Part shown: piece after piece, positions 1 to 64,000 of the stretch | Position numbering within the stretch: the stretch's first letter is position 1 | Layout: each line of letters begins with the position of its first letter | Origin: Deltaproteobacteria bacterium | GTDB lineage: Bacteria > Myxococcota > Myxococcia > Myxococcales > SZAS-1 | Reading direction: 5' to 3' | Assembly (NCBI GenBank): GCA_018266075.1 | Contig: JAFEBB010000034.1 | Span: 1-64,000, forward strand | DNA: 64,000 nt | Translations under genes and position numbers: made by a program | Notes under the pieces: model-generated | What the model saw: the letters and a program-made list of their open reading frames with translations, nothing else | Database searches by the model: none | What the model was told of the DNA's origin: nothing

Positions 1-54
1 GCGCTCGGCTACAGTCACTCTCTGTCAACACCGCTTACCCGGACAGGCTCCTAG
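1..54 (+). CDS. possible C-terminal tail of an upstream gene (partial)
   Basis: The first 51 bases read without a stop in the frame that starts at base 1 and end at a TAG at 52-54. The stop is followed 15 bases later by a strong intrinsic terminator on the same strand, which is what the end of a plus-strand gene would look like. Seventeen residues are too few to assign a family. This is an inference from position only. Confidence 0.25.
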   Translation, partial: ALGYSHSLSTPLTRTGS

Positions 55-69
55 GCGAAGGTCGTCGAG

Positions 70-109
70 ATCGCCGCCCGTCGGTTGCGCGACGGGCGGC
101 GATTTTTTT
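70..109 (+). terminator. rho-independent terminator
   Basis: A perfect 14-bp GC-rich stem (arms 70-83 and 90-103) with a 6-base loop is followed by a run of seven T (103-109). It would end a plus-strand transcript entering from the left. On the minus strand it lies just past the end of the DUF1223 gene but has no T-run in that direction. It is the only clear hairpin-plus-T-run terminator I found in the window. Confidence 0.85.
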
Positions 110-117
110 GGCCACCC

Positions 118-828
118 TCAGAGCTGGGCCGCGCCGAGGATGTGCCGGCTCTTCCGCTCCTGCACGAAGACCACGAACCGCGCGTTCGCGGCCTTCACGC
201 CCGTGGGGAGCGTCGCCTTGACGTTCGCGTGGAACGCGCCGTTCTCCAGAGCTCCAAGCTGCGTCAGCGCGCGCACCACCGGCGCGTGCGCGAGGTGGCG
301 ACCCGCGTTCTCGCCGCGGGGCACGTCGGTCGCGAGGCCCCGCTCGGTGACCGCCAGCCACACTTCGGAATTCGCGTCTGCGCCCGCAGGCAAGGCGTCC
401 ACGCGAACATCGAGCGCATCCGCACTCCGCACCAGCGCGACGTGCGCCGACGGACGCGACGCCGCCTTGGCGATCGCGCTTCGCAGCGCCGACGCGCGGG
501 AGCCGACCAGCTCGTCCGCGCCGTCGATCACCGCCTGCGGCGTATAGACGCCGTTCTTCCCCATCGCCTCGGCGTACGCGCCCTGCCGCTCGGCGTACGC
601 CGCATTCGAGAACGGATCCTTCCAGCCGAGCTGGTTCCAGTAGTCGACGTGCAGCTCCAGGGCGAGGACCTGCGCGCCCGGCACCGGCTGCTCGCGATCC
701 AGGGCGGCGAGGGCCGCGTCGGCGTCGGGGCAGCTCGAGCAGCCCTCGCTCGAGAACAGCTCGACGATCACCGGCCTCGGCGCTGGCGAGGCGAAGACCA
801 CAGAAGCGAGCAGCGCGGCGAGCGGCAT
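118..828 (-). CDS. DUF1223 family exported thioredoxin-like protein
   Basis: A 236-residue protein with a short hydrophobic signal-like N-terminus (about residues 1-16). The segment VELFSSEGCSSC, with Cys30-x-x-Cys33, opens a thioredoxin-like fold typical of DUF1223. The HVDYWNQLGW stretch and a YTPQAVIDG stretch are also family hallmarks. The exact biochemical role of DUF1223 is not established; a periplasmic thiol or redox function is inferred from the CxxC. The start at 828 is preceded by an ideal GGAGG Shine-Dalgarno six bases upstream. It is transcribed divergently from the CBS-domain gene at 916. Confidence 0.85.
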   Translation of the reverse strand: MPLAALLASVVFASPAPRPVIVELFSSEGCSSCPDADAALAALDREQPVPGAQVLALELHVDYWNQLGWKDPFSNAAYAERQGAYAEAMGKNGVYTPQAVIDGADELVGSRASALRSAIAKAASRPSAHVALVRSADALDVRVDALPAGADANSEVWLAVTERGLATDVPRGENAGRHLAHAPVVRALTQLGALENGAFHANVKATLPTGVKAANARFVVFVQERKSRHILGAAQL

Positions 829-915
829 CTAGCACCTCCGGCCAGGGATACGGCCCAGGGGCCGCAACGGTCACAGCGGCCCCCGAAGCGGCCGGACAGG
901 TTGTAAGTTCTACCC

Positions 916-2226
916 GTGGGTCCCCTGCCCGCCAGCCTGCTCGCCCTGCTCCTGCTCTTCGTGCGCGCCCTCCTCTGGGCCGGCGAGGTGGCGCTGAGCC
1001 GCGTCTCCCTGGAGCGCGCCAAGGAGCTCTCCACCACCGGCAAGGCCGGGCAGGCGCTCTTCGCCCTCAAGACCATCCCCGAGGACGCGGCCGCCGCCAT
1101 TCGCATGGGGCTCACCCTGACGCTGGTCTTCGCCGCGGGGCTCGCGGCCTACGCGGGTGCGCACCTGCCCGAGCCGCAGTGGCTGCTGGAGCGCGCGCCG
1201 CAGCTCGCGCACGTGATCGGCCCGGGCCTCGGTGGGCTGGGCGTGGCGCTGGTGACCTCGGTCGTGGACCTGGTGAGCCGCGCGCTCGGCGCCGCCTCGG
1301 GCGAGCGCTACGCGCTGCGCATCGCGCGGACGGTGCGCGCGGTGAGCAAGCTCGTCTCGCCGTTCTTGCGCTCGGTGGCGGGCGTGCTGGAGCTCGCGCT
1401 CGCGCCGTTCGGTGCGAAGGTCACCTTCGCGCCGGCGCCGCTGCCGCTCGAGGAGATCGAGCGGCTCCTCGCCGAAGAGGCCGGCAAGCGCGTGGACCAG
1501 AAGGCGCCCGCGCTCATCCACTCCATCTTCGAGCTCTCGGAGAAGACGGCGCGCGACGTGATGGTGCCGCGCACGGAGATCGTGGGCGTGGAGCTCGCCA
1601 CGCCGGCCGAGGACCTGATCCTCCTGCTGAGCGAGGAAGGCCACTCGCGTATGCCGGTCTACAAGGACGACGTGGACCACATCGTCGGCGTGCTGCACAC
1701 GCGCGACCTGGTGCCGCTGCTCTCGAATCCGCAGCTCATCAAGCTTCAAGATCTGCTGCGCCCCGCGAACTTCGTGCCCTGGAGCAAGCCCATCGGCGAG
1801 CTCTTGCGTGAGATGCAGAAGAAGCGCATCCACATGGCGATGGTGGTCGACGAGTACGGCGGCTTCATGGGCGTGGTGACGCTCGAAGACATCCTCGGCG
1901 AGATCGTCGGCGAGATCGGCGACGAGTACGGCCGCGACGAAGCAAAGCCGGTGGAGCCGCTCTCCGACGGCAGCTTCCTGGTGCAGGGCGCCATCCCCGT
2001 CGACGAGTTCAACCAGAGCTTCGGCGTGCACGTGCCCGAGGGCGAGTACGAGACGCTCTCCGGATTTCTCTATTCGCTCGCGGGGACGATTCCGGAGATC
2101 GGCGACCGCTTCTTCTTCAGCGGGCTTCAGTTCACCGTGAGCGACCGCTCGCCCAAGCAAATCAAGCGCGTGCGCGTGCTGCGCATGAAGAAGGCGGCGC
2201 CGGAGCGGCCCGTCACCAACAGCTGA
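916..2226 (+). CDS. CNNM/CorC-type CBS-domain membrane protein (hemolysin-related)
   Basis: 436 residues. The N-terminal third has several hydrophobic stretches (about 2-18, 60-80, 100-130) resembling a DUF21/CNNM transmembrane region but poorly conserved. It is followed by a CBS pair (about 205-325, with DVMVPRTEI, HSRMPVYKDDVDHIVGVLHTRDL and MVVDEYGGFMGVVTLEDI) and a C-terminal CorC_HlyC domain (about 345-425, starting GSFLVQGAIPVDEFN). Family members are linked to Mg2+/Co2+ efflux or membrane integrity; the ion here is unknown. The start is a GTG with no Shine-Dalgarno, but TAAGTT lies at 904-909, only six bases before it, so the message may be leaderless. It is convergent with the next gene, with eight bases between the stops. 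Confidence 0.9.
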   Translation: MGPLPASLLALLLLFVRALLWAGEVALSRVSLERAKELSTTGKAGQALFALKTIPEDAAAAIRMGLTLTLVFAAGLAAYAGAHLPEPQWLLERAPQLAHVIGPGLGGLGVALVTSVVDLVSRALGAASGERYALRIARTVRAVSKLVSPFLRSVAGVLELALAPFGAKVTFAPAPLPLEEIERLLAEEAGKRVDQKAPALIHSIFELSEKTARDVMVPRTEIVGVELATPAEDLILLLSEEGHSRMPVYKDDVDHIVGVLHTRDLVPLLSNPQLIKLQDLLRPANFVPWSKPIGELLREMQKKRIHMAMVVDEYGGFMGVVTLEDILGEIVGEIGDEYGRDEAKPVEPLSDGSFLVQGAIPVDEFNQSFGVHVPEGEYETLSGFLYSLAGTIPEIGDRFFFSGLQFTVSDRSPKQIKRVRVLRMKKAAPERPVTNS

Positions 2227-2234
2227 AGCTTGAG

Positions 2235-2699
2235 TCAGCTCCTGGGTTGCGGAACGGCGTCTTCGGGCAGCACCAGCTCCTGCTCGACGTCCGTCGGAAT
2301 GCGCTCGATCTCCTGGCCGGCCACGAGCGTCATGCGCCCGCGGATGCGAACGCGCACCGGCGCGCCCGTGCTCCACGCGGTCTGCACCTGCGCGGGCGCG
2401 CGCGCGAAGGCCACGCCCACCGGCAGCTCCACCACGTCGCCGGGCAGGTAGCGCGGCGCCGCCACGACCGATGCGAACGGCACGTCGTCCAAGCTCACCG
2501 TGAGCTGCGATGAGTCGCCTTTCCAGTCGCCGAGCGGGAGGCCGTCGAGCTGGTAGCGCGCCACCAGCTCCAGCGAGCCGCGCTGGTGGTCTCTCACGGA
2601 CAGCGAGACGAGCCGCGCGCCCGCGTGGCTGCGCACGTTCGACGCGTGGCTGCAGCCCGAGGCCAGCGCACACAGCAAGACCAGGCCGGCAGCGCGCAT
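2235..2699 (-). CDS. LEA14/WHy-like lipoprotein
   Basis: 154 residues with a lipoprotein signal (lipobox LASGC, Cys16). The mature part has the pattern of a late-embryogenesis-abundant type 2 / WHy beta-sandwich domain: RLVSLSVRDHQRGSLELVARYQLDG, a central DVPFASVV strand and a closing VRIRGRMTLV...IERIPTD. Such lipoproteins are common in myxobacteria and of unknown role; the fold assignment is moderate. It starts four bases after the stop of the Ser/Thr kinase gene, so the two are almost certainly co-transcribed. Confidence 0.7.
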   Translation of the reverse strand: MRAAGLVLLCALASGCSHASNVRSHAGARLVSLSVRDHQRGSLELVARYQLDGLPLGDWKGDSSQLTVSLDDVPFASVVAAPRYLPGDVVELPVGVAFARAPAQVQTAWSTGAPVRVRIRGRMTLVAGQEIERIPTDVEQELVLPEDAVPQPRS

Positions 2700-2703
2700 C
2701 GCC

Positions 2704-3633
2704 TCACACCGACGGGTGGTGAATCACGCGCTGCACTTCTTCTGCGAGCCCGGGCTGCAGCGGCACCAGCCGCGCCCGCGTGCCCAGCGCCTGGAGCGCG
2801 TTCAGGAACTCCTGCGCGGTCTGGAAGCGCATCCGCGGATCCACGAAGAGCGCCTTGCGCACGATCTGGTGCAGCAGCTCCGGCAGGTCGGGCCGCATGC
2901 GCGCGAGCAGCGGCGCGCCGCCCTCGCGAACCTTGCGCATGGTGTCGAGGTCGCTCTCGCCCTCGTAGAGCCGGCGCCCCGCGAAGCTCTCCCACATCAT
3001 GATGCCCACCGCGTACAGGTCGGCGCGGCGGTCGATGCTCTTGCCCACCACCTGCTCGGGCGACATGTACGGGATGGTCCCGCGCAAGAGGCCCTGCTCG
3101 CCGGCGGCGGTGAGGCCCTCGGCATCGGCCACGCCGAAGTCGGTGAGCTTCACCTCGCCCTGCTGGTCGATGAGGATGTTCGCGGGGTTCACGTCGCGGT
3201 GCACGATCGAGGCAGACGCGCCCGGCAGCTTCACCCGGTGCACGTAGTCGAGCGCCTTCAGGGTGTCGGTGATGATGTGCAGCACGGCGCCGGTGTCGAG
3301 CCAGCGCGGGGTGTGGCGCGCGTCGACCATCAGCTGCTCGAAGGTGATGCCGTCCACGAACTCCAGCACCATCAAGTAGTCGCTGCCCTTCTTGAACAGC
3401 TTGAAGGTGCGGACGATGTTCGGGTGCCGGAGCTTGGTGGTGAGCTTGCCCTCGCCCACGAAGAGGTCGATGGCCTTCTGCTCGGCGCGGAGCGCGGGCA
3501 ACAGCCGCTTCACCACCACCTCATCGGGCTCGTCGGCGAGCTTCTGCGCGGCCGGGGTGGCGCGCGCGCGGTAGATCTCGGCCATGCCGCCCACGGCGAT
3601 CTTGCCGACGATCTCGTACCCACCCAGCTCCAT
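2704..3633 (-). CDS. cytoplasmic Ser/Thr protein kinase (Pkn type)
   Basis: 309 residues, essentially only a kinase domain: glycine loop GGMAEIYRA, ATP-anchoring Lys42 (VVKRLLP), catalytic loop HRDVNPANI with Asp147, DFG motif at 165-167, activation segment ending SPEQV. The loop Lys of the usual HRDLKPxN is Asn149; HRDVxPxN variants are frequent in myxobacterial kinases and usually active. There is no transmembrane segment or sensor domain, so this is a soluble form. The gene follows glgA by 64 bases on the same strand and precedes the LEA-like lipoprotein by four bases. A TAGGCT hexamer (3643-3648) nine bases before the ATG may be its own -10. A link to glycogen control is suggested by position only. 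Confidence 0.93.
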   Translation of the reverse strand: MELGGYEIVGKIAVGGMAEIYRARATPAAQKLADEPDEVVVKRLLPALRAEQKAIDLFVGEGKLTTKLRHPNIVRTFKLFKKGSDYLMVLEFVDGITFEQLMVDARHTPRWLDTGAVLHIITDTLKALDYVHRVKLPGASASIVHRDVNPANILIDQQGEVKLTDFGVADAEGLTAAGEQGLLRGTIPYMSPEQVVGKSIDRRADLYAVGIMMWESFAGRRLYEGESDLDTMRKVREGGAPLLARMRPDLPELLHQIVRKALFVDPRMRFQTAQEFLNALQALGTRARLVPLQPGLAEEVQRVIHHPSV

Positions 3634-3697
3634 GGCCGCTTGAGCCTAGACGACGAACGCCGCGGGAGAAAGGAACTCCGCGCGGCGCCTGCGGCGG

Positions 3698-5140
3698 TCA
3701 GTGCTTGGCGAGGCGGCTGAAGAGCTCCTCGTACTGCCGGCTCGAGGCGTCCCAGCTGAAGTCCTGGGCCATGCCGCGCACGGCCAGCTCCATCCACGCG
3801 CTGCGGTGCTCGAAGAGGTCCGCCGCGCGCCACACCGCGTGCACCAGCGCCTCGGGCGAGAACGGGCCGAACTTGAAGCCGGTGCCCTCGGGCTGCGCGG
3901 CGTCGACCACGGTGTCGTCCAGGCCGCCGGTCGCTCGCACGATGGGCAAGGTGCCGTAGCGGAGCGCGTACATCTGGGTCAGGCCGCAGGGCTCGTAGCG
4001 GCTGGGCACGAGCAGCGCGTCCACACCGGCGATGACCTTGTGCGAGAGCTCGCGCGAGAAGCCGATGTAGGCCCCGCAGCGGCCCGGGTAGAAGGCCTGC
4101 AGCTGCGCGAAGCCGGCCTCCTCGCCGGCGTCGCCGTTGCCGAGCATCACCAGGGCCACGTCGCGTCCGAAGATTCCCGCCGAGCCTTGCAGCACCAGCT
4201 CCGCGCCCTTCTGGTACGCGAGCCGCGTCACCATGCCCAGAATCAGCGTCTTCGGCGTGAGCTTGAGCTTGAAGGTGTCCACGATCCACTGGTGACAGCG
4301 CTGCTTCCCCAGCGGCGACTGCAGCGAGTACGTGGCCGGGATGAGCTTGTCGGTGGCGGGGTTCCACTCCTCGTAGTCCACGCCGTTCAAGATGCCGAAG
4401 AGCTTGTGGCGGCGCGCGCGCAGGGCGCCGTCGAGGCCCCAGCCCGAGTCGGGCGTCTGGATCTCCTCCGCGTAGCGCCGCGAGACGGTGGTGATGGCGT
4501 CGCCGAACGCGAGCCCGCACTTGAGGAAGTTCACCGCGTCGTGGAACTCGAGGCCCTCGACGGTGAAGTAGCGCCAGTCGAGCCCCAGGTCGAACATGGC
4601 GTTCTTGCCGAAGACGCCCTGGTAGCCCAGGTTGTGGATGGTGAAGACCGAGCGCGCGTTCGCGAAGCGCCGGTCGCCGCGCAGCTCGTGCAGGTAGAGC
4701 GGCGCCAGGCCCGTCTGCCAGTCGTGCACGTGCACGATGTCCGGCGCGAACTCGAGCGCCCGGCACACCTCGAACGCGCCGCGCGAGAGGAACGCGAAGC
4801 GGCGGTGGTTGTCGCCGTAGTCGCCGTCGTCGCCGTAGATGCCGTTGCGCCCGCCGAAGAAGCCGTGGTGCTCCAGGAACGCGATCGTGAGGTTCTTCTG
4901 CTTGGTCGGCGCGAGCAGCACCGGCGCGTCCTGCCGGCCGAAGGGGAAGCTCACGGAGATCGTCTTGCCGCTGTTCGTGAGCTCGCGCTTGCCGAGGTCG
5001 ATGGAGCCGTAGCGCGGCGAGACCACCAGGCACTCGTGCCCGCGCGCGGCCATGGCCTTGGGGAGCGCGCCGAGCACGTCGCCCAGACCGCCGGTCTTCG
5101 AGTACGGCTCGACCTCGGAGGACACGAAGAGGATGCGCAT
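3698..5140 (-). CDS. glgA: glycogen synthase (ADP-glucose starch synthase, GT5)
   Basis: 480 residues, the normal GlgA length. It transfers glucose from ADP-glucose to the non-reducing end of an alpha-1,4-glucan in the cytoplasm. Hallmarks are the N-terminal KTGGLGDVLGALPKA loop (Lys15) that holds the nucleotide sugar, VHVHDWQTGLAPLY, FTIHNLGYQGVF, the second Rossmann half with LILGMVTRLAYQKG, and the C-terminal SRYEPCGLTQMYALRYGT motif containing the catalytic glutamate. No other glycogen enzyme lies next to it; a phosphohexomutase lies at 52304. A promoter is visible at 5150-5177 with a very short leader. Confidence 0.97.
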   Translation of the reverse strand: MRILFVSSEVEPYSKTGGLGDVLGALPKAMAARGHECLVVSPRYGSIDLGKRELTNSGKTISVSFPFGRQDAPVLLAPTKQKNLTIAFLEHHGFFGGRNGIYGDDGDYGDNHRRFAFLSRGAFEVCRALEFAPDIVHVHDWQTGLAPLYLHELRGDRRFANARSVFTIHNLGYQGVFGKNAMFDLGLDWRYFTVEGLEFHDAVNFLKCGLAFGDAITTVSRRYAEEIQTPDSGWGLDGALRARRHKLFGILNGVDYEEWNPATDKLIPATYSLQSPLGKQRCHQWIVDTFKLKLTPKTLILGMVTRLAYQKGAELVLQGSAGIFGRDVALVMLGNGDAGEEAGFAQLQAFYPGRCGAYIGFSRELSHKVIAGVDALLVPSRYEPCGLTQMYALRYGTLPIVRATGGLDDTVVDAAQPEGTGFKFGPFSPEALVHAVWRAADLFEHRSAWMELAVRGMAQDFSWDASSRQYEELFSRLAKH

Positions 5141-5149
5141 GTGCGTCCG

Positions 5150-5177
5150 AAGGTAGCCCTCCGGGCGGCGCTGTCAC
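5150..5177 (-). promoter_or_regulatory. sigma-70-like promoter of glgA
   Basis: Reading the minus strand, GTGACA (5177-5172) is followed after 16 bases by TACCTT (5155-5150). The ATG is nine bases further, so the transcript would begin within about two or three bases of the start codon. Confidence 0.55.
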
Positions 5178-5247
5178 CAGTTTTCGTGCGTTCGGACGGT
5201 GGTGGACAGATCCGGGATGGGAATTTCGCGCTTCGATCCGATGACGT

Positions 5248-8200
5248 CTACCCGCCGCAGGGGTCGTAGCCGTCCACGCTGCCGCAGAGCGTGGGGATCT
5301 GGGCACCGCCGGGGTTCACCGTGTTGTAGGTGCCCGTGATGCTGTCCACGGCCCCGAAGGCCTGGCCGCCTTCGCCCTGGTTGCCGAGCCAATCGCTGAT
5401 CCCTCCGCAGGCCATCGACGCGGCGGGGTTGCTCAGGCCGTGCGCCGAGCCGCCGTAGCCGATCACCAGCGTGGCCATGGTGACGTACTTGTCTTCCCAC
5501 TGCCCCAGCGCCACCCAGGGCCCCACCGACACGCCCATGAAGCTGCCTAGCAAGCTCGCGATCTGCGCGACGGAGTTGTCGTAGTTGTAGTCGGCGCAGA
5601 CATCCTCGGCGCCTCCGCCCGTGCCGTTGGGCAAGACGCCGATCACGGTGCCGGTGGAGGTGTCCACCGCCCAGAACGCGCCGGGATGCAGGGGCACGAG
5701 CAGGGTGTAGTTGGGCGTGAACGGCTCCTCGAGCCACTCCCACGCCAGGCGCTCGCTGTCGGTGAGGCCGGCCTGGGCCTCCGCGCCGCCGGGCTGCACC
5801 GCGGTGAGCGACACGCCCTGCAGGGCCTCCAGGGTGCTGGTGCCCGTGAACATGTGGGCCTCCATCACCGCGAGCGCGGCGGTGGCCTGGAGGGTGCCCT
5901 GGAAGGCCGCGGCGGGGTCGTCGGAGGCGGTGGCCCACTGCGAGAGCGGGAAGATGTCGAGGTTCTGGCTCATGGGCCCGTCGACGCGCGCCTTCTGCAC
6001 CAGGCCCACCACGCGCGGGCCGGTCTCGAAGGTGAGCGCGGCGGCGCTGGAGGGGGTGGGGAGCACGGGCTGCGCGAGCAGGAGCTTGATGGGCGTCACC
6101 GACATCCCCGCGCCCAGCGCGGCGGTGATCGCGGCGTCGTCCTGGGCCACGAGCGCGTCGACGAGCGGCCGCAGCGCGAGCTTCTCGGTCACCACGTCAT
6201 CCAGCACCACCGACGGGCTGGGCGCCGCGGCCTCCACCTGCAAGGTCACGCCGCCCAGCAAGAGCGAGCGGACGTCGTCGAGCATGTCCTGGGTGACGGC
6301 CGACGGGCCCACGCCCGCGGCGGACGCATAGCCGGCGATCGCCGCGGTGTGCTCGCGCCCCTGCACGCCGATGGTGAGGTACAGCCCCGAGAGCGCGTTG
6401 GCCACGGCCGCGGTGCTGGGCGCGGTGTAGCTGCCGGCGCCCGCATGGGTGTTCACGGTGACCGAGACGGCGCGGGTGGCGTTGCCGCTGGGCGGCGCTT
6501 GGTAGGCCAGCGTGTAGTCGCGCAATGCCCGCGCGGTGAGCTCGGCGGTCGTCGCGCTCACGGCATCCGAGACCTGGCTCGCCGTGACCGAGGACCCGCC
6601 GGTGAGCGCGCTGAGCTGGTCGAACGTCGCGGCGGTGGGCGTGCCCACCTCAATCGAGAGCACCGGCGCGCCCGCGGCGATGACGCGATCGATGTCGGCG
6701 GAGCGCGTGTCGCCGGCAGCGCCATCCGAGAGGAGCACGATCAGCGTGGGGCCCTCGAGATCGGCGTCGCGCACGGCCTCCCAGATCGACGAGTCGCCCG
6801 TGGCGGTGGCCAGGAGCTGCGCCTGGGCCTGGGCGTCGCTGAGGGTGCCGGCCCAGTCGGAGCTCAGCCAGTTCACGCCGAAGTTCATGGTGGCCACGCG
6901 GAACTGGGCTTGGGCATCGGCGCCGAAGAGCGCGGTGGCGACCTGGTTGGCGAGGTCGGTGGCGGAGGCGCCGAGGAAGGCCGAGGGGATGCTGCTCGAG
7001 GTGTCGTAGATGAGGGCCACGCGCGGCGGCGGGGCCTGGTTCTGGGTGACGCTGAAGCTCACCGGCTGGCCGTCCTCGGTCACCGTGAACGCCGGCGCGC
7101 CGAGGCCGGGCACGCCGTGGCCGCTCGCGTCGAGCGCCGCCACATCCAGGGTGATGCGCGGGAACGCCCCGCTGTGGATGGTGCTGGAGACCGTGGACAC
7201 CTGCGCGATGGCCGCGGGATCCGTGCTGCCCACCGCGATGGGCGCGCCGTTGAGGATGAGGCCGCCGTCACCGGCCTGCTGGTACACGTCACCGCCCAGG
7301 GTGAGCAGATCGCCGGCCGTGGCCAGCCGCGCCGCATCCGCCGCCGAGAGGTCCGCGCCGGTCACGTAGAGCGCCGGGACCACCGCCTCGACATCCGTCG
7401 GCCGCATCTGCAGCAGCGACGCCTGATCCACCGGCGGCCGGAACTGCAAGCGGATCTGGCGGCCAACCACGTCGGCCGCGTCGAAGGTCCGGTCCATCAC
7501 GGTGAAGGGCGCGTCGGGCGAGTTGGCCCGCGCGGCCTGGAGCAACACGTGAATCTGCGCGTTGGGCTCCGCGTCGGCCGCGGGCTGGGGCGTGTCGGTG
7601 GTGAGCGGGTCGCCGAACGCAGCGTCGGCGGCGAGCGGGTTGGCGAACGTCGGCGTCCCGTTCACGGTGACCTGCACCAGCGGCACCGCGCCGAGCGTGA
7701 AGTCGAACGCCGGCGCCGCCCCGGTGACCTGAGCGGCGAGGGACGCTGCCAGCGCGTCGCGCTCCGAGCCGGTGGGATCGATGGGCGAGAGCTGCTGCAG
7801 GGTGGTGTGGCCCAGCGCGGCGGCCCACGCCGCGGCCTGCGAGGCGGTGATCGGCGGCGCGTGGGTGCGGTCGTACGTGCGCAGCAGCATCTTGCGGCCA
7901 TCGAGCTTGGTGGGGTCCGCGGTGCCGACCATCACCTGCGCGTCGAAGCCCGCGGCCTGGTAGAGGCTCACCAGCAGCTCGGCCTTCTCGCGTGGCGTGC
8001 CGGCGCCGCCCCGCAGCGTGCCGCGAACGCCCCACCGCATGGCGATGTCCGCGTCGCTGCAGTCCACGGCGGTCGGCGGGTAGGTGGCGATGCGGTCGCG
8101 GACGAACTCGAAGATCGCGGTGGCGTCGCGGGTCTGCACCGCGGCGTCCGCCTGCGCCGGGAGGTGGTCGGGGCTCTGGCGGAGGGCGTCGCGGAACTGC

Positions 8201-8397
8201 GACCACGCGGTCCAGCGATCGAGGCCGGCGTCGACAGGACCGGCGTCGACAGGACCGGCGTCGACAGGGCCGGCGTCGACAGGGCCGGCGTCGGTCGCGC
8301 CAGGCCCGGCATCCGTGCGGCCGGTGTCGTGGTGGCAACCCGCGAGCGCGACCACCAGGACCGTGACGCCGACACCGAGCTGAATTCGAAGATGCAT
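5248..8397 (-). CDS. large vWA-domain lipoprotein with transglutaminase-like segment
   Basis: 1049 residues from the ATG at 8397, chosen because AGGGGA lies just upstream and the N-terminus is then a clean lipoprotein signal (lipobox ALAGC, Cys21). After the Cys come Asp-Ala-Gly-Pro repeats (about 28-59). A region at about 120-170 (RGTLRGGAGTPREKAELLVSLYQAAGFDAQVMVG) resembles the N-half of a transglutaminase/cysteine-peptidase-like domain, but I do not see its complete catalytic triad. A vWA domain follows, with MIDAS DTSSS starting at Asp465. The C-terminal about 300 residues are unassigned. Probably surface or periplasmic; function unknown. It stands alone between glgA and the FlgO-like gene. 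Confidence 0.85.
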   Translation of the reverse strand: MHLRIQLGVGVTVLVVALAGCHHDTGRTDAGPGATDAGPVDAGPVDAGPVDAGPVDAGLDRWTAWSQFRDALRQSPDHLPAQADAAVQTRDATAIFEFVRDRIATYPPTAVDCSDADIAMRWGVRGTLRGGAGTPREKAELLVSLYQAAGFDAQVMVGTADPTKLDGRKMLLRTYDRTHAPPITASQAAAWAAALGHTTLQQLSPIDPTGSERDALAASLAAQVTGAAPAFDFTLGAVPLVQVTVNGTPTFANPLAADAAFGDPLTTDTPQPAADAEPNAQIHVLLQAARANSPDAPFTVMDRTFDAADVVGRQIRLQFRPPVDQASLLQMRPTDVEAVVPALYVTGADLSAADAARLATAGDLLTLGGDVYQQAGDGGLILNGAPIAVGSTDPAAIAQVSTVSSTIHSGAFPRITLDVAALDASGHGVPGLGAPAFTVTEDGQPVSFSVTQNQAPPPRVALIYDTSSSIPSAFLGASATDLANQVATALFGADAQAQFRVATMNFGVNWLSSDWAGTLSDAQAQAQLLATATGDSSIWEAVRDADLEGPTLIVLLSDGAAGDTRSADIDRVIAAGAPVLSIEVGTPTAATFDQLSALTGGSSVTASQVSDAVSATTAELTARALRDYTLAYQAPPSGNATRAVSVTVNTHAGAGSYTAPSTAAVANALSGLYLTIGVQGREHTAAIAGYASAAGVGPSAVTQDMLDDVRSLLLGGVTLQVEAAAPSPSVVLDDVVTEKLALRPLVDALVAQDDAAITAALGAGMSVTPIKLLLAQPVLPTPSSAAALTFETGPRVVGLVQKARVDGPMSQNLDIFPLSQWATASDDPAAAFQGTLQATAALAVMEAHMFTGTSTLEALQGVSLTAVQPGGAEAQAGLTDSERLAWEWLEEPFTPNYTLLVPLHPGAFWAVDTSTGTVIGVLPNGTGGGAEDVCADYNYDNSVAQIASLLGSFMGVSVGPWVALGQWEDKYVTMATLVIGYGGSAHGLSNPAASMACGGISDWLGNQGEGGQAFGAVDSITGTYNTVNPGGAQIPTLCGSVDGYDPCGG
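8225..8292. repeat. 15-bp tandem repeat encoding VDAGP units
   Basis: Four full 15-base units and a partial fifth, nearly identical, lie inside the vWA lipoprotein gene and encode the PVDAG linker just after the lipidated Cys. In-frame repeats like this can change linker length by slippage without breaking the gene. Confidence 0.9.
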
Positions 8398-8528
8398 GGG
8401 ATCCCCTGGGTACGGCGGCAAGCTAGCACCGGGGCCGCGCGCTGCCGCGTGCCGACGTCACACTCGGCCAGTTGACCGGTGCTGGCCGTCCTGCGCGGAA
8501 ATTTCGAGGAGGACCGCGGAGTGGCGCT

Positions 8529-9941
8529 TCAGTCCGTCGGCAGCCCGAGCATCACCATGTTCACGTTCCAGCGCATGGCCACGTCGGGCTCGTCCTTCTG
8601 GAACTGCTCGGCCGTTCGACGCGCCACTTCGAACTCGGCGGCGTCGGTGGCCTCGCGGATGAGCCGCATGCGCACGCCGTCGTAGCGCTGGGTGAGCATG
8701 TCGTCGCCGGTGATGCGGTGGTCGAGCATGTCCTGCAAGCAGCGCACGGCGGCGGCGTGCTGCTTCTTGCTCTCCATCACCCCGCAGGGCTTCTCCGCCC
8801 AGCTGAACTTCTGGTGCGGCTGGGCCTTGTCTCCCACGCGCTTGCGCTCGGCGTCCGTCTCGGACTCGGCCAACTTGAGCGCGGCCTCGTAGGTGCGGTC
8901 GTCCTCCAGCTCCTGCGCGCGCTGGCTGATCCACATGTTCTCCATGGTCTGCACGCCGGAGAAGTAGAGCGAGCCGGGATAGAGCTTCATGAAGTTCTCG
9001 CCGACCTGCATCGCCAGGCTCGTCTCCTTGAGCTGGCTGTAGCAGTTCATGCGCTGGAACATCGCCATCTGGCGCAGGTGGTAGACGTCGTCCTCGGGCA
9101 GGTCCGAGCCGAGGACCCACTCGGTGTCGCGCAGGCAGGCGTGGACGCGCCGGTTGGCCATGTCCTGCCCGATGAGCTGCATCGCGGTCGTCATCCGGTC
9201 CTGGGTGGCGAGCGACTTGTCCTTCGCCTTGGCGCGCATGGTCTCGAGCTGCTGGGTGACGGCCACCTCGTGCGCGTCGGAGAGCCGCTTGATGCGCTCT
9301 TGCAGATCGAGCAGGTCTTCGGTCGCGTAGAAGAAGTCGGGGTCTTCCTTGAGCGCGCTCTGCAGCATGTTCGCGTGATCCGCGTCGGACATGACCGTGA
9401 AGCTCTGCGCGTAGAGCTTGTACGCGTTCATCGTCTTCTGCGGCTTGACCTTGCGCTTGGCCACGACGTCGGTCGCCGGCGTGCCCGCGAGCTTCACCAC
9501 GATCGCGTCCTGCAGCTCGAAGACGTCCTCGACCTTGCCCGTGACCTTCGCCGCGTCCTTGACGACGCCGGTCTCCACGTCGACGAAGCGGGCCACGATG
9601 CGCAGCTCCTTCTCGACCTTCTGGTAGCTGCCCAGGACCACGGTGCGCGCGCCGACCATCTTGCCGACCTTCGCGGCATTGGAATCGTCGCTGGCCTTGA
9701 GGCCCTGGAGCTGCAGCTCGGCGAGCGCGTGGTTGAGCTGGTCGCGCTCGACGACCTGAAGATGCGAGCCCTTCTTCAAGTCCACCATCATCGTCTCGGC
9801 GATGCCCACCGAGAGCCAGCTCAGCTCCTGCGAGCCGGAGAGATCCTTGAACGGCATCACCGCGATGGGCGCAACAGGCCGGTCGGCGTCGGGCTTCGAC
9901 GCGGGCGCGGCCGCGAGCATCAAGGCGAGCAGAGCGGTCAT
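8529..9941 (-). CDS. FlgO/TolB-like N-terminal domain protein, partner of the cyclase-CHAT protein
   Basis: 470 residues. A weak signal-like N-terminus (MTALLALMLAAAPA) is followed by a domain (about 25-180) typical of FlgO/CsgG/TolB-N-like proteins: PIAVMPFKDLSG, IAETMMVDLKK, LQVVERDQLNHALAEL, GARTVVLGSYQKVEKELRIVARFVDVETG. The remainder (about 180-470) is alpha-helical and may contain TPR-like repeats; four Cys are scattered in it. The start overlaps the stop of the upstream cyclase-CHAT gene in ATGA, so translation is coupled. The FlgO-like domain is paralogous to the C-terminal domain of that upstream protein (PFKNVGGE, YQVIERGQLDVDL, GAEVVVLGSF), suggesting the two assemble through this domain. 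Function unknown. Confidence 0.8.
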   Translation of the reverse strand: MTALLALMLAAAPASKPDADRPVAPIAVMPFKDLSGSQELSWLSVGIAETMMVDLKKGSHLQVVERDQLNHALAELQLQGLKASDDSNAAKVGKMVGARTVVLGSYQKVEKELRIVARFVDVETGVVKDAAKVTGKVEDVFELQDAIVVKLAGTPATDVVAKRKVKPQKTMNAYKLYAQSFTVMSDADHANMLQSALKEDPDFFYATEDLLDLQERIKRLSDAHEVAVTQQLETMRAKAKDKSLATQDRMTTAMQLIGQDMANRRVHACLRDTEWVLGSDLPEDDVYHLRQMAMFQRMNCYSQLKETSLAMQVGENFMKLYPGSLYFSGVQTMENMWISQRAQELEDDRTYEAALKLAESETDAERKRVGDKAQPHQKFSWAEKPCGVMESKKQHAAAVRCLQDMLDHRITGDDMLTQRYDGVRMRLIREATDAAEFEVARRTAEQFQKDEPDVAMRWNVNMVMLGLPTD

Positions 9942-12364
9942 GGACGGAGCCTCGCGCGGGCGGTGGCCACGGCCTTCACCATCTCGGCGCTGACCGCGTC
10001 CTGGAGTTGGAGGAGTTGGGCCTTGGGCTTGTCGAGGCGCACGGCGGTGATCACCTCGCCGGTCTCGGCGTTCACGAAGCGAGCGGTGGCGCGCACGGTG
10101 TCGCCCTCTTGCTGGAAGCTGCCCAGCACGACGACCTCCGCGCCCTGGATCTTGCCCAGCTGCGCGCGCGTCGCGGGATCGACCACGTTCGCGTCCTGCG
10201 AGAACTTGAGCTCGCCCAGATCCACGTCGAGCTGGCCGCGCTCGATGACCTGGTAGTCGGCCTTGCCCGCGAGATCGGTGACGAGATTTTCCGGCCACGC
10301 GTCGGCGAGGTAGTTCACGCTCGGCTCGCCGCCCACGTTCTTGAAGGGCAGCACCGCGAGCCGCAACGGCCCGGTGTGCCGCTTGGGGTCGGCCGGAGCT
10401 GGCGCTGGCGGAGTCGGCGTTGGCAAAGGCGTGGGCTGCACGACCGGCGGCGTCGACGGGCCGCGCAGCATGATCGCGCCGCCAATCCCCAGCGCCAGCG
10501 CGCCCACGATCCCCGCGATGACCGCGCCCTGCGCGCGCTTCTTGGGCACCAGCGGCTCGGGCACCTGCGGCGGCAAGGCGACGCCGCGCGCAGGCACGGA
10601 CTCGACGTTCATCCGCGGCGCGACCGAGGTGATCATCGGCGAGGCGATCGCCGGATCCAGCTCGCCGGATCGCTTGGCCGGCTGCGGTTGCAGTCGCGCG
10701 CGTCCAGCGGGGAGCGCGAGCCGCGGGTCGCCGTAGAGCGCGTAGCCTGCGAACGAGAGCGGCGCGCGGGCGTGGCTCCAGAGCGCCTGCCGCGCGCGAC
10801 GCACGGCCTCGCCCAGCGGCGCGCCGGAGAGCGCGTGCTCGTAGAAGCGCAGCGCGAAGGCCAGGCCGTCCTCGTCGGGCAATTCCCACATCGGCCCGAG
10901 GTAGTGCTGCACGCCGCGCATGAGCAGGCCCGAGGCCAGCGTCGACACGCCGCGCGCGGCCTCCACCCAGCCTTCACCCGACGCCCGACACGCGTTCGCG
11001 AAGATCACCGCGGGCGCGCGCGCGCCCACCGCGTCCATGAGCGTCTCCGCGTCCACCACGCCGTCGGCGAGCAGCAGTCCCGACGGCGATTCCGCGCGGC
11101 CCTGCACGTTGTGCCCCGCGAAGTGCAGCCAGTGCACGCCGTTCAATGCGGCGAGGAACCTCTCGCGCGTCACCGGGCCTTCGAGGTGCTGCACCTCCAG
11201 GCCCGCGCCCTCGCGAAGCAGGCCCGCGACGGCTGCACCTTCACGCGCGGCCGCCGGCAGGTCGCCCGACGGATTCGAGACCACCAGCGCCGTCGCCACC
11301 TCGTTCACCGGCAGCTTGAGGCCGGGCGAGGTCGCGGAGCGGGTGGCCACGGTGCGGCCCACGGCCATGCGCAGGGCGAGGAAGTCGCGGTCGTCGTGGA
11401 GCAGCTCCCAGGGCACGTGAACGAGCGCGTCCTCGAGCATCACCCGGCAGAAGCGCAGCTCCGTCTGGGCGAGCTTCTGCTGCGCGCGCGGCGAGAGCGC
11501 CTCGGCGAAGAGCTTCTCGCCCAGGTTCTTCACCTCGTCGCGGTAGCTGCTCGGCCCGCCGTGCATGAAGGCGCCGAAGCCGCGCGCCAGGCGATCGAGC
11601 GCGTCCATCGGCAGCGGCACCTCGGCGAAGGCCTTGACGGTGCCTTTGTCCTTGTCGCCGTCGAGCGCCGAGACGCGGATGCCCTCCGCGCCGCGGGCAA
11701 GCTCGAGCACGAAGAGCTCTTCAGACTTGGTGCGCGTCGGCTCCGGCGCGGGCGTCGTGGGCAGCTCGGGCTTGGGTGCGCCGGGGCCCCAGTTGAGCGC
11801 GAAGACCCTGGACGGCTCGCTCTTGCCCTTGAAGCGCACCTCGCCGCGGGGCCAGGTGGCGTCGGCGGGCAGGGCCTGGGCGGCGGCCTCGCTGAGGAGC
11901 ACCTCGTCGGCGCGGGCCTCGTGGTTCACGCGGGCGGCCACGTTCACCGTGTCGCCGAAGACGTCGCCGCCGTCGAGCAGCGCGCGGCCGGTGTGCAAGC
12001 CGATGCGGATGTGGATTTGCCGATCGGAGTCGCCAGGGTGGAGGGCGTTCTCGCGGGCGAGGGTGCGCTGCATCTCGCCGGCGCAGGCGGCGGCCGCGGG
12101 CGCCTGCTCGAAGACGGCCATGATGGCGTCGCCGATGGTCTTCACCACCCGGCCGCCGTGCTGGCCGACGAGCGGGACCAGGGCGTCGTTGTGGCGCTTC
12201 ACCAGGGCCAGGCCCTCGATGTCGCCCTTGCGCTCGAAGAAGCTGGTGGACCCGACGATGTCCGTGAAGAGCACGGCCAGCTCGCGGGCGTGCTTCTCCA
12301 TCAGCTCGCGATCGATCTCGCGGCGGGCGGCGAAGAGGCGCTCGAGGTCGCTGGAGTCGGACAC
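9938..12364 (-). CDS. class III adenylate/guanylate cyclase - CHAT protease - FlgO-like fusion protein
   Basis: 808 residues from a GTG at 12364, chosen because GGGGAG lies nine bases upstream. Residues about 25-190 form a class III nucleotide cyclase with metal-binding Asp35 (FTDIVGST) and Asp79 (TIGDA), purine-selecting Lys75, and Asn141/Arg145 (NVAAR), so it looks catalytically complete. Residues about 215-555 are a CHAT caspase-like domain with His418 (HFAGHN) and Cys459 (FANACRAS), the expected dyad. A hydrophobic stretch at about 613-633 is a single membrane span, followed by a Pro-rich linker and a FlgO/TolB-like domain (about 665-800). The topology would put cyclase and protease inside and the FlgO-like domain outside. 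It is followed by its coupled partner. Substrates are unknown. Confidence 0.88.
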   Translation of the reverse strand: MSDSSDLERLFAARREIDRELMEKHARELAVLFTDIVGSTSFFERKGDIEGLALVKRHNDALVPLVGQHGGRVVKTIGDAIMAVFEQAPAAAACAGEMQRTLARENALHPGDSDRQIHIRIGLHTGRALLDGGDVFGDTVNVAARVNHEARADEVLLSEAAAQALPADATWPRGEVRFKGKSEPSRVFALNWGPGAPKPELPTTPAPEPTRTKSEELFVLELARGAEGIRVSALDGDKDKGTVKAFAEVPLPMDALDRLARGFGAFMHGGPSSYRDEVKNLGEKLFAEALSPRAQQKLAQTELRFCRVMLEDALVHVPWELLHDDRDFLALRMAVGRTVATRSATSPGLKLPVNEVATALVVSNPSGDLPAAAREGAAVAGLLREGAGLEVQHLEGPVTRERFLAALNGVHWLHFAGHNVQGRAESPSGLLLADGVVDAETLMDAVGARAPAVIFANACRASGEGWVEAARGVSTLASGLLMRGVQHYLGPMWELPDEDGLAFALRFYEHALSGAPLGEAVRRARQALWSHARAPLSFAGYALYGDPRLALPAGRARLQPQPAKRSGELDPAIASPMITSVAPRMNVESVPARGVALPPQVPEPLVPKKRAQGAVIAGIVGALALGIGGAIMLRGPSTPPVVQPTPLPTPTPPAPAPADPKRHTGPLRLAVLPFKNVGGEPSVNYLADAWPENLVTDLAGKADYQVIERGQLDVDLGELKFSQDANVVDPATRAQLGKIQGAEVVVLGSFQQEGDTVRATARFVNAETGEVITAVRLDKPKAQLLQLQDAVSAEMVKAVATARARLRP

Positions 12365-12656
12365 GGGACTGGGCTCCCCGGCGATTAAAGCGCAGGCCGC
12401 GCAGAGGCCCAAGGCACCCCAAGTGGATCAACGCGCGAGACCACCTTGGAGTGCAGACGGGTGCGAGGGCGGAAAGGGCGCCAACGGCCGTCGCGCGAGG
12501 GCGCGCCGGCAGGCTCGAGTGGCTCGGGTTTCCCATCTTGACGAAGCAGATGCAGGTGCTTGGGGAACGGTACAGGTGATCGGTTCTCGGTGATCGGTCC
12601 GATCGCCGCGCAGCGACGCACCTCCGCTGCGTGCGCGCCTGGGGAGCCGGGCAACC
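12365..12656. other. non-coding stretch carrying a dispersed repeat
   Basis: 292 bases between the start of the cyclase-CHAT gene and the end of the nuclease gene. No coding frame with sensible composition is visible on either strand. It carries one copy of the repeat described at 12557-12607. Confidence 0.6.
12557..12607. repeat. dispersed intergenic repeat, copy A (REP-like)
   Basis: 51 bases matching copy B at 42053-42103 at 43 positions. It contains GGTGATCGG twice, 13 bases apart, and the arm GGTCCGATC that can pair with them. It lies between two genes of the same strand. It looks like a REP/REPIN-type palindromic element or a regulator site family; which one cannot be told from two copies. 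Confidence 0.7.
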
Positions 12657-13574
12657 CTACCGACCGCACACCCGCCGGAACGAACACGACCCGCACCGAC
12701 GCCTGTCCTCCGTCTGCGGGAACTGCTCGATCTCGCGCGGCAGGTTCCGCTCCGGGTGCTCCAGGAGCGCGCGCATGCCTTCCACGCTCTCGCGGAAGTG
12801 CCCGCGGAACTTCTCCAGCGCCGCTTCGTTCACCTGCACCGCGCGCTCCTCGCCCGAGCCCAGGTACACCAGCTTGGCCGTGGTGCGCGCGGGATCCACG
12901 CCCCACTTGTGCTGCGCGAAGAGCACGTAGCCCTGCACCTGCTCGTCCTCGCCCTCGCGCGGCCGGCCGGTCTTCCAATCGACCACGTAGGCCGTCCCGT
13001 CGTCCTCGCGGTAGGCGAAGTCCGGCGCCGCGAACACGCGCACGCCCTCGAGCAGGAAGGCGTCGAGCTCGTCGATGGAGAGCCACTGGTCCGGTCGCAG
13101 CGTGCGCGCCCGCGCCAGGTACGGCCCCTCGAAGAAGCGCTTCAAGCTGCCCATCGCGTTGTCGGCGTTGCGCTTCCACTCCTCGTTCGCCACCGGCTCC
13201 GCGTACTCGTGCTCCACGAGGCCCAGGGCGCGCTTGGTGTACGGCTCCGACACCCGGTAGCGGTGGTCGCGCGAGAGCCGCCACTCGTTGCGCATGCGCA
13301 GGAGCATGAACTGGCTCATCCGGTCCATCGACGGCATCACCCCGGCCTTGGCCTGGGTGAGCGCCGCGCGGATGGTGTCGTGGACCACGTTCCCCGCCCA
13401 CTGGAAGCGGTTGGAGAGCTTCTTCAGGAGGTAGAGCTCACGCGCCAGCGCCGGGGCGTCGGCCCGCCAGCCGCCCCAGGCGCCGTAGTACGTGAAGTAG
13501 TAGAGCCGCCGGCACTCGGCGAACTTCTCGTGCCGGCTCTTGCTCCAGCTGAACTCGTTCTGCAGCTCCTGCAT
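12657..13574 (-). CDS. PD-(D/E)XK nuclease with Cas4/AddB-like iron-sulfur cysteines
   Basis: 305 residues. The nuclease core is visible as APDFAYREDDGTAYVVDWKTG, that is Asp ... Asp-x-Lys, followed by a Gln-containing helix (DEQVQGYVLFAQ), as in the PDDEXK_1 / RecB-Cas4 group. Cys21 (AECRRLYYF) plus three C-terminal Cys (CGSCSFRRVC) reproduce the 1+3 spacing of Cas4 and AddB 4Fe-4S clusters. It would be a single-strand exonuclease, but no helicase, CRISPR array or cas gene is nearby, so it is an orphan. TATGAT at 13583-13588, eight bases before the ATG, may give a leaderless transcript. Confidence 0.85.
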   Translation of the reverse strand: MQELQNEFSWSKSRHEKFAECRRLYYFTYYGAWGGWRADAPALARELYLLKKLSNRFQWAGNVVHDTIRAALTQAKAGVMPSMDRMSQFMLLRMRNEWRLSRDHRYRVSEPYTKRALGLVEHEYAEPVANEEWKRNADNAMGSLKRFFEGPYLARARTLRPDQWLSIDELDAFLLEGVRVFAAPDFAYREDDGTAYVVDWKTGRPREGEDEQVQGYVLFAQHKWGVDPARTTAKLVYLGSGEERAVQVNEAALEKFRGHFRESVEGMRALLEHPERNLPREIEQFPQTEDRRRCGSCSFRRVCGR

Positions 13575-13643
13575 GCGGCCCGATCATACGACACGGCCCG
13601 GACACTCGCCCGGGCCCCGTCGCACGCGCGCGGCCGCCCTACC

Positions 13644-15749
13644 TCAGTTGCACTGGCTCGAGCCCGTGTTGCAGCTGACCTGGCATTGGCTGTCGCGGGT
13701 GCAGGGCGAGGTCGCGACCTGCGGCTGATTGCAGCCCATTCCGTCGCACCAGAGGCCCGTGGGGCAGAGGGCGTCGCCCGTGGTGTCGTTGGAACCGCAG
13801 GTGGTGCGGCAGCTGGTGGCGTCCTGGCAGGTGAGGTTGCCCGGGCAGACGCCGCTCGCGCCGCCGCAGCTGCCCGCACCGTCGCAGGTGCCCGCCGAGG
13901 TGAAGTTGCCGTTCGAGCAGGTGTCCGCGCCGCAGGCGGTGCTCGCGCCGTAGAACTCGCACGCCCTGCCCGCGGCGCAAATGCCGTCGTGGCCGCAGCT
14001 CGACGCGCCCTGGTCCTTGCACACGTTCGCAGGATCCGGGTGGCCCGCGATGACGTCGGCGCAGGTGCCGCTCGCCACGCCGGTCTGCGCGATCGAGCAG
14101 GACTGGCACTGGCCGTTGCAGACCGCGTTGCAGCAGATGCCACCCGCGCAGTGACCGTTCACGCAGTCCCCGTCGACCTGGCAGGCCCCGCCGTTGCTCT
14201 GCGGGGCAGCGCAGGTGCCGCCCTGGCAGCTGCCGCTCACGCAGTCCGTGCCGAAGTTGCAGGTCTTGCCGTTGGCGCACGCGGAGCAGGCCGAGCCGCC
14301 GCAGTCCTTGTCGGTCTCGGTGCCATCCTGGATGCCGTCGCTGCAGCCGTCGATGCACGTGCCCGAGGGGCACAGGTAGTTCGAGCCGTTGCACGCGGTC
14401 TGATTCGCGCCGCCGCAGGCCGTGCCGCAGGTGTTGCTGCTGGTGTCGCAGGCCTGGCCGAGGTTGCAGTCCGACGCGCCGCTGCAGCCGCAGACGCTGC
14501 CGCCGATGCAGCTCTTGCCGCCGTTCGCCGGGCTGCACACCACGCACGCGCCGGTGTCGCCGCAGGTGGAGTCGCCCGTGCCGACGTTGCACTTGTTGGT
14601 GCCGTCGCAGCAGCCGCCGTGGCAGTCGGTGTACGTGTCCGTGCCGCCGCCGCAGGTCTGGCTGCAGGTATGGGTGGTCACGTCGCAGGCCTGGTTCGCG
14701 GGGCAGTCGGTGGACAGCGTGCAGCCGCCGCCGGTGGTGGTGCCGGTGCTCGAGCCCGACGAGCTTCCTCCGGTCGAGCCGCTGGTGGACGACGTGCCCG
14801 TGGAGCCGCTCGAGCTGCCCGTGCTGCTGGTGGTCGTCGACGACGACGAGCTGCTGCTGGCGCTGGTGGTCGTGCTCGAGGACGAGCTGCTGCTGGCCGT
14901 GGTGGACGAGCTGCTGCTCCCGCTGGTCGACGAGGTCGTCGAGCCGCTGCCGCTGCCGGAGCTCGTGGACGCGCTGCTGGTGCTCACCGTGGTGGAGGAG
15001 CTGCTGCCGCTGGAGCTCGCCGTGCTCGAGCTGCTGCCGCTCGAGCCCGAGGTGGAGCTGCCGTTGACGGTGATGTCGAAGGAGAAGCTCTGCCCGGGCA
15101 GGTCCACGCCGGCGAGCTGGGGCGCCACGGAGAGCTTGAGGTGACCGGTGCCCGCGGCCAGGCCGGTCACGGCCACGGAGACGGTGGTGCTCGAGCCCGC
15201 GGCCACGGTGATGCTCCCGCTGGCCTGGAGCGACACGTCGATGTTGGTATCCGGCGTGGAGACCGTGACCTGCAGGGGCAGGTCCACGCTGGCGGAGTTG
15301 ATGAGCTGCACCGTGTCCGAGCCGGTCTGGCCCACGCTCACGCTGGTGGAGCCGGCGGCGGCGGTGATGGGGTACACCGCGGTGTAGGCCGCCGAGCCGT
15401 TGAGCTGGGTGTCGCCGCGCACGGCGGTGATGGTGTGCGCGCCGAGCGTGAGGTCCGCGGGGAGCGTGACCTCGAGCTGGGCGTCCGACACGAACGTGGT
15501 GGTCACCGACTGGCCGTCCACCTGCACCGCGACCTGTTGGGCCACCTGCGGCTGCGCTTCGCCGAGGTCCTGCTTGAGCAGCGGGGTGAAGCCCGAGCCA
15601 TTGACCTTGATCTTGATGGGCGCGCCGATGGGGGCGCTGGCGGGCTCGATGCTGCCGATGGCGCCGCCCGTGGAGGGCGCCGCGGGGGTACAGGCCGCCG
15701 CGGCCAGGAGCGAGGCGGCGCCGAGAAGGATCCTCAGGGTGCGGGACAT
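13644..15749 (-). CDS. TIG-domain, Ser-rich, Cys-rich surface lipoprotein
   Basis: 701 residues. A lipoprotein signal ends at Cys20. Residues about 33-125 form an IPT/TIG-like Ig domain (GSIEPASAPIGAPIKIKVNGSGF). A second Ig-like domain spans about 130-230. A linker made almost only of Ser, Thr and Gly runs from about 232 to 345. The last about 355 residues are a Cys-rich array with many C-x-x-x-C and CNxGxxC units, typical of myxobacterial exported proteins. GAGGA lies six bases before the ATG. It is the last of five same-strand surface genes (21904 to 13644). Probably an outer-surface stalk or adhesin; function unknown. Confidence 0.85.
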   Translation of the reverse strand: MSRTLRILLGAASLLAAAACTPAAPSTGGAIGSIEPASAPIGAPIKIKVNGSGFTPLLKQDLGEAQPQVAQQVAVQVDGQSVTTTFVSDAQLEVTLPADLTLGAHTITAVRGDTQLNGSAAYTAVYPITAAAGSTSVSVGQTGSDTVQLINSASVDLPLQVTVSTPDTNIDVSLQASGSITVAAGSSTTVSVAVTGLAAGTGHLKLSVAPQLAGVDLPGQSFSFDITVNGSSTSGSSGSSSSTASSSGSSSSTTVSTSSASTSSGSGSGSTTSSTSGSSSSSTTASSSSSSSTTTSASSSSSSSTTTSSTGSSSGSTGTSSTSGSTGGSSSGSSTGTTTGGGCTLSTDCPANQACDVTTHTCSQTCGGGTDTYTDCHGGCCDGTNKCNVGTGDSTCGDTGACVVCSPANGGKSCIGGSVCGCSGASDCNLGQACDTSSNTCGTACGGANQTACNGSNYLCPSGTCIDGCSDGIQDGTETDKDCGGSACSACANGKTCNFGTDCVSGSCQGGTCAAPQSNGGACQVDGDCVNGHCAGGICCNAVCNGQCQSCSIAQTGVASGTCADVIAGHPDPANVCKDQGASSCGHDGICAAGRACEFYGASTACGADTCSNGNFTSAGTCDGAGSCGGASGVCPGNLTCQDATSCRTTCGSNDTTGDALCPTGLWCDGMGCNQPQVATSPCTRDSQCQVSCNTGSSQCN

Positions 15750-15800
15750 GCGCGTTCCTCAGAGACGCGTCGGGCGCGGCCGCGCGCGACGCAAGAAGGG

Positions 15801-17567
15801 TTAGAGCCCGATGTCGACGCCGAGACCGGCCACGGCTGCGAGGCCGCCCGCATTTCCGGAGAGATCTCCGCTGGCGCTCGCCGTGAGGTAGCGCGCGCCC
15901 GCGAAGGCCCGCACCAGCCCGAAGTTGAAGTCCAGGCCCGCCAGGCCGCCAAACGCCAGCGGCGAGGTGGTGCCCGAGGCGTTGGTGGTGGTGCCCACGT
16001 CGATCTGCTCGCTGGTGCGGCTGATGCCCACGCCGCCGGAGACGTCGACGCCGAGCCAGTCCGTGAAGCGGTAGCGCGCCCACGGTCCGACCAGCGCCTG
16101 GACACTGGTCGTCGTGGTCTTGGTGGTGAGCGTGGGGCCGCCCTGCCCGACCGAGACGGAGCCGTCGTGCGAAGCGGAGTTGAAGAGCGCGTCGATGCCG
16201 CCGCCGATGTCGAAGTCGCCGGTGCGGTACGCCACCTGGATCTGCCCGCCGGGCGCGATGCCGGAGAGCGCGCCGCCGTTGGTGAGGTAGCCGCCCTCGA
16301 CCAGCAGCTCGAGGCGGAAGCCCTCGTCGTCATCGCTGGGCTTCTTGGGCGGCGCCTTGGCCGCGACCTCCGCCGGCTTGGTCTCCGCGGGCTTGGTCTC
16401 GAGAGGCTTGGGCTCCGGCTTGGGCTCCGGCTTCGGTTCGGGCGGCTTCACCTCGGCCACGGCGGGCTTGGCCTCCTCGGGCTTCGGCTCGGCCGCCGCC
16501 GGCTTCACCTCCGGCTTGGGCTCCTCGGGCTTCGGCTCCGGCTTGGCCTCCGCGGGCTTCTCCGGCGGGGCCACGGCGGCCACGGCCGGCTTGGGCTCGC
16601 CGACGCTGAACTTCACGTCGCGGCTGGCGTTGCCCAGCGTAAGCGAGACGGTCACCTCGCCGCTCGCGGGCGCCTCGACCTCGAGCTTCCACAGTCCGGG
16701 CGACATCGACGCGAGGCTCTTCACCTTGCCCGCGCTGGCCTTGGCCTTGAGCTCGGTCGGCTTGGGCGGCAGGCCGAGCGGATCGGCGCCGGCCACGAGG
16801 ATGCTGGCCACCTTGCCCGCGCCGACGTTGTCCGCCGGGCCGAGCGCGGCCATGGCGAAGAGCGGCTTGGCGGCGGGCAGGCCGATGGGCGCGTGGGTGG
16901 TCTTGCCCGAGGCGTCGGTGACGTCGATCTGGCCCTTGAGGAAGCCCACCGGCGAGGGCAGCGCGAGCGCCACCTGGCCGGAGGCGTCCGAGGTGAAGCC
17001 GGTCGAGCGATGACCGGCGACGACCGCTTCCACCTTGGCGTTCTTGCTGGTCTGGACCTTCACGGTCGCGCGGCCGAGCAGCGGGACGACGGTGTACGCA
17101 GCGCCGCCCTTCTCGCCCTCGATGAGGACCACCAGGTTCTGGGGCATCTTGCTCGCGGGCAGCACGGCGTGGACCGTTTGGCCGTCGAGCGTCGCCGGGC
17201 CGCCCGAGCCGTCGGCGCGGATGGCCTTGCCGTGAATCTCCAGGGTGGCCTCGCCATCGACGCCCAGCGTCACCGGCGCCGTGGCGCCCACCGCGAGCGG
17301 CCACTTCGGCTCGATGAACTTCAGCGACACCGGGATGGGCTTGCCCTTGGGCGGCTTGAGCGTGCACTTGGCCTGCCCGGGCTTGGCCGGGGCGCGCACG
17401 CCAAAGCCCTTCGCCGACGCGGGCGCGAGGAAGGCGCCCTCGAGCACGCCGTCGCAGACGAGCTCCACGTCGACCTTCGCCTTGGGAAGTGGGACCACCG
17501 AGTGGCCGTCGGCGACGGGCGTCGCGGCGGCGGCAGCGAGAACAAGCCCAACGAGCATCACTCCCAT
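15801..17567 (-). CDS. exported protein with Lys/Pro/Glu linker and C-terminal outer-membrane barrel
   Basis: 588 residues with a signal peptide (about 1-18, ending AAAAATPVA). The N-terminal about 330 residues are beta-rich domains (for example TLEIHGKAIRADG, GQVALALPSPVGFLKGQIDVTDASG) that look Ig-like. A low-complexity PKPE/EAKP segment follows (about 335-415). The last about 155 residues alternate hydrophobic and polar residues (GYLTNGGALSGIAPGGQIQVAYRTGDFDIGGG) like an 8-strand OmpA-type barrel. The ATG at 17567 has a perfect AGGAGG seven bases upstream and overlaps the end of the FecR-like gene by ten bases. It may be an outer-membrane anchor for its neighbours. Confidence 0.75.
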   Translation of the reverse strand: MGVMLVGLVLAAAAATPVADGHSVVPLPKAKVDVELVCDGVLEGAFLAPASAKGFGVRAPAKPGQAKCTLKPPKGKPIPVSLKFIEPKWPLAVGATAPVTLGVDGEATLEIHGKAIRADGSGGPATLDGQTVHAVLPASKMPQNLVVLIEGEKGGAAYTVVPLLGRATVKVQTSKNAKVEAVVAGHRSTGFTSDASGQVALALPSPVGFLKGQIDVTDASGKTTHAPIGLPAAKPLFAMAALGPADNVGAGKVASILVAGADPLGLPPKPTELKAKASAGKVKSLASMSPGLWKLEVEAPASGEVTVSLTLGNASRDVKFSVGEPKPAVAAVAPPEKPAEAKPEPKPEEPKPEVKPAAAEPKPEEAKPAVAEVKPPEPKPEPKPEPKPLETKPAETKPAEVAAKAPPKKPSDDDEGFRLELLVEGGYLTNGGALSGIAPGGQIQVAYRTGDFDIGGGIDALFNSASHDGSVSVGQGGPTLTTKTTTTSVQALVGPWARYRFTDWLGVDVSGGVGISRTSEQIDVGTTTNASGTTSPLAFGGLAGLDFNFGLVRAFAGARYLTASASGDLSGNAGGLAAVAGLGVDIGL

Positions 17568-18571
17568 CCAGCGGCCTCCTGCTTGACCTGCGGCTTGGTA
17601 CCCTTGTCCGGCTTGTCGCCCGTGTCGCCGTCCGTGGCGGCGGCTGCGGCGGGCTTGGGCGCGGGCGGTGCGGCGGTGACCGAGTGCTCCTCGGTCGCGT
17701 CCAGGCCCGCGGCGCTCGCCTTCACCGACACGCTCGACTCACCCTCGGGCAGGGTGAGCTTGATGCTGAAGCTGCCATTCTTCTTCACCTGCGCGGCGAC
17801 GTCGTTCACGGTGACGGTGGCGCCGGGCGTGACCTGGCCCTTGAGCGTCCAGCTGGTGCTCACCGTGCCCGCAGGCCACTTGATGGTCATCTTCGGCGGC
17901 ACGGGCGCGGGCGGGGGCGCGTCATCGGGCTTGGGCGCCTCGGGCTTGGCGGCCTCGGGCGCGGGCTTCTCTGCGACCGGCTTGGCGGGCTTCGCGGGCT
18001 CCGGATCCACCGCGGCCACCTCGACGGGCTTCGTCGGCTTGGCCTTCTCGGGCTTGGCGTCGGCGGCGGGCGCGTCGGCGAGGGCGTCGTTCTTGCCCAG
18101 CTCGATGGACTTGCCCGCGGCCAGCTCCTGCTTGGAGCCGTTGAGCGCGAGCTGCACCGCGCCCTCGCGGCTGGTGACGCGCGTCTTGGAGCCCACCAGC
18201 GCCACCTCGAACCTGCCGCTGCCCGAGGCGGAGAGCCCGCTGGGCGCCTCGACGACGAGCGCCTTGCCCGAGGCCGCAGCCTGGACCGACCCGGACTCGA
18301 GGGAGATCTTGTCGTCGGCGAGCTTGGCGCGCGCGACGCCGTCGAGGTCGACGGTGCCCGCGGCGGTCTTGAACGTCGCGTGTGACTTGGCGCCCACGGA
18401 GAGCGTGCCGGCGCCGAGCTTCTCGCCCGGGAGGATGCCCACGCCCTTGTCGCTGCCGTCGGTGAGGACCTCGACGCGGCCGTGGCCGTCCTGCATCACC
18501 ACCTCGGCCCGGACGGGCGAGGCCGCGCAGAGGGCCATGGCCCCGGCGCTGGCGAGAAGCGAATGACGCAT
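17558..18571 (-). CDS. FecR-domain exported protein
   Basis: 337 residues from the ATG at 18571, chosen because GAGGG lies upstream and the N-terminus is then a clean signal peptide (MRHSLLASAGAMALCAASPVRA). Residues about 23-170 match a FecR-like domain (GHGRVEVLTDGSDKGVGILPGEKLGAGTLSVGAKSHATF, ending SREGAVQLALNG). A Pro/Ala/Lys linker of about 60 residues follows, then an Ig-like domain with GQVTPGATVTVND. There is no nearby ECF sigma factor, so this is a structural rather than a signalling use of FecR, as often seen in exported proteins. Its stop overlaps the start of the barrel gene. Confidence 0.8.
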   Translation of the reverse strand: MRHSLLASAGAMALCAASPVRAEVVMQDGHGRVEVLTDGSDKGVGILPGEKLGAGTLSVGAKSHATFKTAAGTVDLDGVARAKLADDKISLESGSVQAAASGKALVVEAPSGLSASGSGRFEVALVGSKTRVTSREGAVQLALNGSKQELAAGKSIELGKNDALADAPAADAKPEKAKPTKPVEVAAVDPEPAKPAKPVAEKPAPEAAKPEAPKPDDAPPPAPVPPKMTIKWPAGTVSTSWTLKGQVTPGATVTVNDVAAQVKKNGSFSIKLTLPEGESSVSVKASAAGLDATEEHSVTAAPPAPKPAAAAATDGDTGDKPDKGTKPQVKQEAAGWE

Positions 18572-18671
18572 GGGAACGACCCTCATCGCGAAGCGGACCC
18601 GCGATGCATCCGCAGATTCGGAGTCTAAAGAGTTGCCGAGCAAGCGTCCATCAACGGCCAGTGAGGCTGCA

Positions 18672-20411
18672 CTACTTCACGGGCACGGGCACGTAGAGCT
18701 CGAGCGTGTTGAGCACGGTGAACTTGCCGGAATCCTCGTTCACGCCGCCGGCGATCAACACCGATCCATCGTTGAGGACGGTGCAGGTGTGGAGGAAGCG
18801 GCCCTGCAGCATGCTCGGCAGATCCGTCTCCACCTTGGCCTGCGCGCTGCTCGACGGGCCCGTGGTCCTGGTGGGCGCGTTGTAGGTGTAGCTCGACTCC
18901 GAGTAGAGATCGGCCAGGTTCGAGGTCTGGGTGGCGCTGGTCTGGCCGCCCGCGACGAGCACGCGGCCATCGGCGAGCGCGGCGGCGCACGGGTCGTTTC
19001 GACCGCGGCCGGGCGTGGCGAGCGGGAGTTGGGTCGAGCTCACCGTGGAGTCCACGACCGCTGCGGTCTGCATCAAGCCGCCGTCGGGACCGGTGCCGCC
19101 GGCGATGACCATCAGGTGTTGCTCCGCGCCGAGCACCGCGGCCGCCGCGTGCGAGCGGTACAGGCCCATGCCGGCGTCGGCCTCGTAGAGCGGCTGGGCG
19201 AGCATGTTCATCACGCTGGTCGGGTTGCCGTTCGAGTCTGAGATGTTCGAGTACTGGAAGAAGATGATCGGCGGATCCGCCAGGCCGGCGTCGAGCACGT
19301 CGCCGCCAACCACCGCGAGCGCAGAGTTGCCGAGCACGGCCGCCGAGCGCGCGTTCTCGCGGTAGATGTCCACCGGCGCGCCGTAGATGTCGGTGATGCC
19401 GTGGAACTGACCGGTCGCAGGATCGAGCCAGATGGGATCGTCGGCGAGCACCGCCTGGCGGAAGCCGCCGCCGAGATCCTGATAGTCGATGCCGCCGACG
19501 ACGATGGCGCGGCCGCTGCTGTCCGCGGCGGAGGTGTGGCGGCTTCGGCTGATCGCGCCGCTCGAGCCGCCGTCGACGTAGCTGTAGCTCATGTAGCCCG
19601 CCTGCCAACTGTCGCCGCCGGGCGAGTAGAGCATGGTGTTGGGCCGTGCCTGCGGGTTCGCGCCCGAGCCGACCTCGCCGCCGCTCACGAACACCGTGCC
19701 GTCTTGGAGCAGCGCCGCAGCCTGGAAGGCGGTGTCGTCGTCGTGCACGCCGCCGTCGGTGTCGACGTACGTCATCGCCGAGACGGCCGTGCTCGTGTTC
19801 GTGGCCGGGTCGAAGATCTCCGCGTCGTTGCGGAAGACCCAGTTCGTCGAGTCCGAGGCGACGGGGTAGCTCGTGCTCGTGTTGGGCTTGAGCGAGAACC
19901 CGCCGGTGAAGAGCACGCGGCCGTCGTTGAGCAGCGTGGCGGTGTGGCCCGCGCGCGGCGTGGTCAGCGTGGCGCACTTGGTCGCGTCGGCGGTGGTGGA
20001 GACGCCGATGAACTCGCCCGCCGGCTTGAGCAGCACCGTCACCTGCACCTTCTGGCTCGGATCCGTGGGCACCGTGAAGGGCACGCTCTGGCCAAAGGCG
20101 AGCGGCGTGGCGCTGGTGCCGCTGGGGTCGCCCTTGTAGCCGGTGATGGCCAACACGCGGTTGCTGCCCGGCGGGATCGCGTCGAGCTCGATGGCGCCGG
20201 GCGCGGCGATCTTGGTGATGGGATCGAAGTCCGCGCCGCTGATGACGACCTTGTAGTGGTCCACGCCGTCGGAGGCGGTGGCCGTGACGGCCGTGCTTCC
20301 GGTGGGCGTGCAGCGCTTGGTCAGCACCGTGACACCAATGCTCACCACGCGGCTCGAGCAAGCGACGAGCGGGAGCAAGGCAATGGCGGCGAGGCTGCGA
20401 AGACGGATCAT
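18672..20411 (-). CDS. kelch-like beta-propeller lipoprotein
   Basis: 579 residues, lipoprotein signal with lipobox LVAC (Cys18). After an N-terminal beta domain (about 20-140) come kelch-type repeats with the recurring pattern hydrophobic-LxDGRVLxxGG: LTTPRAGHTATLLNDGRVLFTGG, ALLQDGTVFVSGGE, CAAALADGRVLVAGGQ and FLHTCTVLNDGSVLIAGG. Such repeats build a propeller that binds proteins or glycans. The start overlaps the stop of the upstream PEGA/TPR gene in ATGA. A gap of 100 bases separates it from the FecR-like gene downstream. Confidence 0.85.
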   Translation of the reverse strand: MIRLRSLAAIALLPLVACSSRVVSIGVTVLTKRCTPTGSTAVTATASDGVDHYKVVISGADFDPITKIAAPGAIELDAIPPGSNRVLAITGYKGDPSGTSATPLAFGQSVPFTVPTDPSQKVQVTVLLKPAGEFIGVSTTADATKCATLTTPRAGHTATLLNDGRVLFTGGFSLKPNTSTSYPVASDSTNWVFRNDAEIFDPATNTSTAVSAMTYVDTDGGVHDDDTAFQAAALLQDGTVFVSGGEVGSGANPQARPNTMLYSPGGDSWQAGYMSYSYVDGGSSGAISRSRHTSAADSSGRAIVVGGIDYQDLGGGFRQAVLADDPIWLDPATGQFHGITDIYGAPVDIYRENARSAAVLGNSALAVVGGDVLDAGLADPPIIFFQYSNISDSNGNPTSVMNMLAQPLYEADAGMGLYRSHAAAAVLGAEQHLMVIAGGTGPDGGLMQTAAVVDSTVSSTQLPLATPGRGRNDPCAAALADGRVLVAGGQTSATQTSNLADLYSESSYTYNAPTRTTGPSSSAQAKVETDLPSMLQGRFLHTCTVLNDGSVLIAGGVNEDSGKFTVLNTLELYVPVPVK

Positions 20412-21904
20412 TGGAAGTTGAGCGAGGCCGAGCCGGTCACAGGTGTCGAGTTGTGGTTGACGACGACGATGGTGGTGACCGCCGCGCCCGCGAGGATCGC
20501 CGCGCCGATGCCGATGCCCACGTAGAGCATGGTGTGCGGTGTCTCGTCGTCGCCGGTGTGCTTGGTCACCTCGCCCTCGTGCGAGGTGAGCTCGCCGGCG
20601 GGCTTCTCCTCGTGCGCCGGCACCTGGGTGAGATCGGGCTTCTTCTCCTCGCGCGGCTCGCGCTGCTGCACCACGACGATCTTGGGCTGGTCGTCGTCGG
20701 AGGCCTTCACCACCGGGGTCTTCTCGTGCTTGGGCTCCTCGTGCTTCTCCACGACGGCCACCGCCGCCGGCGCGTTGAGCTCCGAGGTCACCTGCGCGGG
20801 CATCGACTCGCCCGGCCGCGGGAAGGCCTTCACGACCTTCGCCACTTCGTCGGCGACCTTGTTGGTCTCGATGCCCGCTGAGACGAGATCGGCGTCGAAG
20901 TGCGCCGGGTGCAGCGCCGTCGCGCCCTTGGTGCGCGCGCTGTAGAGGTGCGCCGCGAGTCCCACGCCGTCAGCCGTCTTGTAGAGCCCGCCGAAGAGCA
21001 CGAAGTCCGCGCCCTGATCCGCGGCGAGGTGGCCCAGCGCGCCGAGCAGCGCGCGGTCGATCTTATTGCCCTGCAGCGGCGCGAGCTCGGGGATGCTCAC
21101 CGCGGCCACGCTGGGTGCATGCGCGGCGCCACTCGCGGGGATGGCCACGGTGTTCGCGCCCTCGTTCACGGTGAGCTTGAGGCCCCAGATGGTGCCGTCG
21201 CCGCGGGTGACGCGGACGAAGTGCATGCCCGCCGGAAGATCCGCGCTGGTGGGAGAGGCGCCGTAGGGCTTGGCGTCGATCTCCACCTGGCCCTCGCCGG
21301 TCACCGCGACCTTGCCCATGGGCCCGCTGGTGACGCGCTTGCGCGCATCGTTGAAGGCGGTCTTGAAGACGGGCGGATAGTTGCCGGCGAGCTTGGCGTC
21401 GGGGTTGGTGCGGACGGCGTTCTCGAGCGCCTCGCCGGCCTTGTCGTTGTCGCCGAGTCGCGAGTACGCGACGCCGAGCTGGATGTACGCCTCGCGCAGC
21501 TTCTTCACGTCCACCTGGCTGGCGAAGCTCTCGTAGTCCTCGAGGCCGGCCTCGATGGCCTGGGCGCCGGGCTTGAGCTTGAGGCGCTTCACCATGCCCT
21601 CGCCCTTCTCGATCTGGGCGAGCGCGTTCTTGGCGCCGTCGCTGGGTTCGGCCGCAGCGGCGGCGGGCGCGGGAGCCGGCGGGGTGACGAGGAGGAGGCC
21701 GTCCTCGGAGTGGATCTCGTCGGCGACGATGTCCGTGACCTTGGGGCCGAGCGCGTCGGGGACGCCGCTCTGGACCACCAGGAAGGGGACGACGAGGACC
21801 TTCACGGCGTCGTCGGCGTGCGCCACGGGGACGACGGGGACGCCCGACGCTGCCAGAGCAGCCAGGAAAGTCGCCAAAGGACGCAGGTGCGGACGTGCGA
21901 CCAT
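20408..21904 (-). CDS. exported TPR/PEGA-domain protein with C-terminal membrane anchor
   Basis: 498 residues. Signal peptide about 1-30 (ending VAHA), a VKVLVVPFLVV strand as in FlgO/TolB-like folds, a helical TPR-like part (about 95-180, with LREAYIQLGVAYSRLGDNDKAGEALENAVR), a PEGA-like domain (about 195-265, GQVEIDAKPYGASPTSADLPAGMHFVRV) and an unassigned domain (about 270-370). A charged Glu/Lys-rich linker precedes one transmembrane segment (about 462-484) and a short tail. Its architecture is shared with the two genes at 42265 and 43908. It opens the five-gene surface cluster; a weak promoter candidate lies at 21957-21986. Confidence 0.78.
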   Translation of the reverse strand: MVARPHLRPLATFLAALAASGVPVVPVAHADDAVKVLVVPFLVVQSGVPDALGPKVTDIVADEIHSEDGLLLVTPPAPAPAAAAAEPSDGAKNALAQIEKGEGMVKRLKLKPGAQAIEAGLEDYESFASQVDVKKLREAYIQLGVAYSRLGDNDKAGEALENAVRTNPDAKLAGNYPPVFKTAFNDARKRVTSGPMGKVAVTGEGQVEIDAKPYGASPTSADLPAGMHFVRVTRGDGTIWGLKLTVNEGANTVAIPASGAAHAPSVAAVSIPELAPLQGNKIDRALLGALGHLAADQGADFVLFGGLYKTADGVGLAAHLYSARTKGATALHPAHFDADLVSAGIETNKVADEVAKVVKAFPRPGESMPAQVTSELNAPAAVAVVEKHEEPKHEKTPVVKASDDDQPKIVVVQQREPREEKKPDLTQVPAHEEKPAGELTSHEGEVTKHTGDDETPHTMLYVGIGIGAAILAGAAVTTIVVVNHNSTPVTGSASLNFQ

Positions 21905-21956
21905 GATTCACCCACCCGCGCGGATTTCCTGGGCTCAGGGACCGCGCGGAGGGTGC

Positions 21957-21986
21957 ACCGTAGCCCAGCTTGCTTGCCAGATCCAA
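21957..21986 (-). promoter_or_regulatory. candidate promoter of the surface-protein cluster
   Basis: On the minus strand TTGGAT (21986-21981) is followed after 18 bases by TACGGT (21962-21957). It lies 53 bases before the first start codon of the cluster. Fair match to a sigma-70 pattern, nothing more. Confidence 0.3.
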
Positions 21987-22061
21987 ACCTTGAACGTCTG
22001 GAAGAGGCTCAGGGTCTGAAGAAGATCCGCGTCGTATCCGCATTCCACACACGGAGCCCAC

Positions 22062-22658
22062 GTGCTTCCCACGAAGATCCTCTTGGTCGATCGCACCGCC
22101 GAGCTCGTCGATGCGTGGCGCGCCTCGTTCGCCGGCGTCTCCAGCGTCTCGGCGCACCACGGCGACTTCTTCGCGCGCCCCGCCAACGCAATGGTGAGCC
22201 CCGCGAACAGCTTCGGCTTCATGGACGGCGGGCTCGACCTGGCCATTCGCGATCGCCTCGGCGCGCAGGTGCAGGCCAACGTCCAGGCCGCGATCGAGGA
22301 CCAGTTTCACGGCGAGCTTCCGGTCGGGATGGCGGTGGTGGTCGAGAGTGGCGTGAAGGATTGGCCGTACGTGGTCGCCGCGCCGACCATGCGCGTGCCC
22401 GAGAACGTGAACCACATGCTCAATGCCTATCTCGCGTTTCGCGCGATTCTTCTCGCCGTGCGGCGCTTCAACCTCGACGCAGGACGCGCGGTGATCCAAA
22501 GCGTCGTGTGCCCGGGGCTCGGGACTGGAATCGGCGCGCTCGAACCGGAGCGCTGCGCCACACAGATGAAGATGGCGCTGGACTCCGTCGCCCGCGGGCC
22601 AGCCGTGCCGTCGATTCCCGAGATCCACCCGCTGCATCGGGCGCTGCGGTCGAGCTGA
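22062..22658 (+). CDS. macro-domain (ADP-ribose-binding) protein
   Basis: 198 residues from a GTG with GGAG five bases upstream. It is a stand-alone macro domain: DFFARPANAMVSPANSFGFMDGGLDLAI carries the ligand-loop Asn and the GG of the ADP-ribose pocket, and QSVVCPGLGTGIGALEPERCATQM is the second loop. Macro domains bind or hydrolyse ADP-ribose and its O-acetyl esters, or remove ADP-ribose from proteins. Which of these applies cannot be told. It is convergent with the condensation-fold gene, with 22 bases between the stops. Confidence 0.9.
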   Translation: MLPTKILLVDRTAELVDAWRASFAGVSSVSAHHGDFFARPANAMVSPANSFGFMDGGLDLAIRDRLGAQVQANVQAAIEDQFHGELPVGMAVVVESGVKDWPYVVAAPTMRVPENVNHMLNAYLAFRAILLAVRRFNLDAGRAVIQSVVCPGLGTGIGALEPERCATQMKMALDSVARGPAVPSIPEIHPLHRALRSS

Positions 22659-22680
22659 GTGGACCGCTCCGGCTGGGCCG

Positions 22681-24015
22681 TCACGCCGCCGCTTCGCTCT
22701 TCGGCTCACTCGTCGCCATCGCGCCCACCGCGCGCTCGAGCCGGGTCACCGCATCCTCCGCGAGCGCGCGCGCGTGCTCGGGGCTCAGCGACGGATCCGT
22801 GTACACGAAGTTCCAGAACAGCCGCCCGTGCAGCGAGGTCGCGGTCGAGAGCCACACGCCGAGCGCCGACGGACAGGTCAGAAAGTGCGCCTCGGCAATC
22901 TGCAGATCGCCAAAGCGCGTCTCGATGCCGAGCCGCCCGAGGTTGGTGAGCCCGCTCGTGGCCGGGAGCGCCTTCTCCCAGCGCGCGGCCATCTTCTCTT
23001 TCGGAGCAGCAGCACCGCCGAGCGCCGCGAAGACCACCGACATCGCGCGCAGCGCGGCCCACACGAAGCCGCGCGCCTTGTCGAGCACCGTCGACGCGCG
23101 AATCGCGCGCGCCAGCGACCAGAAGTCATCCGAAGGCCGCACCGCGCCGCCCCACGCCAGCATGGAGACGAACATGCCCAGCTCTTCGCCCACCGGCGGG
23201 GTGAGCTCCGTGCGCAGGTTCACCGGCGAGCCGAAGCCCACGCGCACCGGCTTTCCCGCGCGGCCAAGCTCGGTGTCGGCGACGGTGGCGAGCATGATCG
23301 CCGCGGCCAAAGCGCCGTGAACGGTGGTCTGCTCCGCGCGCGCCCGCTCGGCGAGCCGTGCGGCGAGCTCGGCTTCGAGCACCTTGGGAATCACGCGCGA
23401 GCGGCGCTGGTGCGCGAGCGCCGGGCTGTCGCGACGCGCGCCCACCGGGACGCCGTGCCGCAACGAGAGCCAGAGCTCGCGCAGGCCGAAGCGAAGCAGC
23501 CCGAGAAAGCCCCCGAAGCCGCGCTCCGGCGCCGGAAATCGCTCGTCGACGCCAACCACGTCCGGCAGCTGCTCGAGCGCCTGGCCCGACGCGGCCTGGA
23601 CGATGTCGCGCAGCAGGTACACGCCCGACCAGCCGTCGCCGACCGAGTGGTGGAAGTTGAGAATCAGCGTGTGATCGTCGGCGGCGTGCTGCACGTGAAC
23701 GACGCGCACCAGCGGCCCGGTGCTCGCGGAGATGGGCTCGTTCACCTCGCGCTCGGCATCGGGGATCCACTCCGCGCCGGAGACGAAGCGCACGCCCGGA
23801 ATCGCGCCGCCCTCGCGAAACCACGGGTTGCCGAGTGCGTCGAGCTCGATGCGCGAACGCAGGAACATGTGCCGCTTCGCCGCCGCCTCGACGCCCTGCT
23901 GCACACGCTCCAGCGTGAGCGGCCCGCGCACCCGACCGACGGTGGAGAAGTTGAGCGTGGAGAGCTTGTCGAGGTGGAACATCGCGCGCTCGGTCGCGCT
24001 CAGCGGGCGTTCCAT
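22681..24015 (-). CDS. condensation-domain-fold acyltransferase (PapA5 / WS-DGAT-like)
   Basis: 444 residues, a complete stand-alone member of the chloramphenicol acetyltransferase/condensation superfamily. The active-site motif HHSVGDG (His122-His123-x3-Asp127-Gly128) is intact. The second half contains the FGSPVNLRTEL region that faces the acceptor tunnel. No carrier protein, NRPS or PKS gene is nearby, so the acyl donor could be acyl-CoA. Possible roles are lipid or wax esterification. AGGATA (24022-24027; TATCCT on the coding strand) lies only six bases before the ATG. Divergent from the FIST gene. Confidence 0.85.
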   Translation of the reverse strand: MERPLSATERAMFHLDKLSTLNFSTVGRVRGPLTLERVQQGVEAAAKRHMFLRSRIELDALGNPWFREGGAIPGVRFVSGAEWIPDAEREVNEPISASTGPLVRVVHVQHAADDHTLILNFHHSVGDGWSGVYLLRDIVQAASGQALEQLPDVVGVDERFPAPERGFGGFLGLLRFGLRELWLSLRHGVPVGARRDSPALAHQRRSRVIPKVLEAELAARLAERARAEQTTVHGALAAAIMLATVADTELGRAGKPVRVGFGSPVNLRTELTPPVGEELGMFVSMLAWGGAVRPSDDFWSLARAIRASTVLDKARGFVWAALRAMSVVFAALGGAAAPKEKMAARWEKALPATSGLTNLGRLGIETRFGDLQIAEAHFLTCPSALGVWLSTATSLHGRLFWNFVYTDPSLSPEHARALAEDAVTRLERAVGAMATSEPKSEAAA

Positions 24016-24132
24016 GGCGGCAGGATACCGCCGATGGGCACAAGAGGCTTCAGGCCCGGCGCGAACGCAGGCCGCTCCGCGCCCACAACGCTCGAAGCGG
24101 CTGCTCGCGTCGCGACTATGATGATCGAATCC

Positions 24133-25350
24133 ATGGCAGGGGACTTCGTGCGCGCAGGGGTCGGGCAGAGCACCAACCGCAAGCCGGAGCTGGCAGGCCG
24201 CGAGGCCGCGGAGCGCGCGGTGGCCCAGCTCGCAGGCCAGGTCCCGAAGCTGGTCCTGGTCTTCGCCACCGCCGGCTACGACCAGGCGCCGCTCCTGGCC
24301 GCCGTGCGCGCGGTGACGGGGGACGCTCCGCTCTCGGGCTGCTCGGGCTCCGGGGTGATCACCCAGCTCGGCTCCGACGAGCGCAGCCACGTGGTGGGGG
24401 TGATGGCCCTGACGGGCGACAGGCTCCGCGGTGCCGCGCTGCTCGCCCCAGGCACCAGCGCCGACTCCCGCGCCGCCGGCCGCGAGCTGGCCCGCCAGGT
24501 GCGCGCACTCGCCCTCGGCGAGGAGCGGGCCCTGCTCGTCTTCCCCGACGGCCTCACCACCAACTCCACCGAGCTCCTCGCCGGGCTCCGCGCGGACCTC
24601 TCCCTGCCCTGCGCGGTGGTGGGCGGCTGCGCCGGCGACGCCTTCACCCTGGATCGCACCTACCAGTACCGGGGCGCCGAGGTGATCTCCGGCGGGGTGG
24701 CGGCGCTGCTCCTCGCCGGCGATCTGCGGATGGAGATCGACGTCAGCCATGGCTGCGAGCCCCTCGGGGTGGAGCAGACCATCACCAAGGCCGAGGGCGG
24801 CTGGGTGCAGGAGATCGGCGGCCGGCCCGCGTGGAGCTTCTTCAAGGAGTTCCTCGAGCCCGGCGCCGAGGACCTCGACGCCCTGAACATCGCCTACCTC
24901 TGCCTCGCCGAGCGGCTGCCGGCCGAGCTGCGAAGCGCCTACGGCGAGTTCATCATCCGGGTGCCGCTGAGCCTGCAGAGGGAGACCGGCGCGCTGTTCT
25001 TTCCCGGCGGGCTGCAGACCGGGACCGGGGTGCACGTGGCGCTCCGGCGGCGGGAGGAGGTGGCCCGGCGCGCGGTGGAGTCGGCCCAGCGACTGGTCGC
25101 GCGGCAAGGCCCGGCCCGGCCGACCGCGGTGCTGCAGTTCGATTGCGTGGGCCGCGGGCGCCTGCTCTTTGGCGAGCGGACCACGCCGGAGCTGATCGAG
25201 CCGCTGCAGCAGGCCCTGGGACGCGAGCTGCCCTGGCTCGGGGTGCACACCTACGGCGAGATCGCCCCGGTGTCCGGGCAGACCTACTTCCACAACTTCA
25301 CCGGGGTCCTCTGCGCGCTGTACGAAGGTTCCGGCGAGGCCGGCCGATGA
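24133..25350 (+). CDS. FIST-domain sensor protein
   Basis: 405 residues. The N-terminal FIST_N domain (about 5-205) includes LVLVFATAGYDQAPLL, PLSGCSGSGVI and VVGGCAGDAF; the C-terminal FIST_C domain (about 225-390) includes FIIRVPLSLQRETGALFF and VLQFDCVGRGRLLFG. FIST proteins are soluble small-molecule sensors; in the NosP type they bind haem and NO and control a co-encoded histidine kinase. ATGs at 24118 and 24121 are also in frame, but TATGAT at 24117-24122 looks like a -10 and covers them, so I prefer 24133. The stop overlaps the start of the histidine kinase gene in ATGA. Confidence 0.9.
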   Translation: MAGDFVRAGVGQSTNRKPELAGREAAERAVAQLAGQVPKLVLVFATAGYDQAPLLAAVRAVTGDAPLSGCSGSGVITQLGSDERSHVVGVMALTGDRLRGAALLAPGTSADSRAAGRELARQVRALALGEERALLVFPDGLTTNSTELLAGLRADLSLPCAVVGGCAGDAFTLDRTYQYRGAEVISGGVAALLLAGDLRMEIDVSHGCEPLGVEQTITKAEGGWVQEIGGRPAWSFFKEFLEPGAEDLDALNIAYLCLAERLPAELRSAYGEFIIRVPLSLQRETGALFFPGGLQTGTGVHVALRRREEVARRAVESAQRLVARQGPARPTAVLQFDCVGRGRLLFGERTTPELIEPLQQALGRELPWLGVHTYGEIAPVSGQTYFHNFTGVLCALYEGSGEAGR

Positions 25351-26762
25351 GCGAGGGTGGCGCGGACCGCCCGCGCAACCTCCACGAGCAGGTCAAGCGG
25401 CTGGTGCGGACCGAGCGGGAGCTGTTCCTCTCCCAGCGGGCCATGGAGGCCCAGCTCCGGCGGGTGCGGCTGCTCAACGGCTACGCCCTGGCCACCGGCG
25501 CCGCCTCCAGCTCCGCGGAGATCCTCCGGCTGGCCCTGGTGCTGTTCACCGAGCTCTTCTCCTTCGAGCAGGGGCTGGCGGTGCTCGAAGCGCAGGGGCG
25601 GCTGCGGCCGGTGGCCTGTCATGCCGTGAGCGGCCTGGAGGAGCGCAGCGGCGAGCGGCTGGCCCAGCTGGAGCCGCTGCCGGTGGAGGTCGCCCAGGGG
25701 CTGCGCGGCCCGTGGTTCGCGGGCAGAAGCGGGAGCAACCCGGGCACCGAGCGGGCTGGGGCGCTGCTGGAGCAGCTCGAGGAGCTCTTCCAGCCCGGGA
25801 GCCCGACGCCGGGCTTCTCCCTGGTGCTGCCGCTGCGGCAGCGCCCCGGGACGCTGGAGGGCGCCCTGCTGCTCCGGCGCCTCTCGCGGGTGGTCCCGGT
25901 GGAGCAGCCCATGCCCACCGAGGCCGACCGCGACTTCCTGGAGGTGACCGGCCAGCAGATCTCCGCGGCGGTGGCCAACGCGCGGCTGGTGGGCGACCTG
26001 CGCGAGAGCTACGCCCAGCTCGCCGCGGCGCAGGCGGGCCTGGTGCAGAAGGAGCGGCTGGCGGCGGTGGGCGAGCTGGCGGCGCAGATCGCCCATGAGG
26101 TGCGCAACCCGCTGGGAGCCATCTTCAACTCCCTCAGCCGGCTGCGGAAGCTCACCGAGCAGGCCGAGGCGGGGCAGCTGCTGGACATCATGGACGAGGA
26201 GGCCCAGCGCCTGGACCGGATGGTGGAGGACCTGCTGGATTTCGCCCGGCCCAACGCCCCCCGCCTTCGCCCGGAGAACCTGGGAGCCATCGTCCGCAGC
26301 GCCCTGGAGGGCGCGAGGCGGGCGGCGAGGCTGGATGGGGTGGAGATCACCCTGGATGTCGACGAGGACCTCCCGCTGCTGCAGCTGGACGCGCGGATGA
26401 TCCGGCAGGCCCTGCTCAACCTGCTGGTGAACGCGGCCCAGGCCATGGCCGGCGGCGGGCGGTTGGCGGTGCGCGCCGTGCTCGAGCGCAGCGAAGGGCG
26501 GCTCCTGGCGCGGGTGGACGTGTCCGACACCGGTTCCGGCGTGGCTGGGGAGGCCGCCGACCGGCTCTTCGAGCCCTTCTTCACCACCAAGGCCACGGGG
26601 ACGGGGCTGGGGCTGGCGGTGGTGCGCCGCTTCGTCGAGGCCCACCGGGGGCGGGCCAGCTTCCGCTCCGCGCCCGGGCAGGGCAGCACCTTCAGCCTCC
26701 GCCTGCCGGTGGAGGTCGCCGCGCCGGAATCGGAGTCGCCCACCCAGGGCAGCAGCGTCTGA
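25347..26762 (+). CDS. soluble GAF-type sensor histidine kinase, partner of FIST protein
   Basis: 471 residues without membrane segments. An N-terminal coiled coil (about 10-45) leads into a GAF-like domain (about 50-215). HisKA carries His250 (IAHEVRNPLGAI). A HATPase_c domain follows with the N box (NLLVNAAQAM), DTGSGV, FFTTKATGTGLGLAVV. It is coupled by ATGA overlap to the FIST gene, so the FIST protein most likely sets its activity. No response regulator gene is adjacent. It ends five bases before the end of hisG on the other strand. Confidence 0.93.
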   Translation: MSEGGADRPRNLHEQVKRLVRTERELFLSQRAMEAQLRRVRLLNGYALATGAASSSAEILRLALVLFTELFSFEQGLAVLEAQGRLRPVACHAVSGLEERSGERLAQLEPLPVEVAQGLRGPWFAGRSGSNPGTERAGALLEQLEELFQPGSPTPGFSLVLPLRQRPGTLEGALLLRRLSRVVPVEQPMPTEADRDFLEVTGQQISAAVANARLVGDLRESYAQLAAAQAGLVQKERLAAVGELAAQIAHEVRNPLGAIFNSLSRLRKLTEQAEAGQLLDIMDEEAQRLDRMVEDLLDFARPNAPRLRPENLGAIVRSALEGARRAARLDGVEITLDVDEDLPLLQLDARMIRQALLNLLVNAAQAMAGGGRLAVRAVLERSEGRLLARVDVSDTGSGVAGEAADRLFEPFFTTKATGTGLGLAVVRRFVEAHRGRASFRSAPGQGSTFSLRLPVEVAAPESESPTQGSSV

Positions 26763-26767
26763 AGAGG

Positions 26768-27400
26768 CTAGCCCGCGGCGCGGCGCAGCGCCTCGATCAC
26801 CGGGCGCAGCTCCGCGGGCCGCGCGAGGTACGCGCCGCGCGCCGCGATGAGCCGCGCGCTCGTCGAACCCAGCGTGGCCAGCTCGACGAGGTCGTTGGCC
26901 TTCAGCGTCGAGCCGCTCTGCACCAGGTCCACGATCGCGTCGGCCAGGCCCACCAGCGGTGCGAGCTCCACGCTGCTGGTGAGCGGCACCAGCTCCGCGG
27001 TCAATCCCTGGCGCGCGAGCCAGGCCTCGGTGGCCCGCAGGTACTTGGTCGCGAGGCGCAGGTGCGGTCTCGCCAGCAGGCCATGCAGCTCCGTGCCTGC
27101 GCGCGCGCAGAGCGCCAGCCGACACGCACCGAAGCCCAGGTCCGCCAGCTCCAGCACCTCCACGGGTTGTTCGTCGAGCGTGTCCGAGCCCACCACGCCC
27201 AGCGCGGCCACGCCCTCGGCCACGTAGCGCGGCAGATCCGCGCCCTTGAGGAGCAGCGCCTCCACGCCGCGCATGGCCGTGGGCACGCGCAGCCCGCGCC
27301 CCTTCAGCGCTGCCGGATCCATCGCGAGATCCGTGCCCGCGAGCCGCTCGATGAGCTCGTCCCCGAGCCGCCCCTTGGGAATGGCGATGAGGATGCTCAT
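26768..27400 (-). CDS. hisG: ATP phosphoribosyltransferase catalytic subunit, short form
   Basis: 210 residues, the short HisG type that lacks the C-terminal regulatory domain and needs HisZ. It joins ATP and PRPP, the first step of histidine synthesis. IPKGRLGDELIERL at the N-terminus, GVVGSDTLDE, and DLVQSGSTLKANDL (the PRPP loop) are all present. It is the last gene of the operon. Its start overlaps the hisZ stop in ATGA, keeping the two subunits coupled. Confidence 0.96.
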   Translation of the reverse strand: MSILIAIPKGRLGDELIERLAGTDLAMDPAALKGRGLRVPTAMRGVEALLLKGADLPRYVAEGVAALGVVGSDTLDEQPVEVLELADLGFGACRLALCARAGTELHGLLARPHLRLATKYLRATEAWLARQGLTAELVPLTSSVELAPLVGLADAIVDLVQSGSTLKANDLVELATLGSTSARLIAARGAYLARPAELRPVIEALRRAAG

Positions 27401-28362
27401 GGCGCGTCCTCGAAGAGCGCGGGGTGCGTCTCGCGGAGCTCGAGCAGCGGGGTGAGCCGCACGCAGAAGCCGGCGGCGCACCAGTCGCGACCCAGCGCGG
27501 GAAAGAGGCGATCGTACCGCCCGCCCGCGGCCAGCTCCTGCCGCGCCCCCGGCGCCCAGAGCCGCAGGGTGGGCCCGGTGTAGAAGCCGGCGCCGGCCAC
27601 GTCGGCGAGATCCACGCGCAGCTCGAGCCCGGGAGGAAGCATGCCCGCGATGGCCGCCGCCGCTCGGCCGAGCTCTGCGCGCTCCTGCTCCAGCAGGCTC
27701 GCGTACGGGCTCTTCGCCAGGCCTTCCAAGGTGGCGGCGCCGTCGGGCTCGACGAGCAGCGTGGACGCGTGTGCCGCCAGCCGCTCCGCCGCGGGATGCC
27801 CGGCCACGGCCGCGGCCAGCCGGTGCGGCGCGCGGCGATGCAGGGCCTGCACGATCTCCGCGGCCATCGGCGCGGGCACGCGCTCTGCCTCCAGCGGCCG
27901 CTGCACGAGCGCGGCATGTCCGAGCTGGAGGATCCCGCCGCGCAGGCCAATCGATCGCGGCACGGCGAGGAGCAGCCGCGCGAGCTCCAGGTCGGCGGCG
28001 TTGGTGTCCTCGCTGGCGAGCTGGATGCGCTCGCAGCCCACCTCGAAGCGCTCCACCGGCTCCCAGCCGTGCCCGGGCCGACGGAACACCGCGCCCGCGT
28101 AGCTCACCCGCGGGGGCGGCTCGGCAAAGCGCGCGGCCAGGAGCGCCGCCAGCGAGCGGGTGAAGTCCCAGCGCAGCGCCACCAGCGCCTCGCCGTCGAA
28201 GAAGCGCACCGTGTCCTCGGCCACCTCGCGGGTCACCAGCGAGGGCCCCAGCTCGCGAAAGCCGTGCTCCGCCAGCAGCGCCACCAGCGCGCCCTCCCAG
28301 CGGCGCAGGCGCTCGGCGGGCGCGAAGAGCAGGTCCGGAAAGTGCGGGGTGTGCACAGCCAT
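27397..28362 (-). CDS. hisZ: ATP phosphoribosyltransferase regulatory subunit
   Basis: 321 residues with the class II histidyl-tRNA synthetase-like fold lacking the anticodon domain. Typical parts are LRWDFTRSLAALLA, PPRVSYAGAVFRRPG and FEVGCERIQ (motif 2 area) and AAGGRYDRLFPALG. It allosterically controls short HisG in response to histidine. Starts in a one-base TGATG overlap with hisIE. Confidence 0.93.
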   Translation of the reverse strand: MAVHTPHFPDLLFAPAERLRRWEGALVALLAEHGFRELGPSLVTREVAEDTVRFFDGEALVALRWDFTRSLAALLAARFAEPPPRVSYAGAVFRRPGHGWEPVERFEVGCERIQLASEDTNAADLELARLLLAVPRSIGLRGGILQLGHAALVQRPLEAERVPAPMAAEIVQALHRRAPHRLAAAVAGHPAAERLAAHASTLLVEPDGAATLEGLAKSPYASLLEQERAELGRAAAAIAGMLPPGLELRVDLADVAGAGFYTGPTLRLWAPGARQELAAGGRYDRLFPALGRDWCAAGFCVRLTPLLELRETHPALFEDAP

Positions 28363-28997
28363 CAGCGACGCTCCCGGTGCCGCGCGGCCAGCACCTGCAC
28401 CACATCGAGCAGGCTCGCGCCGCGATCGAGCAGGAGCAGCTCGAGGTGGAAGAGCAGATCCGCGGCCTCGCCGAGGAACGCCTCGCGCGCCGGTCCCGTT
28501 TCTCCCGGCGCCAGGTTCTTGGCCGCGAGCACCACCTCGCCCGCCTCCTCGACGACCTTCTTGGCGATGCGATCCACGCCCTGCGCGAAGAGCTTCTGGG
28601 TGTAGCTGCCCTCGAGCGACGCGCTCGCCTTGCGCCCGCGCAGCACCTGCTCCAGCTCGGCCAGCCACATCAGTCCCTCGGGCTGCTCTGCGTCGTCGAA
28701 GCAGGTGGGCGTGTCGCGGTGGCAGGTGGGGCCGGTGGGATCGGCCACGACGAGCAGCGCGTCGCGGTCGCAGTCGGCGCGCAGCTCGCGCAGCTTCAGG
28801 GTGTGGCCGCTCTCCTCGCCCTTGGTCCAAATCCGGTTCCGCGAGCGCGAGAAGAAGGTCACCAGGCCGGTGGCCAGGGTCTTCTCCAGCGCCTCGCGGT
28901 TGCACCAGCCCAGCATGCGCACGTCGCCCGCGGGCGCCTGGACGATGGCCGGGATGAGGCCGTTCGCGTCGAACTGGAGCGTGTCGAGGTCGATCAT
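28362..28997 (-). CDS. hisIE: bifunctional phosphoribosyl-AMP cyclohydrolase / phosphoribosyl-ATP pyrophosphohydrolase
   Basis: 211 residues. The HisI half (about 1-115) has MLGWCNREALEKTL, SRSRNRIWTKGEESGHTLKL and the metal-binding Asp and Cys residues of DCDRDALLV and GPTCHRDTPTCF. The HisE half (about 118-211) has KLFAQGVDRIAKKVVEEAGEVVLAAKN and the DLLFHLELLL helix. It performs steps 2 and 3 of the pathway. Two bases separate it from hisF. Confidence 0.96.
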   Translation of the reverse strand: MIDLDTLQFDANGLIPAIVQAPAGDVRMLGWCNREALEKTLATGLVTFFSRSRNRIWTKGEESGHTLKLRELRADCDRDALLVVADPTGPTCHRDTPTCFDDAEQPEGLMWLAELEQVLRGRKASASLEGSYTQKLFAQGVDRIAKKVVEEAGEVVLAAKNLAPGETGPAREAFLGEAADLLFHLELLLLDRGASLLDVVQVLAARHRERR

Positions 28998-28999
28998 CT

Positions 29000-29752
29000 T
29001 CAGCTCCGGATCAGCTGACCGCGCTCGGCCAGGAAGCGCTTGAGCTCGGCGATGGGGAGCCGGCTCTCGTGAAAGAGGGAGGCGGCGAGCACGGCGTCCG
29101 CGCCGACCTGCAGCGCGGCCAGGAAGTGCGCCTTCTCGCCCGCGCCGCCCGAGGCGATGAGCGGCACGGAGAGATCCTCGAGCGCGCGGAGCAGCTCGAG
29201 GTCGAAGCCCTGCTGGGTGCCGTCGCGATCGATGGAGGTGAGCAGCACCTCGCCCGCGCCCAGGGCCACCGCCTCGCGGATCCACGGCACGCCCGCGCGA
29301 TCGGTGCGCTGCTTGCCGCCGCCGGTGAAGACGCGCCAGCCGAGCGCGTCGTCGCGCGCCACGTCGCAGGCCAGGACCACACACTGGCTCCCGAACTCGC
29401 GCGCGCAGGCCTCGAGGAGCGCGGGCTCCTTCACCGCGGCGGAGTTGATGGCCACCTTGTCGGCGCCAGCGCGAAGCAGCCGCCGCACGTCGTCGACGCT
29501 CTTCACGCCGCCGCCCACGGTGAAGGGGATGGAGAGCTCGCGCGCCACCTCGCGGACCCAGGCCAGCTGCGTGCCGCGCTGCTCTTCGGTGGCGGCGATG
29601 TCGAGGAAGACGAGCTCGTCGGCGCCCTCGCGATCGTAGCGCCGCGCGAGCTCCACCGGCGTGCCCAGGTCGCGCAGGTCGCGGAACTGCACGCCCTTCA
29701 CCACGCGGCCGTTCTTCACATCCAGGCAGGGGACGATGCGGCGCGCGGGCAT
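29000..29752 (-). CDS. hisF: imidazole glycerol phosphate synthase, cyclase subunit
   Basis: 250 residues, a full (beta-alpha)8 barrel. The catalytic Asp of the N-terminal PCLDVKNGRVVKG and a second Asp in TSIDRDGTQQGFDLELL are present. The closing phosphate loop is IASGGAGEKAHF. It works with HisH to make IGP and AICAR. Its start overlaps the end of hisA by one base. Confidence 0.97.
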   Translation of the reverse strand: MPARRIVPCLDVKNGRVVKGVQFRDLRDLGTPVELARRYDREGADELVFLDIAATEEQRGTQLAWVREVARELSIPFTVGGGVKSVDDVRRLLRAGADKVAINSAAVKEPALLEACAREFGSQCVVLACDVARDDALGWRVFTGGGKQRTDRAGVPWIREAVALGAGEVLLTSIDRDGTQQGFDLELLRALEDLSVPLIASGGAGEKAHFLAALQVGADAVLAASLFHESRLPIAELKRFLAERGQLIRS

Positions 29753-30462
29753 CAGCGTCCCTCCAGCGCCGCGCGCACCGCGGGCGCGCCGAGGTCGATC
29801 TTTCCGTCGAGCAGCGCGCGGCCGCTGATGGCGCCCACCACGCCCGGCACCGTGCGCAGCGTCGCGAGGTCATCCAGGCTGGCGATGCCGCCGGACGCCT
29901 GCACCGCGAACCCGTGACCCGCGACGAACCTCGCGGCTTCGATCCCGGGGCCGGTCAGCGTGCCATCTCGTTTCACGTCGGTGACCAGCGCGCGCGCAAG
30001 GCCGAGCGCGCGCAACTTGGGAAAGAGCTCTGTAGCAACCATGGCGCTCTTCGCCTGCCAGCCGCGGGTGAGAACCTGCTCGCCGTCCACGTCGAGCGCG
30101 GCGATGATCCGCGACGCGTCCAGCCCGCGGAGCTGCTCCGGCTGCTCGACCGCCAGCGTGCCCACCACCGGTTCCAGGCCTGCGTCGATGACGCGCGCGA
30201 TGGCCTCGCGCGTGCGCAGCCCGCCGCCGAGCTGGAACGCCACGCCGGAGAGCGCCTTCGCGAGCTGCACCAGCTCCGGCTGGGCCTCGCGGCCGAACGC
30301 GCCCTCGAGGTCCACGAGGTGGATGCGCTTCGCGCCTGCGGCCACGAGGCGCTCCAGCCAGGCGCGCGGGGTCACGCCGTAGAAGGTGGTCTGGTTCGGA
30401 TCGCCGTGGCGCAGCCGCACCACGCGACCGCCCAGCAGATCGAGCGAGGGGATCAGCTGCAT
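29752..30462 (-). CDS. hisA: ProFAR isomerase
   Basis: 236 residues, (beta-alpha)8 barrel paralogous to HisF. It opens the ring of ProFAR to PRFAR. Catalytic Asp in IPSLDLLGGRVVRL (a conservative variant of the usual IPAIDL) and a second Asp in LVTDVKRDGTLTGPG are in place. Phosphate loops are FQLGGGLRT and QASGGIASLDDL. Overlaps hisH by ten bases. Confidence 0.95.
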   Translation of the reverse strand: MQLIPSLDLLGGRVVRLRHGDPNQTTFYGVTPRAWLERLVAAGAKRIHLVDLEGAFGREAQPELVQLAKALSGVAFQLGGGLRTREAIARVIDAGLEPVVGTLAVEQPEQLRGLDASRIIAALDVDGEQVLTRGWQAKSAMVATELFPKLRALGLARALVTDVKRDGTLTGPGIEAARFVAGHGFAVQASGGIASLDDLATLRTVPGVVGAISGRALLDGKIDLGAPAVRAALEGR

Positions 30463-31067
30463 TCGCCCTCCATCCAGGTGAGCGTGCGTCGCAAGAGCTC
30501 CAGGCCCAGCTCGCCCGACTTCTCGGGGTGCGGTTGAAAGCCGAGTACGCGTCCTTCGCCGGCGATGGCGCTGAAGGGCCGGCCATGCTCCGCGGCGGCG
30601 AGCGTCTGCGGCGTCTCGCCGAGCGCGAAGGAGTGCACGAAGTAGAGCCAGCCGCCGTCGAGGCTCGCGCCGTCGAGCGCGGGGTGCGCGGCCGCGCGTC
30701 GCACCCGCGACCAGCCCATGTGCGGCACCTTCACGCCCGGCCCCAGCTGCTTCACCTCGCCGCGCAGCAGCCCCAGCCCGGACACGCCCGGCGCCTCCTC
30801 GCTCGCTTCGGCCAGGAGCTGCAGCCCCAGGCAGATTCCCAGAATCGGTCGACCGTCCTTCGCGGCGGCGCGGATCGCGTCCCACCAGCCGGTCTCGCGA
30901 AGCTTGGCCGCGGCCGCGCCGAAGTGCCCCACTCCGGGCAGCACCAGCGGACCCTTCGCGGGCGCGTCGGCGGGCCGCGCGGCGCGCACGAAGCCCAGCT
31001 TCAGGCGCTCCAGCGCGCCCTCCAGCGAGGCCAGGTTCCCGGCGCCGTAGTCGACCACCGCGATCAT
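30453..31067 (-). CDS. hisH: imidazole glycerol phosphate synthase, glutamine amidotransferase subunit
   Basis: 204 residues, class I glutaminase. Nucleophile Cys79 lies in LGICLGLQ and the His/Glu pair in FQPHPEKSG. It supplies ammonia to HisF. It overlaps hisB in ATGA and hisA by ten bases. Confidence 0.96.
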   Translation of the reverse strand: MIAVVDYGAGNLASLEGALERLKLGFVRAARPADAPAKGPLVLPGVGHFGAAAAKLRETGWWDAIRAAAKDGRPILGICLGLQLLAEASEEAPGVSGLGLLRGEVKQLGPGVKVPHMGWSRVRRAAAHPALDGASLDGGWLYFVHSFALGETPQTLAAAEHGRPFSAIAGEGRVLGFQPHPEKSGELGLELLRRTLTWMEGECS

Positions 31068-31648
31068 GCGGTCAGGGTCCCCTTGGTCGAGGGCGGGCCG
31101 CCGCCTTCGACGCGTACCGCCTGCTTCAGCGCGCGCGCCAGGCCCTTGAAGAGCGCCTCCACCTGGTGATGCGTGTTCTCGCCGTAGAGGATGGCCGCGT
31201 GGAGGTTGAGCTGGCCGCGCATGGCGAGGGCGATGAAGAACTCGCGCACCATCTCCACCTGGAAGCCGTCGCCGAGGACGACGCTGGGCAGCTTCGCGTC
31301 GAACACGCAGTACGGCCGCCCCGAGAGGTCCACGACCACGCGCGCGAGCGTCTCGTCCATGCTCTGGTGGGCCTCGCCGAAGCGGGCGATGCCGGCGCGG
31401 TCGCCGAGCGCGGTGCGGAGCGCGTCGCCGAGGGCGAGGCCCACGTCCTCCACCAGGTGGTGCGAGTCGACCTGCGCGTCGCCCTTGGCCTGCACCTTCA
31501 GCCCCATCCCGCCGTGCTTGGCGAGCTGGGCGAGCATGTGGTCGAAGAACGAGAGCCCGGTGGCGATCTTGGCCTCGCCACCTTCCAACGTGAGCTCGAG
31601 CTGGATCTCGGTCTCCGCGGTCTTCCGCGCGATCTGGGCGGTCCTCAT
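31064..31648 (-). CDS. hisB: imidazoleglycerol-phosphate dehydratase (monofunctional)
   Basis: 194 residues, dehydratase domain only, with the metal-binding His motifs FFDHMLAQLAKHGG, DSHHLVEDVGLALG, RPYCVFDA and NTHHQVEALFKGLARAL. It lacks the N-terminal phosphatase half of enteric HisB, so the phosphatase step must come from elsewhere. Overlaps its neighbours by ATGA on both sides. Confidence 0.97.
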   Translation of the reverse strand: MRTAQIARKTAETEIQLELTLEGGEAKIATGLSFFDHMLAQLAKHGGMGLKVQAKGDAQVDSHHLVEDVGLALGDALRTALGDRAGIARFGEAHQSMDETLARVVVDLSGRPYCVFDAKLPSVVLGDGFQVEMVREFFIALAMRGQLNLHAAILYGENTHHQVEALFKGLARALKQAVRVEGGGPPSTKGTLTA

Positions 31649-33405
31649 GCGTTCTCCTCCAACTGGCTCAAGAGCGTGCGCAGGTCCGGCGCCACGAGGT
31701 CGCCAGGCGAAGCGAAGCCGTCGCGATCCGGCCCCACCGCACCGAAGCGCCAGCTGAGCTCCGGCCGCAGCGCACGGGCGCGACGGAGACACTCGGCGTC
31801 GTCGCGGGTGTCGCCCACGAAGGTCACCGCGTCGGCGCGGTAGGCGTCAGCGAGCTGTAAGAGTCCCGCGGCCTCGGGCTTGCGCAGGTGCGGACCTGCG
31901 TCGCAGATGGCTGGCAGCGAAAAGCCCAGCACCTCCCAGGCCAGCGCGAGCTCCTCGGGCGGACGGCCAGTGAGGACGGCCACGTCGCTCACCCCGCGCG
32001 CGCCTTGCAGCTCGTGCAGCAGGATGAGCGGCTGCTCCAGCTTGCGGGTGTCGGCGTACGCGGCCTGAACGGCGTCCTTGGCGACGGGCTCGAGCGCCGC
32101 GATGCGCGCGTCGAGCTCGGGGAAACCACCCTGCCCTGCGGCGGCATGCAACCTGTGCAGTCCGTCCGTCTCGTGCAGCGCCAGCGCGCCCGCGGTGAGC
32201 CGGAAGTCGTTGTTGAAGCCGCCCACGCGCTTGAAGGCGTGGAAGAAGTCGTCCTTCCAGGGCAGCTCGGGCCGGAGCTGGGCCAGCGCGCGCGCGACCG
32301 CGCGGCGGAAGCTCTCGGTGGCGTCGACGAGCACGCCGTCCACGTCGAGCACCAGCAGGCGTCGCGGCCGAATCGCAGCGCGCGGCGGAAGCGCGCCACC
32401 CATGGCCTCGGCCACCCGGCGGGCCTCGTCCTCGCTGCCGATGGCGATGCGCGCGGTGTTCGTTCCCGGGTAGGCGCGCACCAGGATGCCGCGCTGCTGC
32501 AGCTCGGCGCTGGGATCCGGCCGCACGAAGAGGAAGTTCGCGGCGCTGGGCGTGACCTGCAGCTTCGGCATCGCGCTCGCCAGCCGCGCGCGCCGGTCCA
32601 CGACCTCGTTCACCAGCTGGTGGAACTCGCCAGCGAAGTCGAGCGCCACGTCGAGGGCCTCGAGCTGCGCCGCGCCCAGCGAGTACGGCAGCTGCAGCGC
32701 GGCGAGCTTCTCGATGAGCGCGGGCGGTCCAATCAGCGCGCCCAGGCGCCAGCCCGCGGAGCCCAGCGCCTTGGCGAAGGTGCGCGCGACCACCACGTTC
32801 TCGTAGCGATCCACCGCGAGCCGGAAGGTGCGCGGCGCGAACTCGGCGTAGGCCTCGTCGATGAGCACCAGCGGCGGGTTCTCGCGGGCCGCGGCCGCCT
32901 CGAGCAGCGGCGCCACCGCGTCGGGCGAGGCCCAGGCGCCCGTGGGGTTGTTGGGCAAGGTGAGCCAGAGCTGCCGGCAGTCGAGCGCGGCGAACCAGGG
33001 CTCCACCGGGAAGCCGTCGCCGATGGGGACCTTGCGAATCCTTCCGCCGTGGCGCCGCACCAGCAGCGGATAGAGCGAGAACCCGGGATCAGGGACCGCC
33101 ACTTCTTCGCCGGGCGAGAGGCCGCCGTTGGCCACCAGGTCGATGAGCGCGCCGCTGGACGGCCCAAGGAGGACGCCACCTGGCGGCGCGCCGAGCCGCT
33201 TCGCGAGCCGCTCGGTCACCGCCGCCTGGCGCTCGGGGTAGCGGTGGAAAGCGGTCTTCGCCAGCCGCGCCAGCAGCGCCTCGCGCGCGGCGAGAGGCCA
33301 GTCGCGTGCGGCCTCGTTGAGGTGCAAGCGCGCACCGAGCGGCGGCTCCGGCGGACGCTTGTACGCGGGGAGCTCGGCGAGATCCGGTCGCAGCAGGCGG
33401 GTCAT
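31645..33405 (-). CDS. hisC: histidinol-phosphate aminotransferase fused to HAD phosphatase
   Basis: 586 residues, about 230 more than a normal HisC. Residues 1-340 form a class I/II PLP aminotransferase: LHLNEAARDWP, LPNNPTGAWA, LIDEAYAEF, Schiff-base Lys212 in RTFAKALGSAGWRLG and the phosphate-binding Arg220. Residues 347-586 are a HAD hydrolase: DVDGVLVDATES with Asp354/Asp356, VLTGRPPEE, LRKPEAAG, and FVGDTRDDAE. All four HAD motifs are present, so it should be active. In this operon the missing activity is histidinol-phosphate phosphatase, acting on the product of the next-but-one step from HisB, so the fusion would join steps 7 and 8. That role is inferred. Overlaps hisD and hisB by ATGA. 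Confidence 0.92.
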   Translation of the reverse strand: MTRLLRPDLAELPAYKRPPEPPLGARLHLNEAARDWPLAAREALLARLAKTAFHRYPERQAAVTERLAKRLGAPPGGVLLGPSSGALIDLVANGGLSPGEEVAVPDPGFSLYPLLVRRHGGRIRKVPIGDGFPVEPWFAALDCRQLWLTLPNNPTGAWASPDAVAPLLEAAAARENPPLVLIDEAYAEFAPRTFRLAVDRYENVVVARTFAKALGSAGWRLGALIGPPALIEKLAALQLPYSLGAAQLEALDVALDFAGEFHQLVNEVVDRRARLASAMPKLQVTPSAANFLFVRPDPSAELQQRGILVRAYPGTNTARIAIGSEDEARRVAEAMGGALPPRAAIRPRRLLVLDVDGVLVDATESFRRAVARALAQLRPELPWKDDFFHAFKRVGGFNNDFRLTAGALALHETDGLHRLHAAAGQGGFPELDARIAALEPVAKDAVQAAYADTRKLEQPLILLHELQGARGVSDVAVLTGRPPEELALAWEVLGFSLPAICDAGPHLRKPEAAGLLQLADAYRADAVTFVGDTRDDAECLRRARALRPELSWRFGAVGPDRDGFASPGDLVAPDLRTLLSQLEENA

Positions 33406-34658
33406 CGACGCCCCCGCAGGCGCGCGCTCTCGGCGTGGTGGGGCAGCCGCTCGGCGTCGGCGAGCGTGCCCACGCCGTCGGCCAGCGCGCGGGCGTCGGC
33501 TTCGGCCAGGCGCAGCACGCTCTGGCGCTTCATCAGGCTGGCCACCCCGAGCGGGCTGGCGAAGCGAGCGGTGCGCGCGGTGGGCAGCACGTGGTTGGGG
33601 CCCGCGCCGTAGTCGCCAAAGGCCTCAGCGCTCCACGCGCCCACGAAGAGCGCGCCCGCGTTGGTGAGCCGCGGCACCCACTCGGCCGGCTCGCGGACCA
33701 CCAGCTCCAAATGTTCGGGCGCCCAGGCCTGCGCGAAGGCGATGGCGTCGTCGCGGTTGGCGCGGAAGAGCCGGCCGTGGCGCGCGAGGCTCTGGGCGAG
33801 GATCTCCTTTCGCGGCGAGGCCGCCACGCGCTCGGCGAGCCGCGCGGCCACGGCGTCGAGCAGCGCGCGGTCGTCGGCGATGAGCACCGCCGCCGCGTCG
33901 GGATCGTGCTCTGCCTGCGCGAGCAGGTCCTCCGCCAACCAGGCGGGATCGGCGCTCGCATCGGCGAGGATGAGCACCTCGGTGGGCCCGGCGACGGAGT
34001 CGATGCCGCACTGGCCGATGAGCTGGCGCTTGGCCTCCGCGACGAAGCGATTTCCCGGCCCGGCCACGAGATCCACCTGCGGGACGTCGTACGCGAGAAA
34101 GCCCACGCCCTGCGCGCCGCCGCACGCGTAGAGCTCGTCGAGGCCGAGCTCCTGGGCGGTGGCCAGCACCAGCGGATCGATGCCGAACGCGCCCTCCAGC
34201 GTGGGCTGCGCGCGGGGCGGCGTGACGCCGACGATGCGCGTGGCGCCCGCGACCTGCGCGGGGATCACGGTCATGGCCAGCGTCGAGGGGTAGAAGGCGC
34301 GGCCGCCGGGCACGTACACGCCCACGCGCTCGATGGGCACCCAGCGCTCGCCCACCGTGCCCCCGCCGGGAAGCGCGAGCTCCACGTCGGCGAGCGCCTG
34401 TCGCTGGGCCTCGGCGAAGCGGCGGATCCGCGCGGCCATCTCCCGGAGCGCGGTGAGCAGGGCAGGCTGTTCGCGCGCGACCTGCGCGTGCGCGCGCGCG
34501 AGCACCTCGGCCGAGAGCCGCATGCCGTGGGGCGGAACGTCGACGCGGTCGTGCTCGCGGGTGAGGCGCGCCACCGCCGTGCGCCCTTCGCGGCGGACGG
34601 CGTCGAGGATTCGGGCGACGGCGGCGGTGGTCTCGGGATCGCTCGCGGCCTCGCGCAC
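33402..34658 (-). CDS. hisD: histidinol dehydrogenase
   Basis: 418 residues from the first usable start in frame, a GTG at 34658 with no Shine-Dalgarno. HisD oxidises histidinol twice to histidine with NAD. WVPIERVGVYVPGGRAFYPSTLAMTVIPA, ACGGAQGVGFLAYD, VAGPGNRFVAEAKRQL, SVAGPTEVLILAD and AWAPEHLEL are typical. The coding frame continues upstream with convincing HisD sequence (AELIDVAAAVRAL) but reaches no start. A GTG at 34716 with GGAG eight bases upstream would supply one if a single base were removed in the GGG at 34698-34700. First gene of the operon. Confidence 0.95.
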   Translation of the reverse strand: MREAASDPETTAAVARILDAVRREGRTAVARLTREHDRVDVPPHGMRLSAEVLARAHAQVAREQPALLTALREMAARIRRFAEAQRQALADVELALPGGGTVGERWVPIERVGVYVPGGRAFYPSTLAMTVIPAQVAGATRIVGVTPPRAQPTLEGAFGIDPLVLATAQELGLDELYACGGAQGVGFLAYDVPQVDLVAGPGNRFVAEAKRQLIGQCGIDSVAGPTEVLILADASADPAWLAEDLLAQAEHDPDAAAVLIADDRALLDAVAARLAERVAASPRKEILAQSLARHGRLFRANRDDAIAFAQAWAPEHLELVVREPAEWVPRLTNAGALFVGAWSAEAFGDYGAGPNHVLPTARTARFASPLGVASLMKRQSVLRLAEADARALADGVGTLADAERLPHHAESARLRGRR

Positions 34659-34742
34659 CAGGGCGCGGACGGCGGCGGCGACATCAATCAGCTCAGCGGG
34701 AGAGATGAAGCAACACCTGGGCAGCTCCGGGGCAGCGGACGC

Positions 34743-34771
34743 AACCTAACAGACTCGACGCGGCGCGTCAC
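34743..34771 (-). promoter_or_regulatory. promoter of the histidine operon
   Basis: On the minus strand GTGACG (34771-34766) and TAGGTT (34748-34743) are 17 bases apart, a good sigma-70-like arrangement. The transcript would start near 34736, about 20 bases before the GTG at 34716. I see no His-rich leader peptide or attenuator. Confidence 0.5.
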
Positions 34772-34789
34772 CACCCCGGCCGGCTCGGT

Positions 34790-35977
34790 CTACTTTGCGG
34801 CCACGCAGGCGCCGTACGCGGCCTCGGCCGTTCGGAACGCGGTGTCTTCGCTGGCGCAGACGGTGTCGTCACCGAGGGCGTTGGTGCAGCTCGCGCCGCG
34901 GCAGGCGAAGAAGGTCTGGGCCGCGTCGCGCACGTGCGTGGATGCGTCGCAGTCGGGATCGACGTACGACCACATGTTCCGGAACATCGCCTTGCACGAG
35001 GCCTGGGTCGCCGCGGGATAGGCGTTCGTCGAGGGCGAGCCGTTCACGCAGGTCGCGGTCTGATCGCAGAGCGCATCCGTCGACGCGGAGTAGCTGTCGT
35101 CGGCGCGGCCGAGGCCTTTTGCGTAGTCCGGCGCGGACACGTTCGCGAGCGGCCCCATCGGCGGCGCGGCATTGATCAATGCGCCAATCGTGCAATTGAT
35201 CCGAACGCTATTGAATACGACGCCATTCTTGGAGGCCTTCAATAGATACTTACCAGGCGGCACCCGATAGAAGAGCACGCCGCCGTCGATGGTGGTGGCG
35301 GTGAGCGTGGTGTCCGGCAACACAGAAGTGCTGAAGTAGATCGGCCCGCTCGAGGGAGCCACGGGCGGGTCCAGCGCGACCGTCACGTCCGGCATGCCCT
35401 GGCGCTGCGCGGCGAAGAGCGAGCCGCCCATGCGCGCAACCGTCGTCGCGATTGCACAGTACTGATCGAGCGCCGGGGGCTGGGGGAGCAGTCCCGAGAG
35501 CGCATTGAACAGTGTCGTGGGCACCACCTGCATGCTGAAGGGCTGCATCCCATTCGGCCCGAGCGTGTACGTCGCCGTCTGCGTGGCGACGATGGTCGAC
35601 TGCGTGGCCACCATCGTGACGTCGTCGCCTTCGTAGAGCCCGTCGATGTGAAAGTGCGCGTCCACGCCCGCGTCCACGATGATCTCCGGATGCTCGAGCA
35701 CCGACACCTGCACGTCCTGCAAGCGCGGACCCTTGACCTCGCTGAAGAAGGCGAAGACGTCGCCGTCGATCGACACCTTCTTCGGCAAGCCCGAGCAGTC
35801 GGCCTTGCAGTGGCCGCCTTGCGTGCCGTTGGCCGCTCCTTCGTCGCAGGTCTCGCCCGTCTCGACGACGCCGTTGCCGCAGACGGGCGCGGGCGGAGCT
35901 GGAGGCGGGATGTTGGTCTTCTTGGCGCCGCAGGCGACGAGCAGCGCAGCGGTGATGGCGAGGACGCGAGCGTTCAT
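34790..35977 (-). CDS. Cys-rich lipoprotein with myxobacterial CGNGVVE repeat
   Basis: 395 residues. Lipobox LVAC (Cys16) is followed by a Pro linker and one CGNGVVETGETCDEG unit, the start of the DUF4215-like Cys-rich repeat abundant in Myxococcota. A beta domain (about 68-130) resembles a carboxypeptidase-regulatory or Ig fold. The C-terminal about 110 residues hold eight Cys in a helical setting (CDQTATC, CKAMF, CDAST, FFACRGASC). Function unknown, probably outer-membrane. GAGGG lies just before the ATG. It precedes hisD on the same strand, but the his promoter lies between them. Confidence 0.8.
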   Translation of the reverse strand: MNARVLAITAALLVACGAKKTNIPPPAPPAPVCGNGVVETGETCDEGAANGTQGGHCKADCSGLPKKVSIDGDVFAFFSEVKGPRLQDVQVSVLEHPEIIVDAGVDAHFHIDGLYEGDDVTMVATQSTIVATQTATYTLGPNGMQPFSMQVVPTTLFNALSGLLPQPPALDQYCAIATTVARMGGSLFAAQRQGMPDVTVALDPPVAPSSGPIYFSTSVLPDTTLTATTIDGGVLFYRVPPGKYLLKASKNGVVFNSVRINCTIGALINAAPPMGPLANVSAPDYAKGLGRADDSYSASTDALCDQTATCVNGSPSTNAYPAATQASCKAMFRNMWSYVDPDCDASTHVRDAAQTFFACRGASCTNALGDDTVCASEDTAFRTAEAAYGACVAAK

Positions 35978-36080
35978 GATTTCCCTCTAGCCCACTTCCG
36001 GAGCGAGCGCGCGGGCGCTCACTGGCGCGGGTGCTGTCGACTGGCCCCAATCCCGCCCTGGCGTTACGGTGGGAGCTCCG

Positions 36081-37670
36081 ATGCGCCTCTCGCTGGCCAC
36101 CAAGATCTTCCTGGGCTTCGCGCTCGTGGTCTGCACGTTCGGCGCGGTGACCGCTTACTCGCTCGTCACCTTGCACCGCGTGGGCGAGGACATCCGGGTC
36201 ACCAGCCAGGCGTACCTGCCGCTCACCACCGTGGCCGCGCAGGTGGAGACCTCGCACAAGAACCGCTCGCGCGACCTGCAGCGCCTGCTCGACGAGAAGG
36301 ATCCGCGCACCCAGCGCGCGCTCATCAAGCTGGCGCAGGTGTACTACCCGCAGGAGCTGCACCGTCGAATTGCCGCGGGCCGCGCGCTCACCCAGGCGTC
36401 GCTCTCGACGGTCACGCCCGGCGAGCGCGACTTCCTCACCGATCTCGACAAGCGCTTCGCCGATCTCAACACGCACTACCAAGCCTTCGACACCAAGGCC
36501 GAGGCGCTCTTCGCCCTCCTCCAATCCGACAAGCCGGACGCCGCCGTGCTCAAGCAGCAGGGCGCGGAGCTGCTCGCGGTGCAGCAGCAGCTCGATCGCG
36601 ACATCCACGTGCTCTCCAGCGTGCTCGACGCGCGCGTGAGCTTCCGCGTGGCCACCGCCGGCGCCGAAGAGCGTCGCGGCGCGTTCGTGATCATCATCCT
36701 CACCATCGGCGCGATCCTGCTCGGCTTGCTGGTGACGCTCGGTTCACTGCGCGTGCTCGCGCCGATCCGCCGGCTCACCGAGGGCGCCAGCCGCATCGGC
36801 CGCGGCGACTACGCCACGCTCGTGGACGCCGAGGGCACCGACGAGATGGCGCTGCTCGGGCGCGAGTTCAACGCGATGGCCGCGTCGCTGCGTGAGCGCG
36901 AGGCGCAGCTCGCGCAGAAGCAGCAGGAGCTGGTGCGGGCGGAGCGGCTCGCGGCGATGGGCCGCGTCACCGCGCAGATCACCCACGAGATTCGCAATCC
37001 GCTCTCGTCGATTGGCCTCAACGCAGAGATGCTCGAAGAAGGCCTCGCCAGCGCCCAGTTCGGCACGCCCGAGCAGGCGCGCGAGAGCCTGGAGCTGCTC
37101 GGCGCCATCGCCCGCGAGGTCGATCGGCTCACGGAGATCACCGAGCAGTACTTGCGATTCGCGCGCGCGCCCAAGCCCCAGCTCGCCAGCGAGGACGTGA
37201 ACGCCGTGGTGGGCGCGCTGCTCGACTTCCTCGCGCCCGAGCTGCAAGGCGCGCAGCTGCACGTGGATCGCGCGTTCGTGAGTGGGCCGCTCTGGGCCGT
37301 CTGCGACGAAGGCCAGCTCCGCCAAGCGCTGCTCAACCTCGTCCGCAACGCGCGCGAGGCGATGGAAGGCAAGCCGGGCACGCTTCGCGTCGAGACCTCG
37401 CAGCGCGGCGAGCGCGTGGAGATCGCCGTGCAGGACAACGGCCCGGGCGTCTCCGCCGAGGATCTCGCGCGCATCTTCGATCCCTTCTTCTCCACCAAGC
37501 AGCGCGGCACCGGGCTCGGCCTCGCGGTGACGCAGCAGATCATCCGCGAGCACGGCGGTGAGATCAGCTGCACCAGCACACCAGGTTTGGGCACGCGCTT
37601 CATCGTCAGCCTGCCGCGCGCCGAGCAGCCCAGCGCCCAGAGCGGCGAGCGGGCCGCGCTGCCCCACTAG
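36081..37670 (+). CDS. membrane-bound sensor histidine kinase
   Basis: 529 residues from the ATG at 36081 (GGGAG five bases upstream; a GTG at 36069 is also in frame but less likely). Transmembrane segments at about 8-30 and 200-223 enclose a helical periplasmic sensor of about 170 residues, probably a four-helix bundle. HAMP follows (about 222-275), then a coiled coil, HisKA with His302 (ITHEIRNPLSS), and HATPase_c (NLVRNAREAM, DNGPGV, FFSTKQRGTGLGLAV). No response regulator is adjacent. Seven bases separate it from the M16 peptidase, so the two may be co-transcribed. Confidence 0.94.
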   Translation: MRLSLATKIFLGFALVVCTFGAVTAYSLVTLHRVGEDIRVTSQAYLPLTTVAAQVETSHKNRSRDLQRLLDEKDPRTQRALIKLAQVYYPQELHRRIAAGRALTQASLSTVTPGERDFLTDLDKRFADLNTHYQAFDTKAEALFALLQSDKPDAAVLKQQGAELLAVQQQLDRDIHVLSSVLDARVSFRVATAGAEERRGAFVIIILTIGAILLGLLVTLGSLRVLAPIRRLTEGASRIGRGDYATLVDAEGTDEMALLGREFNAMAASLREREAQLAQKQQELVRAERLAAMGRVTAQITHEIRNPLSSIGLNAEMLEEGLASAQFGTPEQARESLELLGAIAREVDRLTEITEQYLRFARAPKPQLASEDVNAVVGALLDFLAPELQGAQLHVDRAFVSGPLWAVCDEGQLRQALLNLVRNAREAMEGKPGTLRVETSQRGERVEIAVQDNGPGVSAEDLARIFDPFFSTKQRGTGLGLAVTQQIIREHGGEISCTSTPGLGTRFIVSLPRAEQPSAQSGERAALPH

Positions 37671-37677
37671 AGGAACC

Positions 37678-39024
37678 ATGGCCGGAAAATCGATCCGCAA
37701 CCGGAGTCGCACCCGCGCGCCGCGCATGGCGCCGACGTCGCCCCTTGTGAAAGCGACGACGCTGAAGAACGGCCTTCGCTGCGTCGCCGTGCGTGCGCCC
37801 GGGCTGCGCACCGGCATGCTGGTGGCGTACGTGCGCGTGGGCTCGCGCTACGAGGCGCCGGCGGTGAACGGCGTGTCGCACTTCCTGGAGCACGCGTTCT
37901 TCCGCGGCTCGGCCCGCTTTCCCTCCACGTTCGAGCTCAACGTCGCGGCAGAAGAAGTGGGCGGCTCGCTGAACGCGAGCACCGGCCGCGAGTCGAGCGC
38001 GTACTACACACCGGTGCACCCGGCGCACCTCTCGCGCGGCGTGGAGATCCTCGCCGACATGCTCTCCACGCCGCGCCTCACCGACCTGGAGATCGAGCGC
38101 GAGATCATCCTCGAGGAGATGCTCGACGAGGTCGACGCCGAGGGCCGCGACATCGATCTCGACAACCTCGCCAAGCGGCAGCTCTTCGCGGGCCACGGGC
38201 TGGCGCAGAAGATCGCGGGAACGCCGGAGACCGTCCGCGCCATCGGTACGGCCGACCTGCGCCGCCACCTCGCGCGCCACTACCACGGCGGGAATCTCGT
38301 GTTGTGCGCTGCGGGCGACTTCGCGCCGGAGGAGCTCTTCGAGGCCGGCGAGCGCTACTTCTCGGGCTACGCGCCCGCGAAGCCGATCGCGACGCTGCGC
38401 GCGCCGCGCGTGCCGAGTGGTCCGACGAGCGTGTTCCAGCAGCACTCGGAGAGCCAGGCCGAGCTGCGCGTGAGCTTCCCCGCGCCGCCCGAGCGGCACC
38501 CGGATTTCTATCCGCTCATCCTCATCGCGCGCGTTCTCGACGACGGCCTCGCCTCGCGGCTGCAGCGCGCGATCGTGGAGGAGCGCGCGCTCGCGTACTC
38601 GGTGGGCGCGGGCGTGGATCGCTACAGCGACGTGTCGATCTTCGAGCTCGAGGCCGCGTGCCTGCCGGTGAAGGCGCCGCGCGTGGTGGCCGAGTTCGGG
38701 CGGCTGCTGGGCGAGCTCTGCGAATACGAGGTGAGCAACGAAGAGCTCGAGCGCGCCAAGCGGCGTCACGCGATGGCGCTGGAGTTCGCGCTCGATTCCA
38801 CGACCGAGCTCTGCAGCTGGTACGGCTCGGGCGCGCTCTTCGGCCACGACGAGGACTTCGCCAAGCGGCGCGAGCGCGTGCAGGCCGTGTCGCCGAAGGA
38901 GATCCTGCGCGTGGCGCGCGCGGTGTTCCGGCCGGACCGGCTGCACTTCACCTACGTGGGGCCCGCGGGGAAGAAAGAGCGCGCGCAGCTCGAGGCGTGG
39001 GTGAAAAGGCCGACTGGTCTGTAA
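37678..39024 (+). CDS. M16 family zinc peptidase
   Basis: 448 residues, the size of a processing-peptidase-type M16 subunit. The inverted zinc motif HFLEH (His68, Glu71, His72) is intact and the third ligand is one of the Glu in EIEREIILEE. The C-terminal inactive-fold half (about 235-440) carries the usual SRLQRAIVEERALAYSV. It has no signal peptide and an N-terminal basic stretch, so a cytoplasmic location is likely. AGGAA lies just before the ATG. Confidence 0.93.
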   Translation: MAGKSIRNRSRTRAPRMAPTSPLVKATTLKNGLRCVAVRAPGLRTGMLVAYVRVGSRYEAPAVNGVSHFLEHAFFRGSARFPSTFELNVAAEEVGGSLNASTGRESSAYYTPVHPAHLSRGVEILADMLSTPRLTDLEIEREIILEEMLDEVDAEGRDIDLDNLAKRQLFAGHGLAQKIAGTPETVRAIGTADLRRHLARHYHGGNLVLCAAGDFAPEELFEAGERYFSGYAPAKPIATLRAPRVPSGPTSVFQQHSESQAELRVSFPAPPERHPDFYPLILIARVLDDGLASRLQRAIVEERALAYSVGAGVDRYSDVSIFELEAACLPVKAPRVVAEFGRLLGELCEYEVSNEELERAKRRHAMALEFALDSTTELCSWYGSGALFGHDEDFAKRRERVQAVSPKEILRVARAVFRPDRLHFTYVGPAGKKERAQLEAWVKRPTGL

Positions 39025-39032
39025 CCGATCGG

Positions 39033-40271
39033 TTAATACATCCAGCCGATGCCGAGATCGATCCAGAGCTGATTCTGGCCGTCGACCAGCGGGTGATCGA
39101 AGTAGCGCACGTCGCCCTTGAACACGATGTTCGGAATGGGCAGCCACGAGAGCCCGCCCTCGAAGACCTGCGTCTCCGCGGCGTCATCCGGCTGGAGGCC
39201 CGCGGCCACGCGGTAGTTGGTGTCCACGCGCTGGTAGCGGCCGTACGCGATCGCGCTCGCCGTCCCGCCGGTGTGGAGCAGCCGCCAGACGTCATAGCCC
39301 GCTTCGGCGTAGAGGCCGTACTGCGTGCTCCCGATGGGCGGATCCGTCGCGAGGTACTGCGTGCCCGTGATGTGCGAGAACGCGAGCTCCGCGCGCGCCT
39401 CGACGCCGTGCCACTGGAGCTGCGCGTCCGCCTCGCCCAGCGAGAGCTTGCCCTGCCCCGCCGGCAGCTCGCCCTGGTTCGCGCTCGCGAGGTAACCCGA
39501 GACGCCGAGCTGCAGCGGGTTCCACGGCACGTACGTCAGCCGCGCCACGCCGCCGCCCGAACGCGCCAGCGCGAGCTGCGCTTCTTGATGTCCCTCGCGG
39601 ATGGTCTCGTGGGTGAAGCCCGTCGCCCGGAAGCCGTCGACCACATACGCCTGGTAGCGCAGGTCCTCGCCGAGCCGGCCCCAGATGCCGAAGCCGGGCT
39701 CGCGCCAGGTGCTGGGGATGATGAGCGTGTCGACGAGTGGCCGGTCCACGCCGTTGAACGTGGGCGGCTCGTGCTCGAGGTTGATGATGCCCACGGGCAT
39801 CAAGATCAAGCCCGCGCGCACGTTGAAGGCGTCGGCGTGGAGGTAGTCGAGGTAGGCCTGCTCGATCTCCGCTTCACCCTGGTCGTCGAAGCTGGTGACC
39901 GCGTGCTCCCACTCGATCTCGCTGTAGAAGCGCCAGTGCTCGCCGAAGGTGTGGCCCACGAAGAGCACGATCCGCCGCAGGTCGACAATCGGCGTCTCGC
40001 TGCCCGCGCGGTTGTAGGTGAGCTCGCCGTAGCCGCCGAGCGAGGTCTGCGCGAGGAAGGTGGAGAGCGCGCTCGGCTCCGACGGGACCGGCGCGGGCTC
40101 GGGCGGAAGCGCGGCCATGGACGCCGGCGGGCCCGCGTCGATCTCGAACATCTGGGACGAACCTGCGTCGACCGGCAGCGGCTCAGGCTGCCCCGCGTCG
40201 ACCACCGGAAGCTCCTCGGCGCCCGCCACACCCGCGAAGAGAAAGCCCACCAAGACCAGTGCGCGCGTCAT
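39033..40271 (-). CDS. iron-regulated outer-membrane porin-like protein
   Basis: 412 residues. Signal peptide about 1-18 (FLFAGVAGA), then an Asp-Ala-Gly/Pro linker (about 20-65), then a beta-barrel-like body of about 345 residues rich in alternating and aromatic strands (GGYGELTYNR, FGEHWRFYSEIEWEHAV, LYAEAGYDVW), ending in WIDLGIGWMY, an aromatic C-terminal strand. The AYLDY...RAGLILMPVGIINLEHEPPTFNGVDRP segment is typical of myxobacterial/Bacteroidetes-type porins related to phosphate-selective porins. A Fur box lies 17 bases before its ATG, so it is probably made under iron limitation. Transported substrate unknown. Confidence 0.82.
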   Translation of the reverse strand: MTRALVLVGFLFAGVAGAEELPVVDAGQPEPLPVDAGSSQMFEIDAGPPASMAALPPEPAPVPSEPSALSTFLAQTSLGGYGELTYNRAGSETPIVDLRRIVLFVGHTFGEHWRFYSEIEWEHAVTSFDDQGEAEIEQAYLDYLHADAFNVRAGLILMPVGIINLEHEPPTFNGVDRPLVDTLIIPSTWREPGFGIWGRLGEDLRYQAYVVDGFRATGFTHETIREGHQEAQLALARSGGGVARLTYVPWNPLQLGVSGYLASANQGELPAGQGKLSLGEADAQLQWHGVEARAELAFSHITGTQYLATDPPIGSTQYGLYAEAGYDVWRLLHTGGTASAIAYGRYQRVDTNYRVAAGLQPDDAAETQVFEGGLSWLPIPNIVFKGDVRYFDHPLVDGQNQLWIDLGIGWMY

Positions 40272-40287
40272 GTCCGAACCCGTGTAT

Positions 40288-40314
40288 TGAAAATGATAAT
40301 GAGAATCGTTTTCA
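40288..40314. promoter_or_regulatory. Fur box
   Basis: A 27-bp dyad: arm TGAAAATGAT (40288-40297), 7-base centre, arm ATCGTTTTCA (40305-40314), nine of ten positions pairing. It contains the GATAATGAGAATCGTT core, very close to the classical Fur consensus. It is a strikingly AT-rich island in GC-rich DNA. It sits between the porin gene and the TetR gene, much closer to the porin start. Confidence 0.88.
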
Positions 40315-40378
40315 AAATGAACGGGCGGATATTCGTCGACCGCATGCCTTCGGTCAAGGCTTCGGCGCATCCGGGGCG

Positions 40379-40407
40379 TTGTTTCGAAGCGCGCGCGCCG
40401 TTACGGT
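40379..40407 (+). promoter_or_regulatory. promoter of the TetR gene
   Basis: TTGTTT (40379-40384), 17 bases, TACGGT (40402-40407). The ATG is ten bases further, so the leader would be only a few bases long. Confidence 0.45.
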
Positions 40408-40417
40408 GGAGACGAGA

Positions 40418-41038
40418 ATGGGTCGTCCTCCCGCCAGAGAGGCGCGCGACACGCGCCAGAACATCCTCGACGCCGCGCTGGATCTCTTTGCCGAGAAGGG
40501 CTTCTTCGGCACGAGCATGCGCGAGCTGGCGAGGGCGGTGGGCGTGCGCGAGAGCGCCATCTACCACCACTTCGCGAACAAGGAGGCGCTGCTCGAGGCC
40601 CTCATGGCCGAGGCGGGCGAGGAGCGCGCGCATCGCACCGAGGTGGCGCTGAGCAAGCTGGGCACGCTGCCGGTGCGCGACATGCTGATGAACATCGCGC
40701 GCGAGATGCTGGACTCCTGGGAGCTCCCGCGCGAGCAGAAGCTCTGGCGGATCATGTGCATCGAGGGCTTCCGGCTGGCGGAGTGCGGCAAGTTCCAGAT
40801 GGACGCGAGCTTCAAGAAGGCGCGCGACCTGATGCAGCAGCTCTTCGCGAACCTGGCCGCGGACAAGCGCATCAAGCCCATCGAGCCTAACATCGCCTCG
40901 ATGGAGTTCATGGCGCCGATGTTCATGGTGCGCAACGTGGCGGCGTCGCCGAAGAGCTTCAAGCTGCCCGAGGGCGTGACCCCGCGGCAGATCGTGGAAG
41001 CGCACGTGTCGTTCTTCTGCGACGCGCTGGGCGCCTAG
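40418..41038 (+). CDS. TetR/AcrR family transcriptional regulator
   Basis: 206 residues. The N-terminal HTH is clear: ILDAALDLFAEKGFFGTSMRELARAVGVRESAIYHHFANKEALLEAL. The C-terminal ligand domain (about 70-206) is divergent and gives no ligand hint. Divergent from the Fur-controlled porin and followed by htpX with its own promoter. It might control the porin, itself, or a distant fatty-acid gene. Confidence 0.92.
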   Translation: MGRPPAREARDTRQNILDAALDLFAEKGFFGTSMRELARAVGVRESAIYHHFANKEALLEALMAEAGEERAHRTEVALSKLGTLPVRDMLMNIAREMLDSWELPREQKLWRIMCIEGFRLAECGKFQMDASFKKARDLMQQLFANLAADKRIKPIEPNIASMEFMAPMFMVRNVAASPKSFKLPEGVTPRQIVEAHVSFFCDALGA

Positions 41039-41075
41039 CCCCACAAACCCTTCATCTGCGCGGTCCGGCTGCCAT

Positions 41076-41103
41076 TTGACGGCCCCGTGCGCGTGGCTAC
41101 GTT
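41076..41103 (+). promoter_or_regulatory. promoter of htpX
   Basis: TTGACG (41076-41081), 16 bases, TACGTT (41098-41103); leader of about 18 bases with CGGAG before the ATG at 41128. One of the best sigma-70 matches in the window. Confidence 0.6.
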
Positions 41104-41127
41104 GCCCTGGATGCGACGGAGCTCACC

Positions 41128-42006
41128 ATGACAGCGCTCGCTCACTCGTCCGGACACCGAGCTGCCAACTACGCCAAGACGGCGATGCTCATGGCCGCGC
41201 TCACCGCGCTGGCACTGGTCGTGGGCGCCAAGCTCGGCGGGTCGTCGGGGCTGATCCTCGCGGCGCTCTTCATTGGCGGGACGAACCTGGTCTCGTACTG
41301 GTTCAGCGACCGCATCGCCCTGGCGCTCAACCGGGCGCAGCCGGTGCCGCCGGGCGAGCTGCCGGAGGTGGAGCGGATCGTGACCGAGCTCGCGACGCGC
41401 GCGCAGATCCCGGTGCCGAAGCTCTACGTGATCCCCACCGGCTCGCCGAACGCGTTCGCCACCGGGCGCAATCCCGAGCACGCGGCGGTGGCGGTGACCG
41501 CGGGCATCCTCGATCTCCTCGACGCGCGCGAGCTGCGCGGCGTCCTGGCCCACGAGCTCTCGCACGTGGTGAACCGCGACACGCTCATCTCCACCGTGGC
41601 GGGAACGATGGCGGGCCTCATCTCCTTCCTGGCGCGGAGCATCTTCTGGTTGGGCGGGGCGATGCTCGGCGGCGGCGGCGATCGGCGGCGCGGCGGCGGC
41701 CTGGCGGAGCTGGGCGTGATCCTGGTGGCGCCGCTCGTCGCGTTGCTCTTGCAGCTGGCGGTGTCGCGGTCGCGGGAGTTTGGCGCGGATGCTTCGGGCG
41801 CGGAGCTCTGCGACGATCCGCAGGCGTTGGCGAGCGCGCTGGCGAAGCTGGAGAACGGCGTGCGGCGAATTCCCGACGCCACGGCGCCGGCGACCTCGCA
41901 CCTGTTCATCGTGAATCCGCTCTCGGGCACGAGCCTGCGGTCGCTGTTCTCGACGCACCCGCCGACCCAAGAGCGGATCCGTAGACTCCTGGGCCAGGGC
42001 GCGTGA
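41128..42006 (+). CDS. htpX: membrane zinc metalloprotease HtpX (M48)
   Basis: 292 residues. Two N-terminal transmembrane segments (about 18-36, 40-58), then the cytoplasmic protease with HELSH (His142, Glu143, His146) and the third ligand Glu in SREFGADASG. Two further hydrophobic segments (about 160-182, 190-212) split the protease domain as in HtpX. It degrades misfolded membrane proteins. The glycine/arginine insert GGGGDRRRGGG between the last two segments is a small local oddity. Confidence 0.95.
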   Translation: MTALAHSSGHRAANYAKTAMLMAALTALALVVGAKLGGSSGLILAALFIGGTNLVSYWFSDRIALALNRAQPVPPGELPEVERIVTELATRAQIPVPKLYVIPTGSPNAFATGRNPEHAAVAVTAGILDLLDARELRGVLAHELSHVVNRDTLISTVAGTMAGLISFLARSIFWLGGAMLGGGGDRRRGGGLAELGVILVAPLVALLLQLAVSRSREFGADASGAELCDDPQALASALAKLENGVRRIPDATAPATSHLFIVNPLSGTSLRSLFSTHPPTQERIRRLLGQGA

Positions 42007-42264
42007 GTCGAGGCTCGGGGCGAAGTTTCCCCGCTTCACTCGCACGCGCGCTTGCTTGGGGAACGGTGCCGGTGATCGGCGTGCGGTGATCGGGCCGATC
42101 ACCGTTACCGTCCCCAGGTACAGCGTCACGGAGCGTTTCCGGGGAAGCCTGACACCCCAGCCCCGCGCATCCCGCCCCCCACGATCGCCGAGGCATCCGC
42201 CAAGTGGAGGATGGCACCGCTCCGGCCGTTCCATCGCGATGGCGCTCGGGCTACGCTGCCCGGC
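42007..42264. other. non-coding stretch with repeat copy B
   Basis: 258 bases between htpX and the PEGA gene. It holds the repeat at 42053-42103 and its inverted extension to about 42117. No gene is visible. TACGCT at 42252-42257 lies seven bases before the next ATG. Confidence 0.5.
42053..42103. repeat. dispersed intergenic repeat, copy B (REP-like)
   Basis: Matches copy A (12557-12607) at 43 of 51 positions. Here the right side continues to 42117, giving an imperfect palindrome: TGGGGAACGGTGCCGGTG... on the left pairs with ...CACCGTTACCGTCCCCA on the right, with GGTGATCGG next to the centre. It could fold into a long hairpin in RNA and act as a 3' end for htpX. Confidence 0.7.
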
Positions 42265-43884
42265 ATGCGGAACCTCCGCGCATGGTGGGTGGCCATCGGC
42301 CTGCTGCTGATCGCAGCGCCGCCTCGCCACGCCCACGCCGACGACACCACGCCCGGCCTCGGCCTCGACCTCTCCGCGCCCAGCGACGACGCGCCCAAGC
42401 CCAAGAAGAAGCGCAAGAAGAAGGAGCAGCCGCCGCCCACGCCGGCCGACGCTCCGGCCGATGCCGCGCCCGCAGACGCTGCACCCGCGGATGCCGCCGC
42501 GCCCGCCGACGCTGCGCAGCCCGATGCCGCCACGCCCGACGCCGCGCCGCCCGCCGACGCCAAGCCTGCGGAGCAGCCCAAGCCCGCGGATGCCAAGCCC
42601 GCGGAGCCGCCTAAGCCCGCCGAGGCCAAGCCCGCCGAGGCCAACAATCCCGGTGACGTGAAGCTCGTCCCCGACGCGCCCAAGAAGCTCATGCTCAAGG
42701 GCGCCACGCCGGTGGTGGCCATTGCGTTCGAAGGAACCGATCCCGGCACCCGCGACCAGGTGAACCGGGTGGAAGCGGAGCTCGCCGCCGCCCTCGCCCG
42801 CGACGGCCGCCTCACCCCGGCCAAGACTGCCGCCGCGCCTGCAGATGCCGCGCCCACGGCGAACCCCGAGATCGCCCAGCACCTCAAGGCCGCGCAGGAC
42901 GCCTACGCCTCGCTGGATCTCGACGGCGCCATCAAGGAGTACGCCGAGGCCATCAAGCTCGCCTTCACCGCGCCGGAGACGGCGGATCCGGATCAGGTGG
43001 CCAACACCTTCGTGTCCATGGGCGCCGCCTACCAGCTCAACGGCGACCAGGCCCACGCCACGTTCGCCTACGGCCTCGCCCTCGGCCTGCGGCCCAAGCT
43101 CCAGCCCGACGCCAACGCGTTCGGCCCCGACATCCGCAAGGCCGTCGAGGCCCAGCGCGCCGCACTCGACGCCGCCGTTCAGCAGAACCCGCCGGTGCTC
43201 GACATCGACGTCGAAGGTCCCGCGAGCGCGGAGATCACCGTCGACGGCCTGGCGGCGGGCAATGCCCCGGTGCGCGGCTTCAAGGTCTGGCCCGGCCGGC
43301 ACATCGTGGTCGCGAAGGCGCCGGGCTTCACCACCAAGGCGGCGGTGGGCGTGGCGGCACAGGGCGAGGCCGGCGGCGACGTGAAGATCGCCCTCGAGGA
43401 GCTGCCCGAGCACCGCCTCCTCGCCGGCGCCCGCGAGCGCGCCCTCTCCGAGCGCGGCCTTCCGCAGCCTGGCCCGGGCGTGGTGGAGCTGGCCCAGAAG
43501 AGCAACGCCACCGCGGTCGTGGTGGGCGCGCTGTCCTCGAGCGCCGAGGGCACGCGGCTGGAGCTCACCTTCTTCGATCCCCAGACCGGCCGCCGGATCG
43601 CCGGCATCTCCCGCGAGGCCGTGGTGGAGAGCGCCCGCTTCCCGGAGTTCATGGACTCGTTGGCGCTGGAGCTGGGCAACGACTGGGTCGAGCCGCCCGA
43701 GGACGCCTTCGCCGAGAGCGGCCCCGGCGGCAGGCCCGTCTACAAACGGTGGTACTTCTGGGCCGGCGTGGGCGCGGCCGTGGTCGCCGGCGCCAGCGTG
43801 GCCTACGTGGCCACCCAACCTTCCTCGGGACACATGCCGCTGGGCGCATCCACCGCCCTGGGGCTCCCACTCACTTCGCGGTGA
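42265..43884 (+). CDS. exported PEGA-domain protein with C-terminal membrane anchor
   Basis: 539 residues from the ATG at 42265. Signal peptide about 1-26 (ending HAHA). A long Ala/Pro/Asp/Lys low-complexity linker (about 55-130) contains PADA and KPAE units. A TPR-like helical part (about 195-300, AYASLDLDGAIKEYAEAIKLAF) and a PEGA domain (about 310-385, LDIDVEGPASAEITVDGLAAGNAPVRG) follow, then a FlgO-like alpha/beta part (about 385-485) and one membrane span (about 497-517). It shares its layout with the gene at 20408. Probably a periplasmic scaffold. TACGCT seven bases before the ATG, no Shine-Dalgarno: possibly leaderless. Confidence 0.78.
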   Translation: MRNLRAWWVAIGLLLIAAPPRHAHADDTTPGLGLDLSAPSDDAPKPKKKRKKKEQPPPTPADAPADAAPADAAPADAAAPADAAQPDAATPDAAPPADAKPAEQPKPADAKPAEPPKPAEAKPAEANNPGDVKLVPDAPKKLMLKGATPVVAIAFEGTDPGTRDQVNRVEAELAAALARDGRLTPAKTAAAPADAAPTANPEIAQHLKAAQDAYASLDLDGAIKEYAEAIKLAFTAPETADPDQVANTFVSMGAAYQLNGDQAHATFAYGLALGLRPKLQPDANAFGPDIRKAVEAQRAALDAAVQQNPPVLDIDVEGPASAEITVDGLAAGNAPVRGFKVWPGRHIVVAKAPGFTTKAAVGVAAQGEAGGDVKIALEELPEHRLLAGARERALSERGLPQPGPGVVELAQKSNATAVVVGALSSSAEGTRLELTFFDPQTGRRIAGISREAVVESARFPEFMDSLALELGNDWVEPPEDAFAESGPGGRPVYKRWYFWAGVGAAVVAGASVAYVATQPSSGHMPLGASTALGLPLTSR

Positions 43885-43907
43885 ACGTTCACCGCGCGAG
43901 GTCTTGC

Positions 43908-45170
43908 ATGAGCCGCATCACTCAAACCCTCCGCTACGGCCTGCCCGCGTTGCTCTGGGCCTTGCCGCAGGCCGGTCTGGCCAAGGGCTCGAGCGAGAGC
44001 AAGAGCCCGCCGGCGGCGAGCCGCACGGTGATGGTCTTCGTGGGCGCCGACGACAAGGGCGCGGAGTCGAGCGCGCTGCGCCTCGGGGCCATGGTCGAGG
44101 ACGCCCTGGGCCGCTTCGACAAGTACAACTTCACGCCGCTCCGGGACGCCGCCGGCGAGCGCGTCCCCGCCGACGCCCGCGCCGCCCTGCACACCGCCGA
44201 GGACGACCTCTCCGCGGGCAAGAAGAACTTCATCGACGGCAAGCTCGAAGACGCCGAGGCGAGCCTCAAGAGCGCCATCAAGGGCTTCGAAGCCGGCGCC
44301 GCGGGCCTGGAGAAGCCCGACGAGTACTGCGACGCCTGGGCCTACCTGGGCGCGGTGTACCAGCTCAAGCACAAGGACGACGACGCCAAGGACAACCTCG
44401 CCCAGGCCCTCGCGGTGGAGCCCGGCTACAAGCTCGACGCCAAGCTCGGCGCCAGCCCCGTGGCCGACCTGATGCGCCAGGTGAGGCGCGAGTCCGGCGA
44501 AGGCCACAAGGGCTCCATCTCCCTGTTCTCCACGCCCGCCGGCGGCCGGGCCTACCTCGACGGCGAGCTCAAGGGCTTCGCGCCGCTCTCCGTCGACCGC
44601 ATTCCCGTGGGCCGGCACCTGGTGCGCTTCGAGCGGCCCGGCTACATGAACGTGGGCCAGGTGGTGGAGATCGCCTCCACCGACGAGTCCGCGGTCAAGG
44701 CCCACTTCCAGGCCACCAAGGACTTCTCCGACGTGGAGGACCAGGTGGGCCAGGCGCTGAAGGAGGTGGACTCGTCCTCCTGCGGCCCGTCGACGTTCCG
44801 CCTCCTCAAGCACTACACCCTCGACCGCGCCATCTTCGCCAACGTGCGCACCACCGGCGACAACCTGGTGCTCGACCTGGCCCTGGTGGACGCCGCTGCC
44901 AAGAAGCGCGTGGCCCACCGCCGCAACTCCTTCGAGGGCGAGGATCCCCAGAACCTCACCCGCGAGGTGAACAAGCTGGTGGCCGGCCTCATCGCCGACG
45001 CGGAGGATCGCCCCAAGGACCCCAAGGCCTCCGCCTCCAAGGACCCGCTCGACAAGGTCGACGGCATGGAGGACTGGGACGAGGACAAGGGCAACAGCCG
45101 CGGCAGCGGCGGCGACGACGACGACTCCCCGAAGAAGAAGAAGAAGAAGTCCTCCAACGACGACGAGTGA
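43908..45170 (+). CDS. exported TPR/PEGA-domain protein with acidic-basic tail
   Basis: 420 residues. Signal peptide about 1-25 (PQAGLA). Residues about 40-75 look FlgO-like (VMVFVGADDKGAESSALRLGAMVEDAL), then TPR-like helices (about 88-180, with AYLGAVYQLKHKDDDAKDNLAQALAVEPG), a PEGA domain (about 200-265, ISLFSTPAGGRAYLDGELKGFAPLSVDRIPVG), another FlgO-like part (about 300-365), and a tail rich in Asp and Lys ending in six consecutive Lys. Unlike its neighbour it has no C-terminal membrane span. It follows that gene by 23 bases with its own GAGG, so the pair is probably an operon. Confidence 0.78.
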   Translation: MSRITQTLRYGLPALLWALPQAGLAKGSSESKSPPAASRTVMVFVGADDKGAESSALRLGAMVEDALGRFDKYNFTPLRDAAGERVPADARAALHTAEDDLSAGKKNFIDGKLEDAEASLKSAIKGFEAGAAGLEKPDEYCDAWAYLGAVYQLKHKDDDAKDNLAQALAVEPGYKLDAKLGASPVADLMRQVRRESGEGHKGSISLFSTPAGGRAYLDGELKGFAPLSVDRIPVGRHLVRFERPGYMNVGQVVEIASTDESAVKAHFQATKDFSDVEDQVGQALKEVDSSSCGPSTFRLLKHYTLDRAIFANVRTTGDNLVLDLALVDAAAKKRVAHRRNSFEGEDPQNLTREVNKLVAGLIADAEDRPKDPKASASKDPLDKVDGMEDWDEDKGNSRGSGGDDDDSPKKKKKKSSNDDE

Positions 45171-45216
45171 GCTGGATGCGGCCCAAGCCCTCCGTCGACT
45201 TCGGGCCCTCCCTCGC

Positions 45217-45232
45217 TTGATTGACCAATCAA
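45217..45232. promoter_or_regulatory. palindromic operator (TetR-type) of the acyl-CoA dehydrogenase
   Basis: TTGATTG-AC-CAATCAA is a perfect 7+2+7 dyad just upstream of the TTGAAA promoter element. Sites of this size and AT content upstream of acyl-CoA dehydrogenases usually bind TetR-type fatty-acid regulators. The regulator itself is not adjacent. Confidence 0.6.
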
Positions 45233-45236
45233 TCGC

Positions 45237-45265
45237 TTGAAACTGACACCTTGCGTCATTAAGGT
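45237..45265 (+). promoter_or_regulatory. promoter of the acyl-CoA dehydrogenase gene
   Basis: TTGAAA (45237-45242), 17 bases, TAAGGT (45260-45265); leader about 30 bases long with AGGAG before the ATG at 45302. The -10 overlaps the inverted repeat at 45244-45269. Confidence 0.5.
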
Positions 45266-45269
45266 GTCA
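45244..45269. promoter_or_regulatory. second inverted repeat in the acyl-CoA dehydrogenase promoter
   Basis: Arms TGACACCTT (45244-45252) and AAGGTGTCA (45261-45269) are perfect complements around an 8-base centre. It covers the spacer and -10 of the promoter, so a protein bound here would block transcription. Confidence 0.55.
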
Positions 45270-45301
45270 TGCCCCTTCCAGCGGGGCTCCAGGAGCACGC
45301 C

Positions 45302-47143
<1,842 letters not shown>

Positions 47144-47192
47144 CGCGCGAATTGCCGACAGGCTGGACCTCTTGGTAGAGCTGCGGTCCAAG

Positions 47193-47749
47193 ATGGATCG
47201 CACGAGCCAACTCCGATTCGCGGCCGCCCTGGTTGCGTCTGCGGTCCTTGCCCTCGCGGGATGCGAGACGCGCGCGCCCACCTGCTCCACCGACGCCGAC
47301 TGCCCGGCCAACGCAACCTGCCAGCACGCAGGAGGCGAGGGGTTGTGCATTGCCCGGCCGAGCACGGGTAGCCAGGCAGCCAGCGCCACCGGTTCAGGCT
47401 CGGGCGCCTCGGCCACGGGCGTCTCGGCCGGGTCGTCGAGCGGCACCGGCGGCACCACCGTGAGCGAGTCGGGAGCACCACCGCCGGCTCCACGGGCGGG
47501 TCGGCGTCGACCTCAGCGACCGCGGGGACGTCGTCCGGCTCGACCGGGGTGACCTCCAGCACCGGCACGACCGGCGCGGCCTCCACCACCGGCACGACCG
47601 GCGCGGCCTCCGCGCGTGACGCGCTCACGCCGGGCGCCCAGCAGATGTCGAGCGCCAGCTTCCGACTGCGCAACTCGATCCACGCCTCCGGACCGACCAT
47701 GACTTCGCCGGGCTTCGTCTTGAGGCCGATTTCCCCCGTCGTGAAGTGA
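47193..47749 (+). pseudogene. small Ser/Thr-rich lipoprotein, frameshifted (first copy of module)
   Basis: Starts MDRTSQLRF with lipobox LALAGC (Cys24), then a Cys-rich CSTDADCPANATC segment and a Ser/Gly/Thr linker. The frame is lost near 47471-47473: the linker and a conserved C-terminal region (SASFRLRNSIHASGPTMTSPGF) continue in the -1 frame up to 47749. Adding one G to the GGG run restores a continuous protein of about 185 residues. The C-terminal part resembles that of the intact copy at 50759 (SPSFRARLEMRAPRPAMGSPNF). It may be a true frameshift or a base-calling error. Seven bases separate it from the collagen-like gene. Confidence 0.65.
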
Positions 47750-47756
47750 GAGAGCC

Positions 47757-48818
47757 ATGAAGAGGACTCCCGCTGCCGCCGCCGTGCTTCTCGTGCTTGG
47801 GCTCGCTTCGCTCAGCTATGCCGCCGGAAGCCCTCCGCAGTTGACGGAAGAGGGCTTCCTCACCGACGCCGCGGGCAACCCGGTCTCGGCCAACCTGAAC
47901 ATGCAGTTCGCGATCTACGCCAGCGCCTCCGGCGGGACGCCGCTCTGGTCAGAATCGCAGACGGTGATGGTGACGGCCGGGTACTTCAGCACGCTGCTCG
48001 GCCAGAGCTCGCCCGTGCCCACCAGCGCATTCGACGGCCCGGTGAGGTACCTGGGGGTCACCGCAGACACGGACCCCGAGATGACCCCGCGGCAGCCGAT
48101 CGCGAGCGTGCCCTACGCGCTGGTGGCCAGCGACGTCATCGGGGACATTCATCCCACGAGCATCTCGGTGAACGGACAGACCGTGGTGGACGCGAACGGA
48201 AACTGGACGGGGAGCGTGGCTGGGCTGCAGGGGCCGACCGGACCGGTAGGGCCGACCGGACCGGTAGGGCCGACCGGACCGCAGGGTGGCACCGGCCCGC
48301 AGGGTGCGACGGGGCCGCAGGGCGCAGTTGGACCAACCGGGCCCGCGGGGGCCACGGGGCCCGCTGGGGCGATGTACGTTTGGAGCGCGACCTCCACGGC
48401 TTCGCTCAAGCTTCCTCAAGCCGACGGGCACATCGCTACCTTCACGTTCACTTCACCGTCGGCTGGATTCGCGTTGGTCACCGGCCAGTTCGAAGTCGTG
48501 ATCCGAAACAACTTCGATCAAACCAGCAAGCCGGACTGCTACCTGAGCACCCTGATCGCAGCCGCGCCGACCACGTCGATTCAACCGGGCCCCGGCTACG
48601 CGACGACTTTCATCAACGGGAACCTGCCCACTCAATACAACACTCAAGGCTATCTGAGCCTCTGGTCCACGGCCTCGAGGGTGTTGCCGGTCTCGTCAGG
48701 TTCGAACACCGTCTATCTCAATGGCTCCACGAACTGCCCCACGGGCTTCTGGAGCAACATCACCCTCACGGCCGAGCTCATCGACAACAATCCGTCTGCG
48801 ACAATCAGCGTCCCGTGA
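47757..48818 (+). CDS. exported collagen-like protein, copy 1
   Basis: 353 residues with a signal peptide (about 1-22). The N-terminal domain (about 25-150) has [32 protein letters not shown] and [12 protein letters not shown], a module common in myxobacterial and phage-tail-like exported proteins. A collagen-like stretch follows with about 17 Gly-X-Y triplets (156-206), many GPT, GPV, GPQ. The C-terminal domain (about 207-353) is a beta-rich head ending [14 protein letters not shown]. Likely a trimeric surface fibre. GAGAG lies before the ATG. It overlaps the end of the glycosyltransferase gene on the other strand by 14 bases. Confidence 0.88.
48231..48284. repeat. 18-bp tandem repeat in the collagen-like stretch of copy 1
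   Basis: An 18-base unit encoding GPTGPV starts at 48231, 48249 and 48267; the first two units are identical and the third diverges at its end. The matching stretch of copy 2 is less repetitive, so this copy has expanded recently. Confidence 0.8.
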
Positions 48819-50628
48819 TGGATTGATCATGCCTCCCTAGTGCCAACAGCCGCTGCCTCTCCGTCTCCTTGCGCAGCCAAGCATTCCCTCCGCTCAACAC
48901 CGTCGCGAACGAGAGGTAGCGGGTCGCAGCGAGGTGATCCCTTTCGGCGAGCGCTCGGCCCTTCTTCGCCGCGAGGTCGACCGCCTCTCGGCGCCAGGCA
49001 ACCTGCGGCAGCGCCTCGTCGGCCTGGTAGCGCGCGGCGCAGCGCCAGAGCATGAGCGCTTCTTGGGGCTGCCCGGCCGCGAGCGTCGCATCAATGCGCT
49101 GCGTGAGCGCCCCCGCGTCGAGCGCGAGGACCGCCTTCTTCCCACCGGGACAGCGCGGATCCTCGTCGGCGGTCAGCCCGCGCAATCGCCAGTCCCCCGA
49201 CTGCAGGAAGTACAGCGCAAGCAGCTTGCGGAACTGCGCCACGTGCCCGCTCGGCCCGTGCGCGTTGACGAGATCCGGCGGGCCTTCGGAGAGCAGGTAG
49301 TCCTCGAGCGCGGCCATGTTGGGACGGTCGCGGGCCATGGCATAGTCGGCGAGCCCCGCATCGTCCACGAGCTCGGCGTCGCGCATGACGAGGCTGTTGC
49401 CCCCCAGGTCCGGCGTGGCCAGAAACGGGCGTCGGATCCCGAGGCTGGTGATGGACGGCTCGACGCGCCGCGCGTAGTCCGCCACGTACGTCATGGGGAA
49501 CTCGCCGCCCTTCTCCAGCTCGCGCGAGCGCGGCCGCGAGGCCGCGGCCGTCATTCCCACGCTCACCGCGACCACCGCGGCCGAACCCACCAACGCCACC
49601 GAGGCCCATCGCGGTCGAGCGGCCGCCCACTCGCGCACGCCGCCCAATCCCGCGGCGACCGCAGCGCCGAGGTATGGCGCCAGCGGTCCGAGGAAGCGCC
49701 ATTCGCGCATCCAGTCGCCGTGGGCATACCAGGCAAAGAAAAAGCCAAACGCTGCGGAGCTCAGCCCCACCCACGCCCACCGGCGCGATGCCGGCATGAC
49801 CACACCAACGATCCCCATGAGCACCGCGAGGGCGCACAGCGCGGCATAGGTGCCGATGAAGCCGCCCAGGTACTTGGCGGGCGTGAAGTCCCAGCTGGCC
49901 TTGGCGAAGAACGTGTTGGGCAGCAACGAGGCGAAGTAAATATAACGAAAAAGTTCATAACCGCCGACGATGAGCACGATGGCCCCGAGGGCCCGGAGTT
50001 CGTCGCGGTTGGGGCGGCGCCGCTCGCAGATCATGTCGGCCACCACGATGATGCCGTAGGGAACCGCGTAGAGCGCCGCTTCGGGTCGCGTCAGCGCCAA
50101 GAGCCCCAGGGCGACTCCCACCGACGCATCGATCTTGTTCGAACGAAACGCCAGCGCACCGGCGAGTGACATCATGAACACTTGAAGGCCGCCCTCGAGC
50201 CCCGAGCTGATCCAGTACACGAAGCTCGTGGTGACGGCGGCGACGGCGGCGGGGATCGCATCCTCGATGCGCGGGAGCCTTCGCTGCGTCAACGGCCCCC
50301 AGGCGCTCGCGAGCCCGGCGCCCATCACCCCGAGCGCAGCGCCGCCGTTCAGCGCGAACGCCACGGGATCCAGCCGGATCAGCGCAGCCAGTGCCAGCAC
50401 GAACACCCAGAGCGGATCCGAGTAGCCCTCCACGGCCTGCGAGAACGGTGTCAGCCGCAGCCCATCGCCATGGAGGAAGGTGAGCGCGTAAGCCACCGAT
50501 GTACCGGCGTCGTCCACCATCGGCGGGTGGAGGAACCGAACGTGCGCCACGAGGCCGACCAGCGCGCTGGCGACGAGCGCCGTGGCAACCAGGGCTTCCA
50601 CGCGCGCATAGGTGAGGAACCGGGACAT
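48805..50628 (-). CDS. GT-C type membrane glycosyltransferase (AftB/PMT-like)
   Basis: 607 residues with about ten to eleven hydrophobic segments in the first 370 residues and a soluble C-terminal domain of about 235 residues. The first loop has [21 protein letters not shown]...[11 protein letters not shown], the Asp-Asp and EGYS/PLW pattern of polyprenyl-phosphate-sugar dependent GT-C enzymes such as arabinofuranosyl- or mannosyltransferases. The active side would be periplasmic. It lies between the two lipoprotein/collagen modules on the opposite strand and might glycosylate the collagen-like or Ser/Thr-rich proteins; that is inference from position. Confidence 0.8.
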
Positions 50629-50758
50629 GGAGGACGCGAGGCGCGAACTACTACCTCAAGTTCGTGCGCCGCGCGCTGCGGTCGGATCGTCGGAGGATTT
50701 GAATTCCACGCTTCCCGAGCTTGCCGGCTCTTCTCCGCGCGTGGGATGCTGTGGCCGC

Positions 50759-51145
50759 ATGCGCGTGATCGGTGTCCTGGTTTTCGTCCTCGCTCTCGCG
50801 GGGTGCAACCCCGCGACGGAGGAGTGCGCCGCCGGCAAGTGCACCGGCAGCGCTCCCACAGGCACGACCAGCAGCGGCACCTCGGCCAGCAGCACATCGG
50901 CGGGCAGCAATGCTGGGGACACAGGTACGTCCTCGGGCGCAACGGGCTCATCTGGCGGCAGCACCACGGGCACCGCTGGCTTCGGCGCAGCAACCGTGAG
51001 CATGGAGTCCGGCGGCCAAGCGGCGGCGAGCCCCTCGTTCCGCGCGCGGTTGGAGATGCGCGCGCCAAGACCGGCCATGGGCTCACCCAACTTCCAATGC
51101 AAGCTTGGCTCGCGGTTCACGGCGGGCCCTGGAGGCACGCCGTGA
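50759..51145 (+). CDS. small Ser/Thr-rich lipoprotein (second copy of module)
   Basis: 128 residues from the ATG at 50759. Lipobox LALAGC (Cys16), a short CAAGKC pair, then a linker almost only of Ser, Thr, Gly and Ala (about 35-80), and a C-terminal region SPSFRARLEMRAPRPAMGSPNF conserved with the frameshifted copy at 47193. The stop overlaps the start of the collagen-like gene as TGATG, so the lipoprotein and fibre are made together. No known family recognised; it may anchor the fibre to the outer membrane. Confidence 0.78.
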   Translation: MRVIGVLVFVLALAGCNPATEECAAGKCTGSAPTGTTSSGTSASSTSAGSNAGDTGTSSGATGSSGGSTTGTAGFGAATVSMESGGQAAASPSFRARLEMRAPRPAMGSPNFQCKLGSRFTAGPGGTP

Positions 51146-52188
51146 TGCGGCACAGCCCATACGCGCTTCTCGCGCTCTCGCTCCTCGCGGCCGGCACCGC
51201 CCGCGCCAACGTGCCCGGCCTGCTCTCGGAGGACGGCTACCTCACCGACGCATCCGGCGTTCCCGCAAACGGCACCTTCACGATGACGTTCTCGGTCTAC
51301 GACAGCGCCTCGGGCGGCAACCGGCTCTGGACCGAAACCCAGACGGTGGTCGTCTCCGCGGGCTACTTCTCGGTGACCCTCGGGGAGGCCTCGGCGCTGC
51401 CAACCGATCTAACCTCGGCGGCGCGCCTCTACGTGGGCCTGAGCGTGGGAACGGATCCGGAGATGTCGCCCCGGCAGGCCATCGTGAGCGTGCCCTACGC
51501 GCTCTCGGCCGGTGTGGCCCTCGACGTCACCGGCGACATCCACCCCTCGAGCGTCACCGTCAACGGACAAGTGGTCATCGACGGCTCGGGCAACTGGACG
51601 GGCGGTCCCAACCAGAGCTGCCCCAGCGGGCCTCAGGGCCCGCCGGGCGCGACGGGGCCCACGGGTCCGCAGGGAGCACAGGGCCCGCAGGGACCGGCCG
51701 GGCAGCCGGGCGGCAGCTCGGGTGCGGCCACTGGCTGGTACGCGAGCTCGACGGCGATCCTCAATGATCCGCAGCCCGACGGCCACGTCTACCGGTTCAG
51801 CTTCAACTCGAGCGTCGCGGGGAGGGCGCTGGTGATCTCCACCGTGCAGGTTATCGCCCGGAACAACTTCGACCAGAACCCGCCGCCCTCGGATTGTGAG
51901 TTCCAACTCGCCCTGGGAAGTGCGCCCAACTCCAACGTGGACGTGGGCGTGCCTGGCATGGTGCGGGTAACCATTCCCGCAAACGTGCCCACCCAGTACG
52001 GAGGCGGAGGCTACCTCGGCTTCAACCAGACCCTTCAGACCACCCTGCCCGTGGTGGTCGGCTCGAACACGGTGTACCTGAACGCTCGGCAGACGAAGAG
52101 CTGCAGCTACTACGGCTTCGCCTTCCCCACGATGAGCGCCGTGCTGCTCGATCCAAACTCGGGCAGCGCGACCATCAACACGCCATAG
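51145..52188 (+). CDS. exported collagen-like protein, copy 2
   Basis: 347 residues, paralogue of the protein at 47757: signal peptide about 1-21, N-terminal module (SEDGYLTDASGVPANG, WTETQTVVVSAGYFSVTLG, PRQAIVSVPYAL), a collagen-like stretch of about ten Gly-X-Y triplets (162-191), and a head domain (about 195-347) ending LDPNSGSATINTP. The head keeps the NNFDQ and VGSNTVYLN motifs of copy 1. Two Cys in the head (DCEFQL, SCSYYG) match Cys of copy 1 and may form a disulfide. GTG at 51142 is an alternative start. Confidence 0.88.
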   Translation: MRHSPYALLALSLLAAGTARANVPGLLSEDGYLTDASGVPANGTFTMTFSVYDSASGGNRLWTETQTVVVSAGYFSVTLGEASALPTDLTSAARLYVGLSVGTDPEMSPRQAIVSVPYALSAGVALDVTGDIHPSSVTVNGQVVIDGSGNWTGGPNQSCPSGPQGPPGATGPTGPQGAQGPQGPAGQPGGSSGAATGWYASSTAILNDPQPDGHVYRFSFNSSVAGRALVISTVQVIARNNFDQNPPPSDCEFQLALGSAPNSNVDVGVPGMVRVTIPANVPTQYGGGGYLGFNQTLQTTLPVVVGSNTVYLNARQTKSCSYYGFAFPTMSAVLLDPNSGSATINTP

Positions 52189-52303
52189 ATTTCGCCTCGT
52201 CCAGGCGAAAATTGAGCGAACATCGCTTGGTGTACCAGGGCGCCCCTGGGCGCTCGACCCGACCACCGCCTGTCCGCGATTCTCGGGCGGCAGAGGAGGC
52301 GCC

Positions 52304-54052
52304 ATGGCGCTCGCACCCGAACTGGAGCAGAAGGCCCGCCAGTGGCTCGACGGCGACCCCGATCTCGAGACGCGCAAGGAGCTCGAAGGCCTGCTCGCCC
52401 GCAAGGACGAGGCTGAGCTCTCCGACCGCTTCGGCGCCGCGCTGGAGTTCGGCACCGCCGGCCTGCGCGGCACGCTGGGCGCGGGGCCCAACCGCATGAA
52501 CCGCGCGGTCGTCCGCCGCACCACGGCCGGATTGGCGCGCTACCTCAAGGCCCAGGTTCCCGACGTGGCCAAGCGCGGGGTGGTCATCGGCCGCGACGGA
52601 CGCATCGGCTCGCCGGAGTTCCTCGAGGACACCGCCGCCGTGCTCTGCGCCGAGGGGATCCCCGCGCACGTGTTCGAGGGCGTGGTGCCCACGCCGCTGG
52701 TGGCGCACGCCGTGGCCGCGGTGAACGCTGCCGCCGGCGTGATGGTCACCGCCAGCCACAACCCGCCCGCATACAACGGCTACAAGGTCTACTGGGGCAA
52801 CGGCGCGCAGATCATCCCTCCGCACGACGCGGGCATCGCCGCCGCCATCGACCAGATCGGGCCCGCCAAGAACGTGAAGCTGCTCTCGAAGTCCGAGGCC
52901 GGCACGCTCTGGCGCGTCCTTCCGCGCGAGGTGGAGGAGGGCTACTTCAAGGCCCTGGCCGCCCTCCCGCTCCACCCCGAGATCAAACGAGATATATCGA
53001 TTGCGTACACGCCCATGCACGGCGTGGGCAACCGCTTCGCCCGGCGCGCGCTGGCGGATGCGGGCTTCGCGCGCGTGGAGACCGTCCCTGCGCAGGCCGA
53101 GCCCGACGGCCGCTTCCCCACGGTGAAGTTCCCCAACCCGGAAGAGCCGGGCGCCATGGACCTGGTGCTGGCGCTGGCCACGCAGATGGACGCGGAGATC
53201 GCCCTGGCCAACGACCCCGACGCGGATCGCCTGGCCGTCGCGGTGCGCACCGAGAAGGGCAAGTACACCCAGCTCACCGGAAATGAAGTGGGCATCCTGC
53301 TCGGGCACTACCTGCTCACCGAGGCCAAGGCGGATCCCAAGCGCCTGGTGATCACCACCATCGTCAGCTCCAGCCAGCTGGGGGTGATGGCCCGCGAGCT
53401 GGGCGTCGGCTACGACGAGACGCTCACCGGCTTCAAGTGGATCGCCAACCGCGCCATGGAGCGCGAGAAGAGCGAGGGCGCGCGCTTCGTCTTTGGGTTC
53501 GAGGAGGCGCTGGGCTACACCGTGGGCACCGTGGCCCGCGACAAGGACGGCGTGGGCGCGGCGCTGATGGTGGCCGAGCTGGCTGCCGTGGCGAAGTCGC
53601 GCGGGCGCACGCTGATCCAGGAGCTCGGCGAGGTGCAGCGCCGCTTCGGGCTCTTCGCCGCCAGCCAGAAGAGCCTCACCATGCCCGGCGCCAGCGGTGG
53701 CGCGGCCATCAAGGGCATCATGACCGCCTTCCGCGAGAAGCCGCCCGCCAACATCGGCGGGCACGCGGTGGCCGCGTTGCGCGACTTGAAGCGCGGCACG
53801 CGCACAGCCGCCGGAAAGACCGAGAAGCTCTCGCTGCCGCCCAGCGACGTCATCGTCTACGAGCTCGAGGGCGATGCGCGCATCGTGCTCCGGCCCAGCG
53901 GCACCGAGCCGAAGATCAAGTTCTACTTCGAGCGCAAGGAGCCGGTGGCCGCAGGCGAGGCCATCGACGCCGCGCGCGCCCGCGCCGGCAAGGCCCTGAA
54001 TGGGCTGCAGGACGCCTTCATGAAGTTGGTCGAGGCCGCGCAGCCCAAGTAG
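52304..54052 (+). CDS. alpha-D-phosphohexomutase (phosphoglucomutase / phosphomannomutase, PGM2-like)
   Basis: 582 residues, the long PGM2-type subgroup. The phosphorylated Ser151 lies in MVTASHNPPAYNGYKV. The metal loop is NDPDADRLAV, the sugar loop FGFEEALGY, and the phosphate loop RPSGTEPKIKFY. N-terminal ALEFGTAGLRG is also typical. It interconverts hexose (or pentose) 1- and 6-phosphates and could feed glycogen or polysaccharide synthesis. Substrate preference cannot be read from sequence. AGGAGG lies four bases before the ATG. Confidence 0.95.
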   Translation: MALAPELEQKARQWLDGDPDLETRKELEGLLARKDEAELSDRFGAALEFGTAGLRGTLGAGPNRMNRAVVRRTTAGLARYLKAQVPDVAKRGVVIGRDGRIGSPEFLEDTAAVLCAEGIPAHVFEGVVPTPLVAHAVAAVNAAAGVMVTASHNPPAYNGYKVYWGNGAQIIPPHDAGIAAAIDQIGPAKNVKLLSKSEAGTLWRVLPREVEEGYFKALAALPLHPEIKRDISIAYTPMHGVGNRFARRALADAGFARVETVPAQAEPDGRFPTVKFPNPEEPGAMDLVLALATQMDAEIALANDPDADRLAVAVRTEKGKYTQLTGNEVGILLGHYLLTEAKADPKRLVITTIVSSSQLGVMARELGVGYDETLTGFKWIANRAMEREKSEGARFVFGFEEALGYTVGTVARDKDGVGAALMVAELAAVAKSRGRTLIQELGEVQRRFGLFAASQKSLTMPGASGGAAIKGIMTAFREKPPANIGGHAVAALRDLKRGTRTAAGKTEKLSLPPSDVIVYELEGDARIVLRPSGTEPKIKFYFERKEPVAAGEAIDAARARAGKALNGLQDAFMKLVEAAQPK

Positions 54053-54100
54053 GATCAGCCCGGGCGGCGCTCCTGCTGCCTACCCCGCGCGGGATGAGGC

Positions 54101-54589
54101 ATGGCGGCGCAGTCGCTGGTGAACCTGGCGCGCACGTTCTGGATGGATGAAGACGGGTTCGCCCGGCAGCATCCGCACGCCTGGTTCGTGTGGAAGGAGG
54201 GCCGCCCCAGCGAGGCCCCCATCGTGCAGCCCACGCTCACCATCGGCGGCAACGACTCCAAGCCGCGCTCGGGTGATCCGCTCGCCATCCCGATCCTCAA
54301 GGGCAAGGCCAGCGTGTTCGCCATGGGCATCACCATCGGCCGCACGGAGAACAACGACGTGGTGCTGCGGCACGAGGAGGTCTCGCGCTTCCACGCGTAC
54401 GTGCAGGACACCGCGGGCGCGCTGAGCCTCGTCGACGCCGACAGCAAGAACGGCACCTGGGTGAACGGGCTGAAGCTCCTGCCCTCCAAGCCGCAGCCCT
54501 TGCCGGCCATCGCGGTGATCAAGTTCGGGCAGCTGCAGATCACCTACTACGGCGCCGAAGCGTTCATCGACTTCTTGCGCAATCCCTGA
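54101..54589 (+). CDS. FHA-domain protein
   Basis: 162 residues, one forkhead-associated domain (about 65-150) with the phosphothreonine-binding set TIGRTENNDVVL, EVSRFHAYV and DADSKNGTWVNG. The N-terminal about 60 residues are unassigned. It should recognise Thr-phosphorylated partners of Ser/Thr kinases. It follows the mutase by 48 bases and converges on rpoN with six bases between them. Confidence 0.92.
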   Translation: MAAQSLVNLARTFWMDEDGFARQHPHAWFVWKEGRPSEAPIVQPTLTIGGNDSKPRSGDPLAIPILKGKASVFAMGITIGRTENNDVVLRHEEVSRFHAYVQDTAGALSLVDADSKNGTWVNGLKLLPSKPQPLPAIAVIKFGQLQITYYGAEAFIDFLRNP

Positions 54590-54595
54590 GCGCGC

Positions 54596-56104
54596 TCAGG
54601 TGTACTTCTTGCGCTTGCTCGACGGCAGGATGCCGAGCACGTCGCGGTACTTGGCAACCGTGCGGCGCGCGATCTCGATGCCCTGCACCTTGAGCAGCTC
54701 CACGATCTTCTGGTCGCTGTAGGGGTTGTCGGTGGGCTCGCCGCCCACGATCTGCTTGATGTGGTTCTTCACCGCCTCGCTGGCGATCTCGTCGCCGCCG
54801 GTCCTGGCGATGGAGGAATTGAAGAAGAACTTGAGCTCATAAATACCCTGCGGCGTGTGCACGTACTTGTTGGTGGTGACGCGCGAGACGGTGCTCTCGT
54901 GCATGCCGATGTCATCGGCCACGTCCTTGAGAATCAAGGGCTTCAGGTGGCTGATGCCCTTCTCGAAGAACTCGCGCTGGAACTTCACGATGCTCTCGGT
55001 GACCTTATAGATTGTACGTTGCCGCTGGTGGATGCTGCGCACCAGCCAGCGCGCGCTCTCGAGCTTCTTCTCGATGTACTTCTTGGCGTCCGGGTCGCTC
55101 AGCTGGCCGCTCTTGAGCGCGCTGGAGTAGGTGCGCGAGACGCGGAGCTTGCTGAGGCCGTCGTCGTTGAGCACGGGCACGTACTTGTCGCCCATCTTGT
55201 GAACGTAGATGTCGGGGGTGATGTACTGCGGCTCCTCGGTGACGAAGTTGCGGCCCGGCCGCGGCTCCATCTCGGAGATCACCTTCACCGCGCGGGCGAT
55301 GTCGCCGGTGCTGCACTTCAGCTCGCGGGCGATGGCCGGGATGTTGTTGGTCTCCAGGTGCTTCATGTGGTGCTTGATGATCGTGGCCACCAGGTGCGCG
55401 TCCTGCTTGAGGTGCTTGGCCTGGACGAGCAGGCACTCCTGGAGGTCGCGCGAGCCCACGCCCTGGGGATCGAAGCCCTGGATGAGCCGGAGCACCTTCT
55501 CGCCACACTCGATGGACACGCCGCACACCGACGCGACCGCGATGAGCGGATCGCCCTCGGTGCCCTCCAAGCGGAAGTAGCCGTGCTCGTCGATGTTGCC
55601 GATGATCTCCTGGCCCACGCGCTGCTCTTCTTCGGTCAGCTCCAGCATGCTGAGCTGCTCGAGGAGGTGATCGCTCAGCGACTCCTTCTTGGTGAGCGTG
55701 GCCTCGTAGCCGGGCATGTCCTCGCTGCCGGCGTCGCGCACCACGGGCGCGGTGTGGCCCAGGGTCTGGTAGCTCTCCAGGTACTGCTCCCAGTCGATGT
55801 CGGCGGTCTTGGTCTCGCTGGTGACCTCGGTGACGTCGGCGCTGGTGTTGTTCTGGGCCTCGCTCTGCGCGGGCGCCTCGATGTTCTCGGCCTCCAGGCT
55901 GGCCTCGCCCGGGGCCTTCTCCGCGAGCTGCTCCTCGGCCGTCTCGGCGGCGATCTCCAGCGCCGGGTTCTGCTCCATCTCCACGGCGATCTCCTGCTCC
56001 AGCTCCATGCGCGAGAGCTGGAGCAGGCGAATGGCCTGCTGGAGCTGGGGCGTCATCACCAGCTGCTGGGAGAGCTTGAGGCTCTGCTTGAGCTCGAGAC
56101 CCAT
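54596..56104 (-). CDS. rpoN: RNA polymerase sigma-54 factor
   Basis: 502 residues. Region I (about 1-50) is the Gln/Leu-rich ELKQSLKLSQQLVMTPQLQQAIRLLQLSRMEL that binds activators. Region II is acidic (about 60-115). Region III includes the core-binding part, the HTH (LKDVADDIGMHESTVSRVTTNKYVHTP) and the RpoN box ARRTVAKYRDVLGI near the C-terminus. It directs transcription from -24/-12 promoters. Located just after lptB as in many proteobacteria, but not followed by hpf or ptsN genes. Confidence 0.97.
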   Translation of the reverse strand: MGLELKQSLKLSQQLVMTPQLQQAIRLLQLSRMELEQEIAVEMEQNPALEIAAETAEEQLAEKAPGEASLEAENIEAPAQSEAQNNTSADVTEVTSETKTADIDWEQYLESYQTLGHTAPVVRDAGSEDMPGYEATLTKKESLSDHLLEQLSMLELTEEEQRVGQEIIGNIDEHGYFRLEGTEGDPLIAVASVCGVSIECGEKVLRLIQGFDPQGVGSRDLQECLLVQAKHLKQDAHLVATIIKHHMKHLETNNIPAIARELKCSTGDIARAVKVISEMEPRPGRNFVTEEPQYITPDIYVHKMGDKYVPVLNDDGLSKLRVSRTYSSALKSGQLSDPDAKKYIEKKLESARWLVRSIHQRQRTIYKVTESIVKFQREFFEKGISHLKPLILKDVADDIGMHESTVSRVTTNKYVHTPQGIYELKFFFNSSIARTGGDEIASEAVKNHIKQIVGGEPTDNPYSDQKIVELLKVQGIEIARRTVAKYRDVLGILPSSKRKKYT

Positions 56105-56119
56105 CCGAAAACCTCCGAA

Positions 56120-56854
56120 CTACGACAGCGTGAACTCCGAACCGAGATAGACGGCCTTGGCCCGCTCGCTCGAGGCGAGCTGGCTCGGCGTGCCTTCTTC
56201 CAAAATCTTTCCCTGCGCGATCAGGTAGGCGCGGTCGCAGATGCGAAGCGTGTCGCGCACGTTGTGATCGGTGATGAGCACGCCCAAACCGCGTGCTTTC
56301 AAGTCTGCAATCTGCCGCTGCAGCTCGTGGACGTTGATCGGATCCACACCCGCAAACGGCTCGTCGAAGAGAATGAATCCCGGCTCCGGGATGAGGCAGC
56401 GGGCGATCTCCGCGCGCCGCCGCTCGCCGCCCGAGAGCGACTCGCCGGGCGAATCCGCCACGTGCGCGAGCCCGAACTCTTGCAAGAGCGCGATCGTCTT
56501 CTGCTCGCGCTCGGCGCTGGCGATGTTGCGGCTCTCGTACACGGCGCGGAAGTTGTCGCGCACGGAGAGCTTGCGAAAGATCGACGACTCCTGCGGCAGA
56601 TAGCCGAGCCCCAGCCGCGCGCGGCGGAAGAGCGGGAGCGCGCTCACGTCGCGGGCGTCGAGGTGCACGTGGCCGCCGTCGGGGCGCAGCAGGCCAACGG
56701 TCATGTGAAAGCTGGTGGTCTTGCCGGCGCCGTTGGGTCCAAGCAAGCCGACCACTTCGCCGCGCTTCACCTCGAAGCTCACGCCGTCGACCACCTTGCG
56801 GCGGCCGAACGTCTTCACCAATCCCAACGCGCTCAATTTCTGCGGGCCGCTCAT
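56120..56854 (-). CDS. lptB: LPS export ABC transporter ATP-binding protein
   Basis: 244 residues. Walker A GPNGAGKTT, Q-loop LPQESSIF, signature LSGGERRR, Walker B FILFDEPFAGVDP and switch His in LITDHNVRDT are all present; the PEPGFILFDEPFAGVDPINV stretch is diagnostic for LptB. It powers LPS extraction with LptFG (not in this window). Its start overlaps the lptA-like gene in ATGA. Confidence 0.96.
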   Translation of the reverse strand: MSGPQKLSALGLVKTFGRRKVVDGVSFEVKRGEVVGLLGPNGAGKTTSFHMTVGLLRPDGGHVHLDARDVSALPLFRRARLGLGYLPQESSIFRKLSVRDNFRAVYESRNIASAEREQKTIALLQEFGLAHVADSPGESLSGGERRRAEIARCLIPEPGFILFDEPFAGVDPINVHELQRQIADLKARGLGVLITDHNVRDTLRICDRAYLIAQGKILEEGTPSQLASSERAKAVYLGSEFTLS

Positions 56855-57414
56855 CGGGAACCTCCCGGAGCGGCCGCGTTGGCAGTGGTCGTCGTCGACG
56901 GCTTCGGCTTCTCGGTGCCCTCGAGCTGCTGCGGCGATTGAGTCTTGAGCTTGGGGTTCTTCACTTCGATGCGATCGCCGTCGACGAAGAACGTGAGCTC
57001 GTCGCCCACGAACTCGTTGGTGCCCTGCTTGCCATGCGGATTTCCGGTGACGACCACCGTGCCGCCGGCGGCGTCGTAGACGGCCTGGTCGCCCCAGCCG
57101 GTGCGGTCGCCCTGCACGACCTCCACGTTGCCGGTGCAGATCGCCTTCTCGAGCTTGTCCTCGCCCTGGAAGTCGGTGACCAGCTGGTCGCACGTGAGGA
57201 CGAGCTTCGGCTGCTCCGCCGTGGCCGCGCGGACGGCGTGCACGTGGCCCTTCCAGAGACCGCGGTTGTCCTTGGTGAGCACCGTGAGGTGATCCGCTTG
57301 GATGTCGAGCGGCTTCGAAGGACCTGCGAGGGGCGTCGATGGCGCCGGCTTGGGCGGCGTCGAGGCGGGCTTGGGCGCGGCCGCGAGCGCCAGGGCGAGC
57401 ACGAGCGCGCTCAT
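56851..57414 (-). CDS. lptA: LptA/OstA-like periplasmic LPS transport protein
   Basis: 187 residues. Signal peptide about 1-15, a Pro-rich linker (15-35), then an OstA-like beta-jellyroll (about 38-160): LDIQADHLTVLTKDNRGLWKGHVHAV, LTCDQLVTDF, AICTGNVEVVQGDRTGWGDQAVYDAAGGTVVVTGNP. It would bridge LptC and the outer-membrane LptD. A C-terminal Thr/Pro-rich tail is unusual. Coupled to lptB and lptC by ATGA overlaps. Confidence 0.9.
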   Translation of the reverse strand: MSALVLALALAAAPKPASTPPKPAPSTPLAGPSKPLDIQADHLTVLTKDNRGLWKGHVHAVRAATAEQPKLVLTCDQLVTDFQGEDKLEKAICTGNVEVVQGDRTGWGDQAVYDAAGGTVVVTGNPHGKQGTNEFVGDELTFFVDGDRIEVKNPKLKTQSPQQLEGTEKPKPSTTTTANAAAPGGSR

Positions 57415-57968
57415 GGCGTGGCCCTGCCCTGCGCGTCGACGGGGCCTTCGAGCTCGAGCACGGCCGTGTTGGCGTCGTAGGTGAAGCCCGTGCCGGTGGC
57501 GTGGAAGCGGGTCGACTGCAGCTCCACCGGCTCGTGGCCCGAAGCGACCCGCGTCGTGCCGTCGTAGTGCGCGGAGTGGCTGATGGCGGTGCCGTCGGCG
57601 CGGATCAGCTTCACGCCGTCGGTGAGGTCGAGCGTGCGCGCGCGGAGCTGGCCGGTGGCGAGCCCGGCCTCGATTCGCACCGGGCGCGGATCGCCGCGCA
57701 TGCCAGGCAGATCGGCAGTCGCCTGGGTGGCCACGGCCGTGCCAGCAGAGCGGTCGTAGACCAGGTGGCTGGCCTTGCCCACGCCTGCCAGGGCGCTGCC
57801 GCGATAGTCCCAGAGGGTCACGCCGTCGAAGGCGGCATCGGCCTTGCCAGCCCGGGCGGAGGCCTCGGGCGTGGCAGCCCAGGCCGCGCCGGCCATGGCT
57901 GCCAGGAACCCTGCGGATATGGCGAAGGTCGCTCTCACGCGCTCACCAGCAAACTTCCTGCCACCCAT
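57411..57968 (-). CDS. lptC: LptC-like LPS transport protein
   Basis: 185 residues from the ATG at 57968 (GGGAAG upstream; a GTG at 57938 is an alternative). One N-terminal hydrophobic segment (about 12-32, AISAGFLAAMAGAAWA), then a beta-jellyroll of the LptC type (LWDYRGSALAGVGKASHLVYDRSAG, LTDGVKLIRADGTAISHSAHYDGTTRVASGHEPVELQSTRFHATGTGFTYDANTAVLELEG). Assignment rests on this pattern and on position before lptA-lptB. The N-terminal hydrophobic segment could be a cleaved signal instead of an anchor. Confidence 0.8.
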   Translation of the reverse strand: MGGRKFAGERVRATFAISAGFLAAMAGAAWAATPEASARAGKADAAFDGVTLWDYRGSALAGVGKASHLVYDRSAGTAVATQATADLPGMRGDPRPVRIEAGLATGQLRARTLDLTDGVKLIRADGTAISHSAHYDGTTRVASGHEPVELQSTRFHATGTGFTYDANTAVLELEGPVDAQGRATP

Positions 57969-58277
57969 GCCTCTTCCCGCGGGCAACGATGTTGGAACAG
58001 CGGGCACCGGGTTTGCAACACCAGCACTAACATCCTTGAAAACACTTGCAAAACTTCACGGAAGGTCGTGCTTGACTTCGCAGCCGAAAAGGCGATCGCG
58101 CTGGGCTCGGGCAGGCGGTCGACAGGCCGCCCGGCATTGTCGGCACGCTTTTCGCGCGGGGGAAGCCGGATCGACGCGGGGCGTCGATTGGGCGACGCGT
58201 CCAGCGCGCCCGCGAAGGGAAATGCCAGGTCGCGAACGGTGATCGATGGCTCGGTTTCTGGGCTAGCCTCGCGGCCC
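57969..58277. other. divergent promoter region between lptC and the MoxR cluster
   Basis: 309 bases without a gene. The left half is unusually AT-rich for the window (about 58010-58075, with TTGCAA and TTTTCAAG on the lptC strand) and probably holds the lpt-rpoN promoter. At 58141-58155 a GG-N10-GC arrangement (CGGCACG...TCGC) weakly resembles a sigma-54 site pointing towards the MoxR gene. TAGCCT at 58264-58269, eight bases before the MoxR start, is another candidate -10. Confidence 0.4.
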
Positions 58278-59807
58278 ATGCCCATCCAGAACCCGCTCTC
58301 GAAGCTGCTCTCCGGCCGGGCCGAGGCCAAGGCCGATCTCTCGGTGCACCTCTCGGAGCGCGACGGCGCCACGCTGCACGACAAGATGCGGCAGGCCTAC
58401 TTCTGGATCGTCAACAACGCGGTCATCTGCCCGTACTACGACATCGAGTTCGGCGGCGAGAACCGGCTCAAGAACGCAGCCGGCGACGAGATCGTCCTCC
58501 ACGACGCCATGAGCTACAGCTCGTACGTCCTGGTGCCGATGCTCACGCTCTTCGCGTGCCGGCGCGCGCTGCTTATCGGCGGGCCTGGCCGCGGCAAGAC
58601 CACCAGCGCCATTCTCATCGCCCTCATCTCGGGCATGACCCGCGACGAGGTGCGCCGCTCCATCCAGCGCGGCCACCCGCAGCTCACCATCAGCGATCTC
58701 CTCGGCGCGCCGCTGCCCAGCGACATGATGAAGGCCGAGGACATGAGCGCCATCAAGATCGGCTGGCGCAAGTGGATCAGCCAGCGCGTGAAGATCATCG
58801 ACGAGTACAACCGCATCCCCACCAAGACGCAGAGCGCGCTGCTCTCGCTCATGGCCGAGGGCTACGCGGAGATGTTCGACCAGTACGTCTACGCGGGCCG
58901 CTCGAGCTGGTTCCTCACCGCCAACGACGATGCGGGCGGCGGCACGTTTCAGGTCATCGAGGCGTTGAAGGACCGCATCGACGTCATCGTGCGCGCGGTG
59001 CCGTTCAACTCGAGCTTCCTGGATCAGCTGCTCGCGCGCATCGAGGCCGACAAGACGCCCGAGGAGCTGGTGCCGGCGGAGATCGTGTTCACCGACAAGG
59101 AGCTCGAGGCTATCTACGCCGAGATCTTGAAGGTCACCGTGCCCAAGCCGGTGCTGGATCGCATCGCCTTCTTCCTCGGGCAGCTCGACTTCTGCCGCTT
59201 GGCCTCGCCGCAGTTCGAGTTCAAGAACAAGGACACGCTCAAGCTCGCGGGGCAGAGCGTGTCGGCGGTGTGCGACGAGCGCTGCCCGCTCGACAAGAAG
59301 GTGCACCTCTGCACGCAGACGGAGAACGGTGTCTCGGTGCGCACCTACCAGACTGCACTGCACTTCGCGAAGGCTCTCGCATATTTCCGAGGGCACACGG
59401 AAGTCGAGCTCGAGGACGTGCGCCAGATCGTGCCCTGGGTGCTGCACGAGAAGCTGGTGCCCAACGCGCGCAGTGCGTTCTTCGAGGTGAAGGGCAAGCG
59501 CGCGCTGCTGCAAGACCGCGTGGCGTGGATCCGCGGGATGATCGACACCGCGTTCGCGCAGTTCGAGGCCCACGCGCCGGTGCGCAAGAAGGTGGGCGAC
59601 CTGCGCGTCGAGCTCGACAAGGGCCTCCAGGGCATCGACCAGAAGACGACGACGCAGCGGCTCAACAAGATCGCCGCGCTCATCGATCAGCTCATGAGCA
59701 AGAGCGAGCTCTCAGGGCCGGTCTACGAGGACCTGATTCACCTCAAGTCCATGTACAGCCGCTACCAGAACTACCTCCAGTGGCTGAAGCAGGACGCCCG
59801 TGGCTGA
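58278..59807 (+). CDS. MoxR-type AAA+ ATPase
   Basis: 509 residues. Walker A GGPGRGKTT (Lys107), Walker B IIDEYNR (Asp175/Glu176), sensor-1 Asn216 in FLTANDD. The HPQLTISDLLGAPLP segment is the MoxR-specific insert. The C-terminal lid domain contains a C-x3-C-x8-C cluster (Cys332, 336, 345), perhaps a small metal site, and a coiled-coil end (about 425-505). MoxR ATPases act as chaperones with vWA partners, and here the HELGH-vWA protein follows two genes downstream. It is the first of at least five closely packed genes. Confidence 0.92.
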   Translation: MPIQNPLSKLLSGRAEAKADLSVHLSERDGATLHDKMRQAYFWIVNNAVICPYYDIEFGGENRLKNAAGDEIVLHDAMSYSSYVLVPMLTLFACRRALLIGGPGRGKTTSAILIALISGMTRDEVRRSIQRGHPQLTISDLLGAPLPSDMMKAEDMSAIKIGWRKWISQRVKIIDEYNRIPTKTQSALLSLMAEGYAEMFDQYVYAGRSSWFLTANDDAGGGTFQVIEALKDRIDVIVRAVPFNSSFLDQLLARIEADKTPEELVPAEIVFTDKELEAIYAEILKVTVPKPVLDRIAFFLGQLDFCRLASPQFEFKNKDTLKLAGQSVSAVCDERCPLDKKVHLCTQTENGVSVRTYQTALHFAKALAYFRGHTEVELEDVRQIVPWVLHEKLVPNARSAFFEVKGKRALLQDRVAWIRGMIDTAFAQFEAHAPVRKKVGDLRVELDKGLQGIDQKTTTQRLNKIAALIDQLMSKSELSGPVYEDLIHLKSMYSRYQNYLQWLKQDARG

Positions 59808-60624
59808 CCTCATCTCCGAGCTCGAAGCGGAAGCCCGCGCGCGGTTCGTCCGCTGGGACGGTGCGCTGTGGAAGAGCGTGGTCGACGGGCCGGCGCTGCG
59901 GCTCTCCGAGGCCCTCCTCGCCCAGGGTGGCGATCTAGATACATCACGACATATCGCAGAGACCTACCTCCGCCTGGCGCGAGAGGGCATCGGCATGGGC
60001 TATCTGTTCCCGGAGCGCGCGGGCACGGAGAACGTGTTCAGCCTCTTCTGGAACCGGCTCATTCCCACGATGCTGCCCGCGCTGCCCGCGCCCAACCGGG
60101 CGCCCGCGCTCGCGCAGGCGTGGAACCTCTCCGAGAACCTGGAGCGCGCCCCGCTCTGGCTGCGGCGGCTCTTCCATCGCTCGCTGCGTGAATTGAAAGA
60201 CCTCGGCCAGCTCGAGGCGGTGGTGACGCACGTCGAGGCGCTGGCGGCGGAAGAGCCCGCGCAGAGGCTCGACCAGGTTCGGCACCTCACCTGGATCCAC
60301 CTCGGCGCCGACGACAAGCGCTTCCTCCCCGGCGCCGTACACTTCCTCGCGCCGCGCGTGGTCTGCGTGCACGACCGCGAGCGCTCGGCTGCGGGCGGTC
60401 GCGACGCGGTGACCTACGGCGTGTGGCTCGACGAGACGCCGCTGCACCTGGGTCCCATGGGCTGCAAGGCCGACGTGCAGCCGGTGGCCGTGAGCGACGC
60501 GCACCTCGAGGCCGCCGCCAAGCTCGACGCGCGCTTCACCGACGTGCACGACGCCGCCGTGGCGCCGCACGCGCTCGCCGCCACGCTGGAGACCTCGCAG
60601 TACGTGGTGGTGCTCTCGCCGTGA
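59800..60624 (+). CDS. uncharacterised protein of the MoxR cluster
   Basis: 274 residues from a GTG at 59800 that overlaps the MoxR stop by eight bases. I recognise no family. The first about 150 residues are predicted helical (ELEAEARARFVRW, RHIAETYLRLAREGIGMGYLF, LRRLFHRSLRELKDLGQL), the rest mixed alpha/beta with LTWIHLGADDKRFLPGAVHFLAPRVVCVHDRE. No signal peptide or membrane segment. It lies between the ATPase and the peptidase-vWA protein and is coupled to both, so it is probably an adaptor or subunit of their complex. Confidence 0.75.
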   Translation: MADLISELEAEARARFVRWDGALWKSVVDGPALRLSEALLAQGGDLDTSRHIAETYLRLAREGIGMGYLFPERAGTENVFSLFWNRLIPTMLPALPAPNRAPALAQAWNLSENLERAPLWLRRLFHRSLRELKDLGQLEAVVTHVEALAAEEPAQRLDQVRHLTWIHLGADDKRFLPGAVHFLAPRVVCVHDRERSAAGGRDAVTYGVWLDETPLHLGPMGCKADVQPVAVSDAHLEAAAKLDARFTDVHDAAVAPHALAATLETSQYVVVLSP

Positions 60625-62288
60625 GCTTCTCCGAGACGCAGATCGCGCTCGCCTGGCGCGACGCGCTCGCGCTCTGGGAGGCCGAGGTCACGCTCTCCGC
60701 CCCGCAGCCGCTGGAGCGCCAGGGCCAGGGCGAATGGGGCGGCGACGAGCCGCTCGCGTACATCGACATGGTGCGGCGCCAGGTGGTGGTGAACTACGAG
60801 CTGCTCGAGCGAATCGGCGCGGCCAAGAGCCTCACCGCCGTGTACGCGCACGAGCTCGGCCACCACCTGCGCTTTCCGCACACGCTCGGGCTCTCGGCCT
60901 CGCTGGAGCTCTTGCAGAAGCGGCTCTTGCCCGGCTCGCCATCGTTAACCAATTTGTTTTTCGATCTTCAGGTCAACGAGTACGTCGGGCGCACGCGCCA
61001 GGACGAGCTCTGCGCGGTGTACCAGGGCTTCAACCGCCAGCAGCCCGGGCCAAGCTCGCCGCTGTTCGCCTACTACCTCGCCATCTACGAGGAGCTCTGG
61101 AACCGGCCGAGCGCGGAGCTCACCCTCGGCAGCGCGGGGATGATGGACGAGAAGTTCCCCGGCTGGCGCGCCGACGCGCGCATGTTCGCGCAGACCTTCT
61201 ACGCGCTGACGGACACGTACCTGCAGTTCGTCTACTTCTGCAGCCGCGTCATCCGCTACCTGCCCGAGCCCGGCCAGCAGCTGGGCAAGCTGCCCTTCGC
61301 CGGCGATCTGCCCACGCCCGACCTCGACGACTACGCGGGCGCGCTCGAGGGCAATGGCGCCGTGGACCGCGCGCTGCAAGAAGGCGCCGAGCGTGGCTGG
61401 CTCGACCAGAGCCAATCCGGCAGCGAGGAGGATCCGCTCGAGGATCTGCGTCGGCTGACGGCCGTTCCGGGATCGGCCGCGATCCCATTCCGGCAGGCGC
61501 TGGTGGAGCGCATCTACAAGCGCCTGGTGGAGCGCTACCGCGTCAAGCTTCCCGCAACCGCGCGTGAGGCACCGGATCCGTACCTGCCCACCACGACGGT
61601 GGCCTGGGAGCCGGGCGAGAACCTGCGCAGCATCGACTGGACCCAATCCATCCTCGCCGGCGGCGCCATGGCCGCGCTGAACCCGCTGCGCCGCGAGCTC
61701 GAGCCCGAGACGCCGAGCGAGGACAGCTTGGACGGCGTGGCCGTCGAGATCTATCTCGATACATCGGGTTCGATGCCCGCGCCCGATACGCGCGTGAATG
61801 CCATGACCCTGGCCGCGCAGATCCTCTCCGCCTCCGCCATCCGCAGCGGCGGCCGGGTGCGCGCCGTCATCTACTCCAGCGACTTCGAGGCCAGCCCCTG
61901 GTTCCTCTCCGAGGACAAGGCCCGCGAGTTCCTGCTCCACTACTCCGGCGGCGGCACGCAGTTCCCATTTCCGACGCTCGTGGAGAGCGCGCGTGAGCGC
62001 CCCGACGTGCTCCGCGTGGTCATCTCGGACAGCGACTTCCTCTACAACGTGAAGAACCCACCGGCGGGAACGAAGAAACACAAACGTTACAATCCCATGG
62101 CGCTCCTGCTCGAGGGAACGCAGCGCAGCAAGCTCTTCGTGGCCCTGCTCTCGCTGTGGAAGGACGCGGAAGTGAAAGAGCTCGCGCCGGCGCTGCGGCT
62201 CTCCAACTTTCGCCTCGAGCGGGTGTCCAACCCGGCCGACCTGCCCCAGGCCGCCGCCAGGCTCGCGCACGCCTTCTGGGGCAAATAG
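60621..62288 (+). CDS. HELGH metallopeptidase - vWA fusion protein
   Basis: 555 residues from a GTG that overlaps the previous stop as GTGA. The N-terminal part (about 40-130) has AHELGHHLRF, an HExxH zinc motif (His77, Glu78, His81), followed by NLFFDLQVNEYVG where Asp115 is a likely third ligand. This arrangement resembles the putative metallopeptidase domain of DUF2201-type proteins. A C-terminal vWA domain (about 372-545) has MIDAS Asp380-x-Ser382-x-Ser384 (YLDTSGSM). MoxR ATPases and vWA proteins work together in metal insertion or protein remodelling; here the vWA protein also looks proteolytic. No signal peptide, so cytoplasmic. Substrate unknown. Confidence 0.88.
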   Translation: MSFSETQIALAWRDALALWEAEVTLSAPQPLERQGQGEWGGDEPLAYIDMVRRQVVVNYELLERIGAAKSLTAVYAHELGHHLRFPHTLGLSASLELLQKRLLPGSPSLTNLFFDLQVNEYVGRTRQDELCAVYQGFNRQQPGPSSPLFAYYLAIYEELWNRPSAELTLGSAGMMDEKFPGWRADARMFAQTFYALTDTYLQFVYFCSRVIRYLPEPGQQLGKLPFAGDLPTPDLDDYAGALEGNGAVDRALQEGAERGWLDQSQSGSEEDPLEDLRRLTAVPGSAAIPFRQALVERIYKRLVERYRVKLPATAREAPDPYLPTTTVAWEPGENLRSIDWTQSILAGGAMAALNPLRRELEPETPSEDSLDGVAVEIYLDTSGSMPAPDTRVNAMTLAAQILSASAIRSGGRVRAVIYSSDFEASPWFLSEDKAREFLLHYSGGGTQFPFPTLVESARERPDVLRVVISDSDFLYNVKNPPAGTKKHKRYNPMALLLEGTQRSKLFVALLSLWKDAEVKELAPALRLSNFRLERVSNPADLPQAAARLAHAFWGK

Positions 62289-62297
62289 GCTCTGACC

Positions 62298-62849
62298 ATG
62301 GCGCTGGATCTCAAGCAGCTGGAGCAGGAGTTCGCGGCGGCGCCGCTCACGTCGCCGTACTCGCGGCCGCTCACGCTCGCCGTGCTCAGCGACACCTACC
62401 GGCTCGCCGGCCGCGCCCCGCCCAGCGCGCGCGCCTTCGACATCTCCTCGGAAGCCGTCTGGGACAAGCTCGGCGTGCTCGCGCACCTTCTCAACGCCAC
62501 CGGCCTGCGCGACGAGAGCGTGCGCGGGCTGCGCGCGCACGCGCCCTCGCCGGATGCGAACCTCGCGGCCTTCCTCGAGGCCGTCGAGCCGCTCACCGCA
62601 GAGATGATCCGCGGCAACATCTTCCGGCGCGAGGAGCTGGTGCGACGCTGGCTGCTCGCAGTGAGCGGCGACGTGGCCGGCGAGACCGCGGCGCAGAGCC
62701 AGGCACGGCTGGAGCAGCTCGACTACCGCAAGACCCTCAGGGAGTACGAGGCCGCGGAGAAGGCGCGCGCCGCCGAGTCGGAGCGCCGCGCCAAGCTCTT
62801 GCGCGAGGCCCAGGAGCGCGAGATGGCCGCGCGCGGGTGGCGCGAGTGA
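62298..62849 (+). CDS. uncharacterised helical protein of the MoxR cluster
   Basis: 183 residues, nine bases after the vWA gene. No family recognised. It is predicted helical, with a long charged C-terminal coiled coil (about 133-180, rich in Arg, Glu and Ala). There is no signal peptide. Its stop overlaps the next start as GTGA, so it is part of the same translational chain. Confidence 0.72.
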   Translation: MALDLKQLEQEFAAAPLTSPYSRPLTLAVLSDTYRLAGRAPPSARAFDISSEAVWDKLGVLAHLLNATGLRDESVRGLRAHAPSPDANLAAFLEAVEPLTAEMIRGNIFRREELVRRWLLAVSGDVAGETAAQSQARLEQLDYRKTLREYEAAEKARAAESERRAKLLREAQEREMAARGWRE

Positions 62850-63466
62850 AGGAGTCGGTCGCGCGCTTCGAGCGGCGCACGGGCATGCGCTACGACCCGA
62901 CGCGCACGCTTCGCGCGCTGGGCAAGCCGCTCGCGGCGCGCACGTCGTGTCCGACGCTCTTTCGGTTTCCCTCGCCGGATGCGCTGCAGGCGCTGCTCCA
63001 GAATTCGCTGACGCGCTTGGCGCCGGCGGATCGCGCGGTGGTCTGGCTCGCGGCGGATGTCGCGGCCACGGAGCGGCCCAACGCCGCGCGCAACTTCGGG
63101 CTCGCGGTGGTGCTGCGGCCGCTGGAGCTGCAGGTGGTGCAGGCCGGGCCGAGCGCGTTCCTGGGCACGAACGCAGCGCTCGGGCCCGACGACGTGTGCT
63201 GGGCGCCACCTTCTTCGCTCCAGCGAAAGCTCGCCTGGGACAAGCTCGCGCACGTGGACGACGTGAACGCCGCCCTCGGTCCCAAGCACCACGACGAGCG
63301 CTCGCGCGTGCACGACGCCCTCGGCGCGTACCTCGAGGAGCTCGCGCAGCTCGATCACGCCGGCGTGCCGGCGCCGCCGAAGCCGTGGAGCGAGCTCTCG
63401 CCGAAGAAGCGCCTGGCGCAGCTCGCCGACGCGGGGATCCGGGGCCGATGGACGCGCGCGCGGTGA
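62846..63466 (+). CDS. uncharacterised protein of the MoxR cluster
   Basis: 206 residues from a GTG in GTGA overlap. No family recognised. The N-terminal half is predicted mixed alpha/beta with VVWLAADVAATERPNAARNFGLAVVL; the C-terminal part is helical and Lys/Arg-rich. Conserved-looking features are few. No signal peptide. Coding is supported by the packing with its neighbours and by the codon-position GC pattern. Confidence 0.68.
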   Translation: MKESVARFERRTGMRYDPTRTLRALGKPLAARTSCPTLFRFPSPDALQALLQNSLTRLAPADRAVVWLAADVAATERPNAARNFGLAVVLRPLELQVVQAGPSAFLGTNAALGPDDVCWAPPSSLQRKLAWDKLAHVDDVNAALGPKHHDERSRVHDALGAYLEELAQLDHAGVPAPPKPWSELSPKKRLAQLADAGIRGRWTRAR

Positions 63467-64000
63467 CTCGCATCGCGCCGGCAGCGCGCATCCAGCGCGA
63501 CACCCGGCCGCAGCGCACGTTTCGTGCGCGCGCCGATGCGCACCTGGAAGCGCTCCGACGCGGAACGGATCCGACTCGGATCCAGCAACTCGCATCGGCG
63601 CTCGCGCGCTCTCCGGCCCACCGTGCGCGCCTGGCTGCGCTCGGGCTCGCGCCGCGCGATCTTCGCTCGCTCGACGACCTTCCGCACTTCCCCACCCTCT
63701 CGCGCGCGGAGCTCGCCGAGCAGTGGGACGCATTTCCCGTCGTCGACGTCGAGCGCGAGCTGAGCGTGGCCAGGAGCTCGGGCACCACCGGCGAGCCCGT
63801 GCGCGTCGTGCGCGACGCCTACGACAACCTGCACATGTGGACGGTGCTGCGCTTCTGGCTGGAGCGGCTCGGCATCGCGCTGCCGCCGCGGCCGCGGGTG
63901 GTGCTGCTCGACGCGCTGCCGGGCGGGCTCGAGTACTCGGTGCGCGTTCCGCTGCTGGGCGACGGCGCGCTGCATCGACTCTCGACCACGCGCATCGACG
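63448..64000 (+). CDS. adenylate-forming enzyme, PaaK/CapK-like (N-terminal part, cut by window end)
   Basis: 184 residues visible before the window ends. SSGTTGEP is the phosphate-binding loop of the acyl-CoA synthetase/adenylate-forming superfamily; LPHFPTLSRAELAEQWDAF just before it is typical of the phenylacetate-CoA ligase/CapK group. The start is either the ATG at 63448, overlapping the previous gene by 19 bases, or the GTG at 63463 in GTGA overlap like others in this cluster. Whether it functionally belongs to the MoxR cluster is unclear. Confidence 0.82.
   Translation, partial: MDARAVTRIAPAARIQRDTRPQRTFRARADAHLEALRRGTDPTRIQQLASALARSPAHRARLAALGLAPRDLRSLDDLPHFPTLSRAELAEQWDAFPVVDVERELSVARSSGTTGEPVRVVRDAYDNLHMWTVLRFWLERLGIALPPRPRVVLLDALPGGLEYSVRVPLLGDGALHRLSTTRID

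Follow-up and report, generated by a model that had tools for sequence, protein, structure and literature searches.

What could a bacterial protein do that carries a nucleotide cyclase and a caspase-like protease on the same chain, is anchored in the membrane and ends in a domain of the CsgG/FlgO type? The question is raised by two genes in the window, which is the whole stretch of 64,000 nucleotides of contig JAFEBB010000034.1 from a Deltaproteobacteria bacterium (Myxococcota) that was analysed here. The first gene, P1 (9,938 to 12,364, minus strand), encodes 808 amino acids from a GTG start with GGGGAG just upstream; its order of cyclase, CHAT domain, membrane span and CsgG/FlgO-like domain rests on Pfam and on seven relatives that show the whole architecture or the visible part of it. 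The second gene, P2 (8,529 to 9,941, minus strand), encodes 470 amino acids with a predicted secreted CsgG/FlgO-like domain and a helical tail, and shares the four bases ATGA with P1. We put a probability of roughly 55% on the reading that the two proteins form a transmembrane receptor, in which periplasmic domains of the CsgG/FlgO type govern an adenylate cyclase and a CHAT protease in the cytoplasm. An earlier note on this DNA had already described the locus, and its coordinates, domains and named residues (D35, K75, D79, N141, R145, H418 and C459) proved correct.

The cyclase occupies residues 25-184 of P1 (11,813 to 12,292, minus strand), where the Pfam family Guanylate_cyc (PF00211) matches with an E-value of 1.5e-21 and 77.3 bits against a cut-off of 21.9. 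Among solved structures the closest to it is that of Ma1120 (E 8e-24), and in the alignment the corresponding residues match the cyclase set except for Asn141, which faces an Ala. A sixth residue, D134, faces an Asp of Ma1120 and completes the adenylate-cyclase set; we take D35 and D79 to be the metal residues, K75 and D134 to recognise adenine, and N141 and R145 to act on the transition state. All six are invariant in the seven visible cyclase copies, one of which is partly visible, so that the class III cyclase which the earlier note had called apparently complete is intact and strictly conserved. This suggests that P1 is an adenylate cyclase, predicted to make cAMP from ATP.

The CHAT domain follows at residues 281-546 (10,727 to 11,524, minus strand; PF12770, E 1.1e-30, 107.5 bits against a cut-off of 24), and it is the sole CHAT domain found in the window's genome. 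The domain search that the earlier note had proposed as a check thus places both enzymes of P1 over the curated Pfam cut-offs. The profile matches the solved CHAT protein 8rot (E 1.2e-6) and, weakly, solved TPR-CHAT entries (E 0.24-0.30); matches on plasmids share 25-39% identity, and no cyclase is annotated in either of the two that were inspected, a CHAT protein of Agrobacterium and a Leptospira match without annotation. The His/Cys pair that the earlier note had read as a catalytic dyad, H418 and C459, is invariant in all eight copies described below, and the CHAT domain is a predicted protease with an intact catalytic pair; a pseudo-protease reading was set aside on account of this invariance. 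It also bears on the idea of a cyclase receptor of the kind found in rhizobia, in which CHAT would be a structural relay that no longer cuts: there are many single-chain cyclase-TolB/FlgO-TPR proteins that lack CHAT, but with both residues kept in eight distant copies we regard this as highly improbable.

How are these enzymes placed with respect to the membrane? P1 has one hydrophobic stretch at residues ~611-635 (10,460 to 10,534, minus strand), predicted from hydropathy and flank charge to be the single span claimed before. Lys and Arg are commoner on its N-terminal side in six of the eight copies, a bias that favours a cytoplasmic cyclase and CHAT domain with the CsgG/FlgO-like domain in the periplasm, and that agrees with the outside placement proposed in the earlier note. 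AlphaFold2, run on P1 as a single sequence, gave no usable model (mean pLDDT 37, pTM 0.23).

The predicted periplasmic domain of P1 spans residues ~656-790 (9,995 to 10,399, minus strand). CsgG (PF03783) matches it at 664-749 with E 4.9e-7 and 29.7 bits, and matches P2 with E 8e-9 and 35.5 bits, in both cases over the cut-off of 20.8 and with the first half of the model only. FlgO (PF17680), with a cut-off of 22.6, is passed by P2 (E 4.4e-6, 27 bits) and missed by P1 (E 0.0056, 17 bits). The claim that both proteins carry a FlgO-like domain therefore stands for a common domain of the CsgG/FlgO superfamily and for P2, but the plain label FlgO was dropped for P1, whose C-terminal domain is best named CsgG/FlgO/TolB_N-like since it lies over the CsgG cut-off and under that of FlgO. 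The two domains share 35% identity across 143 residues (E 5e-21) and are the only CsgG domains found in the window's genome. In a tree the P2 domains group apart from those of P1 with a support of 100/100, and we therefore consider them, by descent, to be old paralogues. Directly before this domain, a hydrophobic, export-like N-terminal segment is present in every P2 orthologue with a readable start, namely the P2-type proteins of the window's genome and of genomes G110, G132, G115, G007 and G060; P2 should hence be exported.

If the fusion were an accident of one assembly, it should not recur. A survey of 195 genomes of one phylum with the CHAT region of P1 found that region in eight: the window's genome, G007, G060, G061, G065, G110, G115 and G132, which represent eight genera and seven families, some related only at the level of the phylum. 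P1 is complete in the window's genome, G060, G110, G115 and G132, with Pfam confirming cyclase and CHAT in the latter four. Contig ends truncate the copies of G061 and G007, whose remaining parts stand in unchanged order, and the copy of G065 has one in-frame TAG, possibly an assembly error, in the C-terminal part of CHAT, after which it reads on in frame to the CsgG/FlgO-like domain. Among the carriers the cyclase shares 47-62% identity with P1, the CHAT domain 38-57% and the CsgG/FlgO-like domain 28-52%, whereas the juxtamembrane linker shares only 18-29%, a pattern that selection on both enzymes would be expected to produce. The recurrence of the domain order in seven other genera with CHAT domains 38-57% identical excludes a chance fusion, and the invariant residues, together with enzyme domains that outlast the linker across families, mark P1 as an old, selected architecture. 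A scan of the whole genome collection with P1 brought up only a cyclase match, in Candidatus Thermochlorobacter, and no CHAT adjoins it; the fusion is known from a survey of one phylum, and others may exist elsewhere.

The partner gene is largely kept as well. The overlap between P1 and P2 that the earlier note had seen is confirmed, and a four-base overlap, ATGA or GTGA, is found in the window's genome, G110, G132 and G115, which belong to four families. P2 directly follows P1 in G061 and follows it after a gap in G007. The survey for joint conservation, which the earlier note had suggested, thus finds the pair kept in distant relatives. Two genomes speak against the receptor reading: in G060 a double CsgG/FlgO-TPR gene resembling P2 is found some 4 kb away on the opposite strand, and in G065 P1 has no P2 next to it. 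The latter genome is the one with the in-frame TAG, and the loss of the partner and the damage to P1 may be linked.

The patchy distribution of the fusion, in eight of 195 genomes, would also fit an anti-phage or programmed-death system, in which infection or envelope damage activates the cyclase and CHAT and stops the cell. CHAT proteases act in Craspase (PMC9729208), and predicted conflict systems use either a caspase or a cNMP cyclase (PMC7159879); the P1 cyclase has weak PADLOC matches to Pycsar cyclases. These matches, of which the best is to PycC with E 1e-10, reflect general class III homology, however, and searches with the CHAT domains gave no match in PADLOC or in phage records. The architecture does not diversify but stays the same, and the carriers' neighbourhoods hold mostly ordinary genes, with no obvious defence island and no linked effector besides P2, the only recurrent neighbour, which is of CsgG/FlgO type and has no PADLOC match. 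We consider a defence role quite unlikely.

Returning to the receptor reading, we propose the following mechanism. P1 would sit in the inner membrane, its adenylate cyclase and CHAT domains facing the cytoplasm; on the periplasmic side its CsgG/FlgO-like domain would be met by the paralogous domain of exported P2, a protein that would serve as a periplasmic sensor or adaptor. A signal from the envelope, passed on by P2, would change the P1 dimer and so activate or silence the cyclase. In cyclases of class III the active sites form between two subunits, which makes control of the P1 dimer by P2 a natural mechanism. The change in the dimer would probably also alter the CHAT protease; the likeliest substrate of this enzyme is a cytoplasmic protein whose gene lies elsewhere. 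A joint action of P1 and P2 is suggested by comparison with rhizobia, which hold a cyclase, a similar outer region and TPR repeats in one chain. The topology and the export of P2 are supported indirectly; the binding of P1 to P2, the nature of the signal, the joint coupling and the substrate we infer. Should the coupling be true, a single membrane receptor of bacteria would directly link cyclic-nucleotide signalling to caspase-like proteolysis, and the CsgG/FlgO/TolB_N-like domains, which are poorly understood, would gain a part in signalling.

The substrate of CHAT could also lie closer to hand, as the earlier note had considered in proposing an assay of self- or partner cleavage. We judge both to be weaker guesses than an unlinked cytoplasmic substrate: P2 is an unlikely target because its predicted export puts it across the membrane from the protease, and self-cleavage is disfavoured because a comparison of the linkers of the P1 copies found no conserved cleavage motif. 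The same comparison bears on the possibility that CHAT is a proteolytic switch within P1, such that a signal leads to a cut in the linker, frees the cyclase or the cyclase together with CHAT from the membrane and alters the cAMP output. Protease, cyclase and span do lie on one chain, every P1 copy has a long and variable linker between CHAT and the outer domain, and auto-proteolysis has been proposed for another caspase-based two-gene system (PMC7159879); with a juxtamembrane linker so poorly conserved and lacking a common motif, though, the switch seems unlikely to us.

A short form of P1 may tell us more about the periplasmic half. Ten genomes of one family, f3, encode a P1-like protein of span and CsgG/FlgO-like domain, without cyclase or CHAT, followed by P2. 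Seven of these loci were examined, and in each the short form has a LytS-type histidine kinase and a response regulator beside it or a few genes away; Pfam identified His_kinase (PF06580) and LytTR (PF04397) at two of them. The P2 proteins of f3 form one clade of the P2 tree (100/100). As the full fusion spans several families and the short form one, the simpler reading is that the enzyme half was lost or replaced in f3, though the short domain yields a poorly resolved tree. It is as if one periplasmic module were wired to different cytoplasmic outputs, an idea that comes from the position of the enzyme-free pair next to a kinase of LytS type and a LytTR regulator, and such pairs offer a natural experiment on what the periplasmic half senses.

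We know of no case in which FlgO, CsgG or LpoB is a signal receptor, and a structural or assembly role for the CsgG/FlgO-like domains is possible for that reason. One could then see P1 and P2 as a periplasmic pair that, like LpoB, CsgG or FlgO, helps to assemble the envelope, with the cytoplasmic enzymes doing no more than monitoring or adjusting the process. The Pfam matches to CsgG, FlgO and, weakly, LpoB would fit, as would the pairs without cyclase or CHAT in f3; yet the pair has no conserved neighbour with a role in envelope assembly and the f3 pairs adjoin signalling genes, which leaves envelope assembly an improbable role. A dual-output form of the receptor reading is easier to entertain, if tentatively and short of an even chance: one periplasmic signal, received by the paired CsgG/FlgO-like domains, would jointly set cyclase and CHAT, and the sensing pair would be exchangeable, being wired to LytS/LytTR in one family. 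One signal could in a receptor of this sort yield both a second messenger and the cutting of proteins.

How does the pair compare with systems that have been described? HetF of Anabaena is a developmental regulator, a CHAT protease with TPR repeats and a single membrane span for which cleavage of PatU3 has been reported (PMC8406250, PMC12288457); like P1 it is a membrane-anchored CHAT protein, but it has no reported cyclase or CsgG/FlgO-like domain. The TPR-CHAT protein of Craspase (type III-E CRISPR) is a caspase-like protease switched by a partner (PMC9729208), and the CHAT profile matches it weakly (E 0.24-0.30); Craspase is RNA-guided and has no cyclase or CsgG/FlgO-like domain. System 4 of Kaur et al. 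(2020) combines EACC1 with a caspase or a cNMP cyclase in two membrane-associated genes (PMC7159879). It shares with P1/P2 the two genes, the membrane association and a caspase or cNMP cyclase as the constant enzyme, and differs in that the cyclase replaces the caspase, the partner is EACC1 and the C-terminal effectors vary widely; judged by its CsgG/FlgO-like partner and its constant architecture, P1 appears to fall outside System 4. It likewise falls outside Pycsar, given the weak PycC match and P2 as the sole recurrent neighbour, with no linked cyclic-nucleotide effector. A cyclase-FGS-TRADD-N-caspase protein of Gemmata massiliana also joins nucleotide cyclase and caspase in one polypeptide (PMC8195603), but with other adaptor domains and no CsgG/FlgO-like domain described. 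The NCBIfam model TIGR04510, a putative peptide modification system cyclase, matches the P1 cyclase (E 5.8e-7, 28.4 bits) and in its later part weakly P2 (0.0051, 15 bits), both far below the curated cut-off of 400.

The earlier note knew of no system with this order of domains, and our full-text literature search likewise yielded no description of a cyclase-CHAT-CsgG/FlgO receptor, although papers outside its coverage could exist. The nearest known architecture is that of rhizobial cyclase-TolB/FlgO-TPR proteins (e.g. WP_311202861.1), which are encoded on plasmids and have an N-terminal class III cyclase, then a region like the outer domain of P1 and then TPR repeats, but lack CHAT and form one polypeptide rather than two coupled genes. 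On two Rhizobium plasmids the gene lies divergently beside one annotated as a caspase family protein, which in the one checked is a C14 caspase; four other plasmid loci of this kind have no caspase neighbour. P1 and P2 look like such a rhizobial receptor that has been divided between two genes and has gained a CHAT domain behind the cyclase, and we would place them with the class III cyclase receptors that have outer domains of TolB/FlgO type, among which the addition of CHAT appears to be new.

A genome of the same phylum, G065, holds both an interrupted copy of P1, the fusion of class III cyclase, CHAT, membrane span and CsgG/FlgO-like domain, and a C14 caspase (Pfam C14 caspase, 9.3e-14) whose N-terminus is export-like and whose C-terminal domain is of the CsgG/FlgO kind (L065:7940-9445; G065:C90). 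The latter is a second caspase-like/CsgG-type fusion and is probably located in the periplasm. The P1 copy is split by an in-frame TAG (L063:8530-8535), which stands at the Tyr position in SFAGYALYG, a stretch of the CHAT domain, and P2, the predicted secreted CsgG/FlgO-like protein, is not adjacent to it in this genome. Another genome with the fusion, G060, encodes a 919-aa protein (L064:4751-7510) in which a unit of CsgG/FlgO-like domain plus helical repeat occurs twice in tandem.

Short forms of family f3, consisting of the span and the CsgG/FlgO-like domain, often carry an R-x-x-(G/A)GTL(H/Y) motif in the N-terminal tail preceding the span (L066:7641-8378, L006, L045 and others), and a similar RTGT stretch is present in the linkers of the G110 and G115 fusions. 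Elsewhere in the window, two paralogous secreted-looking proteins (47784-48818 and 51145-52188) are 49% identical, one of them with a collagen-like repeat above the Pfam cut-off.

On a Leptospira plasmid, an unannotated CHAT-like coding stretch (L125:475-3325) comes after two genes, one of the sigma-70 family and one hypothetical. On two Rhizobium plasmids (L117:1-4770 and L120:2038-6812), a cyclase-TolB/FlgO-TPR gene is divergent from an adjoining caspase family protein gene, a pairing that resembles the combination found in P1.
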